From Hyphomicrobiales bacterium (lineage in GTDB: Bacteria > Pseudomonadota > Alphaproteobacteria > Rhizobiales > Rhizobiaceae), in contig UCMW01000013.1 of assembly GCA_900473745.1 (NCBI GenBank), positions 124,001 to 188,000 of the forward strand: a stretch of DNA of 64,000 nt, written 5' to 3'. Shown piece by piece: positions 1-64,000 of this stretch. Under the pieces are notes generated by a model. The model had not been told where the DNA came from, ran no database searches, and worked only from the letters and a program-made list of their open reading frames with translations. Position numbers and translations under genes: made by a program. Positions within the stretch are counted from its first letter, which is position 1. Each line of letters begins with the position of its first letter.

Positions 1-956
1 GCTCCGCCGTCGACCAGATGCTCCAGGGCGAACCACTGGAACGGCTCGCCAAGGCCAGCGCCATTCTCTCCGATCGCTATAGGCGAGAGGTGCGCGACGG
101 GCGGTTTCATATCGACGATGCGCTGGCCGCCAAGGCCTATCTCGCGACCCGTATGCCTGCAACCTTCGCTGCGGTGCGCGCAGCTTTGGCCATGGTCGAG
201 GATGCGGCACCGGATTTTCAGCCGGAAAGCCTGATCGATCTCGGATGCGGCCCCGGCACAGCCCTCTGGGCAGCAGCCGATACCTGGGCCAGCCTCAGCT
301 CCGCAGAGATGGTGGAAGCGAGCGGCGCGATCCGCAGCGTCGGCGAAAAGCTCGCGGCCTCCGGCGGCGTCAAGAGCCGCTGGCAGGCCGGCGATGTGAC
401 GGCCAAGATACCGACGCTTGGGCCAGCCGATCTCGTGACGCTCGCCTATGTGCTGGACGAGCTTCCGCCGGCAACCATCGGAACCGTCACGGAAAAACTC
501 TGGGCTCTGACCAAAGGCATGCTCGTCGTCATCGAGCCGGGCACGCCTACCGGCTGGCAGCGCATTCTCGCCGTTCGCGACAAGCTCCGATCCCTCGGGG
601 CGCATCTCGTGGCACCGTGCATGCATGCGGAAAACTGTCCGATCGTGGCACCGGACTGGTGCCACTTCTCAAGGCGTGTGGCGCGCTCGCGGGTGCACCG
701 GATGGCGAAGGGCGCCGAAGTGCCGTGGGAGGACGAGAAATATGTCTTCATCGCCGCCTCGCGCGAGCCTGTCACGATCAGCGGCGACCGGGTACTGTCG
801 CCGCCGCGCGTCAATGGCGGTGTCGGGCGGGTCAAGCTCTGTCGGACCGATGGCTCGGCCACCGAGCTGACGCTCAGCAAACGCGATGGCGAGGCCTTCA
901 AGGAGATCCGCCGGGCCGACTGGGGCGATCGGCTGGACTTGGGAGATAAGGGATGA
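1..956 (+). CDS. Rsm22-type small-subunit rRNA methyltransferase-like protein (5' end outside window)
   Basis: The reading frame is open to the first base, so the first ATG at 18 is probably internal and the true start lies upstream. The protein has a class I SAM-binding fold with the motif DLGCGPGTALWA. The C-terminal half carries the Rsm22 signature: a cysteine cluster (CMHAENCP, then DWCHFSRRV) followed by EDEKYVF. Mitochondrial Rsm22 acts in small ribosomal subunit assembly and binds an iron-sulfur cluster; the bacterial role is not well defined, so rRNA methylation is inference. Its stop overlaps the next start as ATGA, which implies translational coupling to the DUF2891 gene. Confidence 0.85.
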   Translation, partial: SAVDQMLQGEPLERLAKASAILSDRYRREVRDGRFHIDDALAAKAYLATRMPATFAAVRAALAMVEDAAPDFQPESLIDLGCGPGTALWAAADTWASLSSAEMVEASGAIRSVGEKLAASGGVKSRWQAGDVTAKIPTLGPADLVTLAYVLDELPPATIGTVTEKLWALTKGMLVVIEPGTPTGWQRILAVRDKLRSLGAHLVAPCMHAENCPIVAPDWCHFSRRVARSRVHRMAKGAEVPWEDEKYVFIAASREPVTISGDRVLSPPRVNGGVGRVKLCRTDGSATELTLSKRDGEAFKEIRRADWGDRLDLGDKG

Positions 957-1966
957 CAACGCTGCTGACATCCGAGCTCGCCTCCCGCTTCGCTACGATC
1001 GCGCTCGGGCATGTCACCCGCGAATATCCCAACCATATCCTGCACGGGCTAGAAGGTCCTCATGACGCGAAGACGCCATCCGAACTGCATCCGGTCTTCT
1101 ACGGCAGCTATGACTGGCATTCCTGCGTGCATGGCTACTGGATGCTGGCGCGGCTGCTCCGTCTCTATCCCGAGATGCCGGAGGCGCCAGCGATCCGCGA
1201 TCTCTTCGGCACGATGCTGGTGCCCGACAAGATCGCCGGCGAATGCGCCTATTTCGACCGCCCGATGGCGCGCGGCTACGAGCGACCCTATGGCTGGGGC
1301 TGGTTGCTGAAGCTGGCTGCCGAGTTGCACGGTCACGAGGATCCAGCCTGGGGCGGAGCGCTGTCGCCGCTGACCGAGCGGATTGTCCAGCGCTTCCGCG
1401 ACTTCCTGCCGCTGGCCACCTATCCGGTGAGAACAGGCACGCATTACAACACCGCCTTTGCGCTCAGGATCGCCGCCGACTATGCCGAGACCGTCGGAGA
1501 CGAGGCCCTCTTCGATCTGCTCCGCACCACGGGCCAACGCTGGTATGGCACTGACACCGCCTGCCCCGCCTGGGGCGAGCCCTCGGGCGACGATTTCCTG
1601 TCCCCTGCGCTGATCACGGCGGAATGCATGCGACGGCTTCTGCCCGCGTCCGACTTCACCCGCTGGTTCGATGCTTTCCTGCCGGACATCGCAGCGAAGC
1701 AGCCGGGCACGCTGTTCGCGCCCGCCTCCGTTTCCGATCGCTCGGACGGCAAGATCGCCCATCTCGATGGACTGAGCCTCAGTCGCGCCTGGTGCTGGGC
1801 TTCTCTGGCGCGCACCCTGCCCGACACGGACCCGCGCCGACCGGTGATGCTTGAGGCCGCGCTTGCGCATCTCGAAGCCGGGATCGCGCATGTGGCAGGT
1901 GACTATATGGGTGAACACTGGCTGGCGAGTTTTGCGGTCCTGGCGCTTACGGAGACGGATCGATGA
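953..1966 (+). CDS. DUF2891 domain protein
   Basis: This 337-residue soluble protein has no signal peptide. It matches the DUF2891 family by its conserved YDWHSCVHGYWML segment near residue 45, FDRPMARGYERPYGWGW near residue 100, and a HYNTAFAL segment. Such Trp/His/Tyr-rich repeats in a helical protein suggest an alpha/alpha toroid like those of glycan-processing enzymes, but no catalytic function is established and I do not assign one. It overlaps its upstream neighbour by 4 nt (ATGA) and its downstream neighbour, aconitase X, by 4 nt, so all three genes are probably co-translated. A metabolic link to the aconitase X substrate is possible but unproven. Confidence 0.85.
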   Translation: MTTLLTSELASRFATIALGHVTREYPNHILHGLEGPHDAKTPSELHPVFYGSYDWHSCVHGYWMLARLLRLYPEMPEAPAIRDLFGTMLVPDKIAGECAYFDRPMARGYERPYGWGWLLKLAAELHGHEDPAWGGALSPLTERIVQRFRDFLPLATYPVRTGTHYNTAFALRIAADYAETVGDEALFDLLRTTGQRWYGTDTACPAWGEPSGDDFLSPALITAECMRRLLPASDFTRWFDAFLPDIAAKQPGTLFAPASVSDRSDGKIAHLDGLSLSRAWCWASLARTLPDTDPRRPVMLEAALAHLEAGIAHVAGDYMGEHWLASFAVLALTETDR

Positions 1967-3666
1967 GCAGCCTCCATGACTCCGTCGACATCACGGGCCG
2001 CGTGCTGGTTTCAGGCTCCGCCGAGGGCGAAGTGTTGTTCACCGATACGGCGCTCAGCTTCTGGGGCGGTGCGGACGCCGTGACCGGCGAGATCATCGAC
2101 CGGCATCACCCGTTGAGCGGCGAGCGGCTGACCGGGCGCGTGCTGGCACTCCCAACCAGCCGCGGCTCCTGCACCGGCAGCGGCGTGATCCTCGAACTGA
2201 TCCTCAACGGAAAGGGGCCGGCCGCGATCGTGCTCGAACATCCCGAAGCGATCATCACGCTCGGCGTCATCGTCGCCGAGGAGGTTTTCGGGCGGTCTAT
2301 TCCAGTGCTTGCAGTCGGCACAGAGGCATTTGCCGGGCTGAAGACAGCCAAGCGCATCCGGATCAGCGACGCTGTCGCTGGGATTGGCGCAGACATCGCG
2401 GTCACGGATGCGGACCGGGCCATTCTCGCAGGCGAGCAGGGCGAAGCGGCCGCGGTCGCCATGCGGATGGTGCTCAGGATGGCGGCGCTCGAAGGCGCGA
2501 CGGAACTCATCGACATCACCCGCGCGCATATCGACGGCTGCATCTATACCGGCCCTGGTGGACTCGCCTTTGCCGAAAAGCTGCGCGACCTCGGCGGACG
2601 CGTTGTGGTCCCGACGACGCTGAATGCGATTTCGGTCGATCACCGCCGCTGGCAGGCGCAGGGTGTTTCGGAAGCTCTCGGCAAACCGGCAGCCGCTGTG
2701 GCCGATGCCTATGTGATGATGGGGGCGCAACCGACCTTCACCTGCGCACCCTATCTGCTCGATGACCGGCCCGCGCGCGACGAGCAGATCGTCTGGGCAG
2801 AATCGAATGCCGTGGTCTACGCGAACAGCGTGCTCGGCGCGCGCACGATGAAATATCCGGACTATCTCGACATCGCGATCGCGCTGACGGGACGTGCACC
2901 CAAGGCAGGCTGTCATCTGCCGGAAGAGCGCGCGCCGCAGGTCCGGGTTACCGTGCCACCGCTTGAGGACGTCGATGACAGCCTCTGGCCATTGCTCGGC
3001 TATCTGATCGGGACCGTGTCGCCGGACGCCATTCCGGTTGTCGAGGGCGTTTCCGCCCACCGCCCTGACACGGATGCGCTGAAGGGCTTCGGAGCGGCGT
3101 TTGCGACCACGTCTGCCGCACCGATGTTTCACATCGCGGGCGTGACGCCAGAGGCACGTGATCCCGAGACATTCGCCGTGCTGGATCTGCCGACGATTGC
3201 ACTCACCCACGACGACCTTCAGCGGGCATGGCGCGAGTTGAACGGCGCGGATGCCGGTCCGGTGCAGTTGGTCTCGCTCGGCAATCCGCATTTTTCCGCC
3301 ACCGAGCTTGCCGCCGTCGCCGCGCTCTGTCGGGACAGGACACGACATCCGCAAGTGCCGCTCGTCATCACCTGCGGGCGTGCCGAAATGGCCAAGGCGG
3401 AGGCCTCAGGCGATGTGGCTCTCCTCACCGCCTCTGGCGTCACTCTCGTCAACGATACCTGCTGGTGCATGGTGACCGAGCCGATCATTCCGGTCGATGC
3501 CGAGGTCATCATGACCAATTCCGGCAAATATGCCCACTACGGCCCGGGCCTCACCGGACGCACCATGCGTTTCGGCAGCCTGGCGGCCTGTGTTGAGGCT
3601 GCCGTGACAGGAGAGGATCGCGGCGACTTGCCGGTCTGGCTCGGCGTGCCTGTGGGTAACCCCTGA
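1963..3666 (+). CDS. Aconitase X, fused form (probable cis-3-hydroxy-L-proline dehydratase)
   Basis: The 567-residue protein joins the aconitase X swivel domain (DUF126, about residues 1-140, with SRGSCTGSGV near residue 65) to the catalytic domain (DUF521, about 150-560, with TLNAISVDHRRW, WAESNAVVYANSVLGART and NDTCWCMV). Bacterial aconitase X enzymes characterised so far dehydrate cis-3-hydroxy-L-proline to delta1-pyrroline-2-carboxylate using an iron-sulfur cluster; archaeal homologues act on phosphomevalonate. The single-chain architecture fits the bacterial fused type. No proline racemase, pyrroline-carboxylate reductase or transporter lies beside it here, so the substrate is inferred. 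Its start overlaps the DUF2891 stop by 4 nt. Confidence 0.85.
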   Translation: MSSLHDSVDITGRVLVSGSAEGEVLFTDTALSFWGGADAVTGEIIDRHHPLSGERLTGRVLALPTSRGSCTGSGVILELILNGKGPAAIVLEHPEAIITLGVIVAEEVFGRSIPVLAVGTEAFAGLKTAKRIRISDAVAGIGADIAVTDADRAILAGEQGEAAAVAMRMVLRMAALEGATELIDITRAHIDGCIYTGPGGLAFAEKLRDLGGRVVVPTTLNAISVDHRRWQAQGVSEALGKPAAAVADAYVMMGAQPTFTCAPYLLDDRPARDEQIVWAESNAVVYANSVLGARTMKYPDYLDIAIALTGRAPKAGCHLPEERAPQVRVTVPPLEDVDDSLWPLLGYLIGTVSPDAIPVVEGVSAHRPDTDALKGFGAAFATTSAAPMFHIAGVTPEARDPETFAVLDLPTIALTHDDLQRAWRELNGADAGPVQLVSLGNPHFSATELAAVAALCRDRTRHPQVPLVITCGRAEMAKAEASGDVALLTASGVTLVNDTCWCMVTEPIIPVDAEVIMTNSGKYAHYGPGLTGRTMRFGSLAACVEAAVTGEDRGDLPVWLGVPVGNP

Positions 3667-3757
3667 CGTCACCGAAACTTCACCTGATGGCAATCAGTGC
3701 GACATGAAGCCTGCTTAGCACTGCGGCGTTTTCTTCCCCTTCCAACAAGGTGACGCC

Positions 3758-5116
3758 ATGACCAAAGCTCTTCTGACGTCTGCTGCCCTCTTTGTCCTTT
3801 TCGTCTCCCAGGCCTCGGCCGAGGAGAAGGCCTTCCCGGCCAAGCTCGTCAACCATGCGATCCTGCCGGCGAACACGATCATCGCAGCACCGGCCGATGC
3901 GCCCGATTATCTCAAGACCTCCGGCAAGTTCTCGACGGCTGACCGCAAGCGTGCGGATGCGCTCGGTAGCGTGCCCGGCAAGGACGGCGTGCGCCCGACC
4001 GGCCTTTCGCTACCCTTCGATGGCCAACCCCTGCAGGGTTTTTCCGGCATCAAGCACATGGACGACGGCACATTCTGGAGCCTCTCCGACAACGGCTTCG
4101 GCTCGAAGAACAATTCCAGTGATGCCATGTTGATGCTGCATCACCTGACCTTCGACTGGGATGCCGGCGCGTTGAAGGTCGAAAAGACCCTCTTCCTGAC
4201 TGATCCCGACAAGAAGGCGCCCTTCCCGATCGTCATGGAAGGCTCGGACAAGCGTTATCTGACAGGCGCCGATTTCGACGTCGAATCCATCCAGCCGGTG
4301 GCCGATGGCTTCTGGGTCGGTGAAGAACTGGGGCCCTATATGCTGAAGTTCTCGAGCGAGGGCGTGCTGACCGATGTCATCGCCACCAAGGCCGGCGAGA
4401 TCGAGGTGAAGTCGCCTGACAATCCGACCATCGTCGTCCCGGCGAACCCGGCTGCCAAGATGCCGGTGTTCAACCTCAAGCGCTCCGGCGGCTATGAGGG
4501 CCTCGCCATGTCGAAGGACGGCACGAAGCTCTATGGCATGCTCGAAGGCCCGCTCTACATGGAAGACGGTTCCGTCGAAAAGGCCGATGGCCTGACGGCG
4601 CTGCGGATCATCGAGCTCGACGCCGCCTCCAAGGCGTGGACCGGCAAGACCTGGCTCTATCCGCTGTCGGAAGGTGGCGAGGCGATTGGCGATTTCAACA
4701 TGATCGACGAGACGACGGCTCTCGTTATCGAGCGCGACAATGGTGCGGGTGTGGTTGAAAAGGCTTGCGCCGATCCAAAGGCGCCGGCTGCCGACTGCTT
4801 TGCCGTTCCGGCCAAGCATAAGCGGATCTACAAGATCGAGATGACGGACGACAATGCCGGCAAGGCCGTGCGCAAGATCGGCTATATCGACCTGATGAAG
4901 ATCGAGGATCCCGACAACAAGAAGCGTCAGGGCGGCGGCGAAGGTTTTTACGACATGCCCTTCGTCACCATCGAGAACGTGGACGTGGTCGATCCGACCC
5001 ATATCGTCGTTGGTAACGACAACAACCTGTCCTTCTCGGCCGGCCGCGCACTCGACAAGGCAGACGACAACGAGTTCGTCCTGCTCGAAGTGGGTGAATT
5101 CCTTAGCGCGAAGTAA
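3758..5116 (+). CDS. Exported esterase-like/phytase-like beta-propeller protein
   Basis: The 452-residue product starts with a clear Sec signal peptide (MTKALLTSAALFVLFVSQASA, cleavage predicted after ASA at about residue 21). The mature protein matches the 'esterase-like activity of phytase' family by FSGIKHMDDGTFWSLSDNGFGSK, DFDVESIQPVADGFWVGEELGPY, GYEGLAMSKDG and the C-terminal VGNDNNLSFS segment. These fit blades of a periplasmic beta-propeller that probably binds Ca2+. Substrates in this family are poorly known; phosphate-ester hydrolysis is family-based inference. It is monocistronic, 91 bp after aconitase X, and followed by a terminator-like hairpin facing the convergent ppx gene. Confidence 0.8.
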   Translation: MTKALLTSAALFVLFVSQASAEEKAFPAKLVNHAILPANTIIAAPADAPDYLKTSGKFSTADRKRADALGSVPGKDGVRPTGLSLPFDGQPLQGFSGIKHMDDGTFWSLSDNGFGSKNNSSDAMLMLHHLTFDWDAGALKVEKTLFLTDPDKKAPFPIVMEGSDKRYLTGADFDVESIQPVADGFWVGEELGPYMLKFSSEGVLTDVIATKAGEIEVKSPDNPTIVVPANPAAKMPVFNLKRSGGYEGLAMSKDGTKLYGMLEGPLYMEDGSVEKADGLTALRIIELDAASKAWTGKTWLYPLSEGGEAIGDFNMIDETTALVIERDNGAGVVEKACADPKAPAADCFAVPAKHKRIYKIEMTDDNAGKAVRKIGYIDLMKIEDPDNKKRQGGGEGFYDMPFVTIENVDVVDPTHIVVGNDNNLSFSAGRALDKADDNEFVLLEVGEFLSAK

Positions 5117-5138
5117 GCTCGCCGCCTGAAACGAAGAA

Positions 5139-5168
5139 AGCGGGTCCCGGCCCGCTCTCTTTCTGTTT
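5139..5168 (+). terminator. Rho-independent-like terminator between phytase-like gene and ppx
   Basis: AGCGGG (5139-5144) pairs with CCCGCT (5151-5156) across a 6-nt loop and is followed by the T-rich run CTCTTTCTGTTT. It lies between two convergent genes and suits the upstream plus-strand gene. Confidence 0.55.
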
Positions 5169-5184
5169 GGCTTGTCGATCTTCT

Positions 5185-6705
5185 TTATTCGAAGACGAAG
5201 GCCAGCCGCTTGCCCGTCAGCTTCGAGAGCTGCATCAGGCGCCCGTCCAGTCGTTCACCGGCGAAGTCCTCATAGGATTTCGGCACGACGAATTCGAGGT
5301 CGAGTTCGGGGTTGTCCGAACGACGGAAGTTCAGGTTGTGGACCACGCCGGGCATGGAGGCGGAGAAGAGATAGACCACCCGCAGCATGCCGCCAACGAG
5401 CTTCGCCCGATCGAGAAGGCGTTCGGTGGCGATTGCCGCCAACGGGCCGGTCTGGCCATCGTCGTGCAGGCCCTCGAAGCGGTAGTAGTTGGTAAGCGCG
5501 ATGAAGGCGCGGCCCGGATGGGTGATGCCGACGAAGGAGGAGTGGGCAATGACGTTCAGCGCCTGCAGCCCGCGATAATCCGGATGCGCGCGCCAGCTGA
5601 TATCGGCGAGCAGGCAGGCGGCCTTGCGATAGCGGGTTTCCTCTTCCGTCTCCTCGATGTCGAAGAAGGACATCATCTGGCCCGTCCAGTCGGCGAGTTC
5701 ACGGGCATGTTCGGGCGACCGGGCACGCAGAATGGCGAGTTCGTCGGCGGCTTCGACCAGCGGGTCGAGCGCCTGTTCCTCGTCGAGCAACAGAGAGTAG
5801 AGATACCCTTCGCGCACGCCCTGGGCCGAGAAGCAGACACTCTTCGGCTTCATGATCTCGATCACTTCGCGCATGGCAACCGCGCCGAAGGGGATCAGGT
5901 TGCGACGGCTCTTGGAGATCGTCGACCAGGCGGGATCGCGACTGTTCGCGCCGGATATGATCTCTTCCAGGAAAAAGGCGATCTCGTCATAGGGCAGCTC
6001 GTAGCCCTGCATCATGTGCAGCGGATACTTGCGGATTTCCATGTGCAGCTTGGCGATGTTGCGCCAGGTGCCACCGACCGCATAGAAGGTGCGCCCCTGC
6101 CCCTTCTTCAGGAGGACAGCATCGCCGACGAGCTTCTTCGCCAGTGTGCGGGCCTTGGGCAGCGAGCCCTCGACGCTTTCCGACAGGCGCAGACCGCCAA
6201 GCGGCAGCGTGATGCCCTTGCCGAAGCCCTTGCCGTTGATATCGATCAGTTCGAGTGAACCGCCGCCGAGATCACCGGCAATACCGTCCGCGTCGTGGAA
6301 GCCGCTGACGACGCCGAGAGCTGAATATTTCGCTTCTTCCTCACCGGTCAGCACCTGGACTTCGTGACCGAGGATTTCTTCAGCACGGGCAATGAAATCG
6401 GGGCCGTTGGAGGCCTCCCGGGCGGCAGCTGTGGCGAGCACATACATGCGCGTCGCCTGGGCCTGGTTGGAGAGCGCCCTGAAACGGCGCAGGGCCGCGA
6501 GGGCGCGCTCCACACCCTCCTCGTCCATCCGGCCGGTCGTGGCCACGCCCCGCCCGAGACCGCACAGGACTTTTTCGTTGAACAGAACCGTCGGGGCGCG
6601 GGACAGCCCCTCATAGATCACGAGGCGGATCGAATTCGAGCCGATGTCCACAACGGAGACAGGGGCGATACCGGGAAGGCGCCCCTGGGCTTCAGATCTT
6701 GTCAT
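5185..6705 (-). CDS. ppx: Exopolyphosphatase (Ppx/GppA family)
   Basis: The 506-residue protein has the ASKHA-fold signatures of Ppx/GppA phosphatases: DIGSNSIRLVIYEG at residues 20-33 and GDLGGGSLELIDI near residue 145. It hydrolyses terminal phosphates of polyphosphate and possibly pppGpp. The C-terminal half (about 320-506) holds the HD-like helical domain (AHSSFVGITHPGRAFIAL). Its start lies 12 nt downstream of the ppk stop, so synthesis and breakdown of polyphosphate are probably co-transcribed. The ATG at 6705 directly follows ppk and no better start is visible. Confidence 0.92.
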   Translation of the reverse strand: MTRSEAQGRLPGIAPVSVVDIGSNSIRLVIYEGLSRAPTVLFNEKVLCGLGRGVATTGRMDEEGVERALAALRRFRALSNQAQATRMYVLATAAAREASNGPDFIARAEEILGHEVQVLTGEEEAKYSALGVVSGFHDADGIAGDLGGGSLELIDINGKGFGKGITLPLGGLRLSESVEGSLPKARTLAKKLVGDAVLLKKGQGRTFYAVGGTWRNIAKLHMEIRKYPLHMMQGYELPYDEIAFFLEEIISGANSRDPAWSTISKSRRNLIPFGAVAMREVIEIMKPKSVCFSAQGVREGYLYSLLLDEEQALDPLVEAADELAILRARSPEHARELADWTGQMMSFFDIEETEEETRYRKAACLLADISWRAHPDYRGLQALNVIAHSSFVGITHPGRAFIALTNYYRFEGLHDDGQTGPLAAIATERLLDRAKLVGGMLRVVYLFSASMPGVVHNLNFRRSDNPELDLEFVVPKSYEDFAGERLDGRLMQLSKLTGKRLAFVFE

Positions 6706-6717
6706 GAGGTACCAGTG

Positions 6718-8910
6718 TTATCGTTTCCTGCCGGAGATCAGGCCGGCGATCAGTTTCGGTGCACTCGATTTCAAAGCTTCTCCGCGGCCCGAAAGGCTCG
6801 GATTGGTCATGAAATAGTGCTGGGCGTTGAAAGGTTCCTCACCCTGTCGCACCTCGATGCGGCGTGACGTTCCATCGGCCAATATCTCGTAGCTCTGCTG
6901 GTTGTCAATCAGGTTGCCCAGCATGATCTGGGACAGGACCTGCTCATGCACCGTGGGATTGATGAGCGGCACCAGCGTCTCGACGCGGCGGTCGAGATTG
7001 CGCGGCATCATGTCGGCCGAGCCGATATAGACGAGTGCCTTTTCCGACGGCAGACGGTGGCCGTTGCCGAAGCAGAAAATACGGCTGTGTTCGAGGAAAC
7101 GGCCGATGATCGACTTGACGCGAATATTCTCCGACAGGCCGGGCACGCGCGGGCGCAGGCAGCAGATGCCGCGGATGACGAGATCGATCTCGACGCCCGC
7201 CTGGCTTGCAGCATAGAGCGCGTCGATGATCTCGGGGTCGACCAGCGAGTTCATCTTCATCCAGATCTGCGCCGGACGACCGGCTTTCGCGTGCTCGATC
7301 TCCTCGTTGATGTGCCTGAGGATGCGCGGGCGAAGCGTATAGGGCGAGACCGCCAGCTTCATGCCTTCTTCCGGCTCCCCGTAGCCGGTGATGAAGTTGA
7401 AGACATTCGCCATATCATGGGCGATCTTCGGGTTGCAGGTGAAGAAGGACAGGTCCGTATAGATCTTCGCCGTGACCGGATGGTAGTTTCCGGTGCCGAG
7501 ATGGCAGTAGGTGCGCAGCTTGCCGTCCTCGCGGCGCACGACCATGGACATCTTCGCATGGGTCTTAAGTTCGATGAATCCGAAGACCACCTGCACGCCC
7601 GCACGTTCCAGATCGCGCGCCCAGCGGATATTGGCTTCTTCGTCGAAGCGTGCCTTGAGCTCGACCAGAGCGGTCACCGACTTGCCGGCTTCAGCGGCAT
7701 CGATCAGGGCGCGGACGATCGGGCTGTCGTTGGAGGTGCGATACAGCGTCTGCTTGATCGCCAGCACATCCGGGTCGCGAGCGGCTTGCAGCAGGAACTG
7801 CACCACGACGTCGAAGCTCTCATAGGGATGGTGGACGATCATGTCCTTCTCGCGGATCGCCGCGAGGCAGTCGCCGGCATGCTCTCGCACGCGCTCGGGG
7901 AAACGGGCGTTGTACTGGTCGAAGCGCAGGTCGTCGCGTGGTGCCTTGGTGATTTCGGAGATGGTGTTGAGCGCCAGAAGGCCCGGCAGAACCGCGACGC
8001 GATTGTCTGCGACGCCGAGCTCATGCACGACGAACTGGCGCAAGGCCACCGGCATTTCCGAGTCGACCTCGATGCGAATGACGGAACCGCGACGGCGTCG
8101 CTTGAGTGCCGTCTCGAAGAAGCGCACGAGATCCTCGGCCTCTTCCTCGACTTCGATATCGCTGTCGCGGATGATGCGGAAGGTGCCGAAGCCCTTGACC
8201 TCGTATCCGGGGTATAGCCGGTTGATGAAGAGGCCGACCATATCCTCCAGCGTGATGTAGCGGATGGTGTTGCCTTCGTCCGGAAGCCGGACGAAACGGT
8301 CGAGCGTGGTCGGCAGGCGCAGAAGCGCTGTCATCGGATCGCCGTTGCGGCTCGAGCAGAGCTGCAGGCCCATGGAAAAGCCGAGATTGGGAATGAACGG
8401 GAAAGGATGCGCCGGATCGATTGAAAGCGGCGTGAGGACCGGAAAGATCGACTCCTCGAAAGTGGTCGCGAGCCAGTTTCGATCCGTTTCGGAAAGCGCT
8501 GCCGGGCGCACGACTAGGATATCTTCCTGGGCGAGGTATTGCTGCAGCACCGCCAGGGAGGCCTGCTGCTCCATCTGCAGATTGTCGATTTCCTTCAGGA
8601 TGTCGTCGAGCTGCTCGGCCGGGGTCTTGCCGTCAGGGCTCTTGATGACGATGCCCTGGCGGACCTGGCCCTCGAGGCCGGCGACGCGCACCATGAAGAA
8701 TTCGTCGAGATTGGCCGCCGAAATGGACAGGAAGCGAACGCGCTCCAGCAGCGGATGCGCCGTGTTCAAGGTTTCCTCGAGAACGCGCCGGTTGAACTGC
8801 AGCCAGGAGAATTCCCGGTTGATGAAGCGCAGGGGACTGGTCAGCAGGTCCTCGGCGGGTGCTGCCTCCGCGCCGCTGTCGCCGCCCGTGCCGTGTACCG
8901 CGCTGTCCAT
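6718..8910 (-). CDS. ppk: Polyphosphate kinase 1
   Basis: The 730-residue length is normal for PPK1. The N domain ([19 protein letters not shown], residues 27-45) and catalytic C1/C2 domains are present, including the phosphohistidine segment [10 protein letters not shown] and the [19 protein letters not shown] motif. It makes polyphosphate reversibly from ATP. It is preceded 62 nt upstream by hdaA and followed 12 nt later by ppx. The 62-nt gap contains a TATAAT hexamer and a Pho-box-like repeat on the coding strand (see 8941-8970), so ppk may be phosphate-regulated independently of hdaA. Confidence 0.95.
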
Positions 8911-8940
8911 GATTCGTCCCTTCGTTATCGTTCCCGGCCA

Positions 8941-8970
8941 ATTATAACAGTTTGACGACAGATCTGTGAC
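8941..8970 (-). promoter_or_regulatory. Candidate ppk promoter with Pho-box-like repeat
   Basis: On the minus strand CTGTCGT-CAAA-CTGTTAT occupies 8961-8944, two heptamers that each match 6 of 7 bases of the Pho-box half-site CTGTCAT with the canonical 4-bp spacing. A perfect TATAAT (8946-8941) overlaps the second half, with GTCACA 18 bp upstream (8970-8965). In classical PhoB-activated promoters the -10 lies about 10 bp beyond the box, so the overlap is atypical; GATAAC further downstream is an alternative -10. The predicted transcript would start about 25-30 nt before the ppk ATG. Confidence 0.5.
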
Positions 8971-8972
8971 GC

Positions 8973-9686
8973 CTAGTCCGTAGCGCCGGCCGCCTCCAGC
9001 GTTTCGAGCACCTCTGCCGCAAGGCTCCGGGTGATCTTGACGCGCCTCGCCAGCGCCAGCCTGTCCATGCGATCGACCACCACCTGGGCCGCCAGGAAGG
9101 AACGCTCCATGCGGCTGACGATATAACCGACGATCTTGTCATCGATGTAAAGCTGTCGATCGGCGAAGAGCTTGGTGATCAGTTGTCCGAGCAATTCTTC
9201 GTCGGGAGCGCCGATCTCGACTACGGTCGCCGCCTTCAGGCGTGAATTGAGGTCTGCCAGCTGCACATTCCAGGAGGGCGGAAAGCTGCGCGCGGTGATC
9301 AGCAGCGTCCGACCGTGCTGGCGCACCGCATTGATGACGTGGAACAGCTCGACCTCATCGAAGCCCTGGCGGTCGGCATCCTCGAACAGGACGGGACCGA
9401 CAGCTGCAGCCTCCGATGCGCCCTCGCCCGGTTGCGGCAGGATATCGGCCGCACCGCTGATGTCTCGAAAGATTTGCGCGAGGTGTGATTTTCCAGAGCC
9501 TTCCGGACCCGCAAGGATCACCACCGGCGACGGCCAGTTCGGCCATGCGTCGACGATCGACACGGCAGCGGCCATGCGCTCGGAGACCAGAAGGTCGTCG
9601 CGCCCGGTGGCTGAGCCATGCTCGAAGGCCAGCGGCAGCTGTTCGGCGGCTCCGCGCTTTTCGGGAGCCATCTTGGCATCAGTCAT
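8973..9686 (-). CDS. hdaA: DnaA inactivator HdaA (regulatory inactivation of DnaA)
   Basis: This 237-residue DnaA-related ATPase lacks the DnaA DNA-binding domain. Residues 16-21 (QLPLAF) match the N-terminal beta-clamp-binding hexapeptide of Hda proteins. Walker A is GPEGSGKS at 60-67; a Walker-B-like VLFEDADR segment lies near residue 107. In Caulobacter HdaA stimulates DnaA-ATP hydrolysis after clamp loading to prevent over-initiation, and that role is transferred here by family. Its ATG directly abuts the TGA of the upstream AI-2E family gene (TGAATG), suggesting translational coupling. Confidence 0.9.
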
Positions 9687-10841
9687 TCACGTCTCGGATA
9701 CATCTCTGGAGCTTGGGGGTGCGATCTCGCCGACGGCGGAGGAAGTGGGCGCAATGGTGAGCGTCGTTCCGTAGTAGAGATCGCTATCAAGATAGCGCGA
9801 GATGGCAAAGCGAACAAGCACGCCCACGGCCGCCGCCGCCGGCACAGCAACGAGAACGCCGACGAAGCCGAAGAGCGCACCGAAGGCGAACAGGGCGAAC
9901 ATCAACCAGACCGGATGCAGGCCGACGCTTTTACCCACCAGCTTTGGCTGCAGGATATTGCCCTCGATGAACTGGCCGAGGAAGAAGATGCCGGCGATCA
10001 CGCCGATCCAGATGAAATCCGGCCAGAATTGCACCAAGGCGACGCCGACCGCGAGCAACAGGCCGACAGTCGAGCCGACATAGGGGATGAAACTGATAAG
10101 GCCGGTGAAGAAGCCGATCAACAGGCCAAAATTCAGGCCGGCAACCGACAGCGCGACCGCATAGAAAATCCCGAGGATCAGGCAGAGCGAGCCCTGCCCA
10201 CGCACGAAGCCGGCGATCGTCTTGTCGAGTTCGGTCGCCAGCTGGCGCACGGTGGCGAGCTGGTTGCGCGGCACCCAGCTGTCGACCTTCTCGATCATGC
10301 GGTCCCAGTCGAGCAGCAGATAGAAGGCCACAACCGGGGTCACGACCAGTAGCGAGGCGATGTCGAGCAGCGCCTTGCCGGAGTTCCAGATCTGCTCGAC
10401 CAAGGTGCCGAGGAAGCCGACCCCTTCACTCAAGTAGCGGGAGAAATTCTCCCGGATCGTGCCCATCTGTCCATCCACCCAATCCGGCAGCCAGGACGCA
10501 TTTGAGGTCGAAATGAAGGTCTGCAGCTGGGTGATGTATCCGGGCACGCGCTGGATAAATTCATTGAGCTGGCTGGCGAGCACCGGGATGATGATCATCA
10601 GGGAGAGCACGAAGACGACGACAAAGGAGACGAGGATGACCACCGTCGCCATCAGGCGGCTCAAGCCGATACGCTCCAGCCGGTCGGCAACAGGATCAAG
10701 GAAATAGGCAAGCGCCATGCCGGCGATGAAGGGCAGAAGGATGGACGAGAACAGCATCAGGAAGCCGACGAAGACCGCAAGCGTGACCAGCCAGAAGAAG
10801 AGCTGGCGGCGGAGGCCGATTGCACTGATGTAACGAGCCAT
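9687..10841 (-). CDS. AI-2E family (PerM-like) membrane permease
   Basis: The 384-residue integral membrane protein has about 7-8 hydrophobic segments, including the family's characteristic LLDWDRMIEKVDSWVP loop near residue 180 and FIPYVGSTVGLLLA near residue 250. The family is named for an autoinducer-2 exporter, but members also include Na+/H+ antiporters and PerM proteins, so the substrate is unknown. A good sigma70-like promoter lies at 10938-10910. The stop codon directly abuts the hdaA start. The C-terminal roughly 25 residues (TLTIAPTSSAVGEIAPPSSR) look disordered. Confidence 0.85.
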   Translation of the reverse strand: MARYISAIGLRRQLFFWLVTLAVFVGFLMLFSSILLPFIAGMALAYFLDPVADRLERIGLSRLMATVVILVSFVVVFVLSLMIIIPVLASQLNEFIQRVPGYITQLQTFISTSNASWLPDWVDGQMGTIRENFSRYLSEGVGFLGTLVEQIWNSGKALLDIASLLVVTPVVAFYLLLDWDRMIEKVDSWVPRNQLATVRQLATELDKTIAGFVRGQGSLCLILGIFYAVALSVAGLNFGLLIGFFTGLISFIPYVGSTVGLLLAVGVALVQFWPDFIWIGVIAGIFFLGQFIEGNILQPKLVGKSVGLHPVWLMFALFAFGALFGFVGVLVAVPAAAAVGVLVRFAISRYLDSDLYYGTTLTIAPTSSAVGEIAPPSSRDVSET

Positions 10842-10909
10842 GTCCGTCTCCGTTTCCTTGTTTTATGCCGCGCGCAGGCGGGCTCTGCATGCTGCAACGC
10901 CGTAGTAGG

Positions 10910-10938
10910 AGATAGGTTACCGGCAAAGCCTTGGTCAA
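10910..10938 (-). promoter_or_regulatory. Sigma70-like promoter of the AI-2E/hdaA operon
   Basis: On the minus strand TTGACC (10938-10933) and CTATCT (10915-10910) are separated by exactly 17 bp. This fits the rhizobial housekeeping consensus CTTGAC-N17-CTATAT, including the preceding C. It would give a 5' untranslated region of about 60 nt before the ATG at 10841. Confidence 0.65.
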
Positions 10939-11081
10939 GAACTCCCACTCGATCCGCCACGACAAGATGCCGTCGCAAGCCAGAATGCCCGGGAAATCGT
11001 GTGGTTCCCCGGCTCTTAGCTTGCATCTGAGGGCTCTTCATGCCATGGCCAGCCGAAATTCTCGCAGGATCGGAGGCAGGC

Positions 11082-12155
11082 ATGAGCCAGGCTGGCAAGA
11101 ACGGGTTGACCTATAGCGATGCAGGCGTCGACATCGACGCGGGCAACCTGATGGTCGAGAAGATCAAGCCGGCCGTGAAATCGACGCGCCGTCCTGGCGC
11201 GGACGGCGAAATCGGCGGCTTCGGCGGGCTGTTCGACCTGAAGGCCGCCGGCTTCAAGGATCCGATCCTGGTTGCCGCTAACGACGGCGTCGGCACCAAG
11301 CTGAAGATCGCCATCGACGCCAATATCCACGACACCGTCGGCGTCGACCTCGTCGCCATGTGCGTCAACGACCTCGTGGTGCAGGGTGCCGAACCCCTGC
11401 TCTTCCTCGACTATTACGCCACCGGCAAGCTCGACCCGGACCAGGGAGCCGCGATCGTTCAGGGCATCGCTGCCGGCTGCCGCGAGGCAGGCTGCGCGCT
11501 GATCGGCGGCGAGACCGCCGAAATGCCGGGCATGTATTCCAAGGGCGATTACGACCTCGCCGGCTTTGCCGTGGGTGCTGCCGAGCGCGGCGAGTTGCTG
11601 CCAGCTGGCGACATTGCCGAAGGCGACGTGATCCTTGGCCTCTCCTCGTCGGGCGTGCATTCCAACGGCTTCTCGCTGGTGCGCAAGATCGTCGAACTCT
11701 CGGGCCTGGCCTGGGATGCAGCCGCCCCCTTCTCCGAGGGACAGTCGCTGGGTGCCGCCCTGCTGACACCGACCCGCATCTATGTGAAGCCACTTTTGAA
11801 GGCGATCAAGGACACCAAGTCGCTTAAGGCACTCGCCCACATCACCGGCGGCGGCTTCCCGGAAAACATTCCGCGTGTGCTGCCGAAGCATCTTGCCGCC
11901 GAGATCGATCTCGCGTCCTTCCAGGTTCCGGCCGTCTTTTCCTGGCTCGCCAAGACCGGCGGCGTTGCCCAGAACGAAATGCTGCGCACCTTCAACTGCG
12001 GCATCGGCATGATCGTCGTCGTTTCCGCCGACAAGGTGGACGAGGTCACCAAGGCGCTTGAAGCCGAGGGTGAAACCGTGGCCCGTCTCGGCCGCATGAT
12101 CGCCCGCGAAGAGGGTACGCATGGCGTGACCTATAAGGGTACGCTTGCCCTATGA
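11082..12155 (+). CDS. purM: Phosphoribosylformylglycinamidine cyclo-ligase (AIR synthetase)
   Basis: PurM catalyses the fifth step of purine synthesis, ATP-dependent closure of the imidazole ring of FGAM. The 357-residue protein has [35 protein letters not shown] and [11 protein letters not shown], all diagnostic. I chose the ATG at 11082 because GGAGG (11072-11076) sits just upstream and [18 protein letters not shown] is the usual PurM N-terminus; an ATG at 11040 would add 14 unconserved residues. It overlaps purN by 4 nt. Confidence 0.95.
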
Positions 12156-12808
12156 GCGCCCGGCGCCAACGCGTCGTCGCCTTCATCTCCGGCGGCGGAT
12201 CGAACATGCTGGCGCTGGCGAAAGCGTGCAAAGCTGCGGACTATCCGGCTGAGATCGTCGCTGTCTTCTCCGACAAGCCCGAGGCCGGCGGCCTTGCCAA
12301 GGCGGAAGCATTCGGCATTCCGACACGCGTCTTCGAGCGCAAGGCCTTCAGTTCCAAGGCCGAGCATGAGACGGCAATCCTCGCCGCACTCGCCGAGATC
12401 GCCCCGGACCTGATCTGCCTTGCCGGCTACATGCGCTTGCTCTCGGGCGACTTCATCCGTCCGCATACCGGCCGGATCCTCAACATTCACCCTTCCCTGC
12501 TGCCGCTGTTCCCCGGACTGCACACGCATCAGCGGGCGCTGGACGCAGGCATGAAGGTTGCCGGTTGCACCGTGCATTTCGTCACCGAAGGCATGGACGA
12601 AGGGCCAGTCATCGCGCAGGCCGTCGTGCCCGTTCTGATCGATGACACGGCGGAAACCCTTGCGGGCCGTGTGCTCACCGTCGAGCACCAGACCTATGCG
12701 GCTGCTCTGAAGCTCGTAGCATCGGGTCAGGTCGCGATGCGGGCGGATGGCAGCGTCGAGCGGCTGGCGTCCGAAACGGACGCTGCGGCAAGGTTGATCA
12801 GCGCCTGA
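12152..12808 (+). CDS. purN: Phosphoribosylglycinamide formyltransferase
   Basis: The 218-residue protein transfers a formyl group from 10-formyl-THF to GAR in purine synthesis. Visible signatures are [12 protein letters not shown] near residue 12, LAGYMRLLS, the [16 protein letters not shown] segment holding the catalytic Asn and His, and [15 protein letters not shown] with the catalytic Asp. The start overlaps the purM stop as ATGA, so the two consecutive enzymes are co-translated. The last 10-15 residues are not conserved. Confidence 0.95.
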
Positions 12809-12853
12809 GGCAAGGCGGCCAGGCTTCGGCGCCAAAGTCCTGATAGCAATCTC

Positions 12854-12861
12854 TTAACCAT
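12854..12861 (+). promoter_or_regulatory. CtrA-like TTAACCAT motif before the omptin gene
   Basis: TTAACCAT matches the core of the CtrA recognition sequence reported for rhizobia. It lies 4 bp before the first possible ATG of the omptin gene and 43 bp before the alternative start. Only one half-site is present, so this is a weak call. Confidence 0.25.
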
Positions 12862-12865
12862 AAAC

Positions 12866-13825
12866 ATGCAACCGTGGCGATTATCCGATCGGCACAGGCA
12901 TCCCATGTTCAACACCCCAGGCATTTCGGCAGTTTCTCTTGGCAGCGCACTGCTACTGGCCACCTCGGCATTTGGCGAGGACGGCTCGGTCCGCTACTTC
13001 GCCGGCATCGGCATGGCCAACATCAAGGCCGGTGAATATGTCTACAGTGGCGACTACAAAGTGAGCCAGCTCGACTGGGAGAGCAAGGGCGTCAAGACCG
13101 GCTCAATCGGGGCAGAAGTCGACATCGGTTACGCCTGGAAACTGAAAGGCCGTGTCGATGTGGGCCTCGAGGGCGACGGCTTCATGGAAGACCGCGACTG
13201 GCTGGACACATCCTATTCCGGCTGGACGCACCAATCGCTGCATCCGGACACCGAACTCGACCGCTACATCAACGTGCTGCTGGAGGCCGAGCGCGCCCTG
13301 GTCGACACCGGCGCCACCCGGCTCGGGGTCGGCGGTGGCATCGGCTACACCAATGTCAAATGGACGGCCCGCGGCGGCAGCTACATCTACAGTGACGTGA
13401 CCTTGCACGACACTGTCGGCAATTTTGCCGATGGCGAGAAGGGCATCACCTATGAGCAGAGAATCCCGACGCTGTTCCTCAGTGCCAATGCCGAGCAACG
13501 CATAGGTGCGCTGACGCTTTCCGGCGTCGTGCGCGGCGGCGCGGCGATCAGCTACAAGGGTGTCGACGACCACTGGATGCGCGACCTGCGCTTTACAGAC
13601 ACGATGGATCTGGCGCCGATGATGGGGGCAACCGTCACCGCCGACTACCAGGTCCTGCCCTCGGCTGCGATCTACCTCGGCGGCGACTTCCAGAAAATCT
13701 TCAAGACGCGCGGCGATGCGGAAGTCCGCGACACCGTGACAGGTGCCAGTGCCGGCTTCGACGACGGCGCTGCCTCCGATTACCAGTCGGTCATGGTCAC
13801 CGCTGGCGTGAAGGGGACTTTCTAG
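12866..13825 (+). CDS. Omptin-family outer-membrane aspartyl protease
   Basis: The protein aligns along its length with OmpT-type proteases: KVSQLDW (residues 65-71), RDWLDTS then HPDTELD (110-132), TARGGSYIYS (167-176) and the C-terminal aromatic VTAGVKGTF typical of a beta-barrel. The OmpT catalytic pairs are conserved as D109/D111 (D-R-D) and D234/H236 (D-D-H). Omptins cleave peptides between basic residues at the cell surface and need LPS for activity. The start is uncertain: ATG 12866 gives a long basic n-region, whereas ATG 12905 gives a compact signal peptide ending near ATSAFG but without a basic residue. Neither has a strong ribosome binding site. It appears monocistronic. Confidence 0.88.
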   Translation: MQPWRLSDRHRHPMFNTPGISAVSLGSALLLATSAFGEDGSVRYFAGIGMANIKAGEYVYSGDYKVSQLDWESKGVKTGSIGAEVDIGYAWKLKGRVDVGLEGDGFMEDRDWLDTSYSGWTHQSLHPDTELDRYINVLLEAERALVDTGATRLGVGGGIGYTNVKWTARGGSYIYSDVTLHDTVGNFADGEKGITYEQRIPTLFLSANAEQRIGALTLSGVVRGGAAISYKGVDDHWMRDLRFTDTMDLAPMMGATVTADYQVLPSAAIYLGGDFQKIFKTRGDAEVRDTVTGASAGFDDGAASDYQSVMVTAGVKGTF

Positions 13826-13979
13826 ACCGGGACGCGGCCCGACTTCGAGACTGCATTCTGGCCATCTCAGACTTCGAAATCCGTCTGATCTGGCAACTTC
13901 CCGATGCCATCGACTCATGGTCTACTGCCTGTGATTGCCCTTGACCTTGGCATTTTGTCTTCACAGCGCAGTGTTTCAG

Positions 13980-15833
13980 ATGACCTTTTCCGCTCGCCTG
14001 TTTCGCCCATTCGAGAGCCTCTTGCGGCCTCTCGACATTCCCTTCCAGAACATGCCGGATGGCGGTCCGTTTCGCCTGCTCTATCATTTTGCACGCTATG
14101 CGCCAGGGCCACTGATCGCGATCCTCGTGCTGAGCGCGGCGATCGAGATCTCCAACCTCGCCGTGATCTGGGGCGTATCGCACCTGGTCGACGGGGTCTC
14201 CGCGGGCGGTGTGGTCCCGTACCTGCGCGAACACCAGACCGCGCTTATCCTTTTCCTGATCTTGTTCTTTCCGGTGACGCCGCTCATGAGCTTCCTGTGC
14301 AATGCGCTCGGTTCGCATGTACTGGGCGTCGCGATGCCCTCGCTCATCCAGTGGCACGGGCACAAGGCGGTGGAGCGGCAGGACCTCGCCTTTTTCCACG
14401 ATCTGTTCGCCGGCCAGGTCGCGACGCGTATTGCCCAGGTCGCATCTGCCGTGAAGCAGCAACTCGCGGTCGCCATCTGGCTCCTGCCGAACTTCATCGT
14501 GCAATTGGTCGGCTCGCTCGCCCTGATGATCACATTGTCCTGGCCGCTCGCCATTCCCGTCGTGATCTGGATCGGCGCAAATGCGCTCGTCGCTCATCTG
14601 GCGATCCCGAAGTTCTCCGAAACCGCCCGCAAATCCGCCAAGGCACGCAGCCGGCTGGTCGGCTCGATGACCGATCTCTACAGCAACATCCAGACCGTGA
14701 AACTGTTTGCCGCGGAGGACAGCGAGGCCGGCGCCCTGCGCAAGGCGATCGGCAAGTCGATGGACATGCAATATCAGGAGCGCCAGGTCGGCATCCTCTC
14801 AGACATGGCGGTCATCACGCTCAACGTCCTGCTGTTTCTCTCGATCTTCGGCATCAGTGTCTGGGGTTTGGTCAGAGGCTTCGTCTCGATCGGCGAATTC
14901 GTCGCAGCAATCACGCTCACCCAGCGCCTTTCGGCGAACTCCCGTGGCTTTCTCAGCATGGGCCAGCAGATCTTCGAGGCCGTCGGTACCATCCGCGATG
15001 CCATGCCGGTCATGACGAATACGCCTGATGTCGTCGATTCCCCTGATGCACGACCGCTTGTCGTCGACCACGGGGAAATCCGCTTCGAACAAGTGAATTT
15101 CGGATACCGCGACGAGACGTCTGTACTCGAGGACCTGTCGCTTCATATCCGTCCGGGTGAAAAACTGGGGCTGGTCGGCCTATCAGGCGCGGGAAAGACG
15201 ACACTGGTCAGCCTGTTGTTGCGGCTCTTCGACGTCAAAAGCGGGCGGATCCTGATCGATGGTCAGGAGGTTGCAGGCGTGACCCAGGCGAGCCTCAGGC
15301 AGAAGATCGGGTACATCACCCAGGATGTCTCGCTGCTGCATCGCTCGATCGGCGACAATGTTCTGTATGGGCGCCCCGAAGCGAGCGAGGCCGAGGTCGC
15401 GGCTGCCATTCACGGCGCAAGTGCGACCGACTTCATCGTGGAACTGAAGGATGGCGAAGGGAGAACCGGAACCGACGCCTTTGTCGGCGACCGCGGTGTC
15501 CGGCTGTCGGGCGGTCAGCGCCAGCGCGTCGCCATTGCCCGAGTTTTATTGAAGGACGCCCCGATCCTCGTACTGGACGAGGCGACCTCGGCCCTCGACA
15601 GCGAGGCGGAAGCTACAATCCAGGAGAAGCTGGACCTGCTGATGCAGGGCAAGACCGTCATCGCCATCGCCCATCGGCTGTCGACGATCGCCCGCATGGA
15701 CCGCATCGTCGTGCTCGACCGGGGACGGATCATCGAGGAAGGGCGACCGGACGATCTGCTCGCCTCCGGCGGCCTCTACAGCCGCCTTTGGACACGGCAG
15801 ACCGGCGGTTACATCGCGGCGCTTGACGACTGA
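13980..15833 (+). CDS. ABC exporter (fused permease and ATPase)
   Basis: The 617-residue half-transporter has a six-helix membrane domain (about residues 40-330) and a C-terminal nucleotide-binding domain. The latter has Walker A GLSGAGKTT, signature LSGGQ, Walker B ILVLDEATSALD and the switch histidine in AIAHRLSTI. It probably works as a homodimer exporting a lipid, peptide or drug; the substrate cannot be read from the sequence. I favour ATG 13980 (MTFSARLFRPFESLL) over 13935 because the upstream 15 residues look non-coding. Its end overlaps the convergent Nudix gene by 25 nt. Confidence 0.88.
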   Translation: MTFSARLFRPFESLLRPLDIPFQNMPDGGPFRLLYHFARYAPGPLIAILVLSAAIEISNLAVIWGVSHLVDGVSAGGVVPYLREHQTALILFLILFFPVTPLMSFLCNALGSHVLGVAMPSLIQWHGHKAVERQDLAFFHDLFAGQVATRIAQVASAVKQQLAVAIWLLPNFIVQLVGSLALMITLSWPLAIPVVIWIGANALVAHLAIPKFSETARKSAKARSRLVGSMTDLYSNIQTVKLFAAEDSEAGALRKAIGKSMDMQYQERQVGILSDMAVITLNVLLFLSIFGISVWGLVRGFVSIGEFVAAITLTQRLSANSRGFLSMGQQIFEAVGTIRDAMPVMTNTPDVVDSPDARPLVVDHGEIRFEQVNFGYRDETSVLEDLSLHIRPGEKLGLVGLSGAGKTTLVSLLLRLFDVKSGRILIDGQEVAGVTQASLRQKIGYITQDVSLLHRSIGDNVLYGRPEASEAEVAAAIHGASATDFIVELKDGEGRTGTDAFVGDRGVRLSGGQRQRVAIARVLLKDAPILVLDEATSALDSEAEATIQEKLDLLMQGKTVIAIAHRLSTIARMDRIVVLDRGRIIEEGRPDDLLASGGLYSRLWTRQTGGYIAALDD

Positions 15834-16432
15834 TCCGGCTTGAGGCCGGCCCGTCTCAATGCCGCCCATTGCAGCAGCATGATGGTCTTGGCATCGATGA
15901 TCTCGCCGGCCTCGACCATTTCCATGGCTTCATTGAAGGCGATCTCGACGACCTCGATGTCCTCGTGCTCGTGGTCGAGCCCGCCACCGTCTGAAATGCG
16001 ATTGGCATCGGTCACGGCGGCGTAGAAGCCGTGGAGCTTTTCGGTGACCGAACCCGGCGATATGTAGGCGGCAAAGGCCGCAGTGGCGTTCGACAACTGG
16101 TAGCCGGTTTCCTCCAGCGCCTCGCGAACAGCCGCCTGCATCGCCGTTTCTCCCTCGTCGATAAAGCCGGCGGGGACCTCGAGCATGTAGGCATGGTCGC
16201 CATTCAGATGGACTGCGATGCGGAGCTGTCGCACCAGCGTGACGGTATCGCGCTCGACATTGTGCAGAAGAATTGCCGCGGCATTCCAGCGGTCGAAGAC
16301 TTCCCAGGTGAGCCTGTGCGGCGCCCTGCCCTCGCGGAAGAAATCGAAGGTGATGGCGCGCAGATGGCTCCAGCCTTTCCACAGAGTCTTGTCTTCCCGG
16401 ATGGCGATCCGGGCCTTGTCGAAAATGCTCAT
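15809..16432 (-). CDS. Nudix hydrolase (ADP-ribose/nucleoside-diphosphate-sugar pyrophosphatase type)
   Basis: The 207-residue protein has an intact Nudix box at residues 89-111 (G-x5-E-x7-REALEETGY), preceded by VPAGF, as in NudF/NudK-like ADP-ribose or GDP-mannose pyrophosphatases. The N-terminal dimerisation strands (WEVFDRWNAAAILLH) also fit that subfamily. The start was placed at 16432 (MSIFDKARIAIRE), 2 nt after the stop of the molybdopterin oxidoreductase; an earlier start at 16453 would overlap that gene by 19 nt. The 3' end overlaps the convergent ABC exporter by 25 nt. Confidence 0.88.
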   Translation of the reverse strand: MSIFDKARIAIREDKTLWKGWSHLRAITFDFFREGRAPHRLTWEVFDRWNAAAILLHNVERDTVTLVRQLRIAVHLNGDHAYMLEVPAGFIDEGETAMQAAVREALEETGYQLSNATAAFAAYISPGSVTEKLHGFYAAVTDANRISDGGGLDHEHEDIEVVEIAFNEAMEMVEAGEIIDAKTIMLLQWAALRRAGLKPDQSSSAAM

Positions 16433-16434
16433 GT

Positions 16435-18549
16435 TTATGCTTTTCTCATCCAAACTTTATTGTCGTGGAAGGCGGCACCGCCATGGGGCGCTGCCGGATC
16501 GGCGCCGGTCAAAACATTGATGCCCTCGCCGTCGAGATGGCTCTTGTTCGGCCAGAGACCTTCGGCGACCAGCACGCCCGGCTTCACGGCATCGGTGATC
16601 TTCGCATGGATGCGGAGTTCCCCTCTACCATTACCCAGGCGGACGACGTCCCCTTCGGCCAAGCCAAGGCCCAAGGCATCGGCCGGGTTGACCATGACTT
16701 CGGGGCGGCCTTCCTTGTCGCGCGAGGTCTTGGTCTCGGCGAATGTGGAGTTCAGGAAGTTGCGCGCCGGTGACGTGGCAAGCCGGAATGAGTGCTCCGC
16801 ATCGGCGGTTTCGATCAGGTCGACCTGGTCAGGATAGACCGGCAGCGATTTGACCGGCCCGAGCGAGCCGAGCCTTGCCGGCGGCTTGTTCGGCGCGGGC
16901 GTATTTTCCCAATCCGGCTTGAAGCGGAACTTGCCGTCCGGGTGGCCAAAGCCGTTCAGGTAATGCGCATCCTCGAAGGCCGGCTGGCAGTCGAGCCACT
17001 TGTCCTCGATCAGCGTGTCGAAATCCGGCTTGCCGCTGACATAAAGCATGCGCTCGATGTGCTCCCGCTCGGTCTTGCCGAAGCCGGGCCGATCGGCGAC
17101 GCCGAGGCGCTTGGCCAGTTCCTCGATGACGAAGAGGTTGGTGCGCACCAAGGGTGGTGCCTCGACGAGCTTAGGCCCGAGCAAGATATGGCTCTGGCCA
17201 CCGCCGCGATAGATGTCGTCGTGCTCGACAAACATGGTGGCGGGCAGCACGATATCGGCGAGTTCCGCCGTCTCGGTCATGAACTGCTCGTGCACGGCAA
17301 CGAAGAGGTCGTCGCGCAGGAAGCCTTGTTTCACGAGGCGCTGTTCAGGCGCGACATTCACCGGATTGGTGTTCTGGACGATCACCGCATCGACCGGGCC
17401 GCGATGGCGTAGAGCTTCCGCGTCCCCCGTCAGGACACGACCGATCTGCGACTGGTCGAGCATGCGGATATCGGGGTCGACCAAAGCAGTGCCCATCAGC
17501 TCTGCCTTGTTGAGCTGGAAGATGTCGCTGTTCGAGTGAAAGGCGCCGCCGCCCTCGTGTTGCCAGGAGCCAAGCACGGTCGCGAGTGACAGGGCCGCAT
17601 GCATCGAGACCGCGCCATTACGGCTGCGCGTGAAGCCGTAGCCGAGGCGGAAGAAACTCTTCTTCGTCTGGCCGACGAGACGGGCGAAGGCCTCGATCTC
17701 TTCGACGGAGAGACCGGTGATGGCCGAGGCCCATTCCGGCGTCTTGTCTTTCAGATGCGCTTCGAGACCTGCCGGATCATCGGCGAATTTCGCCATGTAT
17801 GCGCGGTCGGCATAACCATCGCGGAAGGCGACATGCATGGCAGCGCAGGCGAGCGCCGCATCCGTTCCGGGCTTCAGAATCAAGGCCATGTCGGCCTGCT
17901 TCATCGTCGGATTGTCGTAGATGTCGATCACGACGATCTTGGCGCCACGGTCCTTGCGGGCCTTGACCGCGTGGGTCATCACATTGACCTGGGTCGCGAC
18001 CGCATTGGTGCCCCAGATCACGACGCAATCGGAGACGGCCATTTCACGCGGATCAGGCCCGCGCAGCGTGCCGGTGCCCATGACATAACCGGTCCAGGCC
18101 ATGTTGGTGCAGATCGTGCCGAAGAAGCCGGAATATTTCTTCGCGTGACGCAGGCGCTCGATCGAGTCGCGCTGCACGAGACCCATGGTGCCGGCGTAGA
18201 AGTAAGGCCAGACGGCTTCGGAGCCGTGGCGCTGCTCGGCCTTGACGAAGGCCTCGGCGATTTCGTCGAGGGCGGCTTCCCAAGTGACGTCCTGCCACTG
18301 CCCCGCCCCCTTGGCGCCGGCCCGGCGAACCGGTTTCATCAACCGGTCGGGATGATAGAGCCGCTCGGCATACCGCGCGACCTTGGCGCAGATGACGCCC
18401 GCCGTATAGCTGTTCTCGGTTGCGCCGCGCATGCGACCGATGCGACCGTCCTCCGTCAGTTCGACGTCGAGGGCGCAGGTGGATGGACAGTCATGCGGAC
18501 AGGCCGTATGACCGACCGACCGGTTTCGGATGGGGCTCTGAATGTTCAT
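16435..18549 (-). CDS. Molybdopterin oxidoreductase, DMSO reductase superfamily
   Basis: The 704-residue protein has an N-terminal 4Fe-4S site with cysteines at about 17, 21, 25 and 54 (ACPHDCPSTC ... VICAK). Bis-MGD-binding domains follow, including VIWGTNAVATQVNVM and the C-terminal molydopterin-binding region with AEGDVVRLGNGRGEL. No TAT signal is present, so it is probably cytoplasmic. It resembles assimilatory or formate-dehydrogenase-like enzymes annotated only at family level; electron partners are not adjacent and the substrate is unknown. I started at 18549 (MNIQSPIRNRSVGHT); an upstream start at 18591 adds 14 unlikely residues. It probably forms an operon with the Nudix gene. Confidence 0.88.
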   Translation of the reverse strand: MNIQSPIRNRSVGHTACPHDCPSTCALDVELTEDGRIGRMRGATENSYTAGVICAKVARYAERLYHPDRLMKPVRRAGAKGAGQWQDVTWEAALDEIAEAFVKAEQRHGSEAVWPYFYAGTMGLVQRDSIERLRHAKKYSGFFGTICTNMAWTGYVMGTGTLRGPDPREMAVSDCVVIWGTNAVATQVNVMTHAVKARKDRGAKIVVIDIYDNPTMKQADMALILKPGTDAALACAAMHVAFRDGYADRAYMAKFADDPAGLEAHLKDKTPEWASAITGLSVEEIEAFARLVGQTKKSFFRLGYGFTRSRNGAVSMHAALSLATVLGSWQHEGGGAFHSNSDIFQLNKAELMGTALVDPDIRMLDQSQIGRVLTGDAEALRHRGPVDAVIVQNTNPVNVAPEQRLVKQGFLRDDLFVAVHEQFMTETAELADIVLPATMFVEHDDIYRGGGQSHILLGPKLVEAPPLVRTNLFVIEELAKRLGVADRPGFGKTEREHIERMLYVSGKPDFDTLIEDKWLDCQPAFEDAHYLNGFGHPDGKFRFKPDWENTPAPNKPPARLGSLGPVKSLPVYPDQVDLIETADAEHSFRLATSPARNFLNSTFAETKTSRDKEGRPEVMVNPADALGLGLAEGDVVRLGNGRGELRIHAKITDAVKPGVLVAEGLWPNKSHLDGEGINVLTGADPAAPHGGAAFHDNKVWMRKA

Positions 18550-18624
18550 GCGCCGGTTATAGGCCAAGGCCTGAACGCTCAAAAGCCCCATTCGAACAAT
18601 TCATCACTGCCATCGGAAGCCCTC

Positions 18625-19488
18625 ATGAATTATCGCCATATCTATCACGCGGGCAATTTTGCCGATGTCTTGAAGCATCTCGTTCTGTCGCGGCTGATCG
18701 TCTACCTGCAGCAGAAGGACAAGGCGTTCCGTGTGCTCGACACCCATGCCGGCATCGGACTCTACGACCTTTCCTCCGAGGAGGCGCAGAAGACCGGCGA
18801 ATGGCTGGAAGGGATCGGCAAGGTCATCGATGCCGAGCTGCCGGATAAGGTCGCCGAGATCATGGCGCCCTATCTCGACGCGGTGAAGGCTCTCAACCCG
18901 GATCGCGTGGCCGGAGGGCCGCTTGCCAAATATCCCGGCTCGCCGAAGCTCTCCCGCGATCTCTTCCGCCCACAGGACCGACTGTCGGCGATGGAACTGC
19001 ATCCCGAGGACGCGCGGGCGCTTTCCCGCCTTTTCGAGGGCGATTTCCAAGTGCGCGTGACCGAACTCGACGGCTGGCTGACGCTCAACGCGCATCTGCC
19101 GCCGAAGGAAAAGCGCGGCATCGTGCTGGTCGATCCTCCCTTCGAGATCGAGGGCGAATATGAACGGTTGGTCGATGGGCTCGCCAAGGCGCATCGACGC
19201 TTTGCCAATGGCGTCTATTGCCTGTGGTATCCGATCAAGAAGGGCGCGCCCATCAAGGAATTCCACGAGGCGCTGCAGGCGTTGGAAATCCCGAAGATGC
19301 TGTGCGCTGAACTTCACATCAAAAGCGACCGCGAGCAGACCGGCCTTTCTGGCACCGGCCTCGTCATCGTTAATCCGCCCTTCACCCTGAAGGACGAGAT
19401 GCATCTTGCACTTCCCGAGCTGAAGCGGCTGATGGCGCAGGATCGCTATGCCTCGCATCGCTGCTTCTGGCTGCGTGGGGAAGAGTGA
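18625..19488 (+). CDS. rlmJ: 23S rRNA (adenine2030-N6)-methyltransferase
   Basis: The 287-residue protein begins MNYRHIYHAGNFADVLKH, the diagnostic RlmJ N-terminus. It has a SAM-binding motif LDTHAGIGLYDL near residue 40 and the adenine-N6 catalytic motif DPPFE near residue 173. In E. coli it methylates A2030 of 23S rRNA. A long in-frame extension upstream to 17599 is only the antisense shadow of the molybdopterin oxidoreductase and was discarded. The next gene is convergent, 12 nt away. Confidence 0.93.
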   Translation: MNYRHIYHAGNFADVLKHLVLSRLIVYLQQKDKAFRVLDTHAGIGLYDLSSEEAQKTGEWLEGIGKVIDAELPDKVAEIMAPYLDAVKALNPDRVAGGPLAKYPGSPKLSRDLFRPQDRLSAMELHPEDARALSRLFEGDFQVRVTELDGWLTLNAHLPPKEKRGIVLVDPPFEIEGEYERLVDGLAKAHRRFANGVYCLWYPIKKGAPIKEFHEALQALEIPKMLCAELHIKSDREQTGLSGTGLVIVNPPFTLKDEMHLALPELKRLMAQDRYASHRCFWLRGEE

Positions 19489-19500
19489 CCGTCCTTGGCG

Positions 19501-20442
19501 CTACCCTGGTGGTGGCGCATGCCTTCCCAATTGCGATCGTTCGAAAAGGACGATCACGATCAGTGCCATGGCGAAGGGCACGATCAGATAGAAGAGCCGG
19601 AAGACCAGCAGCGCCGCGATGACGTCCGCATGGTCCATGTCGGGCAGACCGGTCACGAAGAGAAGCTCCAAGACGCCTAGACCGCCGGGTGCGTGGGATA
19701 TGAGCGCCGCCGAAAACGAAATCAGGAAGATCCCGAGCACGACGATGAAGCCTGGATTTCCGGCCTCGGGCAGGACGAAATAGATGATTCCGGCTGCCCC
19801 GATCAGCTCGAGAGGCCCGATCACCAGTTGCTGGGCAACCAGTTCCGGACGGGGATAGGCGAGCTGGAAGGAGCGGATCTTGAGCGGCTTCAGGTGGAGC
19901 AAACTGCCGAGGACGTAAAGTCCGACGAGAGCCAGCAGAATGATGCCGGTGGTGGTGGAAGCCTTGACCGGCATGACGTCGACGAAACGCTCGGCGATAC
20001 CTGGCTTCAGCACCAGAACGAGTCCCATCAGAAGGATGGTGCCGAGGGCGAAGGTGAAGGAGCAGATTGCCACGAGACCGCCGACCTCCGAGCCCGTCAG
20101 GCCCTTGGACGTATAGGCTCGATACCGCACGACCGCTCCCGAAAAGACCGAGGCGCCGACATTGTGCGACAGGGCATAGGCGGTGAACGAAGTGACGGTG
20201 ATGAACAGCCAGCCGACAGAGCGCCCGAGATTTTGCAAGGCAATCCGGTCATATCCCGCGAGTGCGGCATAGGCGACGAGCGTCGACATGAAAGCCAGCA
20301 TCCACTGCGTCGCGCTGATCCGATCGAGGCTCTCACCGATCTCGTCGATCGAAAGCCCCCGGACCTCGCCGAGCAGCAGCCAGATCGAAAAACAGATCGT
20401 GACCAATCCGACGACCGGCCAGAAATACTTGCTGAATTTCAT
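19501..20442 (-). CDS. LPG-synthase transmembrane-domain protein (UPF0104/YbhN family)
   Basis: The 313-residue polytopic membrane protein has about 8 hydrophobic helices and the family motif SHNVGASVFSGAVVRYRAY near residue 92, plus SHAPGGLGVLELLFV near residue 250. These correspond to the flippase half of MprF. The cytoplasmic aminoacyltransferase domain is absent, so it does not make lysyl-phosphatidylglycerol itself; a lipid-translocation role is family-based inference. It is monocistronic, with a 270-bp gap to the divergent RNase gene. Confidence 0.85.
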   Translation of the reverse strand: MKFSKYFWPVVGLVTICFSIWLLLGEVRGLSIDEIGESLDRISATQWMLAFMSTLVAYAALAGYDRIALQNLGRSVGWLFITVTSFTAYALSHNVGASVFSGAVVRYRAYTSKGLTGSEVGGLVAICSFTFALGTILLMGLVLVLKPGIAERFVDVMPVKASTTTGIILLALVGLYVLGSLLHLKPLKIRSFQLAYPRPELVAQQLVIGPLELIGAAGIIYFVLPEAGNPGFIVVLGIFLISFSAALISHAPGGLGVLELLFVTGLPDMDHADVIAALLVFRLFYLIVPFAMALIVIVLFERSQLGRHAPPPG

Positions 20443-20590
20443 TGCACCATGCCTGTCTGTCGTCCCTCTCGGCCACTCCTGCGTTTCGGGCGAGTCAGCC
20501 GCCCATGGAAGGCCAGACCTTAAGGATTCGTGTCGCGATTGAAACCCTCGCGCCGTCCTCCTTTCGGCGGTAGCGGATAAATGGCAGGCC

Positions 20591-20618
20591 TTGATCCGTC
20601 GCCTTGAGCCTCTAAAAC
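20591..20618 (+). promoter_or_regulatory. Possible promoter of RNase T2 transcript
   Basis: TTGATC (20591-20596) and TAAAAC (20613-20618) are 16 bp apart and lie about 35 nt before the 18-codon upstream ORF. Matches to the consensus are moderate. Confidence 0.3.
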
Positions 20619-20654
20619 TCGTGTCACCATCGAGAATGCGGGAAGGGAGAGCCC

Positions 20655-20711
20655 ATGCGAGAGCCGATCAAGTTTGCGTCAGAGAACCTTCGATGCGGAC
20701 GAGTGTCCTGA
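20655..20711 (+). CDS. Putative 18-codon upstream ORF (leader peptide) before RNase T2
   Basis: ATG at 20655 is preceded at 4 nt by a strong Shine-Dalgarno run AAGGGAGA (20643-20650). It encodes MREPIKFASENLRCGRVS and stops with TGA at 20709-20711, one base before the RNase T2 ATG at 20713. The main gene has no comparable ribosome binding site of its own. The arrangement suggests translational coupling or a leader peptide rather than a functional product. No conservation can be tested here. Confidence 0.4.
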   Translation: MREPIKFASENLRCGRVS

Positions 20712-20712
20712 G

Positions 20713-21459
20713 ATGCGCCAGTTCGCCGGGATTGCCGCACTTGCCGTCACGATGACGATCGCCGGAGCCTACTGGTTGAGTGGCAGGATGGCCGCGCCGG
20801 AACCAGTGGCCGCCGATCGGGGAGCCGTCGGTGAGGACAGAAACGTCACCGACACCGCCGTAACAGAGTGGCAACCAGCAGAGGCGCAAGCCGATTTCGA
20901 CTTCTATGTGCTAGCCCTATCCTGGTCGCCGACCTTCTGCGACAGCGAGGCGGCTGGACGCAATCGCGAGCAATGCGGAGAGGACAAGGACTTCGGCTGG
21001 GTGGTGCACGGGCTCTGGCCGCAGAACGAGAGCGGCTGGCCGGAAAACTGCCCGACATCAGAAGGCGACAGGGTACCCCAGCGGATCGGTCGATCGGTAA
21101 TCGACATCATGCCGAGCATGGGACTGATCGGCCATCAGTGGCGCAAACACGGGTCCTGCTCCGGTCTTGCCATGAGCGACTACTTCAGCCTCGTGCGCCA
21201 AGCCTATGATACCATTCGCATTCCTGACGAGCTGTCCGATGGTGATAGCCAAAGCCGGACTTCGCCGCAGGCCGTCGAGGCCGCATTCATCCGCAGCAAT
21301 CCGGGACTTCCCCGCTCGGCAGTGGCGGTGACCTGTGATAGGGAGAGAATCGACGAAGTCAGGATCTGTCTCGACCGCTCCCTTGGCTTCCGAGCCTGTC
21401 CGGATGTCGATAGCCGCTCCTGCCGCCGATCCGAAATCCTCATCCCGCCCACGCGCTGA
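20713..21459 (+). CDS. Ribonuclease T2 family protein
   Basis: The 248-residue protein begins with a signal peptide or membrane anchor (FAGIAALAVTMTIAGAYWLSG). Both RNase T2 active-site segments are present: CAS1 WVVHGLWPQ with H99 and CAS2 HQWRKHGSC with H141 and H146. At least eight cysteines in the mature part could form disulfides, consistent with a periplasmic location. The enzyme cleaves RNA via 2',3'-cyclic phosphates, probably for scavenging. The ATG at 20713 was chosen; it lies one base after the stop of an SD-led mini-ORF. A GST gene follows 29 nt downstream. Confidence 0.9.
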   Translation: MRQFAGIAALAVTMTIAGAYWLSGRMAAPEPVAADRGAVGEDRNVTDTAVTEWQPAEAQADFDFYVLALSWSPTFCDSEAAGRNREQCGEDKDFGWVVHGLWPQNESGWPENCPTSEGDRVPQRIGRSVIDIMPSMGLIGHQWRKHGSCSGLAMSDYFSLVRQAYDTIRIPDELSDGDSQSRTSPQAVEAAFIRSNPGLPRSAVAVTCDRERIDEVRICLDRSLGFRACPDVDSRSCRRSEILIPPTR

Positions 21460-21488
21460 CCCCGCAACGAGAGCCACAGGAAACCATC

Positions 21489-22085
21489 ATGAAGCTGCTC
21501 TTCGCGCCCGCCTCTCCCTATTCCTCCAAAGTCCGCATGGCGGCCCGCCATCTCGGCATCGAGCTGGAGGAGATCAGGGTCAATACGGCGGAAAATCCGT
21601 CCGAACTGGTCGATGCCAATCCGCTCGGCAAGATCCCGACGCTGATTGCCGACGATGGCATCGCCATCTTCGACAGCCGCGCGATCATGCACTACCTGAA
21701 CCGGCTCTCGGACAAGCGCCTCTATCCGAAGAAGGACGAGAGGCGGACCGAAGCCGAAGTTCTGGAGGCGCTGGCCGACGGGATCGCCGACTGCCTGCTG
21801 GCCATCGTCTACGAGAAGCGCTTCCGGCCGCCGGAACTCGTGAGCCAGGACGCGATCGACCGCCAGTGGGCGAAGATCAATCGCAGCCTCGACCATCTGG
21901 ACAAACATCTTCCGAAGATCGGCAAGAAGCTGCATGGCGGGCATTTCGCGCTCGCCGCCACACTCGGATACCTGATGCTGCGCTTTCCCGGCGAGTGGGA
22001 ACAGGGTCGGGCCGCGCTCACCGAATGGCCGGCGAAGTTCGCCAAGCATTTCGAGCCTTATCCTGCGCTTCGGCCGAAGGCCTGA
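21489..22085 (+). CDS. Glutathione S-transferase family protein
   Basis: The 198-residue protein has a thioredoxin-like N domain (KLLFAPASPYSSKVRMAARHLGIELEEI), the cis-proline loop GKIPTLIADDGIAIFDSRAIMHYL with the glutathione-contacting D-S pair near residue 65, and an all-helical C domain. Ser11-12 (SPYSSKV) may be the activating residues. The physiological substrate is unknown. It lies 29 nt after the RNase T2 gene on the same strand and is followed by a strong bidirectional terminator. Confidence 0.88.
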   Translation: MKLLFAPASPYSSKVRMAARHLGIELEEIRVNTAENPSELVDANPLGKIPTLIADDGIAIFDSRAIMHYLNRLSDKRLYPKKDERRTEAEVLEALADGIADCLLAIVYEKRFRPPELVSQDAIDRQWAKINRSLDHLDKHLPKIGKKLHGGHFALAATLGYLMLRFPGEWEQGRAALTEWPAKFAKHFEPYPALRPKA

Positions 22086-22110
22086 AGGCCCTTTGGCCGC
22101 ACCCCACAAC

Positions 22111-22141
22111 AAAAAAGCCGGGATCGCTCCCGGCTTTCTTT
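22111..22141 (+). terminator. Bidirectional Rho-independent terminator
   Basis: AAAGCCGGGA (22114-22123) pairs perfectly with TCCCGGCTTT (22128-22137) over a TCGC loop. It has an A-run before and a T-rich run after, so it can terminate both the GST gene and the convergent porin gene. Confidence 0.85.
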
Positions 22142-22162
22142 ATTTCAGGACTGATCCGCTGA

Positions 22163-22825
22163 TCAGAACTTCACGCCCATGCCAACCTTGACGGAGTGGT
22201 CGTCGAAGCCCTTCGAGATGGCAGAGCCGGTGCCGAGGTCGAAGTCGCGCTTCTGATAGTCGCTGTAGCGATACTCGACGCGCGCGGTGATGTTGTCGGT
22301 GACGAAGGTTTCGACACCGGCGCCAACCGTGTAACCGGCAGCCAGCTTCTCGTCGTTCGTGCCATTGCCTTCCAGCTCGTGGTTGGCAACAGCCACACCG
22401 GCCGTACCGTAGACGAGGAAGGGGTTCAGGTCGTAGCCGACGCGGCCGCGGATCGAGCCGTTGACGCCCTGGGTGCCCTTGAGGGTACCTGCAGCTGCAT
22501 CAGTGCCGGCAGAGCCGTCTTCACCGGCATAGCTGAGGTCGGCTTCGCCACCGTAGACGATCGAGCCGCTCTGCATGTTGTAACCGCCATAGACGGTGCC
22601 GCCGACGCCATCGGCGTCACGGCCGTCGTTCGAGCCGGTGAACTTGCCCATGTCATAGGTGATGCCGCCACCGAGATAAGCACCCGACCAGTTGCCGGCC
22701 GGCGCAGAGTAGGATTCGGTGGCAGCCGGCGCTTCCGGTGCCTGATAGATGGCGTCAGCAGCCTGGGCGGCGAAAGCGACGACGGTGGTGGCGGATGCCA
22801 GAAGCATGATCTTGAGGTTACGCAT
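22163..22825 (-). CDS. Omp25/Omp31-like outer-membrane beta-barrel protein
   Basis: The 220-residue product has a Sec signal peptide (MRNLKIMLLASATTVVAFAAQAADA) and an 8-stranded barrel pattern: WSGAYLGGGITYDMGKF near residue 45, GVNGSIRGRVGYDLNPFLVYGTAGVAVA, VEYRYSDYQKRDF, and terminal VKVGMGVKF. This fits the rhizobial/Brucella Omp25-Omp31 surface-protein family, which supports outer-membrane stability. The start at 22825 is fixed by the signal peptide and AAGGAGA (22837-22831); 35 upstream in-frame residues are not coding. It is probably highly expressed and monocistronic. Confidence 0.9.
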   Translation of the reverse strand: MRNLKIMLLASATTVVAFAAQAADAIYQAPEAPAATESYSAPAGNWSGAYLGGGITYDMGKFTGSNDGRDADGVGGTVYGGYNMQSGSIVYGGEADLSYAGEDGSAGTDAAAGTLKGTQGVNGSIRGRVGYDLNPFLVYGTAGVAVANHELEGNGTNDEKLAAGYTVGAGVETFVTDNITARVEYRYSDYQKRDFDLGTGSAISKGFDDHSVKVGMGVKF

Positions 22826-23191
22826 GTTACTCTCCTTTACAGTTCCGGGCCGCACTTCAATCAGAACCAACGGCGGCCTGAACGTTATTGGGTATTCCCT
22901 GCCCGTTCCGAATGTACATTTGGCGGCCAATTGAGGAATTGAAAGAGCCGAAATGTGAATTCATTGTGGCACAGTAGTGACCAAATCGGGACGTTGCTTA
23001 AAAGACACAAACGATTCGTTAACCATAACAAATAGTTTACGGTTTTGCTTGAGTCTATTTTAAAGTTGTACTGAACATATACTCATGCATCACCGAGCTA
23101 AACGCAGGAGAAGATTCCGCGAAGTGCTGTTTAAATATCATGTCAGCGCCATATATGCAGCGCACCAACCCTGACGACGCAAGGTAATCCG
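22826..23191. promoter_or_regulatory. 366-bp AT-rich divergent intergenic region
   Basis: This gap separates the divergent porin and SDR genes and is much more AT-rich than its surroundings. It contains a GATTC methylation site (23013-23017) beside a CtrA-like TTAACCAT (23019-23026). Two AT-rich stretches (23030-23085) probably hold the SDR/uvrC promoter, but I cannot fix convincing -35/-10 boxes. I see no RNA gene or ORF in it. Confidence 0.5.
23019..23026 (+). promoter_or_regulatory. CtrA-like TTAACCAT motif with adjacent GANTC site
   Basis: TTAACCAT lies 2 bp after GATTC (23013-23017), a CcrM-type methylation target. The pair sits about 190 bp upstream of the divergent porin start and 170 bp upstream of the SDR start. 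Cell-cycle control of either gene is only suggested. Confidence 0.3.
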
Positions 23192-23950
23192 ATGCAAAAC
23201 GGCATCCCCAAGGTGGCTTTGGTCACCGGCTCCGCGAAACGACTTGGTCGCGCCATTGCCGAAGACTTGGCAGAACATGGTTTCGCCGTGGCCTTGCATG
23301 CGAACGGCTCGTTCGAGGCAGCAGAAACCGTCGCTCGGGAGTTGAGGTCGCAGGGAAAGCGTGCGATCGCGCTTCAGGCGGATCTGGGTAACATTTCCGA
23401 GATTGGGACACTCATGGAGCGGACGGTGGCCGAATTCGGCCCCGTCGGCTTGCTCGTCAACAATGCGTCTGTGTTCGAAGACGACACGGCCGTCGAATTC
23501 GACGCCCAGATATTCGATCGGCACTTCGATGTGCATGTGCGGGCGCCTGCCGTGTTGAGCGGCGCACTGGTCAAGGCATTACCTGAGGATCGATCGGGGC
23601 TCATCGTCAACATCATCGATCAACGCGTGCTGGCGCTGAAGCCCACCTTCTTCTCCTATACGCTGTCGAAATCCACGCTCTGGACGGCGACCAAGACACT
23701 GGCTCAGGCGTTTGCGCCGCGCGTCCGGGTGAATGCGATCGGCCCGGGCCCGACGCTGATCTCAGAGCGGCAGCGGCCGGAGGATTTCCAGGCGCAGGTG
23801 GACAGTCTTCCGCTCAAGCGCGGCCCTTCGCTCGACGAATTCGGCCGCACGATCCGCTTTCTTTTTGACACGCCGTCGATCACCGGCCAAATGATCGCCT
23901 TGGATGGGGGCCAGCATCTGATTTGGCACGGTACGGAGATCAATGAATGA
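23192..23950 (+). CDS. SDR oxidoreductase, pteridine-reductase (PTR1/FolM)-like
   Basis: The 252-residue short-chain reductase has TGSAKRLG at residues 12-19, the TGx3RxG dinucleotide motif that sets PTR1/FolM pteridine reductases apart from ordinary SDRs (TGxxxGxG). [11 protein letters not shown], a YTLSK (YxxxK) active site and a C-terminal [12 protein letters not shown] segment follow. A dihydropteridine or dihydrofolate reductase role is therefore likely but unproven. Its stop overlaps the uvrC start (ATGA). The cluster continues to moaD and moaE on the same strand, so a link to pterin chemistry is plausible. Confidence 0.8.
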
Positions 23951-25974
23951 ATGGAGGAAAGCTGCCCGACGGCGGCGTTCTCTATGACGGAACGGAAGAG
24001 GACGACGACGACATCGTCGTCGAGGTCGAGCCGGCGCGTGCCGGGATCGAGATCGACTGGCATGTGGATGGGCTGGACGAGACCGGGCTTACCGGCGCCG
24101 ATCTGATTGCCGAATTCGTCAAGCGCCTGCCGAACGCGCCCGGTGTCTACCGGATGCTGAACAAGGACCGCGAGGTCATGTATGTCGGCAAGGCGCGCAG
24201 CCTGAAGAAGCGCGTCAGCAACTATGCCCAGGGCCGCGTGCATTCGAACCGCCTGTCTCGCATGGTGCGGGACACCGTGCACATGGAATTCGTCACGACC
24301 CGCACCGAGGTCGAGGCGCTGCTTCTCGAAGCCAATCTGATCAAGCGGCTGCGTCCCCGCTTCAACGTGCTTCTGCGCGATGACAAGAGCTTTCCCTATA
24401 TCCTGATCACGGGCGACAGTCGGTCTCCCGCGATCTACAAGCATCGTGGCGCCCGTGCCAGCAAGGGCGACTATTTCGGCCCCTTTGCCTCGGCCAGCGC
24501 CGTTGGCCGCACGATCAACTCGCTGCAGCGGGCGTTTCTCCTGCGCACCTGCACCGACAGCGTCTTCGAAAGCCGCACGCGCCCCTGTCTGCTCTATCAA
24601 ATCAAGCGCTGTTCGGGTCCCTGCACCCATGAGATCAGCGACGAGGATTATTCCGGCCTCGTGCGCGAAGCCAAGGACTTCCTTTCGGGCAAGAGCCAGA
24701 ACGTCAAGGAAGCCATGGCCCGCGCGATGAACGAGGCGGCCGAAGACCTCGACTTCGAGCGCGCCGCCGTGTTTCGCGATCGTCTCGCCGGGCTCAGCCA
24801 TGTCCAGAGCCATCAGGGCATCAACCCGGCCGGTGTCGAGGAAGCCGATGTCTTCGCCATCCATCACGAAGGCGGGCTCTCCTGCATCCAGGTCTTCTTT
24901 TTCCGGGCCAGCCAGAACTGGGGCAACCAGGCCTATTTTCCCAAGGCCGATCCGCAGCTCAGCGCGGCGGAAGTACTCAACTCGTTCCTTGCCCAGTTTT
25001 ATGACGACAAACCCGTGCCGCGGCTGATCCTGCTGTCGGAAGAGGTGGACGAGCAGGATCTGCTGGCCACGGCGCTTTCCGAAAAGGCGGGCCACAAGGT
25101 GGCAATCAGCGTGCCGCAGCGCGGGGAAAAGAAGGATCTCGTCGATCACGTGAATTCCAATGCCCGCGAGGCGCATGGGCGGAAACTGGCCGAAACCGCC
25201 TCGCAGTCGCGCCTGCTGGCGGGTCTCGCCGAGACCTTCCAGCTGCCTTACGTGCCGCGCCGCATCGAGATCTACGACAACTCCCATATCATGGGCACCA
25301 ATGCCGTCGGCGGCATGGTGGTCGCCGGGCCGGAAGGCTTCGTGAAGGGCCAGTATCGCAAGTTCAACATCAAATCGACCGACATCACGCCGGGCGACGA
25401 CTTCGGCATGATGCGGGAGGTAATGACCCGCCGCTTCTCGCGCCTGCTGAAGGAAGAAGGGAAGCCGGATCGCAGTGCGGCCCTGGAGGACAACGCTGAC
25501 GCCGGCTTCCCCGCCTGGCCGGATGTGATCCTCATCGACGGCGGCCAGGGGCAGATGTCGGCCGTGCGCAAGATCCTCGACGAACTCGACATCACCGACA
25601 GCGTGATTGCGATCGGCGTCGCCAAGGGTGTCGACCGTGATGCCGGCCGCGAACGCTTCTTTGTCCAGGGCAAGCCGGACTTCACCCTGCCCCCGCGCGA
25701 TCCGGTTCTCTATTTTATCCAGCGCATGCGCGACGAAGCCCACCGCTTCGCGATCGGGTCCCACCGGGCGCGGCGCAAGAAGGAAATGGTGAAAAACCCA
25801 CTCGACGAGATCGCCGGCATCGGCCCGACCCGCAAGCGGGCACTGCTGCAGCATTTCGGCACGGCAAAGGCCGTGTCGCGGGCGGCGATCAGTGACCTGA
25901 TGGCGGTCGAGGGCATTTCCGAGGCTGTCGCCCGGCTGATCTACAATCATTTTCACGAAAGCAGCGGTGACTGA
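23947..25974 (+). CDS. uvrC: Excinuclease ABC subunit C
   Basis: UvrC makes the dual incisions in nucleotide excision repair. The 675-residue protein has the GIY-YIG nuclease domain ([20 protein letters not shown] at about residues 60-79), a cysteine cluster ([13 protein letters not shown]), the UVR motif for UvrB contact (about 240-275), the RNase-H-like incision domain ([30 protein letters not shown]) and a C-terminal helix-hairpin-helix (about 615-670). An acidic N-terminal extension of about 55 residues ([12 protein letters not shown]) precedes GIY-YIG. It is co-translated with the SDR gene. Confidence 0.97.
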
Positions 25975-26095
25975 CACGGAAACGACGCATCCGGGGTCGA
26001 GAGGTTCGAAAAGGTCATTCAAAATTCTTAGGTTGACGGCCTCGACCGAAAACCTTCACATCTATTGAAGCACCAGAATACAAAGACAGGGCATC

Positions 26096-26677
26096 ATGGC
26101 TTCGCGCGCATACAATATTCCCAATCTCCTCACCTACGCCCGCATTTTGGCCGTGCCGCTGATCGTTGTCTGCTTCTTTGTTGAAGGCCGGCTGCAGAGT
26201 TCCGACTTCGCCCGTTGGACCGGCCTTGCGATCTTCATTGTCGCGTCGATCACCGACTATCTCGACGGCTATCTCGCCCGGATCTGGAACCAGACCTCAA
26301 ATATTGGCAAGATGCTCGACCCGATCGCGGACAAGCTTCTGATCGCCTCGGTGCTGCTGCTGATGGCGGCCGATGGAACGATCGCCGGATGGTCACTCTG
26401 GGCGGCGATCACCATTCTCTGCCGCGAGATCCTGGTTTCGGGTCTTCGAGAATATCTCGCGGCGCTGAAGGTGTCCGTGCCGGTGACACAGATCGCCAAG
26501 TGGAAGACGACGGCGCAGATGTTCGCGCTCGCCTTCCTGCTCGCCGGCCCCGCCGGCGACAAGATCTTGCCCTATACGACTGAAGCCGGCATCACGCTGC
26601 TTTGGATCGCCGCGATCCTGACCATCTATACCGGCTATGACTATTTCCGCGCCGGCGCGAAGCACATGGTGGATTGA
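26096..26677 (+). CDS. pgsA: CDP-diacylglycerol-glycerol-3-phosphate 3-phosphatidyltransferase
   Basis: PgsA makes phosphatidylglycerol phosphate at the inner membrane. The 193-residue protein has about five hydrophobic helices and a perfect CDP-alcohol phosphotransferase motif, DYLDGYLAR-x8-GKMLDPIAD (D-x2-DG-x2-AR-x8-G-x3-D-x3-D) around residues 60-85. It lies 121 nt after uvrC, and moaD starts 2 nt after its stop codon, so the last three genes are tightly linked. Confidence 0.95.
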   Translation: MASRAYNIPNLLTYARILAVPLIVVCFFVEGRLQSSDFARWTGLAIFIVASITDYLDGYLARIWNQTSNIGKMLDPIADKLLIASVLLLMAADGTIAGWSLWAAITILCREILVSGLREYLAALKVSVPVTQIAKWKTTAQMFALAFLLAGPAGDKILPYTTEAGITLLWIAAILTIYTGYDYFRAGAKHMVD

Positions 26678-26678
26678 G

Positions 26679-26933
26679 ATGGTGAAGGTCGTTTACTTCG
26701 CCTGGGTTCGCGAGCGGATCGGCAAGGGCGAGGAAGAACTCGACATTCCGGCCGAGGTAAAGACGGCCGGCGAACTGGTCGCCTGGCTTGCAACGCTCGG
26801 CGAAGGCTATGAGGAGGCGCTGCGCTTTCCCAAGGCGATCCGGGTGGCGGTCAATCAGGAGCATGTCGAGCACCACGAACTAATCGCGGGCGCCCGCGAG
26901 ATTGGCATCTTCCCACCGATGACCGGGGGCTGA
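26679..26933 (+). CDS. moaD: Molybdopterin synthase small subunit
   Basis: The 84-residue ubiquitin-fold sulfur carrier starts MVKVVYFAWVRERIGKGEEEL and ends in the required Gly-Gly (FPPMTGG), which is adenylated and thiocarboxylated. It donates sulfur to precursor Z together with MoaE. The start at 26679 follows the pgsA stop by 2 nt; an earlier start at 26637 would lie inside pgsA. moaE begins 22 nt downstream. Confidence 0.95.
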   Translation: MVKVVYFAWVRERIGKGEEELDIPAEVKTAGELVAWLATLGEGYEEALRFPKAIRVAVNQEHVEHHELIAGAREIGIFPPMTGG

Positions 26934-26955
26934 AGGGCTCGCGCCGCTGGAGTTC

Positions 26956-27435
26956 ATGACCATGACGGCCAAGCCCACACCAATCATCCGTGTCCAACGG
27001 GACGACTTCGATGCGGCCGCCGAGGCGCGGGCACTCACGGCCGGACGCCGGGATGTCGGCGCGCTCGTCTCCTTCGTCGGCCTCTGCCGCGACGAAGCGG
27101 GCACGCTGGCCGCACTCGAGCTCGAACATTATCCCGGCATGGCCGAGGCGGAGATGCAGCGGATCTGCGAACTGGCGATAGACCGCTTCTCCCTGCTCGG
27201 GCTCACAGCCATCCATCGCTTCGGACGGATCGAAGCCGGAGAGCAGATCGTGCTCGTGATCGCCGCGGCACCGCATCGGCAGGCGGCCTTTGACGGCGCG
27301 AACTTCGTCATGGATTTCCTCAAGACCTCTGCTCCCTTCTGGAAGAAGGAACACGGGCGGGACGGGACAAGCGGCGCCTGGATCGACGCCAAGGATGCGG
27401 ACGACAGCGCCAGGGACCGCTGGCTTACGGAATGA
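26956..27435 (+). CDS. moaE: Molybdopterin synthase catalytic subunit
   Basis: The 159-residue protein matches MoaE: GALVSFVGLCRDE near residue 35, LELEHYPGMAEAEMQ near 57, HRFGRIEAGEQIVLVIAAAPHRQAAFDG and the catalytic-lysine segment FLKTSAPFWKKE. It pairs with MoaD to convert precursor Z into molybdopterin. The window also encodes a molybdopterin oxidoreductase (16435-18549), a possible user of the cofactor. The 3' end overlaps the convergent permease gene by 11 nt. Confidence 0.95.
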   Translation: MTMTAKPTPIIRVQRDDFDAAAEARALTAGRRDVGALVSFVGLCRDEAGTLAALELEHYPGMAEAEMQRICELAIDRFSLLGLTAIHRFGRIEAGEQIVLVIAAAPHRQAAFDGANFVMDFLKTSAPFWKKEHGRDGTSGAWIDAKDADDSARDRWLTE

Positions 27436-28321
27436 TGCGTTCCAGGCGGCTGATCACCAGAAGCCAGACCAGAGCGGAGATGATGACGGCATCACGCCAG
27501 ATCTGTGGCCCGTAGGCTCCCCAGAACTGCTCGGCGAAACCGACGGCGGCCGCGCCCAATGCCGACCGCAGCGGATGCGAAGATCCGCCAACGGCGGCAA
27601 TCAGAACCACCTTCAGCCCGAACATCAGGCCCGCACCGAAATCCATAGTGCCATAGAGAGCCGTTGCCGACAGGCCGCCGAGTGCCGCCATGGATGCAGC
27701 GCCCATCAGCGCGAGCACGAAAATCCTGTCGGCATCGACACCGACAAGGCGCGCCGCCAGCGTATCCTGGCAGACAGCCTGCCAAAGGCGCCCTGCCCGG
27801 CTCGCCGTCAGCAGCCAATGCCCGGCCGCGACCAGCGCGAGCATCAGGCCGACATGCAGGATCTGCAGTCGGGTGAGCCCGAGTGACACGCCATCGACGA
27901 GAAAGAGGGTGACGAACTGCTGCCCCATGGGCGGTAGCCAGAGGCTTCGGGTGTCGAGCGCGAGCCGCGCGCCTTCCGAGAGCAGGAGAACCATTCCGAG
28001 TGACGCGACGATCACAGCATTCGGCGAGTGCCGGTGCAGCGGCATCATGACATGGCGGGCGTTCCAGTAACCTGCGAGCAGCGCATAAGCGAAACCGGAG
28101 AGCAGGCCGAGGCCGAGCGCCGCGGGCGAGACGAGATAGAGGCGGTTCCAGCCCAAATCGGTGAACAGGAGACAGATCTGACCGGCAAAGGCCATCAGCG
28201 CTCCGAAGGTGATGTCCGGCCGCTTCGTCACCCCGAAGGCGAGCGAATAACCAAAGGCCAGCAAGGCGTAGAGGCTCGCCATGGGCAGCGCGTTCAGGAG
28301 CTGTTGCAGCAGATAGGCCAT
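27425..28321 (-). CDS. Orphan LivH-type branched-chain amino-acid ABC permease
   Basis: The 298-residue polytopic membrane protein matches LivH permeases: LLNALPMASLYALLAFGYSLAFGV at the N-terminus, then ITFGALMAFAGQ, a RAGRLWQAVCQD coupling loop (EAA-like) and GFAEQFWGAY near the end. I set the start at ATG 28321 because GGAGGA (28332-28327) precedes it; ATG 28339 would be leaderless and touch the palindrome. No LivM, LivG, LivF or binding protein is adjacent, so partners must be elsewhere or it has another role. It is divergent from a CGNR regulator across 58 bp. Confidence 0.85.
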   Translation of the reverse strand: MAYLLQQLLNALPMASLYALLAFGYSLAFGVTKRPDITFGALMAFAGQICLLFTDLGWNRLYLVSPAALGLGLLSGFAYALLAGYWNARHVMMPLHRHSPNAVIVASLGMVLLLSEGARLALDTRSLWLPPMGQQFVTLFLVDGVSLGLTRLQILHVGLMLALVAAGHWLLTASRAGRLWQAVCQDTLAARLVGVDADRIFVLALMGAASMAALGGLSATALYGTMDFGAGLMFGLKVVLIAAVGGSSHPLRSALGAAAVGFAEQFWGAYGPQIWRDAVIISALVWLLVISRLERIIP

Positions 28322-28340
28322 GCGGTCCTCCAGCCGCATT

Positions 28341-28372
28341 TATAACTATCAAAATGCATTTTACCAGTTATA
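28341..28372. promoter_or_regulatory. Palindromic operator candidate between permease and CGNR gene
   Basis: TATAACT (28341-28347) and AGTTATA (28366-28372) form a perfect inverted repeat. Centred inside it is a second perfect palindrome, AAAATGCATTTT (28351-28362), on the same axis (28356/28357). The 32-bp nested palindrome fills nearly the whole gap between the divergent genes, so a dimeric regulator bound here could control both. The adjacent CGNR protein is the obvious candidate. Confidence 0.65.
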
Positions 28373-28379
28373 TTGAGCC

Positions 28380-28931
28380 ATGACCTTTTCCTGGACCCCG
28401 CACCGCTTCGTCGGTGGCGCACTGGCGCTCGATGTCGCGAACAGTGTCATCCTGCGGCACGAGCCGGAGGGGCGGCGCGACCGTTTCGCCTTGCCGGAGC
28501 AACTCGCGGCTTTCCCGGAGGCGGCTTCGCTGCTCTCCGGCGAACGAGACAGGTTCGGTGTCCTGCGGCCTGTGCCGCCGCAAAACGCGACGCTGTTCCT
28601 GGAATTGCGTGAGGCGATCGACGCCTATTTCCGCAACCGCGTGCGGGGGGAAGCGAGCCGGCAGCAACTTGCGACGCTGCTGGAGGTGAGCGCCACGGCC
28701 CTGCGCGCATCACCGGGCGACGACAGCCTCGAGGCTGCGACCGCGCATTCGGCGCTCGGCCTCATCTGTGAACCCGAGCCCGAACGCATGAAGATCTGCT
28801 TCAATTGCGGATGGCTGTTCATAGACCGCAGCAAGAACCGCAGCCGGACATGGTGTGACATGGCGGTCTGCGGGAACCGGGTGAAGGCAAGCCGCCACTA
28901 TCATCGCAACAAGAAGGAGATCTCGCCATGA
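28380..28931 (+). CDS. CGNR zinc-finger transcriptional regulator
   Basis: The 183-residue protein has the CGNR-type zinc finger at the C-terminus: C140-x2-C143, C159-x4-C164, with C164-G-N-R-167 followed by the basic SRHYHRNKK tail. The N-terminal part (FVGGALALDVANSVILR) is the usual ABATE-like stress/ligand domain. It is probably a DNA-binding autoregulator. It starts 8 bp after the palindrome at 28341-28372 and is divergent from the LivH-type permease. It overlaps the next lipoprotein gene by 4 nt (ATGA). Confidence 0.88.
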   Translation: MTFSWTPHRFVGGALALDVANSVILRHEPEGRRDRFALPEQLAAFPEAASLLSGERDRFGVLRPVPPQNATLFLELREAIDAYFRNRVRGEASRQQLATLLEVSATALRASPGDDSLEAATAHSALGLICEPEPERMKICFNCGWLFIDRSKNRSRTWCDMAVCGNRVKASRHYHRNKKEISP

Positions 28932-29449
28932 GGGCGATCACGATCGGGGCTGGCCTGCTGATTGGCCTCGTATCTCTGGTGGGCTGCCAGCGTGAAGATC
29001 TGGACGAGCCGCTGAAGCTATCCGGCAAGGTGTTCATCTTCAATTATCGCGTGGCAGAGGCGACCTATGTGGTGACGCTCGCCCGCAACGGGCCGCTGCC
29101 CGAGCCGAGCTTCGCCGAAGCGACATTCGAGAACCCCGCGGGCGGTGAAGCTTTGATCACCCGCACCAAGATCTTTCCCTTCTGGCAAAAGGTGTCGCTC
29201 GAAAGTCCCCCGGTGCGTTGCGTCGTGAAGGATCATCCCTATGCGATCTCGATCAAGGTTCTCGATGGCAAGGGCGCGGTGTTACAGACGATCGACACGA
29301 CGCTGACATCGAGCCTCGACCAGTCCATCCTGCCGGGCAAGCCGCTTGTCGTCGGCCCGGTCTACACACCCAATCCGGATGTCTACGGAGCGGACGGGAC
29401 GGTCGATTACGCCCAGGAGACCTCCTGCCCAGACGTTGCCGCCCGATGA
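28928..29449 (+). CDS. Uncharacterised lipoprotein
   Basis: The 173-residue product has a lipoprotein signal peptide with a lipobox LVGC (Cys20), so it is probably lipid-anchored. The mature part is rich in beta-strand pattern (VFIFNYRVAEATYVVTLAR, VSLESPPVRCVVKDHPYAISIKVL). It has no family I recognise. It is translationally coupled to the CGNR regulator (ATGA) and so is probably controlled with it. A link to the divergent permease is possible: a regulator, a membrane permease and an envelope lipoprotein form one module. Confidence 0.75.
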   Translation: MRAITIGAGLLIGLVSLVGCQREDLDEPLKLSGKVFIFNYRVAEATYVVTLARNGPLPEPSFAEATFENPAGGEALITRTKIFPFWQKVSLESPPVRCVVKDHPYAISIKVLDGKGAVLQTIDTTLTSSLDQSILPGKPLVVGPVYTPNPDVYGADGTVDYAQETSCPDVAAR

Positions 29450-29483
29450 TCGCCACTTATGGGAATGCCTTGTCCGCAGACGA

Positions 29484-29510
29484 AAAAACCGGAGCCTTTC
29501 GGCCCCGGTT
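29484..29510 (-). terminator. Rho-independent terminator of ndk
   Basis: On the minus strand AACCGGGGCC (29510-29501) pairs with GGCTCCGGTT (29496-29487), with one mismatch, followed by a run of T (complement of 29485-29490). A second hairpin without a T-run, TTGAGGC/GCCTCAA, lies at 29530-29547. Confidence 0.7.
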
Positions 29511-29555
29511 CATCAATTCTTCCAATGCCTTGAGGCTTGAGCCTCAAAACTTGAT

Positions 29556-29978
29556 TCAGCCGACGATCTCGGTGTCGGCGAACCAGTACTTGATTTCCTG
29601 GGCAGCGGTTTCCGGAGCGTCCGAACCGTGAACCGAGTTCTCGCCGATCGAGAGGGCGAACATCTTGCGGATCGTGCCTTCGTCGGCATTGGCCGGGTTG
29701 GTGGCGCCCATGATTTCGCGGTTCTTCAGGATGGCGTTTTCGCCTTCGAGAACCTGAACGACGGTCGGGCCGGAGGTCATGCCTTCAACCAGTTCGCCGA
29801 AGAAGGGGCGTTCCTTGTGAACGGCGTAGAAGCCTTCGGCTTCGCGCTGGCTCATCCATACGCGCTTGGAAGCGACGACGCGCAGGCCGTTGTCTTCGAA
29901 GACCTTGGTGATCGCACCGGTCAGGTTGCGCTTAGTGGCATCGGGCTTGATCATCGAGAAGGTGCGTTCAATCGCCAT
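29556..29978 (-). CDS. ndk: Nucleoside-diphosphate kinase
   Basis: Ndk equilibrates nucleoside triphosphate pools. The 140-residue protein has the N-terminal [18 protein letters not shown] and the active-site [12 protein letters not shown] containing the phosphohistidine. The length is standard. I placed the start at 29978, 22 residues inside the longest frame, because the conserved N-terminus begins there and AAGGATGAG lies just upstream. It has its own terminator. Confidence 0.96.
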
Positions 29979-30093
29979 CTGTCTCATCCTTTTGTCTGTC
30001 AGGGAAAGTGGGCGGTATCTACCCGCCCCGAATCGCGAAGACAAGAGGGGTTCACGAATTTCACGCCGACGTCATAATCGGGCTCCCGCAGCC

Positions 30094-30777
30094 TTACGCC
30101 ACGGCCCGGGCAACACCCTGGTGGAGATCGAGGCAGCGAACGAACCAGCGGCTGACCGGGTCATCCTCCGGCAGGTGAAGGGATCCCGTGGTAATCCTCA
30201 GCCACTGCAGCGCACCGAACAGGATGTAGTCGCCAAACAGCGGCTTTTCGCCACCGACAAAGGGCTGGAAAGACAGCATGTGGCGAAGTGGCTGGAGCGC
30301 TGCCGGCAGCGCGGCGATCGCCGCATCCCGTCCGGCTGCGATCTCCTCAAGGCTCTTGCCAAGACGCTCTTCCCGGCTCTTGCGGAAATAGGCCTGGTCA
30401 ATGGGGTCCAGCATATCGTGGATGTCGATCAGCGCGATGCGGGTGATTGCGCCATGGACGACATGCTGTGCATAGCCCTCCACCAGCCGCGCCGCCGCCT
30501 CGCCGCCCGGACCGCCGAAGAGGCTCGGCGCATCCGGATAGGCTTCTTCGAGATATTGCGCGATCCGGAAGCTGTCGGAGACCAGTTCCTGTCCGTCCCG
30601 TAGAACCGGAACGGTCTTGGAAGCGCCATTCTCCACCGTCGGGATCGCTGTGAAAGCCAGCGGGCGTTCTTCAAATACGAGCCCCTTGTGATGCAGTGCC
30701 ATCACGACCTTCCAGCAATGCGGTGAAAAAGGGCGGGCTGCGTTGGTGCCGCAGAGAGAATAGAGGGTGATCGTCAT
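30094..30777 (-). CDS. Glutathione S-transferase family protein
   Basis: The 227-residue protein has a thioredoxin-like N domain (ITLYSLCGTNAARPFSPHCWKVVMALHHKGL), a cis-Pro SKTVPVLRDGQELVSDSFRIAQYLEE segment binding glutathione, and a helical C domain with FGDYILFGALQWLR. Cys9 and Ser-Pro-His-Cys around residue 18-21 could be thiol active residues. The substrate is unknown. It is divergent from the DinB gene and 115 bp upstream of ndk on the same strand. Confidence 0.87.
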   Translation of the reverse strand: MTITLYSLCGTNAARPFSPHCWKVVMALHHKGLVFEERPLAFTAIPTVENGASKTVPVLRDGQELVSDSFRIAQYLEEAYPDAPSLFGGPGGEAAARLVEGYAQHVVHGAITRIALIDIHDMLDPIDQAYFRKSREERLGKSLEEIAAGRDAAIAALPAALQPLRHMLSFQPFVGGEKPLFGDYILFGALQWLRITTGSLHLPEDDPVSRWFVRCLDLHQGVARAVA

Positions 30778-30911
30778 TGGCGTCTCCTGATGTCTCGCCA
30801 GACAACCGCATCACGGAGCTTGATGCAAATCAGCAATTTTCATGGAACCCATCAGCCCCATTGCTCTCAAATCGGTCTAGTCTGAGCGACGATCGCAATC
30901 AGGAGAACGAG

Positions 30912-31418
30912 ATGCAGAACTACCAGATGCTCGCCGAGTACAATGCCTGGGCCAACCGGCTCCTCTACGCGGCCGTTGGAGAACTCTCCGACGAAGAGCT
31001 GGAGCGGGACACCGGCGCCTTCTTCGGTTCCGTCTTCGCAACCCTCAGCCACATCCTGACCGCCGACCGTGTCTGGCTCAACCGTTTCACCGGTGAAGGC
31101 CCGAAGCCGATGGCGCTCGATGAGCGTCCCTATGAGCGGTTCGACGACCTGCGTGCCGCGCGGGTGGAAGAGGACGATCGCTTCATCCGCTATACCCGCA
31201 GCCTGACGCCCGACGCGATCGAGCAGCCGTTTACCTATTCGCCGGTCAGTTCACCCGAGGTCGTGACGCAGAAGCTCTGGCCTGCCCTCACCCATGTCTT
31301 CAACCACCAGACCCATCACCGCGGACAGGTGCATGTGGGATTGACCGGGATGGGAAAACCAAGCCTCAGCCTCGACCTCGTCTATTTCGTCCGCGGCGAA
31401 GGCAAGGCCTGGATGTGA
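30912..31418 (+). CDS. DinB-family metal-binding helical protein
   Basis: The 168-residue four-helix protein has the DinB/YfiT metal triad: a histidine in ATLSHILTADRVWL near residue 50 and the HQTHHRGQ segment near 135. DinB proteins often use bacillithiol or other thiols as transferases in Firmicutes; the role in proteobacteria is not settled. The ATG at 30912 follows AGGAG (30901-30905) by 6 nt; 45 in-frame residues upstream lack conservation. It is followed by a strong terminator. Confidence 0.87.
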   Translation: MQNYQMLAEYNAWANRLLYAAVGELSDEELERDTGAFFGSVFATLSHILTADRVWLNRFTGEGPKPMALDERPYERFDDLRAARVEEDDRFIRYTRSLTPDAIEQPFTYSPVSSPEVVTQKLWPALTHVFNHQTHHRGQVHVGLTGMGKPSLSLDLVYFVRGEGKAWM

Positions 31419-31460
31419 GGGGTGGCATCGCCCCTTCATAAGTTGCGGGCTGATGAACAA

Positions 31461-31494
31461 AAAAAGAGGCCGCAATCATCGCGGCCTCTTCTAT
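31461..31494 (+). terminator. Bidirectional Rho-independent terminator between dinB-like and mcp genes
   Basis: AAGAGGCCGC (31464-31473) pairs with GCGGCCTCTT (31481-31490) over a 7-nt loop. An A-run precedes and a T-rich run follows, so it can serve both convergent genes. Confidence 0.85.
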
Positions 31495-31522
31495 TTGGCA
31501 CTCGCGCTGGAGCCTAACGCTG

Positions 31523-33115
31523 TCAGGCGGCCCGTCGGGTAGCGTAACCTGTCTTCGAGCCGACCTGGAACTGGGCCATCAGCTGATCGAGTGTCGTTGC
31601 CTCCTGCACGAGTTGCTCGATGGCAGCGCTGGATTCTTCGACCATCGCCGCGTTCTGCTGGGTATCCCGATCGATCTGGCCAATAGCTGAATCGATTTCG
31701 GCAAGCCCCTGTGCCTGGCTCCTGGCACCATCGATGATCTTGCAGATCTCCCGGCTGATCGCCTGAACCTCGGTCGAAATCGTGCTCAGGGCCTCGCCCG
31801 CTTGGTCGACCAGCGAGACACCGTGGCGGACTTCTTCGCCTGATGTGTTGATCAGCGCCTTGATCTCCTTCGCCGCATTGGCGGAGCGCTGCGCAAGTTC
31901 GCGAACCTCCTGGGCGACGACCGCGAATCCCTTGCCGGCCTCACCGGCACGGGCCGCTTCGACGCCTGCATTGAGCGCCAGCAGGTTTGTCTGGAAGGCA
32001 ATTTCATCGATGACGCCGATGATGTTGGAAATCGACTGCGACGACTGCTCGATGCGGCTCATGGCGGAGACGGCATCGGTGACGATCGTGCCGGAGCGCT
32101 CCGCACCGGTTCTCGCCTGATTGACCAGTTTGCCGACCGAGTCTGCGACGGATGCCGTGTCCTTGACCGTCGACATGACGCTGGACAAGGCGCTTGCGGT
32201 TTCCTCGACCGAGACGGCCTGACGTTCGCTTCTGGCAGAGAGATCGTTGTTGGCCTGACTTATCTGGCCCGTGCCGTTCCGCAGTACCGAGGCAACCTGC
32301 CCCACTTGGGACACGACAACTTCGAGCTTTTGGACTGATGCGTTGAAGGAAGTCCGCAATTCATCAAGGGGGCCGGAGAAGGCCGTGTCGATGCGGCAGG
32401 ACAGATCGCCATCCGCCAGCTTCTGCAAGGACTTCGCGAGTTCGGCCACGGCAAAATCGACGGCGTCGGCTTCCCGCGCCTTTTCTGACTCCCGCTTGCG
32501 GCGTTCAGCTTCTGCCGCAGCATCCGTACGTCTGGCGTGATCGGCCATCTCAACGGCCTCGCGCTCGGCGGCAACGGCTTCGGCGACGGACTTGTCGGAG
32601 ACATCGAAAGCCTTGACGACCGCCGAGGTCAGGGCGATCAGGACGATGCTCTGCACGATCAGCACGACCGCATGCAGAACGACGCGCGAGAAGTCGGAAT
32701 CACCCGGAAAGACCGCCAGGGGCATCGCGACATACAGCAGCAGATGGTGGACCGCGACGAGCGCGGCGTAACCGATGATGGCACGCCAGTCGATCCAGGC
32801 GGCGCAGATGGCAAGGCTTGCGAAGAAGTACATATGCAGGTCGATCTGCAGCGGCGATCCCTGGAATGCAAAGACCAGGATGGCGACCGTTGCCGCATTG
32901 GCCATGGAGGTGACCATGCGGGTGGTCGCGCCAGTGCGATCCTGTGCCCACAGCAAGGTGGCCGGTACCAGCAGGACGAGGGTCGCCAGGATCATCATCC
33001 AGTCGGCGCCCTCTTCGCGCACGAGGTTGCGGATCAAGATCAAGGCAAAGTTGATCCAGAGCAGTCCGACGATGCCGTAGGAGACCCTGTCTCTGAGCTT
33101 CTTCAGTTCATTCAT
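31523..33115 (-). CDS. Methyl-accepting chemotaxis protein with polytopic membrane sensor
   Basis: The 530-residue receptor has about six N-terminal membrane helices (residues 10-190) instead of a periplasmic ligand domain, then a coiled linker, a HAMP-like segment ([19 protein letters not shown]) and a full signalling domain with the hairpin-tip [21 protein letters not shown]. It lacks a C-terminal CheR/CheB-tethering pentapeptide and ends TRRAA. The sensor resembles MASE-type domains that sense membrane or redox state. ATG 33115 is preceded by AAGGAA and overlaps the stop of a 99-aa membrane protein (ATGA), so the pair is co-translated. Confidence 0.9.
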
Positions 33116-33411
33116 GTGTTCATTCCTTGCAGGCAACCGAGTGCCAGATCATGGTTGATGACGAGCAAAGCGCCCGCATCGAGTAGCCGCTCCGGAAAAT
33201 CCGGGGCTGGCGAATATGCGACCGACATCCAGGGCACGCTTCCAGCCCAGACGAAAGCGCCGTCTGCCCGGTCGATGACGGCCATCGAACCGGCCGCATT
33301 TGCAGCCGGTGAAGTTACGACGAGGACGAAGGGTCCGGACGGCCTTGCCGCGATGACAGCGACAACGGCGACCGCCAGCGAGAAGTAGACAGCGGGAATG
33401 AGGGACTTCAT
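33112..33411 (-). CDS. Small single-pass membrane protein coupled to chemoreceptor
   Basis: The 99-residue protein has one N-terminal hydrophobic helix (residues 4-22, [19 protein letters not shown]) and about 75 residues predicted to be periplasmic ([19 protein letters not shown], then [16 protein letters not shown]). I recognise no family. It lies directly upstream of the chemoreceptor and overlaps it by 4 nt (ATGA). The receptor has no obvious periplasmic domain, so this protein may supply a sensing or assembly function; that is inference only. Confidence 0.65.
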
Positions 33412-33477
33412 GATGCCTACGGATGTTCGCCGGTCGAGTGCTTGTTAAGCGCTTCCCCGGCCTGCTCTGAGGACATC

Positions 33478-33502
33478 ATTTAGAACACATACATCTCTAA
33501 AT
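33478..33502. promoter_or_regulatory. Inverted repeat in chemoreceptor/GGDEF divergent promoter
   Basis: ATTTAGA (33478-33484) and TCTAAAT (33496-33502) form a perfect 7-bp inverted repeat with an 11-bp spacer, the size of a helix-turn-helix dimer site. It lies 67 bp upstream of the small membrane protein start and 200 bp upstream of the degenerate GGDEF gene, in the AT-rich centre of the gap. Confidence 0.5.
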
Positions 33503-33594
33503 AATAATTAACTGAAGGGCAGAAACCCCTCATTCCTCAGGGGAATTTCGATTTGACAAAAGCCAAGGGAAAGCCCTTGAAGCACCTGTATGCC

Positions 33595-33602
33595 TTAACC
33601 GT
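33595..33602 (+). promoter_or_regulatory. CtrA-like TTAACCGT motif
   Basis: TTAACCGT resembles the CtrA core TTAACCAT with one change and lies 100 bp before the degenerate GGDEF start. A TTGACA hexamer (33553-33558) lies upstream, but no good -10 is at the right distance. The rest of the 290-bp gap (33412-33701) shows no ORF. Confidence 0.2.
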
Positions 33603-33701
33603 TTCGTATGTGATGCCGTGTTACGAGACCTGAATTCCGTGGGAATAGTTCCGACTTCCCGCAGGTTAAGCGCAACTCATCGCATGATCAGGACGGTTTT
33701 G

Positions 33702-34724
33702 ATGAGCGGACTTCCAGACGATCTCCAGAAGATCACAGTCTTCATGCTGAAGCATCAGATCGCAGGGCTTCCCCGCAACTTCGAACTTGTCCATGAAGCC
33801 TTTACAGGCGGCAATTCGGATCTTGCGCGCGAGCTTTCAGCCCTTGGTGCCCGCCCGACACAATCGGCGCTCGACCAGCTCGGCCTCAAGCACAGGCTTG
33901 CCGGCCATTGCGGTGTCTCGGCCGAGCGCTTGCAGGATGAAACGCTTAAGACGCTGACGCGGCTCAGCGACCAGCTGTCACTCGGCCTGACACAGAAGCG
34001 GGCCTTTACGAACTCCGTTGAGGGCGTCATCCGCTCGATCCGCGAGGATGTCAGTGTCGGTATTGACCAGTTGCTCGGCGAACTGGATCTGCTCTCCTCG
34101 ATTGCCAGAGACATGATCAAGGCGGAAACCGCACTCTCCTCCGATGTGGCCGAGGGGCTGGACAGCCTGAATGCTGCAGACCGTGCCATTCGCGCGGCGC
34201 AGGCTGCGATGAAGCGCGATCATCTGACCGGGCTTGCGAACCGCATCAGCCTCTTCCAGACACTGGAGGAGGCCCATTCGGCCGCCTCGGCGGCCAAGCC
34301 GAGCGCGCTCGTGCTGATCGAAATCCTCGACCTTCCCGCTCTGCAGCACCAGTATGGCGCCGAGGCCGTGAGCAAGCTGATCAAGGGCCTGGCCGGGATC
34401 TTTCGCAAGGCGATCAAGAAGCACGACTTCATCGCCCGGATCGAGGCTGACACCTTTGCCTTCGTCTTCGATGGCATCAATGCCGACGAGGCGCACATCA
34501 TCGCCGAACGGCTGTTCACGACGGCGGAAAACAATCTCGTCTTCGCCTCCGAGACCTCGCAGGGTGTCGGCGGCCTGCCGCTCGCCATCGGCCATGCCAT
34601 GGCCCACGAGGCTGCAGATCCGACCAGTTGGCTTGCCATCGCCAAGACCGCGACGATCCTTGCCCGTCAGAACCCGCGCCAGCCGATCATCGGCTACAAG
34701 CCCGGACAGCGGCAGGTCGCCTGA
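33702..34724 (+). CDS. Degenerate GGDEF-domain protein
   Basis: The 340-residue soluble protein has a helical N-terminal region (residues 1-165) and a C-terminal GGDEF fold starting at RDHLTGLANRISLF (172-185). The signature loop reads EADTF at 248-252 in place of GGDEF, losing both glycines and the catalytic Glu. Diguanylate cyclase activity is therefore unlikely; a c-di-GMP- or GTP-binding, or purely structural, role is possible. The start at 33702 follows AGGA (33690-33693) by 8 nt; earlier in-frame starts look non-coding. It is divergent from a chemoreceptor module. Confidence 0.82.
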   Translation: MSGLPDDLQKITVFMLKHQIAGLPRNFELVHEAFTGGNSDLARELSALGARPTQSALDQLGLKHRLAGHCGVSAERLQDETLKTLTRLSDQLSLGLTQKRAFTNSVEGVIRSIREDVSVGIDQLLGELDLLSSIARDMIKAETALSSDVAEGLDSLNAADRAIRAAQAAMKRDHLTGLANRISLFQTLEEAHSAASAAKPSALVLIEILDLPALQHQYGAEAVSKLIKGLAGIFRKAIKKHDFIARIEADTFAFVFDGINADEAHIIAERLFTTAENNLVFASETSQGVGGLPLAIGHAMAHEAADPTSWLAIAKTATILARQNPRQPIIGYKPGQRQVA

Positions 34725-34799
34725 CAGGGGCGTCAGGGCTTCCCTTGCCGGCTTGCCCTTCCGCTTGCCTTTGCCCGTGACATCGGCCAAAAGCCAGAC

Positions 34800-36689
34800 A
34801 TGATCACGATCAACGACATTTCCGCCCGCATCGCCGGACGCCTTCTCATTGACCATGCGACCGTCGCTCTGCCGGCCGGCACGAAAGCCGGTCTCGTGGG
34901 CAAGAATGGCGCTGGCAAGTCCACGCTGTTTCGCATCATCACCGGCGACATGTCGGCAGAGAGCGGCAACATCTCAATTCCGAAGAATGCCCGGATCGGC
35001 CAGGTGGCACAGGAAGCCCCGGGCACCGAAGACTCGCTGATCTCCATCGTGCTCGCCGCCGACAAGGAACGGGCGGCCTTGCTTATCGAGGCAGAAACGG
35101 CGAGCGACCCGCATCGCATCGCCGAAATCCAGACCCGGCTTGCCGATATCGGCGCCCATTCTGCCGAAGCGCGCGCCGCGACCATCCTGTCCGGCCTCGG
35201 CTTCGACCACGAAGCACAATTGCGCCCGGCCTCGTCCTTCTCGGGTGGTTGGCGCATGCGCGTGGCACTCGCGGCCGTGCTGTTTGCCGAACCCGACCTC
35301 TTGCTGCTCGACGAGCCGACCAACTATCTCGACCTCGAAGGCTCGATGTGGCTCGAGGATTATGTCCGACGCTATCCGCATACGGTCATCATCATCAGCC
35401 ATGACCGCGACCTTTTGAACACCGCCGTCAATTCGATCATCCATCTCGACCAGAAGAAACTGACCTTCTATCGCGGCGGATACGATCAGTTCGAACGTCA
35501 GAAGGCCGAGAACGACGAATTGCAGACCAAGGCCAAGGTGAAGAACGACGCGGCGCGCAAGCACCTGCAAAGCTTCATCGACCGCTTCAAGGCAAAAGCC
35601 ACCAAGGCCAAGCAGGCCCAGAGCCGCGTCAAGGCGCTGGAGCGCATGGGAACGGTGGCCGCCGTGATCGAGGATCACGTCCAGCCGATCACCTTCCCTG
35701 CCCCGGACAAACAACCCGCCTCGCCGATCATTGCCGTCAACGGCGGCGTGGTCGGCTACGAGCCAGGCAAGCCGATCCTGAAGAACATCAATCTCAGGAT
35801 CGACAATGACGACCGCATCGCACTGCTCGGCTCGAACGGGAACGGCAAGTCGACATTCGCCAAGTTCATCTCCGGTCGGCTGGAAGCGCAGGCAGGCGAG
35901 TTGAAGACGGCATCCTCGCTGAAAATCGGCTTCTTCGCCCAGCACCAGCTCGACGATCTGATCCCTGAGCAGACACCCGTCGAACATGTCCGCCGGTTGA
36001 TGCCGCTGGAGCCGGAAGCCAAGGTGCGGGCCCGCGTCGCGCAAATGGGGCTCGCGACCGAAAAGATGGCGACGGCCGCCAAGGATCTGTCAGGTGGCGA
36101 GAAGGCGCGCCTCTTGATGGGCCTTGCGGCCCTTCACGCGCCGAACCTGTTGATACTCGACGAACCGACCAACCATCTGGATATCGACAGCCGCAAGGCG
36201 CTGATCGAGGCGCTCAACGACTACGAGGGTGCGGTCATCCTGATTTCCCACGATCGCCACCTGATCGAGGCGACCGTTGACCGGCTATGGCTGGTCAACA
36301 ACGGCACCGTCACCAGCTTCGACGGTGACATGGAGGAGTATCGTTCGCTCATCATTGCCTCTGGTAAGAAGCCGACGGAGAAGGACAAGTCGGATGCGGC
36401 CGGCGATCAGATCAACAAGGCCGATCAGCGCAAGGCGGCTGCCGACCGACGGGCGAGCCTGGCGCCACTGAAGAAAAAGATCAATGAAGTCGAAGCCTTG
36501 ACGAAAAAGCTGGAGACTTTGATTCAGGCGCTCGACAAGGAACTCGCCGATCCCGTGCTTTACGAAAAGGCGCCCGCCAAGGCCGCGGAAAAGGCGAAAC
36601 AGCGCGGCGAAGCCGCCGCCAAGCTATCCGCTGCCGAAGAGCAGTGGCTAGAGCTCTCTGCTGAATATGAAGAGGGCATGGCTGGTTGA
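34800..36689 (+). CDS. ABC-F family ATPase (ribosome-associated, YheS/Uup type)
   Basis: The 629-residue protein has two ABC ATPase domains and no membrane helices. Walker A motifs are GKNGAGKS near residue 36 and GSNGNGKS near 345; signatures are FSGGWRMR and LSGGEKARL; Walker B are LLLLDEPTNYLD and LLILDEPTNHLD. The inter-domain linker (about 225-300, KAKATKAKQAQSRVKALERM) is the P-site tRNA-interaction arm, and a charged coiled coil forms the C-terminus. ABC-F proteins relieve stalled translation. A GC-rich hairpin overlaps the stop codon. Confidence 0.93.
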   Translation: MITINDISARIAGRLLIDHATVALPAGTKAGLVGKNGAGKSTLFRIITGDMSAESGNISIPKNARIGQVAQEAPGTEDSLISIVLAADKERAALLIEAETASDPHRIAEIQTRLADIGAHSAEARAATILSGLGFDHEAQLRPASSFSGGWRMRVALAAVLFAEPDLLLLDEPTNYLDLEGSMWLEDYVRRYPHTVIIISHDRDLLNTAVNSIIHLDQKKLTFYRGGYDQFERQKAENDELQTKAKVKNDAARKHLQSFIDRFKAKATKAKQAQSRVKALERMGTVAAVIEDHVQPITFPAPDKQPASPIIAVNGGVVGYEPGKPILKNINLRIDNDDRIALLGSNGNGKSTFAKFISGRLEAQAGELKTASSLKIGFFAQHQLDDLIPEQTPVEHVRRLMPLEPEAKVRARVAQMGLATEKMATAAKDLSGGEKARLLMGLAALHAPNLLILDEPTNHLDIDSRKALIEALNDYEGAVILISHDRHLIEATVDRLWLVNNGTVTSFDGDMEEYRSLIIASGKKPTEKDKSDAAGDQINKADQRKAAADRRASLAPLKKKINEVEALTKKLETLIQALDKELADPVLYEKAPAKAAEKAKQRGEAAAKLSAAEEQWLELSAEYEEGMAG

Positions 36690-36705
36690 ACCAGCCCGTT
36701 CTTGT
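36680..36705 (+). terminator. Possible terminator overlapping ABC-F stop codon
   Basis: GGCTGG (36680-36685) pairs with CCAGCC (36691-36696) over TTGAA, followed by a moderately T-rich CGTTCTTGTT. The hairpin spans the stop codon and separates the ABC-F gene from the toxin-antitoxin promoter. Confidence 0.45.
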
Positions 36706-36713
36706 TGAACCCC

Positions 36714-36745
36714 TGAATATACATTATCTTGGTCGCGTATATTCA
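36714..36745. promoter_or_regulatory. vapBC operator: perfect 9-bp inverted repeat
   Basis: TGAATATAC (36714-36722) and GTATATTCA (36737-36745) form a perfect inverted repeat with a 14-bp spacer, ending 12 bp before the antitoxin ATG. VapBC complexes bind such repeats to repress their own operon. The TATATT inside the right arm could be the -10. Confidence 0.7.
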
Positions 36746-36757
36746 CGAGGTGACGCC

Positions 36758-37018
36758 ATGCCGCTTTACGTGCGCGATGAACGGGTGAACCAACTCGCTG
36801 AGCAGGCCCAGAAAATCCTGAAAGCACCCACCAAGACGGACGCCATCCGCCAGGCGCTGGAACGCGTGGTGCAAGAGGACGAAAAGCGTCCTCCGCTGGC
36901 CGAGCGGCTGGAGAAACTACGTGCCCGCCACAACATGCCCGCCTTCGACACGCTCGAACCCTTCGACGAGAAGGCTTTCCTCGACGAAATGTGGGGCGAT
37001 AACGATGTTCATCGATAG
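36758..37018 (+). CDS. vapB: VapB-type antitoxin (PSK/Rv0623-like)
   Basis: The 86-residue protein starts MPLYVRDERVNQLAEQAQKIL, the ribbon-helix-helix DNA-binding head of PSK-type VapB, continues with TKTDAIRQALERV and ends in a toxin-neutralising tail (FDTLEPFDEKAFLDEMWGD). The ATG at 36758 follows GAGGT (36747-36751) by 6 nt; an earlier in-frame start at 36686 would cross the operator. It overlaps vapC by 14 nt. It probably autorepresses through the repeat at 36714-36745. Confidence 0.9.
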   Translation: MPLYVRDERVNQLAEQAQKILKAPTKTDAIRQALERVVQEDEKRPPLAERLEKLRARHNMPAFDTLEPFDEKAFLDEMWGDNDVHR

Positions 37019-37397
37019 TTCGGCACTCGTGGAAATTCTCATGGATGCGCCGCGACGTCAGTATCTTCTCGATCGCATGGCCGTATCACCCACTCCTTTT
37101 TCCACATCGGCAACCGTCATCTATGAAACAACCGTGGTGATCTCGTCCCGGACAAAGAAGACCGTCGAAGAAGCATACTCTTTTGTCGATCAGTTTCTCG
37201 CCGAACTGAACGCCGAAATCCTGCCCGCCACTCGCGACACGGCGCTCGCCGCCCTCGACGCGTTCTCCCGCTACGGCAAGGGCCGGCACCCCGCCCGCCT
37301 CAATTTCGGCGACTGTTTTTCCTATGCAGGCGCCAAGGCAGCCGGTGCCGCCCTCCTCTATGTTGGCGAGCATTTCCGCCGCACCGATCTCGCCTGA
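37005..37397 (+). CDS. vapC: VapC-type PIN-domain toxin
   Basis: The 130-residue PIN-domain RNase has the acidic Mg2+-binding residues D4 (MFIDSSALVEIL), E41 (TVIYETTVV) and D103 (LNFGDCFSYA). The usual fourth acidic position, in a (G)(D/N)DF motif, reads GEHF at 121-124, so a Glu replaces the usual Asp-containing pair; activity may still be retained. The start at 37005 is the first plausible one and overlaps vapB by 14 nt, ensuring coupled synthesis. Targets cannot be read from sequence. Confidence 0.9.
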   Translation: MFIDSSALVEILMDAPRRQYLLDRMAVSPTPFSTSATVIYETTVVISSRTKKTVEEAYSFVDQFLAELNAEILPATRDTALAALDAFSRYGKGRHPARLNFGDCFSYAGAKAAGAALLYVGEHFRRTDLA

Positions 37398-37434
37398 TCA
37401 GAAAAACACGACGACAATGCAAGGGAGCAGCGCC

Positions 37435-39498
37435 ATGGATCTCTTTCTCGAAAAGGATGACGATCCGCAGACGCTGGCCTTCGTCGCCTTGCGAAACGCG
37501 AAGTCGCAGGAGGCCCTGACAACGCCTGAGATGGAGGCCGATGTTGCCGCTCTTCAGGCGATGATGGAGCGACAGGACAGGCTGATTGTTCCGGCCCGGC
37601 GCGGCAACTGGCTGTTTGATTTCAACCGATCGCGCGACAATCCGCTCGGTGTGCTGCGACGTCTGCCGGCCGAACTTGCGCCACGCGCCGATGCAGCCTG
37701 GGAAACGGTTTTCGACGTTGATGCATTCTGCGCTCGCGAGGGCAAGCGATGGATCTTCGGCGGTTGCGTCACCTGCCCCTTCGAGCCGACACGCGTTCTG
37801 CTACGCCTGTCCGATGGAGGCTCGGACCAGACACGCTTCCTCGAATTCGACCTGGAGACAAAACAATTGGTCGATGGAGGCTTCGATACGCCGCCCGTCC
37901 GGGCGCAGGCGGCCTGGCTGAGCCAAGACGAAATCGTCTATTTCGGCTCGATCGACGCGAACTCTGCGACCCAATCCGGCTGGCCACGGGTCGGACGGCG
38001 TTTGCAGCGCGGCCAAGCGCCGGCAGAGGCCGAGATCATGTTTGAAGCGGCATCTTCCGATGTCACCGGATACGGCTTTGTTATCGATCCGAAGCTTGGT
38101 GGCCATGATGGGTCGGAAACGCGACAGATCCGCGTGTTCATGGCGAACCATGAGATCGGCAAGCTTAGCCTCCATGTGGAGGATGGCGATGGGGTTGCTC
38201 GACGCCTGCCGCTGCCACAGGAAATCGGCTTCGACATCAATCACAGCCATGTCCTGTGGCTTGCCAAGAATGATGAGCAGGTGCCAAGCGGCAGCCTCGT
38301 CCTGCAGGAACTGACACCCTTCGACAAGGAGCCGCTGGCGCCGCAGAGGCGCATTCTGGTCGAGCCAGCACCGGGGCGCGCCGTCCACCATTTCACGTTG
38401 GTGCGCGACTGGGCGGTCTATTCGGTGGATGAACGCCTTGCTCCGTCTCTCTACGTGCTGGATCTGACGCGTGCGGATGCAGAACCCCAGCGGATCGCAC
38501 TGCCTGACGGCGTCGAGGCGCTGTATTTCGCGCCGCTCCATGCCGACCTGCATCTGGGCGATGACACGCTGTCGGTGATCGGCTCCGGCTTTCTGGTGCC
38601 GCCGACCCGCTACACGCTCTCGCTTTCCGATCCCAACCGCCGACCGACGACTGAACCTCTGGCTTTGAAGCCTGAGGAAACCTCGCCCGCCTACTTCAAT
38701 GCTGACGGCATGACGAGCGAGCTTTTGGAGGCGACGTCGGAAGACGGCACAAAGGTGCCGTATCACCTGGTTCTGCCGAGGGAATGGACCAAGGGCGAAT
38801 TGCCGGTACTGATCTATGGCTATGGCGGATTCTCCGCATCGCTCGCGCCGCATTACTCCGGCACCACAGGCCGTTTCCTGGAACAGGGCGGCGCCTATGT
38901 GCAGGCCTATATTCGCGGCGGCGCCGAGCTCGGACCGCAATGGCACACGCCCGCCAAGCGCCACGGCCGTCACAAGGCCTATGAGGATTTCGTCGCGATC
39001 GCCCGCGACCTCGTAAAACGCGGCTACTCGAAGCCATCCCGCATCGCCTGCACCGGCGGCAGCAATGGCGGCCTGCTGACCGGGGTTATGCTGACCCGTT
39101 ATCCCGAGGACTTCGGTGCCGTCTGGTGCCGGGTGCCGGTCATCGACATGACGCGTTTTCACATGTTTCCTGCCGGACGCGCCTGGATGGACGAATGCGG
39201 CAACCCGGACGATGCAGCCGACCGCGCCTATCTTCTCAGCTATTCACCGCTGCACCAAATCAAGCCGGCCGTGGAGACAACCTATCCGCCGCTCTACATC
39301 GAGAGCTCGAGCAATGACGACCGGGTGCATCCCTCGCATGCGCGGCGTTTCGCCATGCGGCTGGAGGAGGCCGGCCACACGCCGCTTTTCCATGAATTTG
39401 GCTCCGGCGGGCATGGCGGCGCGGGCAATTCGGCAGAAATGGCACGGCGCACAGCGATGGGATACAGCTTCCTCCGCCGATCGATCATGAAGCCCTAA
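37435..39498 (+). CDS. Prolyl oligopeptidase-family (S9) serine peptidase
   Basis: The 687-residue protein has an N-terminal seven-blade propeller (about residues 60-430) and a C-terminal alpha/beta-hydrolase domain. The catalytic triad is Ser543 in CTGGSNGGLLTG, Asp629 in SNDDRVHP and His660 in GSGGHGG. The SPLHQIK and YGGFSASLAPHY segments are typical of S9A members. No signal peptide is visible, so it is probably cytoplasmic and cleaves short proline-containing peptides. ATG 37435 follows GGGAG by 7 nt; a longer frame starting in vapC was rejected. Confidence 0.92.
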   Translation: MDLFLEKDDDPQTLAFVALRNAKSQEALTTPEMEADVAALQAMMERQDRLIVPARRGNWLFDFNRSRDNPLGVLRRLPAELAPRADAAWETVFDVDAFCAREGKRWIFGGCVTCPFEPTRVLLRLSDGGSDQTRFLEFDLETKQLVDGGFDTPPVRAQAAWLSQDEIVYFGSIDANSATQSGWPRVGRRLQRGQAPAEAEIMFEAASSDVTGYGFVIDPKLGGHDGSETRQIRVFMANHEIGKLSLHVEDGDGVARRLPLPQEIGFDINHSHVLWLAKNDEQVPSGSLVLQELTPFDKEPLAPQRRILVEPAPGRAVHHFTLVRDWAVYSVDERLAPSLYVLDLTRADAEPQRIALPDGVEALYFAPLHADLHLGDDTLSVIGSGFLVPPTRYTLSLSDPNRRPTTEPLALKPEETSPAYFNADGMTSELLEATSEDGTKVPYHLVLPREWTKGELPVLIYGYGGFSASLAPHYSGTTGRFLEQGGAYVQAYIRGGAELGPQWHTPAKRHGRHKAYEDFVAIARDLVKRGYSKPSRIACTGGSNGGLLTGVMLTRYPEDFGAVWCRVPVIDMTRFHMFPAGRAWMDECGNPDDAADRAYLLSYSPLHQIKPAVETTYPPLYIESSSNDDRVHPSHARRFAMRLEEAGHTPLFHEFGSGGHGGAGNSAEMARRTAMGYSFLRRSIMKP

Positions 39499-39534
39499 CT
39501 GACGATTGGAGCCGATAGAGGCCTCGCTCTCGTA

Positions 39535-39984
39535 TCAGGCCTTCTTCTCCCACCGGCCTTCCGGCGACTGCTGCCAATAGGTCAGCGTGTGGCCCTCGGC
39601 CTTGAGCTTCTTCCACTGACCGCGCGCCGCCTCAAGTTGCGCAGCATCGTAACCGTCGAACACGAAGACCACGCGGTCATAGGCGAGCTCGTCAGGCGGT
39701 TCGGCTCCGTCCACCAGGAACCGGACGCTCGCCGCATTCCGGTTTTCCCGCTCGATCGTGAGCAAAACCGGTTGCCGGTCCGGCAATGTCCCCTCATCGG
39801 TGCCATGCGGGAGGAAACTCTCCTCCCGATAGGTCCAAAGATGCGCGTCGAGTGCATCGCGCCGTTCGACGTCGCGGGTCTGCACCGCGACTTTCCAGCC
39901 CCGCTCCACGCTCTTCTCAAGGAGAGGTGGCAGAGCCTCCTCAAGCTTCGATTCCGTCAGGTGGTAGAACAGGACTTCGGCCAT
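39535..39984 (-). CDS. holC: DNA polymerase III chi subunit
   Basis: The 149-residue protein starts MAEVLFYHLTESKLEEALPPLLEK and has WKVAVQTRDVERRDALDAHLWTY and DRVVFVFDGYDAAQLEAAR, matching HolC, which links the clamp loader to single-stranded-DNA-binding protein. The start at 39984 was chosen over 40068 because the conserved N-terminus begins there and the longer frame would overlap pepA. It is 20 nt downstream of pepA, a common pairing. Confidence 0.92.
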   Translation of the reverse strand: MAEVLFYHLTESKLEEALPPLLEKSVERGWKVAVQTRDVERRDALDAHLWTYREESFLPHGTDEGTLPDRQPVLLTIERENRNAASVRFLVDGAEPPDELAYDRVVFVFDGYDAAQLEAARGQWKKLKAEGHTLTYWQQSPEGRWEKKA

Positions 39985-40004
39985 GCGGCGCTCGGCTTCC
40001 GGGA

Positions 40005-41501
40005 TCACGATTCGTAATTTGCCCGCACCAGCTCGTCCAGCAGGCGAACGCCGTAACCAGAGCCCCAAGACTGGTTGATTTCGTCATTCGGCGAGCCCAT
40101 GGCCGTACCGGCGATGTCGAGATGCGCCCAGGGCGTGTCCTTGACGAAACGCTTGAGGAACTGGGCAGCCGTGATCGAGCCCGCGAGGCGGCCGCCGGTG
40201 TTCTTCATGTCGGCAAACTTCGAATCGATCATCTTGTCGTATTCCTTGCCGAGCGGCATGCGCCACAGGCGTTCATGGGTCACCTGCCCGGCTGCCAGCA
40301 GCTTTTCCGAAAGCGCATCGTCATTGGAGAACAGGCCGGCATGCTGGTTGCCGAGCGCGACGGTGATGGCGCCGGTCAGCGTGGCGAGGTTGATCATGAA
40401 GGTCGGTTCGAAACGATCATTGCAGTACCAGAGGGCGTCGCAGAGCACGAGACGCCCCTCCGCATCGGTGTTGATGACCTCGATGGTCTGACCCGACATG
40501 GACGTCACGATGTCACCCGGGCGCTGGGCATTGCCGTCTGGCATGTTCTCGACGAGGCCGAGGATGCCGATGGCGTTCACCTTGGCCTTGCGGGCTGCGA
40601 GGACATGCATAAGGCCGGTGACGGCGGCAGCACCACCCATGTCGCCCTTCATGTCCTCCATGCCACCGGCCGGCTTGATGGAGATTCCGCCCGTATCGAA
40701 AACGACGCCCTTGCCGACGAAGGCGACCGGCTTGTCCTTGGACTTAGCCCCCTTCCACTGCATGACGACGAGGCGCGGTGGACGCACCGAACCTTGCGCC
40801 ACGCCGAGAAGGGCGCCCATGCCAAGCTTCTTCATTTCCTTTTCGGTCAGGATTTCGATCTCGACGCCGAGCTTTTCCAGTTCCTTGGCCTTTGCGGCAA
40901 ATTCCAGGGGACCGAGAACATTGGCAGGTTCATTGACCAAGTTGCGAGCGAGCACCACGCCTTCGGCAATGGCTTCGGCTTCGGCAAAGGCCTTCTTTGC
41001 GGCGGAGGCATTGGCGGTCACGATGGTCACGTTGACGGTCTTTTCCGCCTTGTCTTCTTCGTCATCCGCCTTCTTCTTGGTCTTGTAGACGTCGAACTTG
41101 TAGGCGCGCATCAACATGCCCAAGGCGAGATCGGCCGCCGCCTTGGGCGTGACGTCGATGCCCGGCGCGTCGAGATAGACGGTGACGTTCTCAGCGCCCT
41201 TCAGCGTGGCCGTTGCCGAACCGCCGGCCTTCAGCCAGTCGTGAGCAACGAGACTGTCCGGCTTGCCCATGCCGAGCACGACAAGACGATCCAATTCGGA
41301 TCCATGCGGCGCGACGATGTCGAGTGTGGAAAGCGCCTTGCCCTTGAATTTGGCGACTTTCGCGGCCCGGGCATAGACGCCCGCCGGATCCGCCTCGATC
41401 GCACCCGCCGGCTGCTCTGCGCCGGACGCCGCCAGCAGGATGGCGAGGCCGCCTGTCGCAGAGTGGGACTTGGCGAAAGAGATGGCGAGTTTCAACGACA
41501 T
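40005..41501 (-). CDS. pepA: Leucyl aminopeptidase (M17)
   Basis: PepA removes N-terminal residues from peptides using two metal ions. The 498-residue protein has the M17 signatures [30 protein letters not shown] and [10 protein letters not shown] near residue 340, which hold the metal ligands and catalytic Lys/Arg. A charged insert ([15 protein letters not shown], about residues 140-155) interrupts the N domain. The ATG at 41501 follows AAGGTG; a GTG at 41510 is an alternative. PepA can also bind DNA in some bacteria. A weak promoter (TGGCAA/ATCATG, 41570-41543) lies upstream. Confidence 0.95.
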
Positions 41502-41542
41502 ATGAGGCACCTTGAATTGGCAGAACGGGAAGATCTTGAGGG

Positions 41543-41570
41543 ATCATGGTCTTTTCGCAAACGATGGCAA
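41543..41570 (-). promoter_or_regulatory. Possible pepA promoter
   Basis: On the minus strand TTGCCA (41570-41565) and CATGAT (41548-41543) are separated by 16 bp, 42 bp before the pepA ATG. The rest of the 271-bp gap to lptF shows no further feature I can support. Confidence 0.35.
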
Positions 41571-41772
41571 GAGTTTGACCCGTCATTCATAGCCTCATCC
41601 CCCGGATTGCTCGGATCCGCCGCGAGCGTGTCCGATTTATCGCGGTCGGTGAGAAAACGATTTTAGGGAACCGGGGAAAATGCGATCGGCTGGTCGCCAA
41701 ATCGCCGCAAGCATCGTAGAGAAAGCCGATCCTCGGCGCGGCGACTGCGTGTCGCGCCTGCAAGGGAACCCT

Positions 41773-42939
41773 ATGAAGATACTCGAACAATACATTCTGC
41801 GACGGGTCGTCCTGATGTTCCTCACGGCACTGCTGCCGGTGCTGGCGATCATCTGGACCACGCAGGTGTTGCAGCGTATCAACCTCGTGACCGACAGCGG
41901 ACAATCCGTCGGGTCCTTCATGGTTCTGGCAACGATGATCATGCCGACGCTCGTCGCGACGGTCCTGCCCTTTGCGCTTGTGATCGGGATTACCCATACA
42001 CTCACCACGATGAACAACGATTCGGAACTTGCCGTGATCGATGCCTCGGGGGCGCCGCGTTCGATCATCCAGCGACCGCTGATCCTGCTCGCTGCCGGTC
42101 TCAGCATCTTTTCCTTCGTGATGATGGGCTTCGTCGAACCGGCCATGCGCGTCAATGTGCGCACGATGATCGCGACCGCCTATGCGGACCTGCTCTCGTC
42201 GGTGATCGAAGAGAAGACGTTTCGGCAGATCGAGCCTGGCCTCTATGTCCAGATTTCCGAACGCCAGTCGGGACGGACGATGAAGGGCCTGCTCGTCGCC
42301 GATTCTCGTGATCCGGCATCTGAGCTCATCTATTATGCGCGCGAAGGGGCGGTCGACGAAACCGGCAAGTCGCTCGTCATGCAGGACGGCGAGGTCCAGC
42401 GTAAAGCACCCAACGGCGATGTGACCGTCATTCGTTTCGATCGTTACGCGTTTGATCTTTCGGATCTTTCCGAGGAACGCGGACAGGCCCGGTTCGGTGC
42501 CAAGGACCGCGATCTGTTTTACCTGATGGATCCGGATCCGCTGGACGATCGGTACATTGCCAAGCCGAATGATTTCAGCGCGGAACTCCACCGTCGCATC
42601 AGTGCATCCTTCTTCCCGCTTGTTTTTGCCCTGCTCAGCCTGATGATGTGCGGAGATGCCCGTTCTCACCGCGAGGCCCGGCTGCATCCCATGGCGTCGT
42701 CCTTGCTCATGGCGCTCACACTGTTCTGGGCATCGAACTACCTGACCTCGCTGGCGGAAGCTTCGACAAGCTTCATCCCGCTCCTCTATCTCGTGCCATT
42801 CGCATGCGGCGCTGCGGCAACCTTCATGCTGGCCACGAACCGCAGCCCCAAGCTGCCCAAAGCCCTGTCTGACCTCATCCAGACCGCGGTGGCACTGACA
42901 CAGAAACGCCTGGGCGCCGGGACCGGAGGTGCCGCATGA
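41773..42939 (+). CDS. lptF: LPS export permease LptF
   Basis: LptF and LptG form the membrane core of the LptB2FG transporter that lifts LPS from the inner membrane. The 388-residue protein has the family N-terminus MKILEQYILRRVVLMFL, two groups of three membrane helices and a central beta-jellyroll periplasmic domain (about 120-260). ATG 41773 follows AAGGGA (41762-41767). It overlaps lptG by 4 nt (ATGA). The operon continues into lptD, tying inner- and outer-membrane steps together. Confidence 0.94.
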   Translation: MKILEQYILRRVVLMFLTALLPVLAIIWTTQVLQRINLVTDSGQSVGSFMVLATMIMPTLVATVLPFALVIGITHTLTTMNNDSELAVIDASGAPRSIIQRPLILLAAGLSIFSFVMMGFVEPAMRVNVRTMIATAYADLLSSVIEEKTFRQIEPGLYVQISERQSGRTMKGLLVADSRDPASELIYYAREGAVDETGKSLVMQDGEVQRKAPNGDVTVIRFDRYAFDLSDLSEERGQARFGAKDRDLFYLMDPDPLDDRYIAKPNDFSAELHRRISASFFPLVFALLSLMMCGDARSHREARLHPMASSLLMALTLFWASNYLTSLAEASTSFIPLLYLVPFACGAAATFMLATNRSPKLPKALSDLIQTAVALTQKRLGAGTGGAA

Positions 42940-44018
42940 TCTGGACCCTCGGCCTCTACTTCTTCCGACGCTACATGATCGCTTCGCTCTGGTTCTTCCT
43001 CGGCGTCGTTTCGATCACCTATCTCATCGACTTCACCGAGACCTCGGGACGATACGACAACCTGCCCGGATATTCTGTCCCGGGCGTGCTCTATCTGACC
43101 GCGCTTCGCCTGCCGCTCATCCTGCAGCAGACCGTACCTTTCATCGGCCTCTTCGTCGGGATGGCGACACTGATCGCGCTGAACCGAAAGTCAGAGCTGG
43201 TGGTTGCCCGTGCAGCCGGCATTTCCGTCTGGCAGTTCATGGCACCCTTCCTGATCGGCGCCACGCTGATCGGATTGCTGACGACGCTGGTGATCAACCC
43301 TCTTGCCGCCTGGGGCGCACGACAGGGCACGGAAATCGAGACACAGTGGCGCGGGACATCGGGCAGCACCAAGCCGACGCCTATTCCGTGGCTGCGGCAA
43401 TCGAGCGGGGACAACGATGTTGCGCTCGGCGCGCGCGCCGTTCTGGAAGACGGGACACTGCTCGTCGATGCCGTGCTGTTGCACTTCGACCAGGACGGCC
43501 GCATCGTCCTTCGTCAGGATGCACGCACAGCTAAGTTGAAAGATGGTTACTGGATGCTTACCGACGTGCTGGAGACACGTCCCGGTGAGATCCAGTCGCG
43601 CGTGGCTGATGCACGCGTGGCGACCAATCTCAACGAGGAATTCGTCCAGCAACGCCTGGCAAAGCCGGAAAGCGTTGCTTTTTATGATCTTTTTCAGAAA
43701 ATTGAAGTTGCACGATCATTTGGAATCGCGCCACATGCGCTCGAAACCCAGTTTCACTCGCTGCTTTCGCTACCATTCCTGATGATTGCAATGACACTGA
43801 TTGCAGCAACCGTTTCATTGAAATTCAGCCGTATCAACCAATCGCGGACGGTGATTCTCGGTGGAATCTTGTCAGGCTTCGTGCTTTATGTTGTCACAGT
43901 GCTCGTCAGAGCATTCGGAAGCAGCGGCGTCATGCCGCCATATGTTGCGGCCTGGGTCCCAGTTGTCGTAGCGATGGCATTGGGGGCAACGATTCTGCTT
44001 CACAAGGAGGATGGTTAG
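42936..44018 (+). CDS. lptG: LPS export permease LptG
   Basis: The 360-residue protein has six membrane helices and a periplasmic jellyroll (about 125-270). The N-terminal FFRRYMIASLWFFLGVVSITYLIDFTE and the coupling-helix region SELVVARAAGISVWQFM are typical of LptG. It forms LptB2FG with LptF; lptB is not in this window. Start overlaps lptF by 4 nt and stop overlaps the lptD GTG by 1 nt. Confidence 0.94.
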   Translation: MIWTLGLYFFRRYMIASLWFFLGVVSITYLIDFTETSGRYDNLPGYSVPGVLYLTALRLPLILQQTVPFIGLFVGMATLIALNRKSELVVARAAGISVWQFMAPFLIGATLIGLLTTLVINPLAAWGARQGTEIETQWRGTSGSTKPTPIPWLRQSSGDNDVALGARAVLEDGTLLVDAVLLHFDQDGRIVLRQDARTAKLKDGYWMLTDVLETRPGEIQSRVADARVATNLNEEFVQQRLAKPESVAFYDLFQKIEVARSFGIAPHALETQFHSLLSLPFLMIAMTLIAATVSLKFSRINQSRTVILGGILSGFVLYVVTVLVRAFGSSGVMPPYVAAWVPVVVAMALGATILLHKEDG

Positions 44019-46351
44019 TGGCGGTAAAAGACCGCGGGAATATCAGGAGGCTCTCGGTAGCCCTGCTGACCAGTTTCGCTGTGTGCGCTTTGCCGCTCAC
44101 CGCGCCTCTCGTGCATGCGCAGAGCCTGTCGGACTCGGCGACGACGGCAGTCGAACTCCCTGATGACGCGAAGCTGCTCCTCGCAGCCAATGAACTTGTT
44201 TATGACCGTGATGCCGAACGCGTTGTCGCGAATGGCGCGGTGCAGATCAATTATGCGGGCTACCAGATGGTTGCCCGGCAGGTCGTGTACGACCAGAAGA
44301 CCGGTCGCGTCACCGCAGCCGGCAACATCGAACTGGTGGAACCGACCGGCAACCGCATCTATGCCGACTCGCTTGATGTCACGGACAATTTCTCCGACGG
44401 TTTTCTGAGGGCGCTCCGCGTCGAGACCTCCGACAATACACGTCTCGTTGCCGAAAGCGCCGAGCGCGTCGGCGGCACGCAGATGATTCTGCACAAGGGC
44501 GTCTACACGGCCTGCCTCCCCTGCGCCGAAAACCCGTCGCGCCCGCCGATCTGGCAGGTCAAGGCGGAGCGTGTCGTTCAGGACGGGAAAAAGCAGACCG
44601 TTCGTCTGGAAAAGGCCCGGTTCGAGCTTTTCGGACGTTCGATCGCGACGCTGCCTTTTATCGAGGTTCCCGACAATACCGTGAAGCGGAAATCGGGTTT
44701 CCTTTTCCCGGAATTCCGCTCGGGCGAAAATGTCGGCTTCGGCATTTCGGTCCCGTATTACATTGCCATCGCGCCGGATCGCGATGCAACAATCACAACG
44801 ACCGGGTTCAGTGCCCAGGGCGTGCTTCTGGAAGCCGAAGTTCGACAGCGGTTCGAAAAAGGACAGGCCAGCCTGCGCCTTGCCGGCATCAGCCAGATGA
44901 ACACAGACGAGTTTTCAGCCGGCACGAGCGACGCACAGCGCGACTTCCGCGGCCTGGTTGCCTCCAAGGGCGACTTCAAGATCAATCCGCGCTGGAGTTT
45001 CGGCTGGGATGTGATGTTCCAGACGGACAACAACTTCGCCCGTACCTATGGCGTGGAAGGTCTGAACAGCTCGACGAATACCAATACTGCCTATCTGACC
45101 GGCGTCGGCGAGCGCAATTTCTTCGACATGCGCGGCTACTACTTCGACGTTCAGGACGCGGATCTGGAGAATACCGCCGAAGAGAAGCAGGCAACGGTCC
45201 TGCCGGTGATCGACTACAGCTACTATGCCCCCGAACTCGTGGCCGGCGGCCAGTTGTCCGGAACGCTGAATTTCACCTCGCTCTCCCGTTTCTCGGGCGA
45301 ATCGGCCGACACGAACGGCGACGGTCTCGACGATCTCTATCGTGGCCTCAAGGGCAACATGAATCGCCTCAGCGGCGAACTTGCATGGGAACGGACCTTC
45401 GATGGTCCAGGCGGCATTCAGATCACCCCGTTGCTTGCTGCTCGCGTTGATGTCTACGGCCTCGCCATGGATGCGCCTGCAGATTACACCGGCGGCTATA
45501 CGTCGAACGACGCTCCGGCGCGCGCGCTCCTCACGGCTGGCGTCGAGGTTCGCTATCCCTGGCTGATCACCACCGGCAACAGCACGCATATCATCGAGCC
45601 GATTGCCCAGATCTATGCCCGCAACGACGAGGACTTTGCCGGCCAGCTGCCGAACGAGGATTCGCAGAGCCTGGTCTTCGATGCCAGCAACCTCTTCTCG
45701 CGCAACAAGTTCTCGGGATTCGACCGTGTCGAGGGTGGTACGCGGGCCAATGTCGGCATCCGCTACACCGGCTCCTTCGATAATGGTGTGGGTGTCCGCG
45801 CGGTCATCGGCCAGTCCTACCATCTGGCCGGCCTGAACTCCTATGCGACTGACGACCTTCTGGCTGTCGGTACCGATTCGGGCCTCGAAACCGATGTGTC
45901 GGACTACGTCGCCTCGGCCGGTTTCGAACTGCCGATGGGTCTGTCCCTCTCCGCCGGCGTGCGCCTGGATGAGAAGTCGCTGGAGGTTCGCAGAACCGAT
46001 CTGAACGCCACCTATGCGCAGGATCGCTTCGAGACCAGCCTGACCTTTACCCAGGTCGATGCGCGTCCGGAGTATTCCTTCGACGAAGACAATGAGACGA
46101 TCACAAGCTCCTCGACCGTCAAGGTCACGGAGAACTGGTCGGTCTTCGGCTCGGTGAACTATGATATCGACGCGAACACGTTCAACCGCCGCAGCGTGGG
46201 TATCTCCTATGCCGACGAATGCACCGTCTTCTCGATCGCCTATTCGGACAAGTACGATCCGAATGAGGAGACCGCGAACGACTGGACCATCGGCGGCAAG
46301 CTTGTCTTCCGTACGCTCGGCGAGATCAACCTCAGCGACAACACGTTCTGA
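44018..46351 (+). CDS. lptD: LPS-assembly outer-membrane protein LptD
   Basis: The 777-residue protein has a signal peptide ending near PLVHAQ, an OstA-type N-terminal domain (ANELVYDRDAERVVANGAVQI, about 50-170) and a large C-terminal barrel (about 230-777). It starts with GTG preceded by AAGGAGG (44004-44010). Only three notable cysteines appear: C166 and C169 in the N domain and C735 in the barrel, fewer than the two conserved pairs of E. coli LptD, so the disulfide arrangement may be reduced to a single bridge. A hairpin terminator follows. Confidence 0.93.
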   Translation: MAVKDRGNIRRLSVALLTSFAVCALPLTAPLVHAQSLSDSATTAVELPDDAKLLLAANELVYDRDAERVVANGAVQINYAGYQMVARQVVYDQKTGRVTAAGNIELVEPTGNRIYADSLDVTDNFSDGFLRALRVETSDNTRLVAESAERVGGTQMILHKGVYTACLPCAENPSRPPIWQVKAERVVQDGKKQTVRLEKARFELFGRSIATLPFIEVPDNTVKRKSGFLFPEFRSGENVGFGISVPYYIAIAPDRDATITTTGFSAQGVLLEAEVRQRFEKGQASLRLAGISQMNTDEFSAGTSDAQRDFRGLVASKGDFKINPRWSFGWDVMFQTDNNFARTYGVEGLNSSTNTNTAYLTGVGERNFFDMRGYYFDVQDADLENTAEEKQATVLPVIDYSYYAPELVAGGQLSGTLNFTSLSRFSGESADTNGDGLDDLYRGLKGNMNRLSGELAWERTFDGPGGIQITPLLAARVDVYGLAMDAPADYTGGYTSNDAPARALLTAGVEVRYPWLITTGNSTHIIEPIAQIYARNDEDFAGQLPNEDSQSLVFDASNLFSRNKFSGFDRVEGGTRANVGIRYTGSFDNGVGVRAVIGQSYHLAGLNSYATDDLLAVGTDSGLETDVSDYVASAGFELPMGLSLSAGVRLDEKSLEVRRTDLNATYAQDRFETSLTFTQVDARPEYSFDEDNETITSSSTVKVTENWSVFGSVNYDIDANTFNRRSVGISYADECTVFSIAYSDKYDPNEETANDWTIGGKLVFRTLGEINLSDNTF

Positions 46352-46385
46352 CGACAGAGTGCCGTAACGGTGAACGTCATTGTTT

Positions 46386-46420
46386 CGCCGCATGGATTGT
46401 GCAATTCGTGCGGCGGTTTT
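46386..46420 (+). terminator. Terminator after lptD
   Basis: CGCCGCA (46386-46392) pairs with TGCGGCG (46409-46415), with an inner ATTG/CAAT stem, followed by GTTTT. It separates lptFGD from the surA-like gene, suggesting that the downstream genes have their own promoter or rely on readthrough. Confidence 0.65.
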
Positions 46421-46480
46421 AATATCAGTTGAACGTTGAACGTCCGGGCGATGCTTCATCCTCCGGAGAAAGGATTACAG

Positions 46481-47425
46481 ATGGCTACAGCGAAAAAGGG
46501 CACCAGCGTCTTGCTTGCCGGCGTCATCGCGCTGTCGCTCAGCGTGAGCCCCACTCCGATGGTCGCACCGGCACAGGCAGCGACATCCGTCGTCGCCGTC
46601 GTCAACAAGACGGCGATCACCAGCGGCGACGTCGCACGGCGCGCTGCCTTCCTCCGTCTTCAGCGCCGCAGCGGCAATTTGCAGAAGATCGCCAAAGAAG
46701 AACTCGTCAACGAAGCACTGAAACGTGAGGAAATCGCCCGCGTCGGCATGTCCGTCAGCACGTCTGACGTCGATGCCTCCTTCGAGCGCTTTGCAAATTC
46801 CAACAAGATGTCGGTGTCGCAGCTGAACTCCGTTCTCGATCAGGCCGGTGTCGGCGCTGCGCATTTCAAGTCCTACATCGCCGTCTCGATGAGCTGGCCG
46901 CGGCTGGTCAATGCTCGTTACGGGGCCGGTGCGCGCGGCCGACTGTCGAATCAGGATCTCGTCACACGCCTTCTTGAAAACAAGCAGAAGCCGGTCACAA
47001 CCGAATATTTCCTCAAGCAGGTGGTTTTCGTCGTACCGGCCTCGAAGAAGGGGATCGTCGGCAAGCGCAAGGCGGAGGCGGAAAAGTCCCGCGCTTCCTT
47101 CCCGGGCTGCGATCAGGCCATGGAATTCGCCAAGAACTATCTCGACGTCTCGATCCGAAATCTCGGACGCGTGATGGAGCCGGAGCTTCCGCCGGAGTGG
47201 AAGCCGCTGATCGAAAAGGCAAACGGTGGCACAACCGGTACACGCGTGACCGAGCGTGGGGTCGAGTATCTCGCGATCTGCAACCAGCGTCAGGTCTCCG
47301 ACGACGTCGCGGCCGAGATCGTCTTCCGTGCCGAGGATATCGGCAAGGAGCAGGAGGGTGAAAACCCGAATGCCGAGAAGTATCTGGAAGAGCTGCGCTC
47401 CAAGGCCCAGATCGTCATTCAGTAA
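46481..47425 (+). CDS. SurA-like periplasmic chaperone / peptidyl-prolyl isomerase-like protein
   Basis: The 314-residue product has a signal peptide (LLAGVIALSLSVSPTP ... APAQA) and a SurA N-terminal chaperone domain (VVAVVNKTAITSGDVARRAAFLRL, then LVNEALKREEIARVG). A typical parvulin domain is not obvious; the C-terminal region (EYLAICNQRQV) is short and divergent. SurA helps fold outer-membrane barrels such as LptD, encoded next door. ATG 46481 follows AAAGGA by 6 nt. pdxA begins 18 nt downstream. Confidence 0.85.
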   Translation: MATAKKGTSVLLAGVIALSLSVSPTPMVAPAQAATSVVAVVNKTAITSGDVARRAAFLRLQRRSGNLQKIAKEELVNEALKREEIARVGMSVSTSDVDASFERFANSNKMSVSQLNSVLDQAGVGAAHFKSYIAVSMSWPRLVNARYGAGARGRLSNQDLVTRLLENKQKPVTTEYFLKQVVFVVPASKKGIVGKRKAEAEKSRASFPGCDQAMEFAKNYLDVSIRNLGRVMEPELPPEWKPLIEKANGGTTGTRVTERGVEYLAICNQRQVSDDVAAEIVFRAEDIGKEQEGENPNAEKYLEELRSKAQIVIQ

Positions 47426-47443
47426 GCGGTGGAAGGCGGAACC

Positions 47444-48466
47444 ATGACCGACGGCGTGCTTCCGCTTGCGCTGAGCCAGGGCGATCCGGCCGGCATCGGG
47501 CCGGATATTGCCCTGCAGGCGTGGCTGCGGCGCGACGCGCTCGGCCTGCCGCCATTTCTCTACCTTGGCGATCCAGCCGTCCTTCAGGTGCGTGCGCGGC
47601 AATTGGACCTCGACGTGCCGATCGTCGAGACGGTTGCGGCACAGGCAGGCGCAACATTTGAAAACGCCTTTCCGGTCCATAGCATTCCCACCGGCGTCGA
47701 TGTTCTTGCCGGAAAGCCGCATGTGTCGAACGCCCGCGGCACGATTGCAGCGATCGAGACGGCGGTTTCGCTTTGCCTGTCCGGTCAGGTTCGCGCGGTC
47801 GTCACCAATCCGATCGCCAAGTCCGTGCTCTACGAGGCCGGTTTCGGCTTTCCCGGTCACACCGAATTCCTGGCCGATCTGGCCATGCGGGCAACCGGCC
47901 TGCCCTGCATACCGGTCATGATGCTGGCAGGGCCGAAACTGAAAGCGGTCCCCGTCACCATCCACATTCCCATCAAAGATGTTCCGGCGGCCTTGACTGA
48001 AGCCCTGCTCGTCGACACCTGCCGCATCGTTGCCCGGGATCTCGCCGCCCGCTTCGGCATTGCCTCGCCAAGGCTTGCGGTGGCGGGTCTGAACCCGCAT
48101 GCCGGTGAAGGTGGCGCCATCGGTCATGAAGACGACGAGATCATCCATCCAGCAATCCGCCTGTTGCGCGCCGAAGGTATCGATGCCTTCGGTCCCCTGC
48201 CCGCCGATACGATGTTCCATGACGATGCGAGGGCGCGCTACGACGTCGCGATCTGCATGTATCACGACCAGGCTCTGATCCCTGCCAAGGCGCTCGGCTT
48301 CGACGACAGCGTGAATGTCACGCTCGGTCTGCCCTTCATCCGGACATCACCCGATCATGGCACGGCCTTTGGCCTCGCCGGCACGGGACATGCGAAGGAA
48401 ACGAGCCTGATCGCCGCCCTGCAGATGGCTGACAGAATGAGCCAGGCGAAAGGCGTATCCTCCTGA
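47444..48466 (+). CDS. pdxA: 4-hydroxythreonine-4-phosphate dehydrogenase
   Basis: PdxA oxidises 4-phosphohydroxy-L-threonine in pyridoxal phosphate synthesis. The 340-residue protein shows [18 protein letters not shown] at the N-terminus, the PSK-like [24 protein letters not shown] segment, [10 protein letters not shown]-like [16 protein letters not shown] and the metal site [18 protein letters not shown]. It overlaps ksgA by 1 nt (TGATG). ATG 47444 was chosen because the family N-terminus begins there. Confidence 0.95.
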
Positions 48467-49293
48467 TGGCTGCACTCGACGGACTGCCGCCGCTGCGCGA
48501 CGTGATCGCGCGCCACGGGCTCGACGCCAAGAAGGCGCTGGGTCAGAATTTTCTGCTCGACCTCAACCTGACCCAGAAGGTCGCACGCACTGCCGGCTCT
48601 CTCGAAGGCGCAACCGTGATCGAAGTCGGTCCGGGGCCCGGAGGCCTCACCCGTGCGATCCTGGCGCTCGGGGCAGAGAAGGTGATCGCCATCGAGCGCG
48701 ATGCCCGCTGCCTGCCGGCACTTCAGGAAATTTCAGACCACTATCCAGGTCGACTGGACGTGATCGAGGGAGATGCCCTCAAGACAGATTTCGAAACGCT
48801 TGCGCGGGGCGAGCCGGTCAAGATCATTGCCAACCTGCCCTATAATGTCGGCACGCAGCTGCTCGTGAATTGGCTCCTGCCCGGCCATTGGCCGCCCTTT
48901 TGGCAGTCCCTAACGCTGATGTTCCAGAAGGAAGTCGGACAACGGATCGTGGCGCAGGAGGACGACAATCACTACGGTCGCCTCGGCGTGCTCTGTGGCT
49001 GGCGCACGAATGCCCACATGGCTTTCGACATCCCCCCGCAGGCCTTCACCCCGCCACCCAAGGTGACGTCGACCGTCGTGCATCTCGAGCCGATCGGGAA
49101 GCCCCTGCCCTGCGATCCGGACAAGCTGGAGAAGGTGACGCTGGCGGCCTTTGGCCAGCGTCGCAAGATGTTGCGGCAGAGCCTCAAGCCGATCGGCGGC
49201 GAGGCACTTCTTGCCCGTGCCGAAATCGATCCTCAACGCCGGGCCGAAACGCTCAGCGTCGAGGAATTCTGCCGGATCGCAAACCTCATCTGA
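48466..49293 (+). CDS. ksgA: 16S rRNA dimethyladenosine transferase
   Basis: KsgA (RsmA) dimethylates A1518 and A1519 of 16S rRNA during late 30S assembly. The 275-residue protein has [13 protein letters not shown], the SAM motif [16 protein letters not shown] near residue 50 and the catalytic NLPYNV near residue 125. It starts on the last base of the pdxA stop codon, so translation is coupled. It is convergent with the LysR gene 20 nt away. Confidence 0.96.
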
Positions 49294-49313
49294 GAGCGGC
49301 GCGAGGCTGCGCC

Positions 49314-50225
49314 TCAGTCGGCCCCATGGCTGGACCCGGCTGTTTCATCGATAAGCCAGGTGGCCAGAAGTCTGGCAGCATCACCCTCAGATCCATTCAC
49401 CAGCCAATAGCCGCGATCGGACACTGACACCGTCCGACCGGCGGCGACCAGAAGGTTGGCTTCGAGCAATTGATCGACGATGCCCAACCAACCGAGTGCA
49501 AAGCCCTGACCGCCCATGGCAGCCTGTATGACCAGTGCATAGGTGTTGAAGCGAAGATCCCCCGGACGATCGAGAGGATCGGTACGGAGCCCGGCGCCCT
49601 GGCAATAGGATCCCCAATCGAGCCACGGCGAAAGATTGTCGGCTTCGAGATGGATCAATGGTCCAGCTTCGATTAGACCGACGGTACCTCGCGGCAGGCT
49701 TCCTGTGAGCGCTGGCGCGCAGACAGGTACCACCCGTTCCGGCATCAACAACTTTCCCTGGGCAGAAAACTCGCCTGCGGTTCCAAACGCGACCGCGAGG
49801 TCTGCATCTTCACGCCAATGCTGTCCAAGGCGCTGTGTTGCGACGATCTGCAAATCGATCTCGGGATGTCTCTGGCGAAAGGCATGCATGCGCGGGATCA
49901 GCCAGAGGCTGGAGAAGGCGTAGTCGGTCGCAAGACGGACGGTCGGGCGCCGGCGCGCGGCGCGCAGGCTGCGTTGCAGGCCGTCCACGTCGGCGACCGT
50001 GCGGTCCGCGATTGCCAGGAAGCGGCGGCCCTCTTCAGTGAAGCGTACGCCCCGATGCAGGCGCTGGAGAAGTTGGAACCCGACACGCTGCTCCAGAAGG
50101 CGGATCTGATAACTGACGGCCGGCTGACTGAGACCGAGCGCTTCGGCGGCAGCTGACAGAGAACCCCTGCGGTCGACCTCGACCAGAAGCCGCATCCAGG
50201 CGAGATCGATCAGCCCTTCAGACAT
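49314..50225 (-). CDS. LysR-type regulator, choline-sulfate utilisation type
   Basis: The 303-residue LysR regulator has an N-terminal winged HTH (MRLLVEVDRRGSLSAAAEALGLSQPAVSYQIRLL) and a C-terminal ligand-binding domain. It is divergent from choX and betC across 100 bp, exactly where the known choline-sulfate utilisation regulator sits in other bacteria. That assignment rests on context. It probably represses or activates choX-betC in response to choline sulfate. Two direct repeats ATAGGAAA lie at its start codon. Confidence 0.85.
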   Translation of the reverse strand: MSEGLIDLAWMRLLVEVDRRGSLSAAAEALGLSQPAVSYQIRLLEQRVGFQLLQRLHRGVRFTEEGRRFLAIADRTVADVDGLQRSLRAARRRPTVRLATDYAFSSLWLIPRMHAFRQRHPEIDLQIVATQRLGQHWREDADLAVAFGTAGEFSAQGKLLMPERVVPVCAPALTGSLPRGTVGLIEAGPLIHLEADNLSPWLDWGSYCQGAGLRTDPLDRPGDLRFNTYALVIQAAMGGQGFALGWLGIVDQLLEANLLVAAGRTVSVSDRGYWLVNGSEGDAARLLATWLIDETAGSSHGAD

Positions 50226-50244
50226 AGGAAAAGCTTATAGGAAA
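50224..50244. promoter_or_regulatory. Direct repeat at LysR/choX divergent promoter
   Basis: ATAGGAAA occurs at 50224-50231 and again at 50237-50244, 13 bp apart, around a central AAGCTT. It overlaps the LysR start codon region and could be an autoregulatory site. No clear T-N11-A LysR box was confirmed. Confidence 0.35.
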
Positions 50245-50325
50245 CATCAAAAATATCCAGCTTCACAGGCGAATGTCTCCCCTCTTCAATAAGGAAAGAC
50301 AATACCACAAAAAGAGGGAAGCACC

Positions 50326-51282
50326 ATGCACCAGACATCCGGCTTTCGCAGAACACTCGGCAGCCTTGCTGCCCTCGGCGTCCTCCTCCTCTCCACCACC
50401 GCCTCTGCGCAGGACGGGGAATCATGCAAGGCCATTCGCCTCTCGGATCCGGGCTGGACCGACATTACCGCGACTAATGGTGTCGCCTCGGTCGTGCTCG
50501 AGGCTCTTGGCTACCAGCCCGACGTCAAGACGCTTTCCGTACCGATCGGCTATCAGTCGATGAAGAACGGCGAGATCGACGTCTTTCTCGGTAACTGGAT
50601 GCCTGCACAGCAGGCCTTCATCGACGACCTGAACGGTGCCAAGGCGATCGAAGTCGTGGCGAAGAACCTGGAGGGAGCCAAGTTCACCCTCGCCGTGCCG
50701 ACCGCAACCGCGGAGAAGGGCATCAAGGATTTCGCCGATCTCGGTAAGAATCCCGATGAATTCGAGAGCAAGATCTACGGCATCGAACCAGGTGCCCCGG
50801 CAAATGCCAATATCCAGAAGATGATCGATGCCGGCGAATTCGGCCTGAAGGACTGGGAACTGGTCGAGTCGGGCGAGCAGGCCATGCTGGCCCAGGTGGA
50901 GCGGGCCTCCAAGGAAGGCAAGGGCGTCGTCTTCCTCGCCTGGGCGCCGCATCCGATGAACGAGCGTTTTGACCTGACCTATCTCTCCGGCGGCGACGCC
51001 TATTTCGGTGCGAATTTCGGTGGTGCCGAAGTCTATACGCTTGCCCGCACCGGCTGGAGCGGTGACTGCCCGAATGCGGCGACCCTGTTCAAGCAGATGA
51101 CCTTCGACGTCTCTATGGAAAACGTACTCATGGGCGAAATTCTCGGTGGCAAGGATTCCAAGGAAGCCGCATCGGCCTGGCTGAAGGCCAATCCGGCTGT
51201 TCTGGACACCTGGCTGAAGGGTGTGACAACATTCGACGGGCAGCCGGGTGACGCGGCCGTCAAGTCGGCTCTCGGTCTCTGA
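50326..51282 (+). CDS. choX: Choline ABC transporter substrate-binding protein
   Basis: The 318-residue periplasmic protein has a signal peptide (LGSLAALGVLLLSTTASAQ) and the choline-binding aromatic cage seen in rhizobial ChoX: DPGWTDI near residue 43, LGNWMP near 90 and AWAPHPMN near 205. It belongs to the glycine-betaine/choline binding-protein cluster. The permease and ATPase genes (choW, choV) do not follow; betC does, 11 nt downstream. The transport partners must be encoded elsewhere. Confidence 0.92.
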   Translation: MHQTSGFRRTLGSLAALGVLLLSTTASAQDGESCKAIRLSDPGWTDITATNGVASVVLEALGYQPDVKTLSVPIGYQSMKNGEIDVFLGNWMPAQQAFIDDLNGAKAIEVVAKNLEGAKFTLAVPTATAEKGIKDFADLGKNPDEFESKIYGIEPGAPANANIQKMIDAGEFGLKDWELVESGEQAMLAQVERASKEGKGVVFLAWAPHPMNERFDLTYLSGGDAYFGANFGGAEVYTLARTGWSGDCPNAATLFKQMTFDVSMENVLMGEILGGKDSKEAASAWLKANPAVLDTWLKGVTTFDGQPGDAAVKSALGL

Positions 51283-51293
51283 AGGATTACCCC

Positions 51294-52811
51294 GTGACAT
51301 CACGCCCCAACATCCTGATCCTGATGGTGGATCAGTTCAACGGGACCTTCTTTCCGGATGGTCCCGCCGACTTCCTGCATGCTCCGCATCTGGCGGATCT
51401 GGCGAAGCGCTCAGTGCGCTTCGCCAACACCTACACGGCAAGCCCGCTCTGCGCCCCGGCTCGCGCGTCCTTCATGTCAGGGCAATTGCCGAGCCGCACC
51501 CGCGTCTACGACAACGCGGCCGAGTTCGCTTCCGACATTCCGACCTTCGCGCATCACCTGCGGGCGGCCGGCTACCAGACGAGCCTCTCCGGCAAGATGC
51601 ATTTCGTCGGGCCTGACCAGTTGCACGGCTTCGAGGAGAGACTGACGACCGATATCTATCCGGCCGACTTCGGCTGGACGCCGGACTATCGCAAGCCCGG
51701 CGAGCGCATCGACTGGTGGTACCACAATCTCGGCTCCGTCACCGGTGCCGGTGTGGCCGAGATCACCAACCAGATGGAGTATGACGACGAGGTCGCCTAC
51801 AACGCCACACGCCGGCTCTACGACCTCTCACGCGGCCATGACGAGCGCCCCTGGTGCCTGACGGTCAGCTTCACGCATCCGCACGACCCCTATGTGGCGC
51901 GGCGGAAATACTGGGATCTCTACGAGGGGTGCGAGGCCCTTGTGCCGAGTGTTCCGGCGGTTCCCTACGACGAACAGGATCCTCACTCCCGGCGCCTGAT
52001 GGATGCCTGCGACCATCTCGCCTTCGACATTACCGACGAGAACGTCGCGCGGGCGCGTCAGGGCTACTTTGCCAACATCTCCTATGTCGACGACAAGATC
52101 GGCGAGATCCTTGACGTGCTCGAGCGCACGCGCATGGCAGACAACACCGTCGTTCTCTTCGTCTCCGATCATGGCGACATGCTGGGCGAGCGGGGCCTCT
52201 GGTTCAAGATGAACTTCTTCGAAGGCTCGGCACGCGTTCCAATGATGATGGCGGTCCCGGGCGTCGAGGGGCGGCTTGTGACGACGCCCGTGTCGACGCT
52301 CGACGTCACGCCGACGCTGGCTGGCCTTGCCGGCATCGACATCTCGACCATCGCCGACTGGACAGACGGCGAAGACCTGATGCCGCTTGCGACCGGCACG
52401 GGTGGGCGCGGCATCGTGCCGATGGAATATGCGGCCGAGGGAACGGTGAGCCCGATGATCGGGCTTCGAAACGAGCGCTACAAGTTGACGCTTTGCGAAG
52501 CGGATCCGCCGATCCTCACGGATCTCGAAGCCGATCCCTATGAGATGACCAACCTGGCGGAAGATCCGGCCGCTGCGGAACTCCTGGCCACGCTTACCGA
52601 GCAAGCGGCGCGGCGGTGGGATCTCTCCCGCTTCGATGGCGCGGTTCGCGAAAGCCAGGCGCGGCGACACATCGTCTACACGGCGCTGCGAAACGGCGCC
52701 TATTTCCCCTGGGATTACCAGCCGCTGCAGAAAGCCTCTGAGCGCTACATGCGCAACCATATGGACCTGAACATCCTCGAGGAAAGCCAGCGGTTCCCGC
52801 GCGGCGAGTGA
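51294..52811 (+). CDS. betC: Choline-sulfatase
   Basis: BetC hydrolyses choline-O-sulfate to choline and sulfate, feeding glycine-betaine synthesis. The 505-residue protein carries the sulfatase formylglycine motif C53-A-P-A-R (SPLCAPARASF), metal ligands in LMVDQFNG near residue 13 and VSDHGDMLGE near residue 290, and the choline-sulfatase-specific C-terminal tail. It starts with GTG; AAGGA (51282-51286) precedes it. It is co-transcribed with choX and followed by a strong terminator. Confidence 0.94.
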   Translation: MTSRPNILILMVDQFNGTFFPDGPADFLHAPHLADLAKRSVRFANTYTASPLCAPARASFMSGQLPSRTRVYDNAAEFASDIPTFAHHLRAAGYQTSLSGKMHFVGPDQLHGFEERLTTDIYPADFGWTPDYRKPGERIDWWYHNLGSVTGAGVAEITNQMEYDDEVAYNATRRLYDLSRGHDERPWCLTVSFTHPHDPYVARRKYWDLYEGCEALVPSVPAVPYDEQDPHSRRLMDACDHLAFDITDENVARARQGYFANISYVDDKIGEILDVLERTRMADNTVVLFVSDHGDMLGERGLWFKMNFFEGSARVPMMMAVPGVEGRLVTTPVSTLDVTPTLAGLAGIDISTIADWTDGEDLMPLATGTGGRGIVPMEYAAEGTVSPMIGLRNERYKLTLCEADPPILTDLEADPYEMTNLAEDPAAAELLATLTEQAARRWDLSRFDGAVRESQARRHIVYTALRNGAYFPWDYQPLQKASERYMRNHMDLNILEESQRFPRGE

Positions 52812-52814
52812 AAC

Positions 52815-52857
52815 CGAAAAAGGGCGGCCGAGATATTCGAGCCGCCCTTTCTTTTTC
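52815..52857 (+). terminator. Bidirectional Rho-independent terminator
   Basis: AAAGGGCGGC (52819-52828) pairs with GCCGCCCTTT (52841-52850), followed by CTTTTTC, with an A-run before it. It serves betC and possibly the convergent gmk operon. Confidence 0.85.
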
Positions 52858-52876
52858 AATTTAAAGATCTTGAGCC

Positions 52877-53524
<648 letters not shown>

Positions 53525-53527
53525 AGA

Positions 53528-54418
53528 CTACTCCAGATTCTGGACCTGTTCGCGGAACTGGTCGATGACGACCTTCAACTCGATGCCGGCGGTGGTGACC
53601 GCCACGGCATTCGATTTGGAACAGATAGTGTTTGATTCTCGGTTAAATTCCTGCGCCAGGAAATCGAGTTTGCGACCGACCGGCCCCCCGACCGACAACA
53701 ATTCCCGGGCAGCGGTCACATGCGCCTTCAGCCGGTCGATCTCCTCGCGCAGGTCCGCCTTGGTCGCGAGCATGGCGATTTCCTGATGCAAGCGATCGCG
53801 ATCGAGGCCATTGGTCGTGTCCATCAGCGTCGCGAGCTGGGCTTCGAGTCGGCGCGCGATCTCTTCCGGGGATCGGGAGGGATCTGCCTCGATCTGGAGA
53901 GCGAGGTCCTCGATCCTGGCGATCTGCTCTTCGAGGATACGGCGGAGCGCCGCGCCCTCCGTCATGCGCATCTCGGTGATTGCCGTGATGGCGCGTTCGA
54001 GACCTGCCAGGATATCGACGTCGCGCGCGGCAATTGCTTCAGCGTCGTCGGTCGCCTCACGCATGTCCACGAGGCCGCGGATCGACAGCAGCGTGTCGAG
54101 CCGCAGCGGTGCCGCATCGAGCACATCCGGTCCGAGTTCGTCGCGAAGCGCCAGGACGGCGGCTAGCGCATCCCGGTTGAGCACGGCCTCCACCCGGTTT
54201 TCGCTGACCGTCACCGAAAGGCCGATCTGCAGATTGCCACGGGTCAATCGCTCGCCGGCGAGCCGACGAATGTCGGTCTCCAGCGCTTCATGGCCCTGCG
54301 GCAGTCGGGTCCGGAGATCCAGCCCCTTGCCGTTGACCGAACGCAGTTCCCAGGCCCAGCGGTATCGTCCCGACGAGCCTTCGACACGGGCGAAGCCCGT
54401 CATGGATTGCAGTGTCAT
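53528..54418 (-). CDS. YicC-family endoribonuclease
   Basis: The 296-residue protein starts MTLQSMTGFARVEG and ends with VIDQFREQVQNLE, both hallmarks of the YicC/YloC family. Members degrade small RNAs in enterobacteria and act with Mn2+. The DUF1732 C-terminal domain is visible (REEIDRLKAHVTAARELL). ATG 54418 was chosen; the in-frame extension to 54649 lies inside mltG. It lies between mltG and gmk, an arrangement widely conserved in alphaproteobacteria. Confidence 0.93.
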   Translation of the reverse strand: MTLQSMTGFARVEGSSGRYRWAWELRSVNGKGLDLRTRLPQGHEALETDIRRLAGERLTRGNLQIGLSVTVSENRVEAVLNRDALAAVLALRDELGPDVLDAAPLRLDTLLSIRGLVDMREATDDAEAIAARDVDILAGLERAITAITEMRMTEGAALRRILEEQIARIEDLALQIEADPSRSPEEIARRLEAQLATLMDTTNGLDRDRLHQEIAMLATKADLREEIDRLKAHVTAARELLSVGGPVGRKLDFLAQEFNRESNTICSKSNAVAVTTAGIELKVVIDQFREQVQNLE

Positions 54419-54440
54419 GCCCCGCCCCTTACCGCCGGTC

Positions 54441-55658
54441 TCAGTTGTTCCCCGTTGGATCGACTTCCGGGTCGATATCCAGCGTTGGCGGCGGCGTCTG
54501 GGCGCGCTCGGCCTCGATCTTGCGCCAGCGCCGCACATTCGCATTGTGCTCTTCCAGCGTCGGGGCAAAGGCGTGGCCGCCACTGCCATCTGCAACGAAG
54601 TAGAGGTCTTCCGTCTTCCACGGATGAGCGACGGCTTCCAGCGCCGCACGACCCGGATTGGCGATCGGACCGGGCGGCAGGCCCTTGATCACATAGGTGT
54701 TGTAGGGCGTTTCCTTCCGGATATCCGACTGGAAGATCGGACGATCGGCCGGTTTGCCGTCGCCGCCGAAGAGGCCGTAGATGATGGTCGGATCCGACTG
54801 GAGGCGCATGCCCTTGTTGAGGCGATTGATGAAAACGGAAGCCACATGGGCGCGTTCATCGTCCTTACCGGTTTCCTTCTCGACGATCGAAGCGAGCGTG
54901 ACGAACTCTTCCCTGGTCTCGACCGGCAGGTCCGGATCGCGTTTCTCCCAGATCTGGTCGATCAGGCGTTCCTGTGCGGCGCGCATCTGGGTGACGATCT
55001 CGGCGCGGTTGGTGCCGCGGGTAAACTTGTAGGTATCGGGACGCAGGCTGCCCTCTGGTGGCAGTTCCGCCGGCAGGTCACCCTCCAGCACTGTGTCCTC
55101 GGCCAGGCGCTGGAACATCTGCTTGACGGTCAGACCTTCCGGGAAGGACACGGAATAGAGGATCGACTTGCCGGATTCGAGCAGCGCCGTGATCTCCTTC
55201 ATCGAGGAGCCGGCCTTGATCTCGTATTCACCGGCCTTCAGGGTCTGGCCCTCTTCGAGATAGGTCGCCGTCACATAACGATAGATGCGCGCATCCGAAA
55301 CGATGCCGTTGCGCTCGAGATTGTTGGCAATCTCGGCGATGCCGGCACCGCTGCGCACGACGAAATTGGAATTGGCGGCCAGAGGACCAGGCTTCTGGTA
55401 GCTGTCCATGACATAGAAGAAGCCGGCGACGGCGACAACGCAGACGAAGACCGCCATCGTCATCAGGAAGTTCAGGAAAATGACCAGTTGGCTGCGCGCC
55501 TTGCGCGAGCGGCGCGGCGGCTGCGGCACGCGCTCAGGGCGCAGCGCCTCATTGGGCGACTTCGGAATGAAGGGCCCCTTGCCCGGTTGGCTATCGGCTT
55601 CGCGGCCGAAGGAGACACCGTTGTTCTGGCTACCGCCGTTCTGGCTGTTGTCGGTCAC
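54441..55658 (-). CDS. mltG: Endolytic murein transglycosylase MltG
   Basis: MltG cleaves nascent glycan strands and sets their length. The 405-residue protein has a disordered cytoplasmic N-terminus, one membrane helix (about residues 58-80), a LysM-like region and the YceG catalytic domain with the Glu of ASIVEKETGK and FINRLNKGMRLQSDPTIIYGL. It uses a GTG start at 55658 preceded by AAGGA; the longer in-frame extension to 55814 has no family similarity. Confidence 0.94.
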   Translation of the reverse strand: MTDNSQNGGSQNNGVSFGREADSQPGKGPFIPKSPNEALRPERVPQPPRRSRKARSQLVIFLNFLMTMAVFVCVVAVAGFFYVMDSYQKPGPLAANSNFVVRSGAGIAEIANNLERNGIVSDARIYRYVTATYLEEGQTLKAGEYEIKAGSSMKEITALLESGKSILYSVSFPEGLTVKQMFQRLAEDTVLEGDLPAELPPEGSLRPDTYKFTRGTNRAEIVTQMRAAQERLIDQIWEKRDPDLPVETREEFVTLASIVEKETGKDDERAHVASVFINRLNKGMRLQSDPTIIYGLFGGDGKPADRPIFQSDIRKETPYNTYVIKGLPPGPIANPGRAALEAVAHPWKTEDLYFVADGSGGHAFAPTLEEHNANVRRWRKIEAERAQTPPPTLDIDPEVDPTGNN

Positions 55659-55852
55659 CGGCAATCCTTCTTTGTTTCGCACTCGCGGCTGCTTCTTCCA
55701 GCAATGCGGCAAAAATCCGGGTCGTCGTCCGGCGCAGACACACCGGGCGTTGGCATGATTTCTAACCGTAGTCCGTGGCGGCCGGCAAGAGCGTCCCGGC
55801 ATCATCCAGAGCAATCACGGGCGGTTGATCGTATCGACCGCCCGCGTCCAGC

Positions 55853-57109
55853 TCAGCCTTCGTAGCGCTTCAGCACCAGCGAGGCATTGGTGCCACCGAA
55901 GCCGAAGGAATTCGACAGGGCGACGTTGATCTCGCGCTTCCTCGCCTTGTGAGGGACGAGATCGATCCGCGTTTCGACCTGGGGATTGTCCAGGTTGAGT
56001 GTCGGCGGTGCGATGTTATCGCGAATCGCCAGCGTCGAGAAGATCGCCTCGACGGCACCGGCGGCACCGAGCAGGTGACCGATCGCCGACTTGGTCGATG
56101 ACATCGAGACATTCGGGGCATGGTCGCCCAGGAGCCGTTCGACGGCGCCCAGTTCGATCGTGTCGGCCATGGTCGAGGTGCCGTGCGCATTGATGTAATC
56201 GATGTCGGCAGGCGTCAGACCGGCACGCTTCAACGCCATCGTCATGCAACGGAAGGCACCGTCGCCGTCTTCCGAAGGCGCCGTGATGTGGAAGGCGTCG
56301 CCCGAGAGACCGTAGCCGACGACTTCGGCATAGATCTTCGCACCGCGAGCCTTTGCGTGTTCCAGTTCTTCCAGCACGACGATGCCAGCGCCCTCGCCCA
56401 TGACGAATCCGTCACGGTCCTTGTCATAGGGGCGCGAGGCAGCGGTCGGATCATCGTTGCGTGCAGTCGACAACGCCTTGCAGGCGGCAAATCCGGCAAG
56501 CGCGACACGGTTGATCGGCGATTCCGTCCCGCCGGCCACCATGACGTCGGCGTCACCGAGCGCCACCAGACGTGCGGCATCGCCGATCGCATGCGCACCA
56601 GTCGAGCAGGCCGTGACGACGGAATGGTTCGGACCACGCAGTTTGTGGCGGATCGAGACATGGCCAGAGGCCAGGTTGATCAGGCGGCCCGGAATGAAGA
56701 AGGGCGAGAGACGACGCGGACCCTTGTCACGCAGGATATGACCGGCTTCGACGATGCCTTCGATGCCGCCGATGCCGGAACCGATCAGCACGCCTGTCTG
56801 GCATTGATCTTCGTAGGTGCTCGGCTCCCAGCCGGCATCCTTCAGCGCCATGTCGGCAGCAGCCACCGCATAGATGATGAAATGATCGACCTTGCGCTGC
56901 TCCTTGAGCTCCATCCAGTCATCCGGATTCCAGGCGCCCTCGCCCTCGGTCGGGATGCGGCAGGCGATCTTGGCAGGAAGGTCCTCGACCTCGAATTCCG
57001 TGACGCGGCGGGCGCCGCTCTGGCTGGCCAGCAGACGCTGCCAGGTCAGTTCCGTTCCACATCCCAGAGGCGATACCATGCCGGTACCGGTGATGACGAC
57101 ACGTCTCAT
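55853..57109 (-). CDS. fabF: 3-oxoacyl-ACP synthase II
   Basis: FabF elongates acyl-ACP with malonyl-ACP. The 418-residue thiolase-fold enzyme has the active-site Cys in VTACSTGAHAIG, and histidines in INAHGTSTMAD and SAIGHLLGAAGAVEA. The start at 57109 (MRRVVITGTGMVSPLG) is the family N-terminus; in-frame upstream codons to 57154 are less likely. It lies 130 nt after acpP in the fab cluster. Confidence 0.96.
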   Translation of the reverse strand: MRRVVITGTGMVSPLGCGTELTWQRLLASQSGARRVTEFEVEDLPAKIACRIPTEGEGAWNPDDWMELKEQRKVDHFIIYAVAAADMALKDAGWEPSTYEDQCQTGVLIGSGIGGIEGIVEAGHILRDKGPRRLSPFFIPGRLINLASGHVSIRHKLRGPNHSVVTACSTGAHAIGDAARLVALGDADVMVAGGTESPINRVALAGFAACKALSTARNDDPTAASRPYDKDRDGFVMGEGAGIVVLEELEHAKARGAKIYAEVVGYGLSGDAFHITAPSEDGDGAFRCMTMALKRAGLTPADIDYINAHGTSTMADTIELGAVERLLGDHAPNVSMSSTKSAIGHLLGAAGAVEAIFSTLAIRDNIAPPTLNLDNPQVETRIDLVPHKARKREINVALSNSFGFGGTNASLVLKRYEG

Positions 57110-57239
57110 CGTGCGAAGCCCACCCAATTCGTTGACCGAAGTCATTGTAAACAAAGGTCCAGATACAACAAGGCCCGCTCATCGCGGGCCCAAGCGGATA
57201 GGACGGGCTTTCGCCCGCCTTCCGCAGCAGTGTGATCGA

Positions 57240-57476
57240 TCAGGCCTGGGCCTTCTCGATGAACTTCACGGCGTCGCCGACCGTCAGGATCGAGTCAGCC
57301 GCATCGTCCGGGATCTCGACGCCGAATTCTTCTTCGAACGCCATGACGAGTTCGACGGTGTCGAGCGAGTCGGCGCCCAGATCGTCGATGAAGCTCGCGC
57401 CTTCGACGACCTTTTCAGCGTCAACGCCGAGATGATCAACTACAATTTTCTTCACGCGTTCTGCGATATCGCTCAT
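57240..57476 (-). CDS. acpP: Acyl carrier protein
   Basis: The 78-residue acidic protein carries growing acyl chains. Ser37 in [10 protein letters not shown] is the phosphopantetheine attachment site. GAGGAT lies 6 nt before the ATG. It sits between fabG and fabF in the standard order, with a 277-bp upstream gap in which a separate promoter is likely, as is usual for this abundant protein. Confidence 0.98.
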
Positions 57477-57753
57477 GTCGGTATCCTCGACCTTCTAAAA
57501 TTCAGAGGGAGCCTTGATGGCTTCCCTACCCTGCATTCAGCCGGTGATCGCTTTCGTCCCCACCAGCAAACCCGTTCGGCCCTGACCCAGAGCGTTTTTA
57601 TGCAAACAAAGCATAAACTTCTGCTCATGAGACGGAGCGACTGCTCACAGTCATGGCCCGCTTAACACGGTTTCAGCGCGCCGCAAAGCCAGAAATTCGC
57701 CCCTTTGCCTCGGTCAACATCCTATTGCAGAGGGGCTCTTTCCAGCGCTTCGA
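57477..57753 (-). promoter_or_regulatory. Gap upstream of acpP
   Basis: This 277-bp stretch between fabG and acpP contains an AT-rich segment (57596-57625) and TTGACC on the minus strand (57718-57713), but no convincing -10 at the right distance. A dedicated acpP promoter is expected but I cannot place it. No ORF or RNA gene is visible. Confidence 0.3.
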
Positions 57754-58491
57754 TCAGATCATCGCCATGCCGCCGTTGACGTGCAGCGTCTGCCCCGTCA
57801 TGTAGGCCGCCTCGTTCGAGGCGAGGTAGACGACGGCCGAGGCAACCTCGGCTCCGGTGCCCATGCGCTTCATGGGGATTGCTCCCATGATGGCGTCCTT
57901 CTGCTTGTCGTTCAGCTTGCCGGTCATCGCACTTTCGATGAAGCCCGGCGCCACGCAGTTGACCGTCACGTTGCGGGTGGCGATTTCCTGTGCGAGCGAC
58001 TTCGAGAAGCCGATCATGCCGGCCTTGGAGGCGCAGTAGTTGGCCTGGCCCGGATTGCCCGTGACGCCGACGATGGACGTGATGTTGATGATGCGACCGA
58101 AGCGGCGGCGCATCATCGGATGGGTCAGTTCGCGAGTCAGGCGGAAGACGGCGGTCAGGTTGACTTCGAGCACGCTGTCCCAGTCGGCATCGGACATGCG
58201 CACGAACAGGCCGTCCTTGGTGATGCCGGCATTGTTGACGAGGATATCGACGCCCTCGAGCTCCGCTTCGGCCTTTTCGCCGAGCGCTTTCACCTCGTCG
58301 CGGTCCGACAGGTTGGCCGGGAAGATCTTGACGCGGTCGCCGAGTTCGGCAGCCAGCGCTTCCAGCCTTTCGACGCGCGTGCCGTGCAGACCGACGATCG
58401 CGCCCTGAGCATGCAGCTGCCTTGCGATTTCTTCACCAATGCCGCCAGTAGCGCCGGTTACCAGGGCCTTGCGGCCGGTCAGATCCAACAT
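57754..58491 (-). CDS. fabG: 3-oxoacyl-ACP reductase
   Basis: FabG reduces 3-oxoacyl-ACP with NADPH. The 245-residue SDR has TGATGGIGE at residues 13-21, NNAGITKDG, the catalytic Ser in INITSIVG and Tyr/Lys in YCASKAG, and the terminal GQTLHVNGGMAMI. ATG 58491 follows AAGGAA by 7 nt. It is 43 nt downstream of fabD. Confidence 0.97.
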   Translation of the reverse strand: MLDLTGRKALVTGATGGIGEEIARQLHAQGAIVGLHGTRVERLEALAAELGDRVKIFPANLSDRDEVKALGEKAEAELEGVDILVNNAGITKDGLFVRMSDADWDSVLEVNLTAVFRLTRELTHPMMRRRFGRIINITSIVGVTGNPGQANYCASKAGMIGFSKSLAQEIATRNVTVNCVAPGFIESAMTGKLNDKQKDAIMGAIPMKRMGTGAEVASAVVYLASNEAAYMTGQTLHVNGGMAMI

Positions 58492-58534
58492 GATCGAATT
58501 CCTTCTTGTTCGTTGAGGCGATCAGCCGGTGATC

Positions 58535-59479
58535 TTAGCCGTTGAGGGCGGCGATCACTGCGTCGATATCGGCCGGGCCATTCACGGCAACGCCATTGAT
58601 GTTCTTGTCGATGCGGCGTGCGAGACCGGTAAGGACCTTGCCCGCGCCAACTTCATAAAGCGTGGTGACGCCATTGGCGCCGAACCATTCGACGGTTTCG
58701 CGCCAGCGCACCTGACACGTTACCTGCTCCACGAGCAGGTCGGCGATCTCGGCTGCAGCGGTGACCGGGGCCGCGCGGACATTGGCGATCAGCGGCACCG
58801 CAGGATCCTTCTTCTCCACCTCGGACAGGGCCTCACGCATGGCGTCCGCCGCCGGGCCCATCAGGGCCGAATGGAAAGGCGCAGAAACCGGCAACATGAT
58901 GGCACGTTTGGCACCCTTCTCGGTGGCCAGCGCCGCTGCCTTTTCGACGGCGGCCTTTCCGCCCGAGATGACAAGCTGGCCACCGCCATTGTCATTGGCG
59001 ATCTGGCAGGGACCGATGGCTGAGGCTTCCGCACAGATGGCCTGCACGTCGCCGTGCTCCAGACCGATGATCGCGGCCATCGCGCCAGCACCGACGGGTA
59101 CGGCCGCCTGCATGGCATTGCCACGGATGCGCAGGAGACGGGCGGTGTCAGCGATCGAGAATGTACCGGCGGCGCAAAGCGCCGAGTATTCGCCGAGCGA
59201 ATGGCCGGCGACATAGGCGACCCTCGTCTTCAGATCGAGACCCTCGGCTTCGAGCACGCGGATGACGGCCATGGAGACAGCCATCAGGGCCGGCTGGGCG
59301 TTAGCGGTCAGGGTGAGTGTCTCTTCCGGGCCGTTCCACATGATGTCGGACAGTTTCTGGCCGAGCGCTTCGTCGACTTCTTCGAAGACGGCGCGGGCCT
59401 CAGCGAAATTGTCGGCAAGGTCCTTGCCCATTCCGACGGCCTGGCTACCCTGGCCCGGAAAGGTAAATGCGACTGACAT
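58535..59479 (-). CDS. fabD: Malonyl-CoA:ACP transacylase
   Basis: FabD loads malonate onto ACP. The 314-residue protein starts with AFTFPGQGSQAVGMG and has the catalytic Ser94 in AGHSLGEYSAL and His in the PVSAPFHSALM segment. It is the first gene of the fabD-fabG-acpP-fabF cluster. A TTGACT hexamer lies upstream on the coding strand without a good -10. It is divergent from the aldo/keto reductase. Confidence 0.97.
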   Translation of the reverse strand: MSVAFTFPGQGSQAVGMGKDLADNFAEARAVFEEVDEALGQKLSDIMWNGPEETLTLTANAQPALMAVSMAVIRVLEAEGLDLKTRVAYVAGHSLGEYSALCAAGTFSIADTARLLRIRGNAMQAAVPVGAGAMAAIIGLEHGDVQAICAEASAIGPCQIANDNGGGQLVISGGKAAVEKAAALATEKGAKRAIMLPVSAPFHSALMGPAADAMREALSEVEKKDPAVPLIANVRAAPVTAAAEIADLLVEQVTCQVRWRETVEWFGANGVTTLYEVGAGKVLTGLARRIDKNINGVAVNGPADIDAVIAALNG

Positions 59480-59688
59480 GGGCGTTTCTCCCTTGGGTTT
59501 TTCCCTGTCAATTCACGGTTGGCCCTTGCGAGTCAAGCCTCGTATCCCTTCCGTAACCAGCCCAACCGGCCTTAAACCAAGGCTGTTCCACAGCAATCGG
59601 TATCTTGCGGTGCATCAATTTCTGCCTAAATTGCCGCTGACCAATCCCCGTCTCCCAAGACACCCTCTCCCAATCGAGGCATTTCCCC

Positions 59689-60732
59689 ATGAAGATGAAC
59701 CGGCTCGGCCGCACCGATATCCTTGTTTCCGAAATCTGCTTGGGCACCATGACCTGGGGCTCGCAGAATACCCCCGACGAAGCCTTCGGGCAGATGGATT
59801 ATGCGCTGGATCATGGCGTCAACTTCTTCGATACGGCCGAACTCTATCCCACAACACCGCTTTCTGCGGATACCTATGCCGACACCGAGCGACTGATCGG
59901 TGACTGGTTGAAGACATCAGGCAAGCGTGACAAGGTCGTCCTCGCAACCAAAATTGCGGGCCCTGGCCGTCCATACATCCGCGAGGGCAAACCGATCACC
60001 GGCGCCACGGTAAAGGACGCGCTCGACGCCAGCCTCAAGCGGCTGAAGACCGATTACGTCGATCTCTACCAGATCCACTGGCCGAACCGTGGCCATTTCC
60101 ACTTCCGCGGCGCCTGGAGCTACAATCCCTACAAGCAGGACAAGACCAAGGCTTCCGCCGAGATTGCCGAGATCCTGGAGGCCGTTGGCGACTGCGTGAA
60201 GGCCGGCAAGCTGAAAGCCATCGGGCTTTCGAACGAGACCACGTGGGGAACCCAGAAATATCTGACACTCGCCGAGGCGAGCGGCCTGCCACGCGTCGCC
60301 TCGATCCAGAACGAATACAATCTTCTCTATCGTCACTACGACCTCGATCTGGCGGAGCTCTCGCATCATGAAGATGTCGGCCTGCTCGCCTATTCTCCGC
60401 TCGCCGGCGGGATCCTGTCGGGCAAATATCTCGACGGAAAGAAGCCTGCCGGTTCGCGCGGTTCGATCAACGGCGACATCGGTGGACGTCTCGTGCCACA
60501 GCAGCAAGCCGCCACGCGCGCCTATGTCGAACTGGCAGCCAAGCATGGGCTCGATCCGTCGGCGATGGCACTCGCCTTCTGCCTGTCGCGCCCCTTCATG
60601 GCATCCGTAATCATCGGCGCCACCACGATGGATCAGCTGAAGGTGAACATCGGTGCGGCTGATCTGACGCTCTCCGACGAGATCATCAAAGAGATTGCAA
60701 AGATCCACCGCGACTATCCAATGCCAATCTGA
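59689..60732 (+). CDS. Aldo/keto reductase, Tas-like
   Basis: The 347-residue TIM-barrel oxidoreductase matches the Tas subfamily: KMNRLGRTDILVSEICLGTMTWG, NFFDTAELYPTTP with the catalytic Asp/Tyr, VDLYQIHWPNRG and the NADPH-binding SVIIGATTMDQLKVNI. It reduces aldehydes or ketones with NADPH; the natural substrate is unknown. It appears monocistronic with a 120-bp gap to the antiporter gene. Confidence 0.9.
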   Translation: MKMNRLGRTDILVSEICLGTMTWGSQNTPDEAFGQMDYALDHGVNFFDTAELYPTTPLSADTYADTERLIGDWLKTSGKRDKVVLATKIAGPGRPYIREGKPITGATVKDALDASLKRLKTDYVDLYQIHWPNRGHFHFRGAWSYNPYKQDKTKASAEIAEILEAVGDCVKAGKLKAIGLSNETTWGTQKYLTLAEASGLPRVASIQNEYNLLYRHYDLDLAELSHHEDVGLLAYSPLAGGILSGKYLDGKKPAGSRGSINGDIGGRLVPQQQAATRAYVELAAKHGLDPSAMALAFCLSRPFMASVIIGATTMDQLKVNIGAADLTLSDEIIKEIAKIHRDYPMPI

Positions 60733-60852
60733 CCTCTCGACGACAGCCAGCGTCCACGACCTACAAAAACGTGAATGGGTGCAACCTACCCATCGCCGCC
60801 GCACATCACCATTTGCGGCGACGATCGAATATCGGCCTGCGGGCCATGACTG

Positions 60853-61797
60853 GTGGGGGATTACTTGGATTATCTGTTGGTTGCCGGCGGTCTCGTCGGG
60901 CTCTACTTCGGTGCCGAGTGGCTTCTGCGCGGGGCGATCGGCGTCGCACAGAAGCTGGCCATTCCGACGCTCATCGTCTCCCTGGTCATCGTCGGCTTCG
61001 GAACCTCGATGCCCGAGCTGCTCGTCTCGGTTCGGGCTGGCCTCGCCGGTTCCTCCGACATCGCGCTCGGCAATGTGGTCGGCTCGAACACCGCGAACAT
61101 TCTCTTGATCGTCGGCATCTGCGCGATGATCTTTCCGATCACGCATTGGGACAAGGGCGTGAAGCGCGACACATATGTGATGATCGGCGCGGCCGTCCTA
61201 CTGCTTGGCCTCACGCAGTTTTCGACGATCGGTCGTTTCGCCGGATTGCTGATGGTGGCGGCTCTGCTCGCCTACATTGTCTATGCCTATGTCCAGGGCA
61301 AAGCGTCACTCGAAGAGCTCGCGGAGGAAGAGGTCAAGCACGAGACGCTGAGTACTGGGTTTACGACCGTGCTGATCCTTGGAGGCCTCGCCACCCTGTT
61401 CGTAGGCGCAGAGCTTCTCGTGCGCGGCGCCACCAGCCTCGCCCGCGACTTCGGCGTGTCGGAAGCGGTCATCGGCCTGACCGTCGTCGCCGTTGGCACG
61501 TCACTCCCGGAACTCGCCACGGGCGTCATGTCGGCGCTGCGCAAGCATTCCGACATCATGATCGGCAACATCGTCGGATCGAACATCTTCAACATCCTAT
61601 TCATCCTCGGCGTGACCTCCGTCATCCAGCCGATCGCCATCGCACCGCGCTTCGCAAGCTTCGACATTCCGGTCATGCTGGGCGTCACGCTCGGTTTCGC
61701 TATACTGCTGCTCGCCCATCTCGGTGTCCGCAGGCTGACGGCAGGCGCCATGCTGGTCGCCTATGTGGGCTACACAGTCGCGCTGGTGCAGGTCTAA
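60853..61797 (+). CDS. Calcium/sodium antiporter-like membrane protein (CaCA family)
   Basis: The 314-residue protein has ten predicted membrane helices in two inverted repeats. Each carries an alpha motif: VIVGFGTSMPELLVS with ALGNVVGSNTANILLI (N half), and VAVGTSLPELATG with MIGNIVGSNIFNILF (C half). These are the ion-binding segments of YrbG-like Na+/Ca2+ exchangers. It probably starts with GTG at 60853. A strong hairpin terminator follows. Confidence 0.92.
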   Translation: MGDYLDYLLVAGGLVGLYFGAEWLLRGAIGVAQKLAIPTLIVSLVIVGFGTSMPELLVSVRAGLAGSSDIALGNVVGSNTANILLIVGICAMIFPITHWDKGVKRDTYVMIGAAVLLLGLTQFSTIGRFAGLLMVAALLAYIVYAYVQGKASLEELAEEEVKHETLSTGFTTVLILGGLATLFVGAELLVRGATSLARDFGVSEAVIGLTVVAVGTSLPELATGVMSALRKHSDIMIGNIVGSNIFNILFILGVTSVIQPIAIAPRFASFDIPVMLGVTLGFAILLLAHLGVRRLTAGAMLVAYVGYTVALVQV

Positions 61798-61824
61798 AGG
61801 CTAGCGAACCGCAGTCCATCCACG

Positions 61825-61864
61825 GGGCCGCCGGCAGAAAATGCCGCGCGGCCCTTGCTTTTGC
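61825..61864 (+). terminator. Terminator after antiporter gene
   Basis: GGGCCGC (61825-61831) pairs with GCGGCCC (61848-61854), continued by CGGCA/TGCCG around a GAAAA loop with one bulged C, followed by the T-rich TTGCTTTTGC. Its downstream end merges with the -35 box of the rpsF promoter. Confidence 0.7.
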
Positions 61865-61882
61865 GGTCAATCCGCGTATAAG
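61855..61882 (+). promoter_or_regulatory. rpsF operon promoter
   Basis: TTGCTT (61855-61860) and TATAAG (61877-61882) are 16 bp apart, a good fit to the rhizobial sigma70 pattern. It would start a 5' leader of about 220 nt before rpsF. It directly follows the antiporter terminator. Confidence 0.6.
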
Positions 61883-61889
61883 CGCGCCG

Positions 61890-62109
61890 TTCACAACACC
61901 CGGTCCTCTGGCTGGTGGCTGAACGGAGGGCTGGCAGGTCGATAAGGCTTGCAGCAGGAACCATAAGGGTTTCCGGCCTCCCGTGTCTCCGCTCTCGACC
62001 GTCTCGAACACAACACTTTTCTTGCCGCGGCTGATGCCGCACAGGAGCAGTCTGTGAGGCTTAGCGCCGGATCCGGGTGACGACAACCGCAAGAAAAGGC
62101 AAAGCTTAC
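61890..62109 (+). promoter_or_regulatory. Structured 5' leader of rpsF-rpsR (candidate S6:S18 autoregulatory RNA)
   Basis: This approximately 220-nt untranslated leader contains a GGAGG (61925-61929) / CCTCC (61977-61981) stem with TTCCGG just 5' of the second arm, and a separate GCGGC/GCCGC hairpin (62027-62040). S6:S18 leaders in many bacteria use a CCG-bulged stem, so autoregulation is plausible but the fold was not computed. No ORF of note lies in the 312-bp gap between the antiporter and rpsF. Confidence 0.35.
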
Positions 62110-62574
62110 ATGGCTCTCTACGAACACGTATTCCTTGCCCGGCAGGATATGTCCGCTCAGCAGGTTGATGCCCTCGTCGAACAGTACAAGGGTGTTATCG
62201 AAGCTCACGGTGGCAAGGTCGGGCGCGTTGAAAACTGGGGCCTCAAGTCCCTGACGTACCGCATCAAGAAGAACCGCAAGGCTCATTACGCTCTCATGGA
62301 CATCGACGCTCCGGCGGCTGCTGTCCACGAAGTCGAGCGCCAGATGCGCATCAACGAAGACATTCTTCGTTACATGACCATCGCCGTCGAAGCCCACGAA
62401 GAAGGCCCGTCCGCGATGATGCAGAAGCGCGACCGTGACGACCGTCCGCGTCGTGACGGCGATGACCGTGGCCCGCGCCGCGATTTCGGTGACCGTGGCG
62501 ATCGCGGTCCTCGTCCGGACCGTGGCCCCCGTGAAGGTGGCTTCGAGCGTCGTCCGCGCGAAGACCGCGCGTAA
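62110..62574 (+). CDS. rpsF: 30S ribosomal protein S6
   Basis: The 154-residue protein starts [19 protein letters not shown] and has [21 protein letters not shown] and ALMDIDAP, typical of S6. The C-terminus from about residue 104 is an Arg/Asp/Gly-rich low-complexity tail ([17 protein letters not shown] and repeats) of about 50 residues, longer than in E. coli and likely disordered. S6 binds S18 on the 30S platform. rpsR follows 23 nt downstream. Confidence 0.96.
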
Positions 62575-62597
62575 TCTGTAGAACAGGAGAAATTACT

Positions 62598-62846
62598 ATG
62601 GCTGATGCATCCTCTTCTCAGGCACGTCGTCCCTTCCATCGTCGTCGCAAGACCTGCCCCTTCTCGGGCGCCAATGCTCCGAAGATCGACTACAAGGACG
62701 TCCGTCTCCTGCAGCGCTACATTTCCGAGCGCGGCAAGATCGTTCCTTCGCGTATCACCGCAGTTTCCCAGAAGAAGCAGCGCGAACTGGCTCAGGCCAT
62801 CAAGCGCGCCCGCTTCCTCGGCCTGCTGCCTTACGTCGTAGCGTAA
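62598..62846 (+). CDS. rpsR: 30S ribosomal protein S18
   Basis: The 82-residue basic protein has the S18 signature [36 protein letters not shown]... shortened here to its key parts [10 protein letters not shown] and [17 protein letters not shown], and ends with [10 protein letters not shown]. It partners S6 on the 30S subunit. AGGAG lies upstream of the ATG. A stable hairpin lies downstream. Confidence 0.97.
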
Positions 62847-62855
62847 TCTGATGCG

Positions 62856-62886
62856 AAGCCTGCCGATCTTGGATCGGCGGGCTTCA
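62856..62886 (+). terminator. Stable hairpin between rpsR and DUF2232 gene
   Basis: Fourteen bases (62856-62869, GAAGCCTGCCGATC) pair with 62873-62886 (GATCGGCGGGCTTC) with one U-G wobble and a 3-nt loop. No T-run follows, so it may be a weak attenuator, an RNA-stability element or a Rho-dependent site rather than a full terminator. Confidence 0.5.
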
Positions 62887-63028
62887 TCCCTTCCGCGGTG
62901 GGCGCGGATCGGAACCGAATGCCAGATGGCGCGCTCCCGCGACATCAGGCAAAAACCCATGTTGGGGATGCTTCTGCGAGATCGCGTAAGCCCCTCCCCT
63001 AACTGCTAGAACCAGCAGGACAGCGACG

Positions 63029-64000
63029 TTGAACAAACTGGATGCGAAATTGCTGACGACCGGCTTTGTTGCCGGCATCACCGCCGCCCTGCTCGTGCTG
63101 GGTGCTGCGGCACAGCCGACGCTTGCCTCCATTCTCTATGCGGCGTCTGCGCTTCCCGTTCTCATCGTTGGCCTCGGCTGGGGCAATGTCGCGGCAATCA
63201 CCGCGATCGTGACAGCCGCACTGCTCGGCACCATCAGCGTCTCGCCGATGTTCGCCTTCGGCATGGCGATCTTCACGTTGGCGCCGGCCGGCTGGCTCGC
63301 CCATCTGTCGAGCCTGGCGCGGCCTGCCTCCGAGATCGGCGGCCCGGACGATTTGATGGCCTGGTATCCGCTTTCCGACATTCTTCTGCAGCTCTGCAGC
63401 TTCGTCACGATCGCGGTCGTGGTACTCGGCGTCATCATCGGCTTCGGCCCCGAATTTACCGGCCAGCTGGTGGATGCCATGGCGCAGGCGATGAACGCGC
63501 AGGACCCGGCCATGGCGCCGGACGCGGTGGCGCTCGAACAGCTGAAGCGCAGCATGGTCGTGCTTCTCCCGATCATCCAGGGCGGCACCTGGGTGATGCT
63601 CCTGACGCTGATGTATTACATCGCCATGCGGATCGTTACCGCGTCCGGCCGTAACAAGCGTCCGCGCGAAGATTTTCCCTCGGCGCTCCGGATGAACCGC
63701 AACACGGTCTTCATCTTCCTCGCCGGCATCATAGCCTGCTTCATCGGTGGCGTGCCCGCGATGATCGGGGCGACCGTCTGCGGCACCTTCGGCGCCGGCT
63801 TCCTGATGGCGGGCTTTGCCTCGATGCACCTGAAGACACGCGGCAAGGACTGGCGGCTGCCGGCACTCGTGCTCGCCTATCTCTCTTCGATCATGCTGCT
63901 TCCGCTCATGATCCCCTTCATCATCGGCCTTTCGGACACTCGAAGGACCGTTGCCCTGACGCCGGCCGGCAAGGCCGACACATCAAACTCCGACACTGAC
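63029..64000 (+). CDS. DUF2232 membrane protein (3' end outside window)
   Basis: An open frame from TTG 63029 runs off the window end without a stop (324 codons seen). It encodes a polytopic protein beginning MNKLDAKLLTTGFVAGITAALLVLGAAA, with about seven or eight hydrophobic helices and YPLSDILLQLCS near residue 112, matching DUF2232. In rhizobia this gene lies between rpsR and rplI. AGGA (63016-63020) precedes the start. The function is unknown; the family is related to YybS-like membrane proteins. Confidence 0.8.
   Translation, partial: MNKLDAKLLTTGFVAGITAALLVLGAAAQPTLASILYAASALPVLIVGLGWGNVAAITAIVTAALLGTISVSPMFAFGMAIFTLAPAGWLAHLSSLARPASEIGGPDDLMAWYPLSDILLQLCSFVTIAVVVLGVIIGFGPEFTGQLVDAMAQAMNAQDPAMAPDAVALEQLKRSMVVLLPIIQGGTWVMLLTLMYYIAMRIVTASGRNKRPREDFPSALRMNRNTVFIFLAGIIACFIGGVPAMIGATVCGTFGAGFLMAGFASMHLKTRGKDWRLPALVLAYLSSIMLLPLMIPFIIGLSDTRRTVALTPAGKADTSNSDTD

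Follow-up and report, generated by a model that had tools for sequence, protein, structure and literature searches.

What does a palindrome do between the divergent genes of a branched-chain-type permease and a CGNR zinc-finger regulator, and do these two genes and the lipoprotein gene beyond them form one unit? The locus lies in a window of 64,000 nt (the whole stretch of DNA that was analysed) from a Hyphomicrobiales bacterium of the family Rhizobiaceae (GCA_900473745.1, contig UCMW01000013.1, positions 124,001–188,000 of the forward strand).

Layout of the locus

The divergence of the permease gene from the CGNR gene was read in the window, and the branched-chain-type identity given to the permease in a preliminary description is borne out by a match to PF02653 (BPD_transp_2; 96.6 bits, cut-off 26.8). 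The permease most likely starts at position 28321, because a GGAGGA motif precedes this codon and in-frame stops stand before the matching ATG in a relative (L010). With this start the intergenic gap is 58 bp, instead of the 40 bp first described, and the interval 28321–29449, which had been given for the whole module, takes in the start codon alone of the permease gene. The 4 nt overlap between the CGNR and lipoprotein genes was confirmed, and is present in 59 of the named relatives (best 80 of 434 loci). The genes near the module are moaD, moaE and ndk; moaE is kept in 80/80 and ndk in 75/80 of the same relatives (best 80 of 434).

Table 1. Features of the locus, in window positions
Feature	Position	Strand	Basis or remark
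Orphan LivH-type (PF02653) ABC permease, 298 aa	27425..28321	-	ATG 28319–28321; PF02653 score, GGAGGA, relative L010
Shine–Dalgarno-like GGAGGA of the permease	28326..28331	-	Read directly in the letters
Putative -10 (TATAAA), permease promoter	28339..28344	-	Overlaps left arm; read from the letters
Palindrome, 13/16 pairs	28341..28372	.	TATAACT-ATC-AAAATGCATTTT-ACC-AGTTATA
Predicted CGNR operator core, TAAC-N20-GTTA	28343..28370	.	30/30 and 80/80 loci (best 80 of 434)
Putative -35 (CTATCA), CGNR promoter	28346..28351	+	Inside left arm; 17 nt spacing to -10
Putative -35 (CTGGTA), permease promoter	28362..28367	-	17 nt spacing; read from the letters
Putative -10 (TATATT), CGNR promoter	28369..28374	+	ATG 5 nt downstream
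ABATE (PF07336) and zf-CGNR (PF11706) regulator, 183 aa	28380..28931	+	Both domain scores
Lipoprotein, 173 aa, lipobox LVG-C20, predicted Ig/FN3-like beta sandwich	28928..29449	+	

The ABATE-CGNR regulator

The regulator carries the two domains of the Jann_2411 family (PMC2954205), both above cut-off: PF07336 at 34.2 bits (cut-off 24.4) and PF11706 at 59 bits (cut-off 24). The available part of the structure paper proposes a ligand-sensing ABATE domain and a DNA-binding zinc finger for Jann_2411 (PDB 3h0n), reports a dimer, and places ABC-transport membrane proteins among the neighbours of ABATE/zf-CGNR genes (PMC2954205). No operator is named in that part of the paper (PMC2954205), whereas here we propose a concrete site whose half-site recurs at many CGNR loci. 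Going by title and abstract, no open-access paper among the matches listed treats the ABATE-CGNR family as such, apart from this 2009 structure paper. By sequence, the CGNR protein resembles 3h0n weakly (E 0.058) and in the zinc finger part alone. Its zinc cysteines C140, C143, C159 and C164, together with G165-N166-R167, were invariant in 16/16 aligned sequences, its own included, and a dyad operator would fit a CGNR dimer.

Local repressors of the LacI, TetR and GntR styles are ligand-responsive and control divergent transport genes. The arrangement proposed here has in common with them a short intergenic operator between divergent genes and self-control, but it would contact DNA through a CGNR treble-clef zinc finger and not a helix-turn-helix.

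A conserved palindrome in the intergenic region

The palindrome noted in the preliminary description was recovered around a single axis, between positions 28356 and 28357. It had also been called nested, and this part of the description did not hold, as the inner TGCA varies among relatives. Since the majority unit among them is TAACTGGYAAAA-N4-TTTTRCCAGTTA, the apparent nesting is, on this evidence, one pair of 12–14 nt arms round a free 4 nt centre. The half-sites are inverted TAAC, two helical turns apart in the 28 bp core. The window holds two axes of such palindrome quality, and 30 first-order Markov windows of 64 kb held a mean of 0.63, with at least one in 14/30. The palindrome alone is therefore not beyond chance; its own improbability was dropped as an argument, and conservation serves as the evidence.

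The core TAAC-N20-GTTA was exact in 30/30 same-genus loci (own locus counted) and in 80/80 named Rhizobiaceae loci, two counts that share species and are not independent; as the named set is the best 80 of 434 loci, the second describes close relatives, not all. Within this set (best 80 of 434), gene order and operator were identical in 80/80, and the CGNR ATG follows the 32 nt site at a fixed placement of 7–9 nt. TAACT in the left arm is invariant in 80/80 of these loci, and the two outermost bases of the arm, a TA within the permease -10 region, vary and are lost in many; where our locus has the ATC/ACC mismatch, most of the set reads GGY/RCC (best 80 of 434). Comparison of palindrome and gene order in relatives, a check put forward in the preliminary description, thus found both conserved where the genes are, and no refutation.

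Across 150 genomes, close homologues of the CGNR protein were found in 44, of the permease in the same 44 and of the lipoprotein in 43. A related operator pattern (at most 3 mismatches) occurred in 39 of the 44 genomes with CGNR and permease and in 0 of the other 106; a backwards control pattern had one match among the 150, in G072. At up to 3 mismatches to TATAACT-N3-AAAA-N4-TTTT-N3-AGTTATA, our own genome has this single site and no second operator. Two loci where permease and lipoprotein are paired but CGNR is missing also lack the operator (L069, 11/28; L071, 14/28), and none stands out at the rearranged trio of G336, which scores 16/24 against a shuffle maximum of 16. In G300, GAAC replaces TAAC and the operator scores 16/24 (shuffle maximum 15), and in G102 the score of 15/24 falls below the shuffle maximum of 16, yet TAAC-N20-GTTA is exact.

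Half-sites before other CGNR genes

TAAC half-site pairs with set spacing are enriched before CGNR genes across Pseudomonadota, distant ones included. Of 82 other CGNR genes, 46 have TAAC-N10/20/21-GTTA in front of them (shuffles: mean 0.71, maximum 5) and 36 have no exact match; spacing 21 joined the pattern after counts were seen. This gene set came from 93 loci thinned by shared 16-mers, and five trio loci (L323, L325, L329, L331 and L332) were taken out before the count. Downstream of the same genes there were 0 occurrences in 120,225 bases. A search of 583,491 bases, made up of other loci and the window, gave 10 sites at CGNR genes (14 sequences had a CGNR gene) and 3 elsewhere. The site count at the level of the order, 8 loci plus 35 of 45 further matches, becomes 42 when L271, which is without a CGNR match, is left out. 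Because the core is conserved and follows CGNR across genomes, and because its half-sites precede other CGNR genes, the CGNR protein very probably uses this palindrome as its own operator.

Putative promoters

A strict scan of 28200–28600 returned neither promoter nor terminator, so the promoters named in Table 1 rest on position and conservation. The putative CGNR -35 has 3/6 consensus bases at our locus, and relatives mostly carry CTGGCA, CTGGTA or CTGTCA at its position (best 80 of 434). The -10 reads TATAAT or TATATT in 77/80 loci and sits 5–7 nt before the CGNR ATG in the 79 loci with a GTTATA anchor, where no Shine–Dalgarno-like 4-mer was found between the two (best 80 of 434). With the ATG so close to the putative -10, the CGNR mRNA is perhaps leaderless.

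The permease and its missing ATPase

PF02653 is common to this permease and the LivH/BraD permeases, but the best NCBIfam match, LivH (NF008011 equivalog), reached 76.3 bits against a cut-off of 379, and by this score the permease is family-like, not LivH proper. Unlike in complete LivH/BraD systems, no second permease, ATPase or binding protein stands alongside: no LivF- or LivK-like frame (binding protein included) was seen by eye at 24000–34000, and a profile search gave no second PF02653 match and no PF12399 match on the contig. Elsewhere in the genome, where the preliminary description had suggested looking for the permease's ATPase, PF12399 had four matches, one of them below cut-off, all within complete systems; their surroundings (L333–L336) hold, by eye, two permeases and two ATPase-like genes each, 5/8 of the latter being caught by our ATPase pattern. 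The idea of a hidden ATPase near the permease was dropped on these results. The closest of the eight permeases in the four complete systems is the LivH-like one of L333, at 27% identity. An ABC permease without an ATPase should not work alone, and since neither an ATPase nor a second permease or binding protein was found with it, the module is not self-contained, contrary to the preliminary description.

The crude ATPase pattern, applied to 14 module and related loci, flagged one frame, close to the module in L086; this is a soluble-type tandem ATPase (ABC_tran, ABC_tran_Xtn) and was set aside. In the alignment the orphan permease and 7/8 complete-system permeases share the docking motif G-x4-A-x3-[DN] at the same position, and within the ATPase-docking stretch G177, R178, W180, D186, A190 and G194 are invariant in 20 aligned sequences. 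An open-access literature search on a lone LivH permease gave no paper with both terms.

The lipoprotein

The lipoprotein had no Pfam match to E 0.1 and no NCBIfam match to E 0.01. A permissive lipobox pattern is present in 78/80 named relatives (best 80 of 434), and C20 is invariant in 36/36 aligned sequences; the lipobox call is a sequence pattern. The alignment comprised 35 relatives at <90% identity, chosen from the 80 (best 80 of 434), with L113 and L166 left out because the supplied stretch contained a stop. The predicted model (mean pLDDT 81.3) best matched an Ig-like domain of LacZ (Z 10.1, rmsd 2.5 over 101 residues), which in a predicted structure is a common fold and implies no function; a search by sequence found no solved relative (best E 0.32). 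The family occurs without an adjoining permease or CGNR match in 12/17 regions (L065–L081), and therefore has a role without them.

Behaviour as a unit

The proposal that one regulator and one operator serve three genes is supported by conserved order, joint presence and the absence of the operator from the two CGNR-less pairs. The trio is jointly absent while the flanks are kept in two genomes examined (G042 and G057, the latter with a livH piece adjoining a lipoprotein piece); it is kept in a different order in G336, with permease and lipoprotein co-directional, and stands beside other genes in L067, L080, L274 and L275. In G187, CGNR and lipoprotein are present and the permease was not called within 12 kb. 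Sequence comparison thus supports conservation of the operator, its tie to CGNR and inheritance as a unit. Nothing was seen in favour of the stress response that the preliminary description had named as a possible function.

Neighbours in other families point to amino acids: an NAD-glutamate dehydrogenase gene adjoins in L069 and L272, a POR/DUF6537 (2-oxoacid) oxidoreductase gene lies behind the module in L080, L274 and L275, and a LivK-type binding protein occurs in L205. Such neighbours are few, with none at our locus. A nucleobase or nucleoside link (Xan_ur_permease by L084, an MFS/nucleoside-symporter-like gene by L071) was dropped, being two single cases.

Proposed mechanism and alternatives

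We favour, at a probability of roughly 60%, a local regulatory unit in which a CGNR repressor acts on a shared operator, the permease borrows Liv/Bra parts and the lipoprotein is a helper. From binding and promoters to ligand, substrate, borrowed ATPase and lipoprotein role, the steps are those we infer. An ABATE-CGNR dimer would bind the 28 bp operator, which appears to contain the -35 and -10 of the regulator promoter and to overlap most of the permease promoter on the other strand. From this placement we propose that the CGNR protein would repress, rather than activate, all three genes together, namely its own, the lipoprotein gene coupled to it and the permease gene, its own mRNA probably beginning at the AUG. 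An ABATE ligand, perhaps an amino acid or related 2-oxo acid, may relieve repression. The permease would then enter the membrane and stand in for LivH in one half of an amino-acid ABC importer, the second permease and the ATPases being borrowed from a Liv/Bra system of the cell. The lipoprotein, with its predicted Ig-like fold, might serve the permease on the periplasmic side, giving the three genes a putative joint transport function.

The palindrome might instead be two mirror-image promoters, or a hairpin, its symmetry arising from divergent -10 and -35 elements without a protein operator. Both arms do hold -10-like and weak -35-like hexamers, but the left arm often loses its outer TA and never its TAACT (best 80 of 434), set-spaced TAAC half-sites precede distant CGNR genes and are missing from the two CGNR-less pairs, and the strict scan saw no promoter or terminator, all of which makes this decidedly improbable. 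That a different regulator binds the palindrome, CGNR being just a neighbour, gains from the resemblance of the dyad to what we take to be GntR-type repressor sites; it is highly improbable in view of a site that tracks CGNR in 150 genomes and of TAAC-N10/20/21-GTTA before CGNR genes across Pseudomonadota.

Other alternatives concern the unit and not the operator. Regulation may be real while the ATPase-free permease and its lipoprotein act as a passive facilitator or signal nutrient state from the cell surface, as the single, soluble-type frame flagged in 14 loci and the separate permeases of the genome's Liv-type ATPases would allow; this is unlikely but deserves weight, set against the retention of an ATPase-docking stretch with six invariant residues. 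Passively inherited order, with three genes doing separate jobs, would explain why moaE and ndk are also kept and why the lipoprotein family exists elsewhere without permease and CGNR. It is improbable given joint absence (between kept flanks in G042 and G057), the rearranged trio, trios beside other genes and permease-lipoprotein pairs without CGNR. Under the favoured reading, a local unit under CGNR control, the predicted operator and its half-site make the little-studied ABATE-CGNR family testable by one gel shift, and offer a way into its regulons and towards the ligand of the ABATE domain. That a lone permease should be paired with a lipoprotein also prompts one to ask whether permeases of the LivH type are exchanged among ATPases.

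Possibly related units in other genomes

For comparison with UrtB-like permeases, an exported domain precedes a LivH-type permease in a gene of L334 that was named UrtB-like by eye and in fusions of L082–L084 and L199–L206; unlike in such proteins, the exported partner at our locus is encoded apart, as a lipoprotein whose sequence belongs to a different family. Homology between the two was rejected (hhalign probability 0.3%). The exported domain is present in 57 genomes, from which 20 regions were taken, 12 of them chosen largely because their frames were short and 8 because they were long; it stood alone in 12 cases and fused in 11 (L082–L084 counted), a chosen sample and not a frequency. We suggest tentatively, at somewhat short of even odds, a common ABATE-CGNR code of inverted TAAC at whole-turn spacing (10 or 20–21) in the genes' own promoters, a rhizobial CGNR-governed unit of an unrecognised kind for amino-acid uptake or sensing, in which a lone LivH-type permease works with a surface lipoprotein, and a comparable unit that arose elsewhere with an unrelated exported domain fused to the permease, again with CGNR and an operator match in G176. 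In L205, a LivK-type binding protein occurs with CGNR and an exported-domain/LivH fusion, and the operator scores 20/24 (shuffle maximum 16).

Organization and conservation of the locus

The three genes of the module and their flanking genes are listed in the table below. The window spans 124001-188000 of contig C20. Searching its genome for the CGNR zinc finger (E up to 0.001) picks up this regulator alone, and the regulator gene overlaps the lipoprotein gene at ATGA. For comparison we used the best 80 of 434 loci from a lipoprotein profile search, the nearest being from a Rhizobiales isolate (97%), Allorhizobium and Rhizobium, together with a same-genus set of 30 loci (L002-L031, the window's own locus and its 29 best relatives); the species of the two sets overlap. 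The permease (-), CGNR (+), lipoprotein (+) and moaE genes occurred in all 80 named loci, ndk in 75 and the 4-nt overlap in 59.

Features of the module and its surroundings in the window
Feature	Position	Strand	Basis
moaE, flanking on the permease side	26956-27435		MoaE by Pfam
LivH-type permease	27425-28321	-	PF02653
Palindrome	28341-28372		
Predicted operator core, TAAC-N20-GTTA	28343-28370		
ABATE-CGNR regulator	28380-28931	+	Pfam
Lipoprotein	28928-29449	+	no Pfam match
ndk, flanking on the lipoprotein side	29556-29978		name given by eye

The preliminary description had singled out a nested palindrome between the divergent genes as an operator. The palindrome is present, but on its own it is not beyond chance: two axes in the window pair at 13 or more of 16 positions, and windows simulated with a first-order Markov model (n=30) gave a mean of 0.63 such axes, with at least one in 14 of 30, so its improbability is no argument. 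The second axis, of the same quality (13/16), lies at 22110-22141. Conservation is the deciding evidence. All 30 same-genus loci carried an exact TAAC-N20-GTTA and a palindromic site with its axis 23-25 nt 5' of the CGNR ATG. Across the named loci, the site matched the consensus at 22-28 of 28 positions (at least 24 in 77/80), with four central bases nearly free to vary and both half-sites exact in 80/80. Gene order and palindrome are thus kept together in other Rhizobiaceae, as had been proposed for checking.

The proposed operator accompanies the CGNR regulator

We searched 150 relatives for the regulator (E up to 1e-40), permease (up to 1e-50) and lipoprotein (up to 1e-40). CGNR and permease were found in the identical 44 genomes and the lipoprotein in 43; in the exception (G030) the CGNR match lies at the extreme end of a contig. 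The operator (up to three mismatches) occurred as one copy each in 39 genomes, every one of them within the 44; the remaining 106 genomes gave no match. The control pattern, written backwards, gave one match among the 150 (G072). In the five genomes missed (G006, G014, G038, G048 and G055), TAAC-N20-GTTA is exact and the arms are weaker, and G102, counted among the 106, has a more distant trio with the exact core and weak arms. Outside the genus the operator was seen in loci L080 (23/28), L081 (26/28) and, weakly, L067 (17/28); it was absent from L069 (11/28) and L071 (14/28), divergent permease-lipoprotein pairs with no CGNR match nearby. Among 20 further CGNR loci (L208-L227), 19 had TAAC-N20-GTTA and L227 had GAAC, and no clear operator was found at L228 of genome G336, where the best match (16/24) equalled the shuffle maximum of 16. 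By comparison of these genome sequences, operator presence goes with the CGNR regulator.

CGNR genes outside the trio served to test if the CGNR protein reads the site. Within 350 nt upstream of 42 order-level loci, TAAC and GTTA stood 10 nt apart in 15 and 20 nt apart in 11 (25 loci combined), against 0-3 for the remaining spacings from 4 to 60 and shuffle means of 0.10 and 0.07, respectively. Of the 256 possible four-letter words, TAAC ranked top at either spacing, and the control of gene bodies and further upstream sequence (52,419 bases) held no such pair. At class and phylum level (56 loci, including five trio members), spacings 10, 20 and 21 occurred in 11, 13 and 16 loci and the remaining spacings in 0-4; here TAAC was second at spacing 10, behind GCCG (13), and first at spacing 20. 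With trio members and near-identical upstream regions removed, and spacing 21 added once the counts had been seen, 46 of 82 pooled loci had a site at spacing 10, 20 or 21 (21, 15 and 15 loci; remaining spacings 0-6), and 36 had no exact site at these spacings. Shuffles (n=300) gave a mean of 0.71 and a maximum of 5, and 120,225 downstream bases contained none. A count over other loci plus the window (583,491 bases) placed 10 sites at CGNR genes (carried by 14 of the sequences) and three elsewhere. A TAAC-N20-GTTA at 33596-33623 of the window, away from any CGNR gene, is probably due to chance.

The half-site takes the form TAACC or TAACT, with A preferred at positions 10-11 when the spacing is 20 or 21. 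One helical turn separates a spacing of 10 from one of 20-21, which we infer would fit two subunits on the same face of the DNA. We propose the pattern as a candidate operator for the wider ABATE-CGNR family. The structure of the family member Jann_2411 has been described as a likely dimer with a probably DNA-binding zinc finger and an unknown ligand, with gene neighbours that include ABC-transport membrane proteins (PMC2954205); the excerpts of that report name no DNA site. By title and abstract, no further study of the CGNR/ABATE/DUF1470 family was among the matches listed in a search that covered few subscription journals.

Predicted promoters and mode of control

Because a strict consensus scan of 28200-28600 gave neither promoter nor terminator, both promoters are putative. 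A -10-like TATAAT or TATATT lies at the outer end of the right operator arm in 77/80 named loci, and 17 nt upstream, in the left arm, is a weak -35-like hexamer (CTGGCA in 37, CTGGTA in 12 and CTGTCA in 8; n=79). Among the 79 loci with the anchor, the -10 is separated from the CGNR ATG by 5-7 nt that contain no Shine-Dalgarno-like 4-mer, so the mRNA probably starts at its AUG. Mirror-image elements for the permease, a -10 (TATAAA) and a -35 (CTGGTA), lie on the opposite strand in the window, and GGAGGA precedes the permease ATG; the outer two bases of the arm carrying this -10 vary among relatives. A CGNR dimer on the operator would block polymerase. The comparison argues strongly that CGNR controls the module through the operator, with a probability of about 0.85, and the earlier proposal that one regulator governs all three genes gains support from the co-occurrence across 150 genomes.

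Permease and lipoprotein

Several observations suggest that the permease and lipoprotein belong together: pairs without CGNR (divergent neighbours in L069 and L071), the altered gene order in G336, joint absences of the trio among the 150 relatives, and scars. In G057 (L063, 4668-4846), permease piece 259-286 abuts lipoprotein C-terminal piece 138-168, with moaE and ndk retained, and a lipoprotein piece remains in G042. The window's own genome has a decayed second copy on contig C8 (31570-32322; L062, 3571-4323), with lipoprotein 92-159 beside permease 121-304 on opposite strands; at 53% and 44% identity, respectively, to the window's copies, it is not a recent duplicate. G187 counts against the pairing: CGNR and lipoprotein are present there, and no permease was called within 12 kb of them. 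In G042 an unrelated 136-aa frame, GFA-type by eye, occupies the module's place (L064, 4276-4686). G336 has the order CGNR (-), permease (+), lipoprotein (+) at L272, where the permease (6193-7206) has an apparent signal peptide of its own that would place its N terminus in the periplasm.

The lipoprotein is predicted to fold as a seven-stranded Ig-like sandwich (mean pLDDT 81.3), and the model's structural matches were of a common kind only. Some family members have a lipobox and others an apparent membrane anchor, and 12 of 17 regions (L065-L081) had no adjoining permease or CGNR match.

The permease belongs to PF02653, yet falls far under the LivH cut-off. Its description as an orphan held, with no PF12399 ATPase on its contig. 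Elsewhere in the genome are four PF12399 matches, one below cut-off, each within a system of two permeases and two ATPases, the latter recognized by eye. The orphan retains G-x4-A-x3-[DN], aligned where seven of the eight permeases of these complete systems carry it. We take this stretch to be the ATPase-facing part, and its retention leads us to suggest, at low confidence, that the permease borrows ATPases. The original observation stands with corrections; comparison gives strong support to its regulatory reading and weak support to its transport reading.

Neighbours in other families hint at amino acids or their 2-oxo acids as substrate: NAD-glutamate dehydrogenase (L069, L272), a POR/DUF6537 oxidoreductase, presumably of the indolepyruvate ferredoxin type (L080, L274, L275), and a Peripla_BP_6 protein (L205). 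The genes flanking the module in the window give no amino-acid hint.

A parallel to the module is another exported domain, standing alone in 12 (L187-L198) and fused ahead of a LivH-type permease in 11 (L082-L084, L199-L206) of 23 selected loci; it was unrelated to the lipoprotein in profile comparison. A hemB-like gene lies upstream in many loci (ALAD by Pfam in L084, others by eye) and a different gene in L187, L189 and L195. In L205 (2069-5643, G176), the fusion is downstream of a CGNR gene and of a divergently oriented gene for a LivK-type binding protein, and between these two, upstream of the CGNR gene, lies an operator match of 20/24 (shuffle maximum 16).
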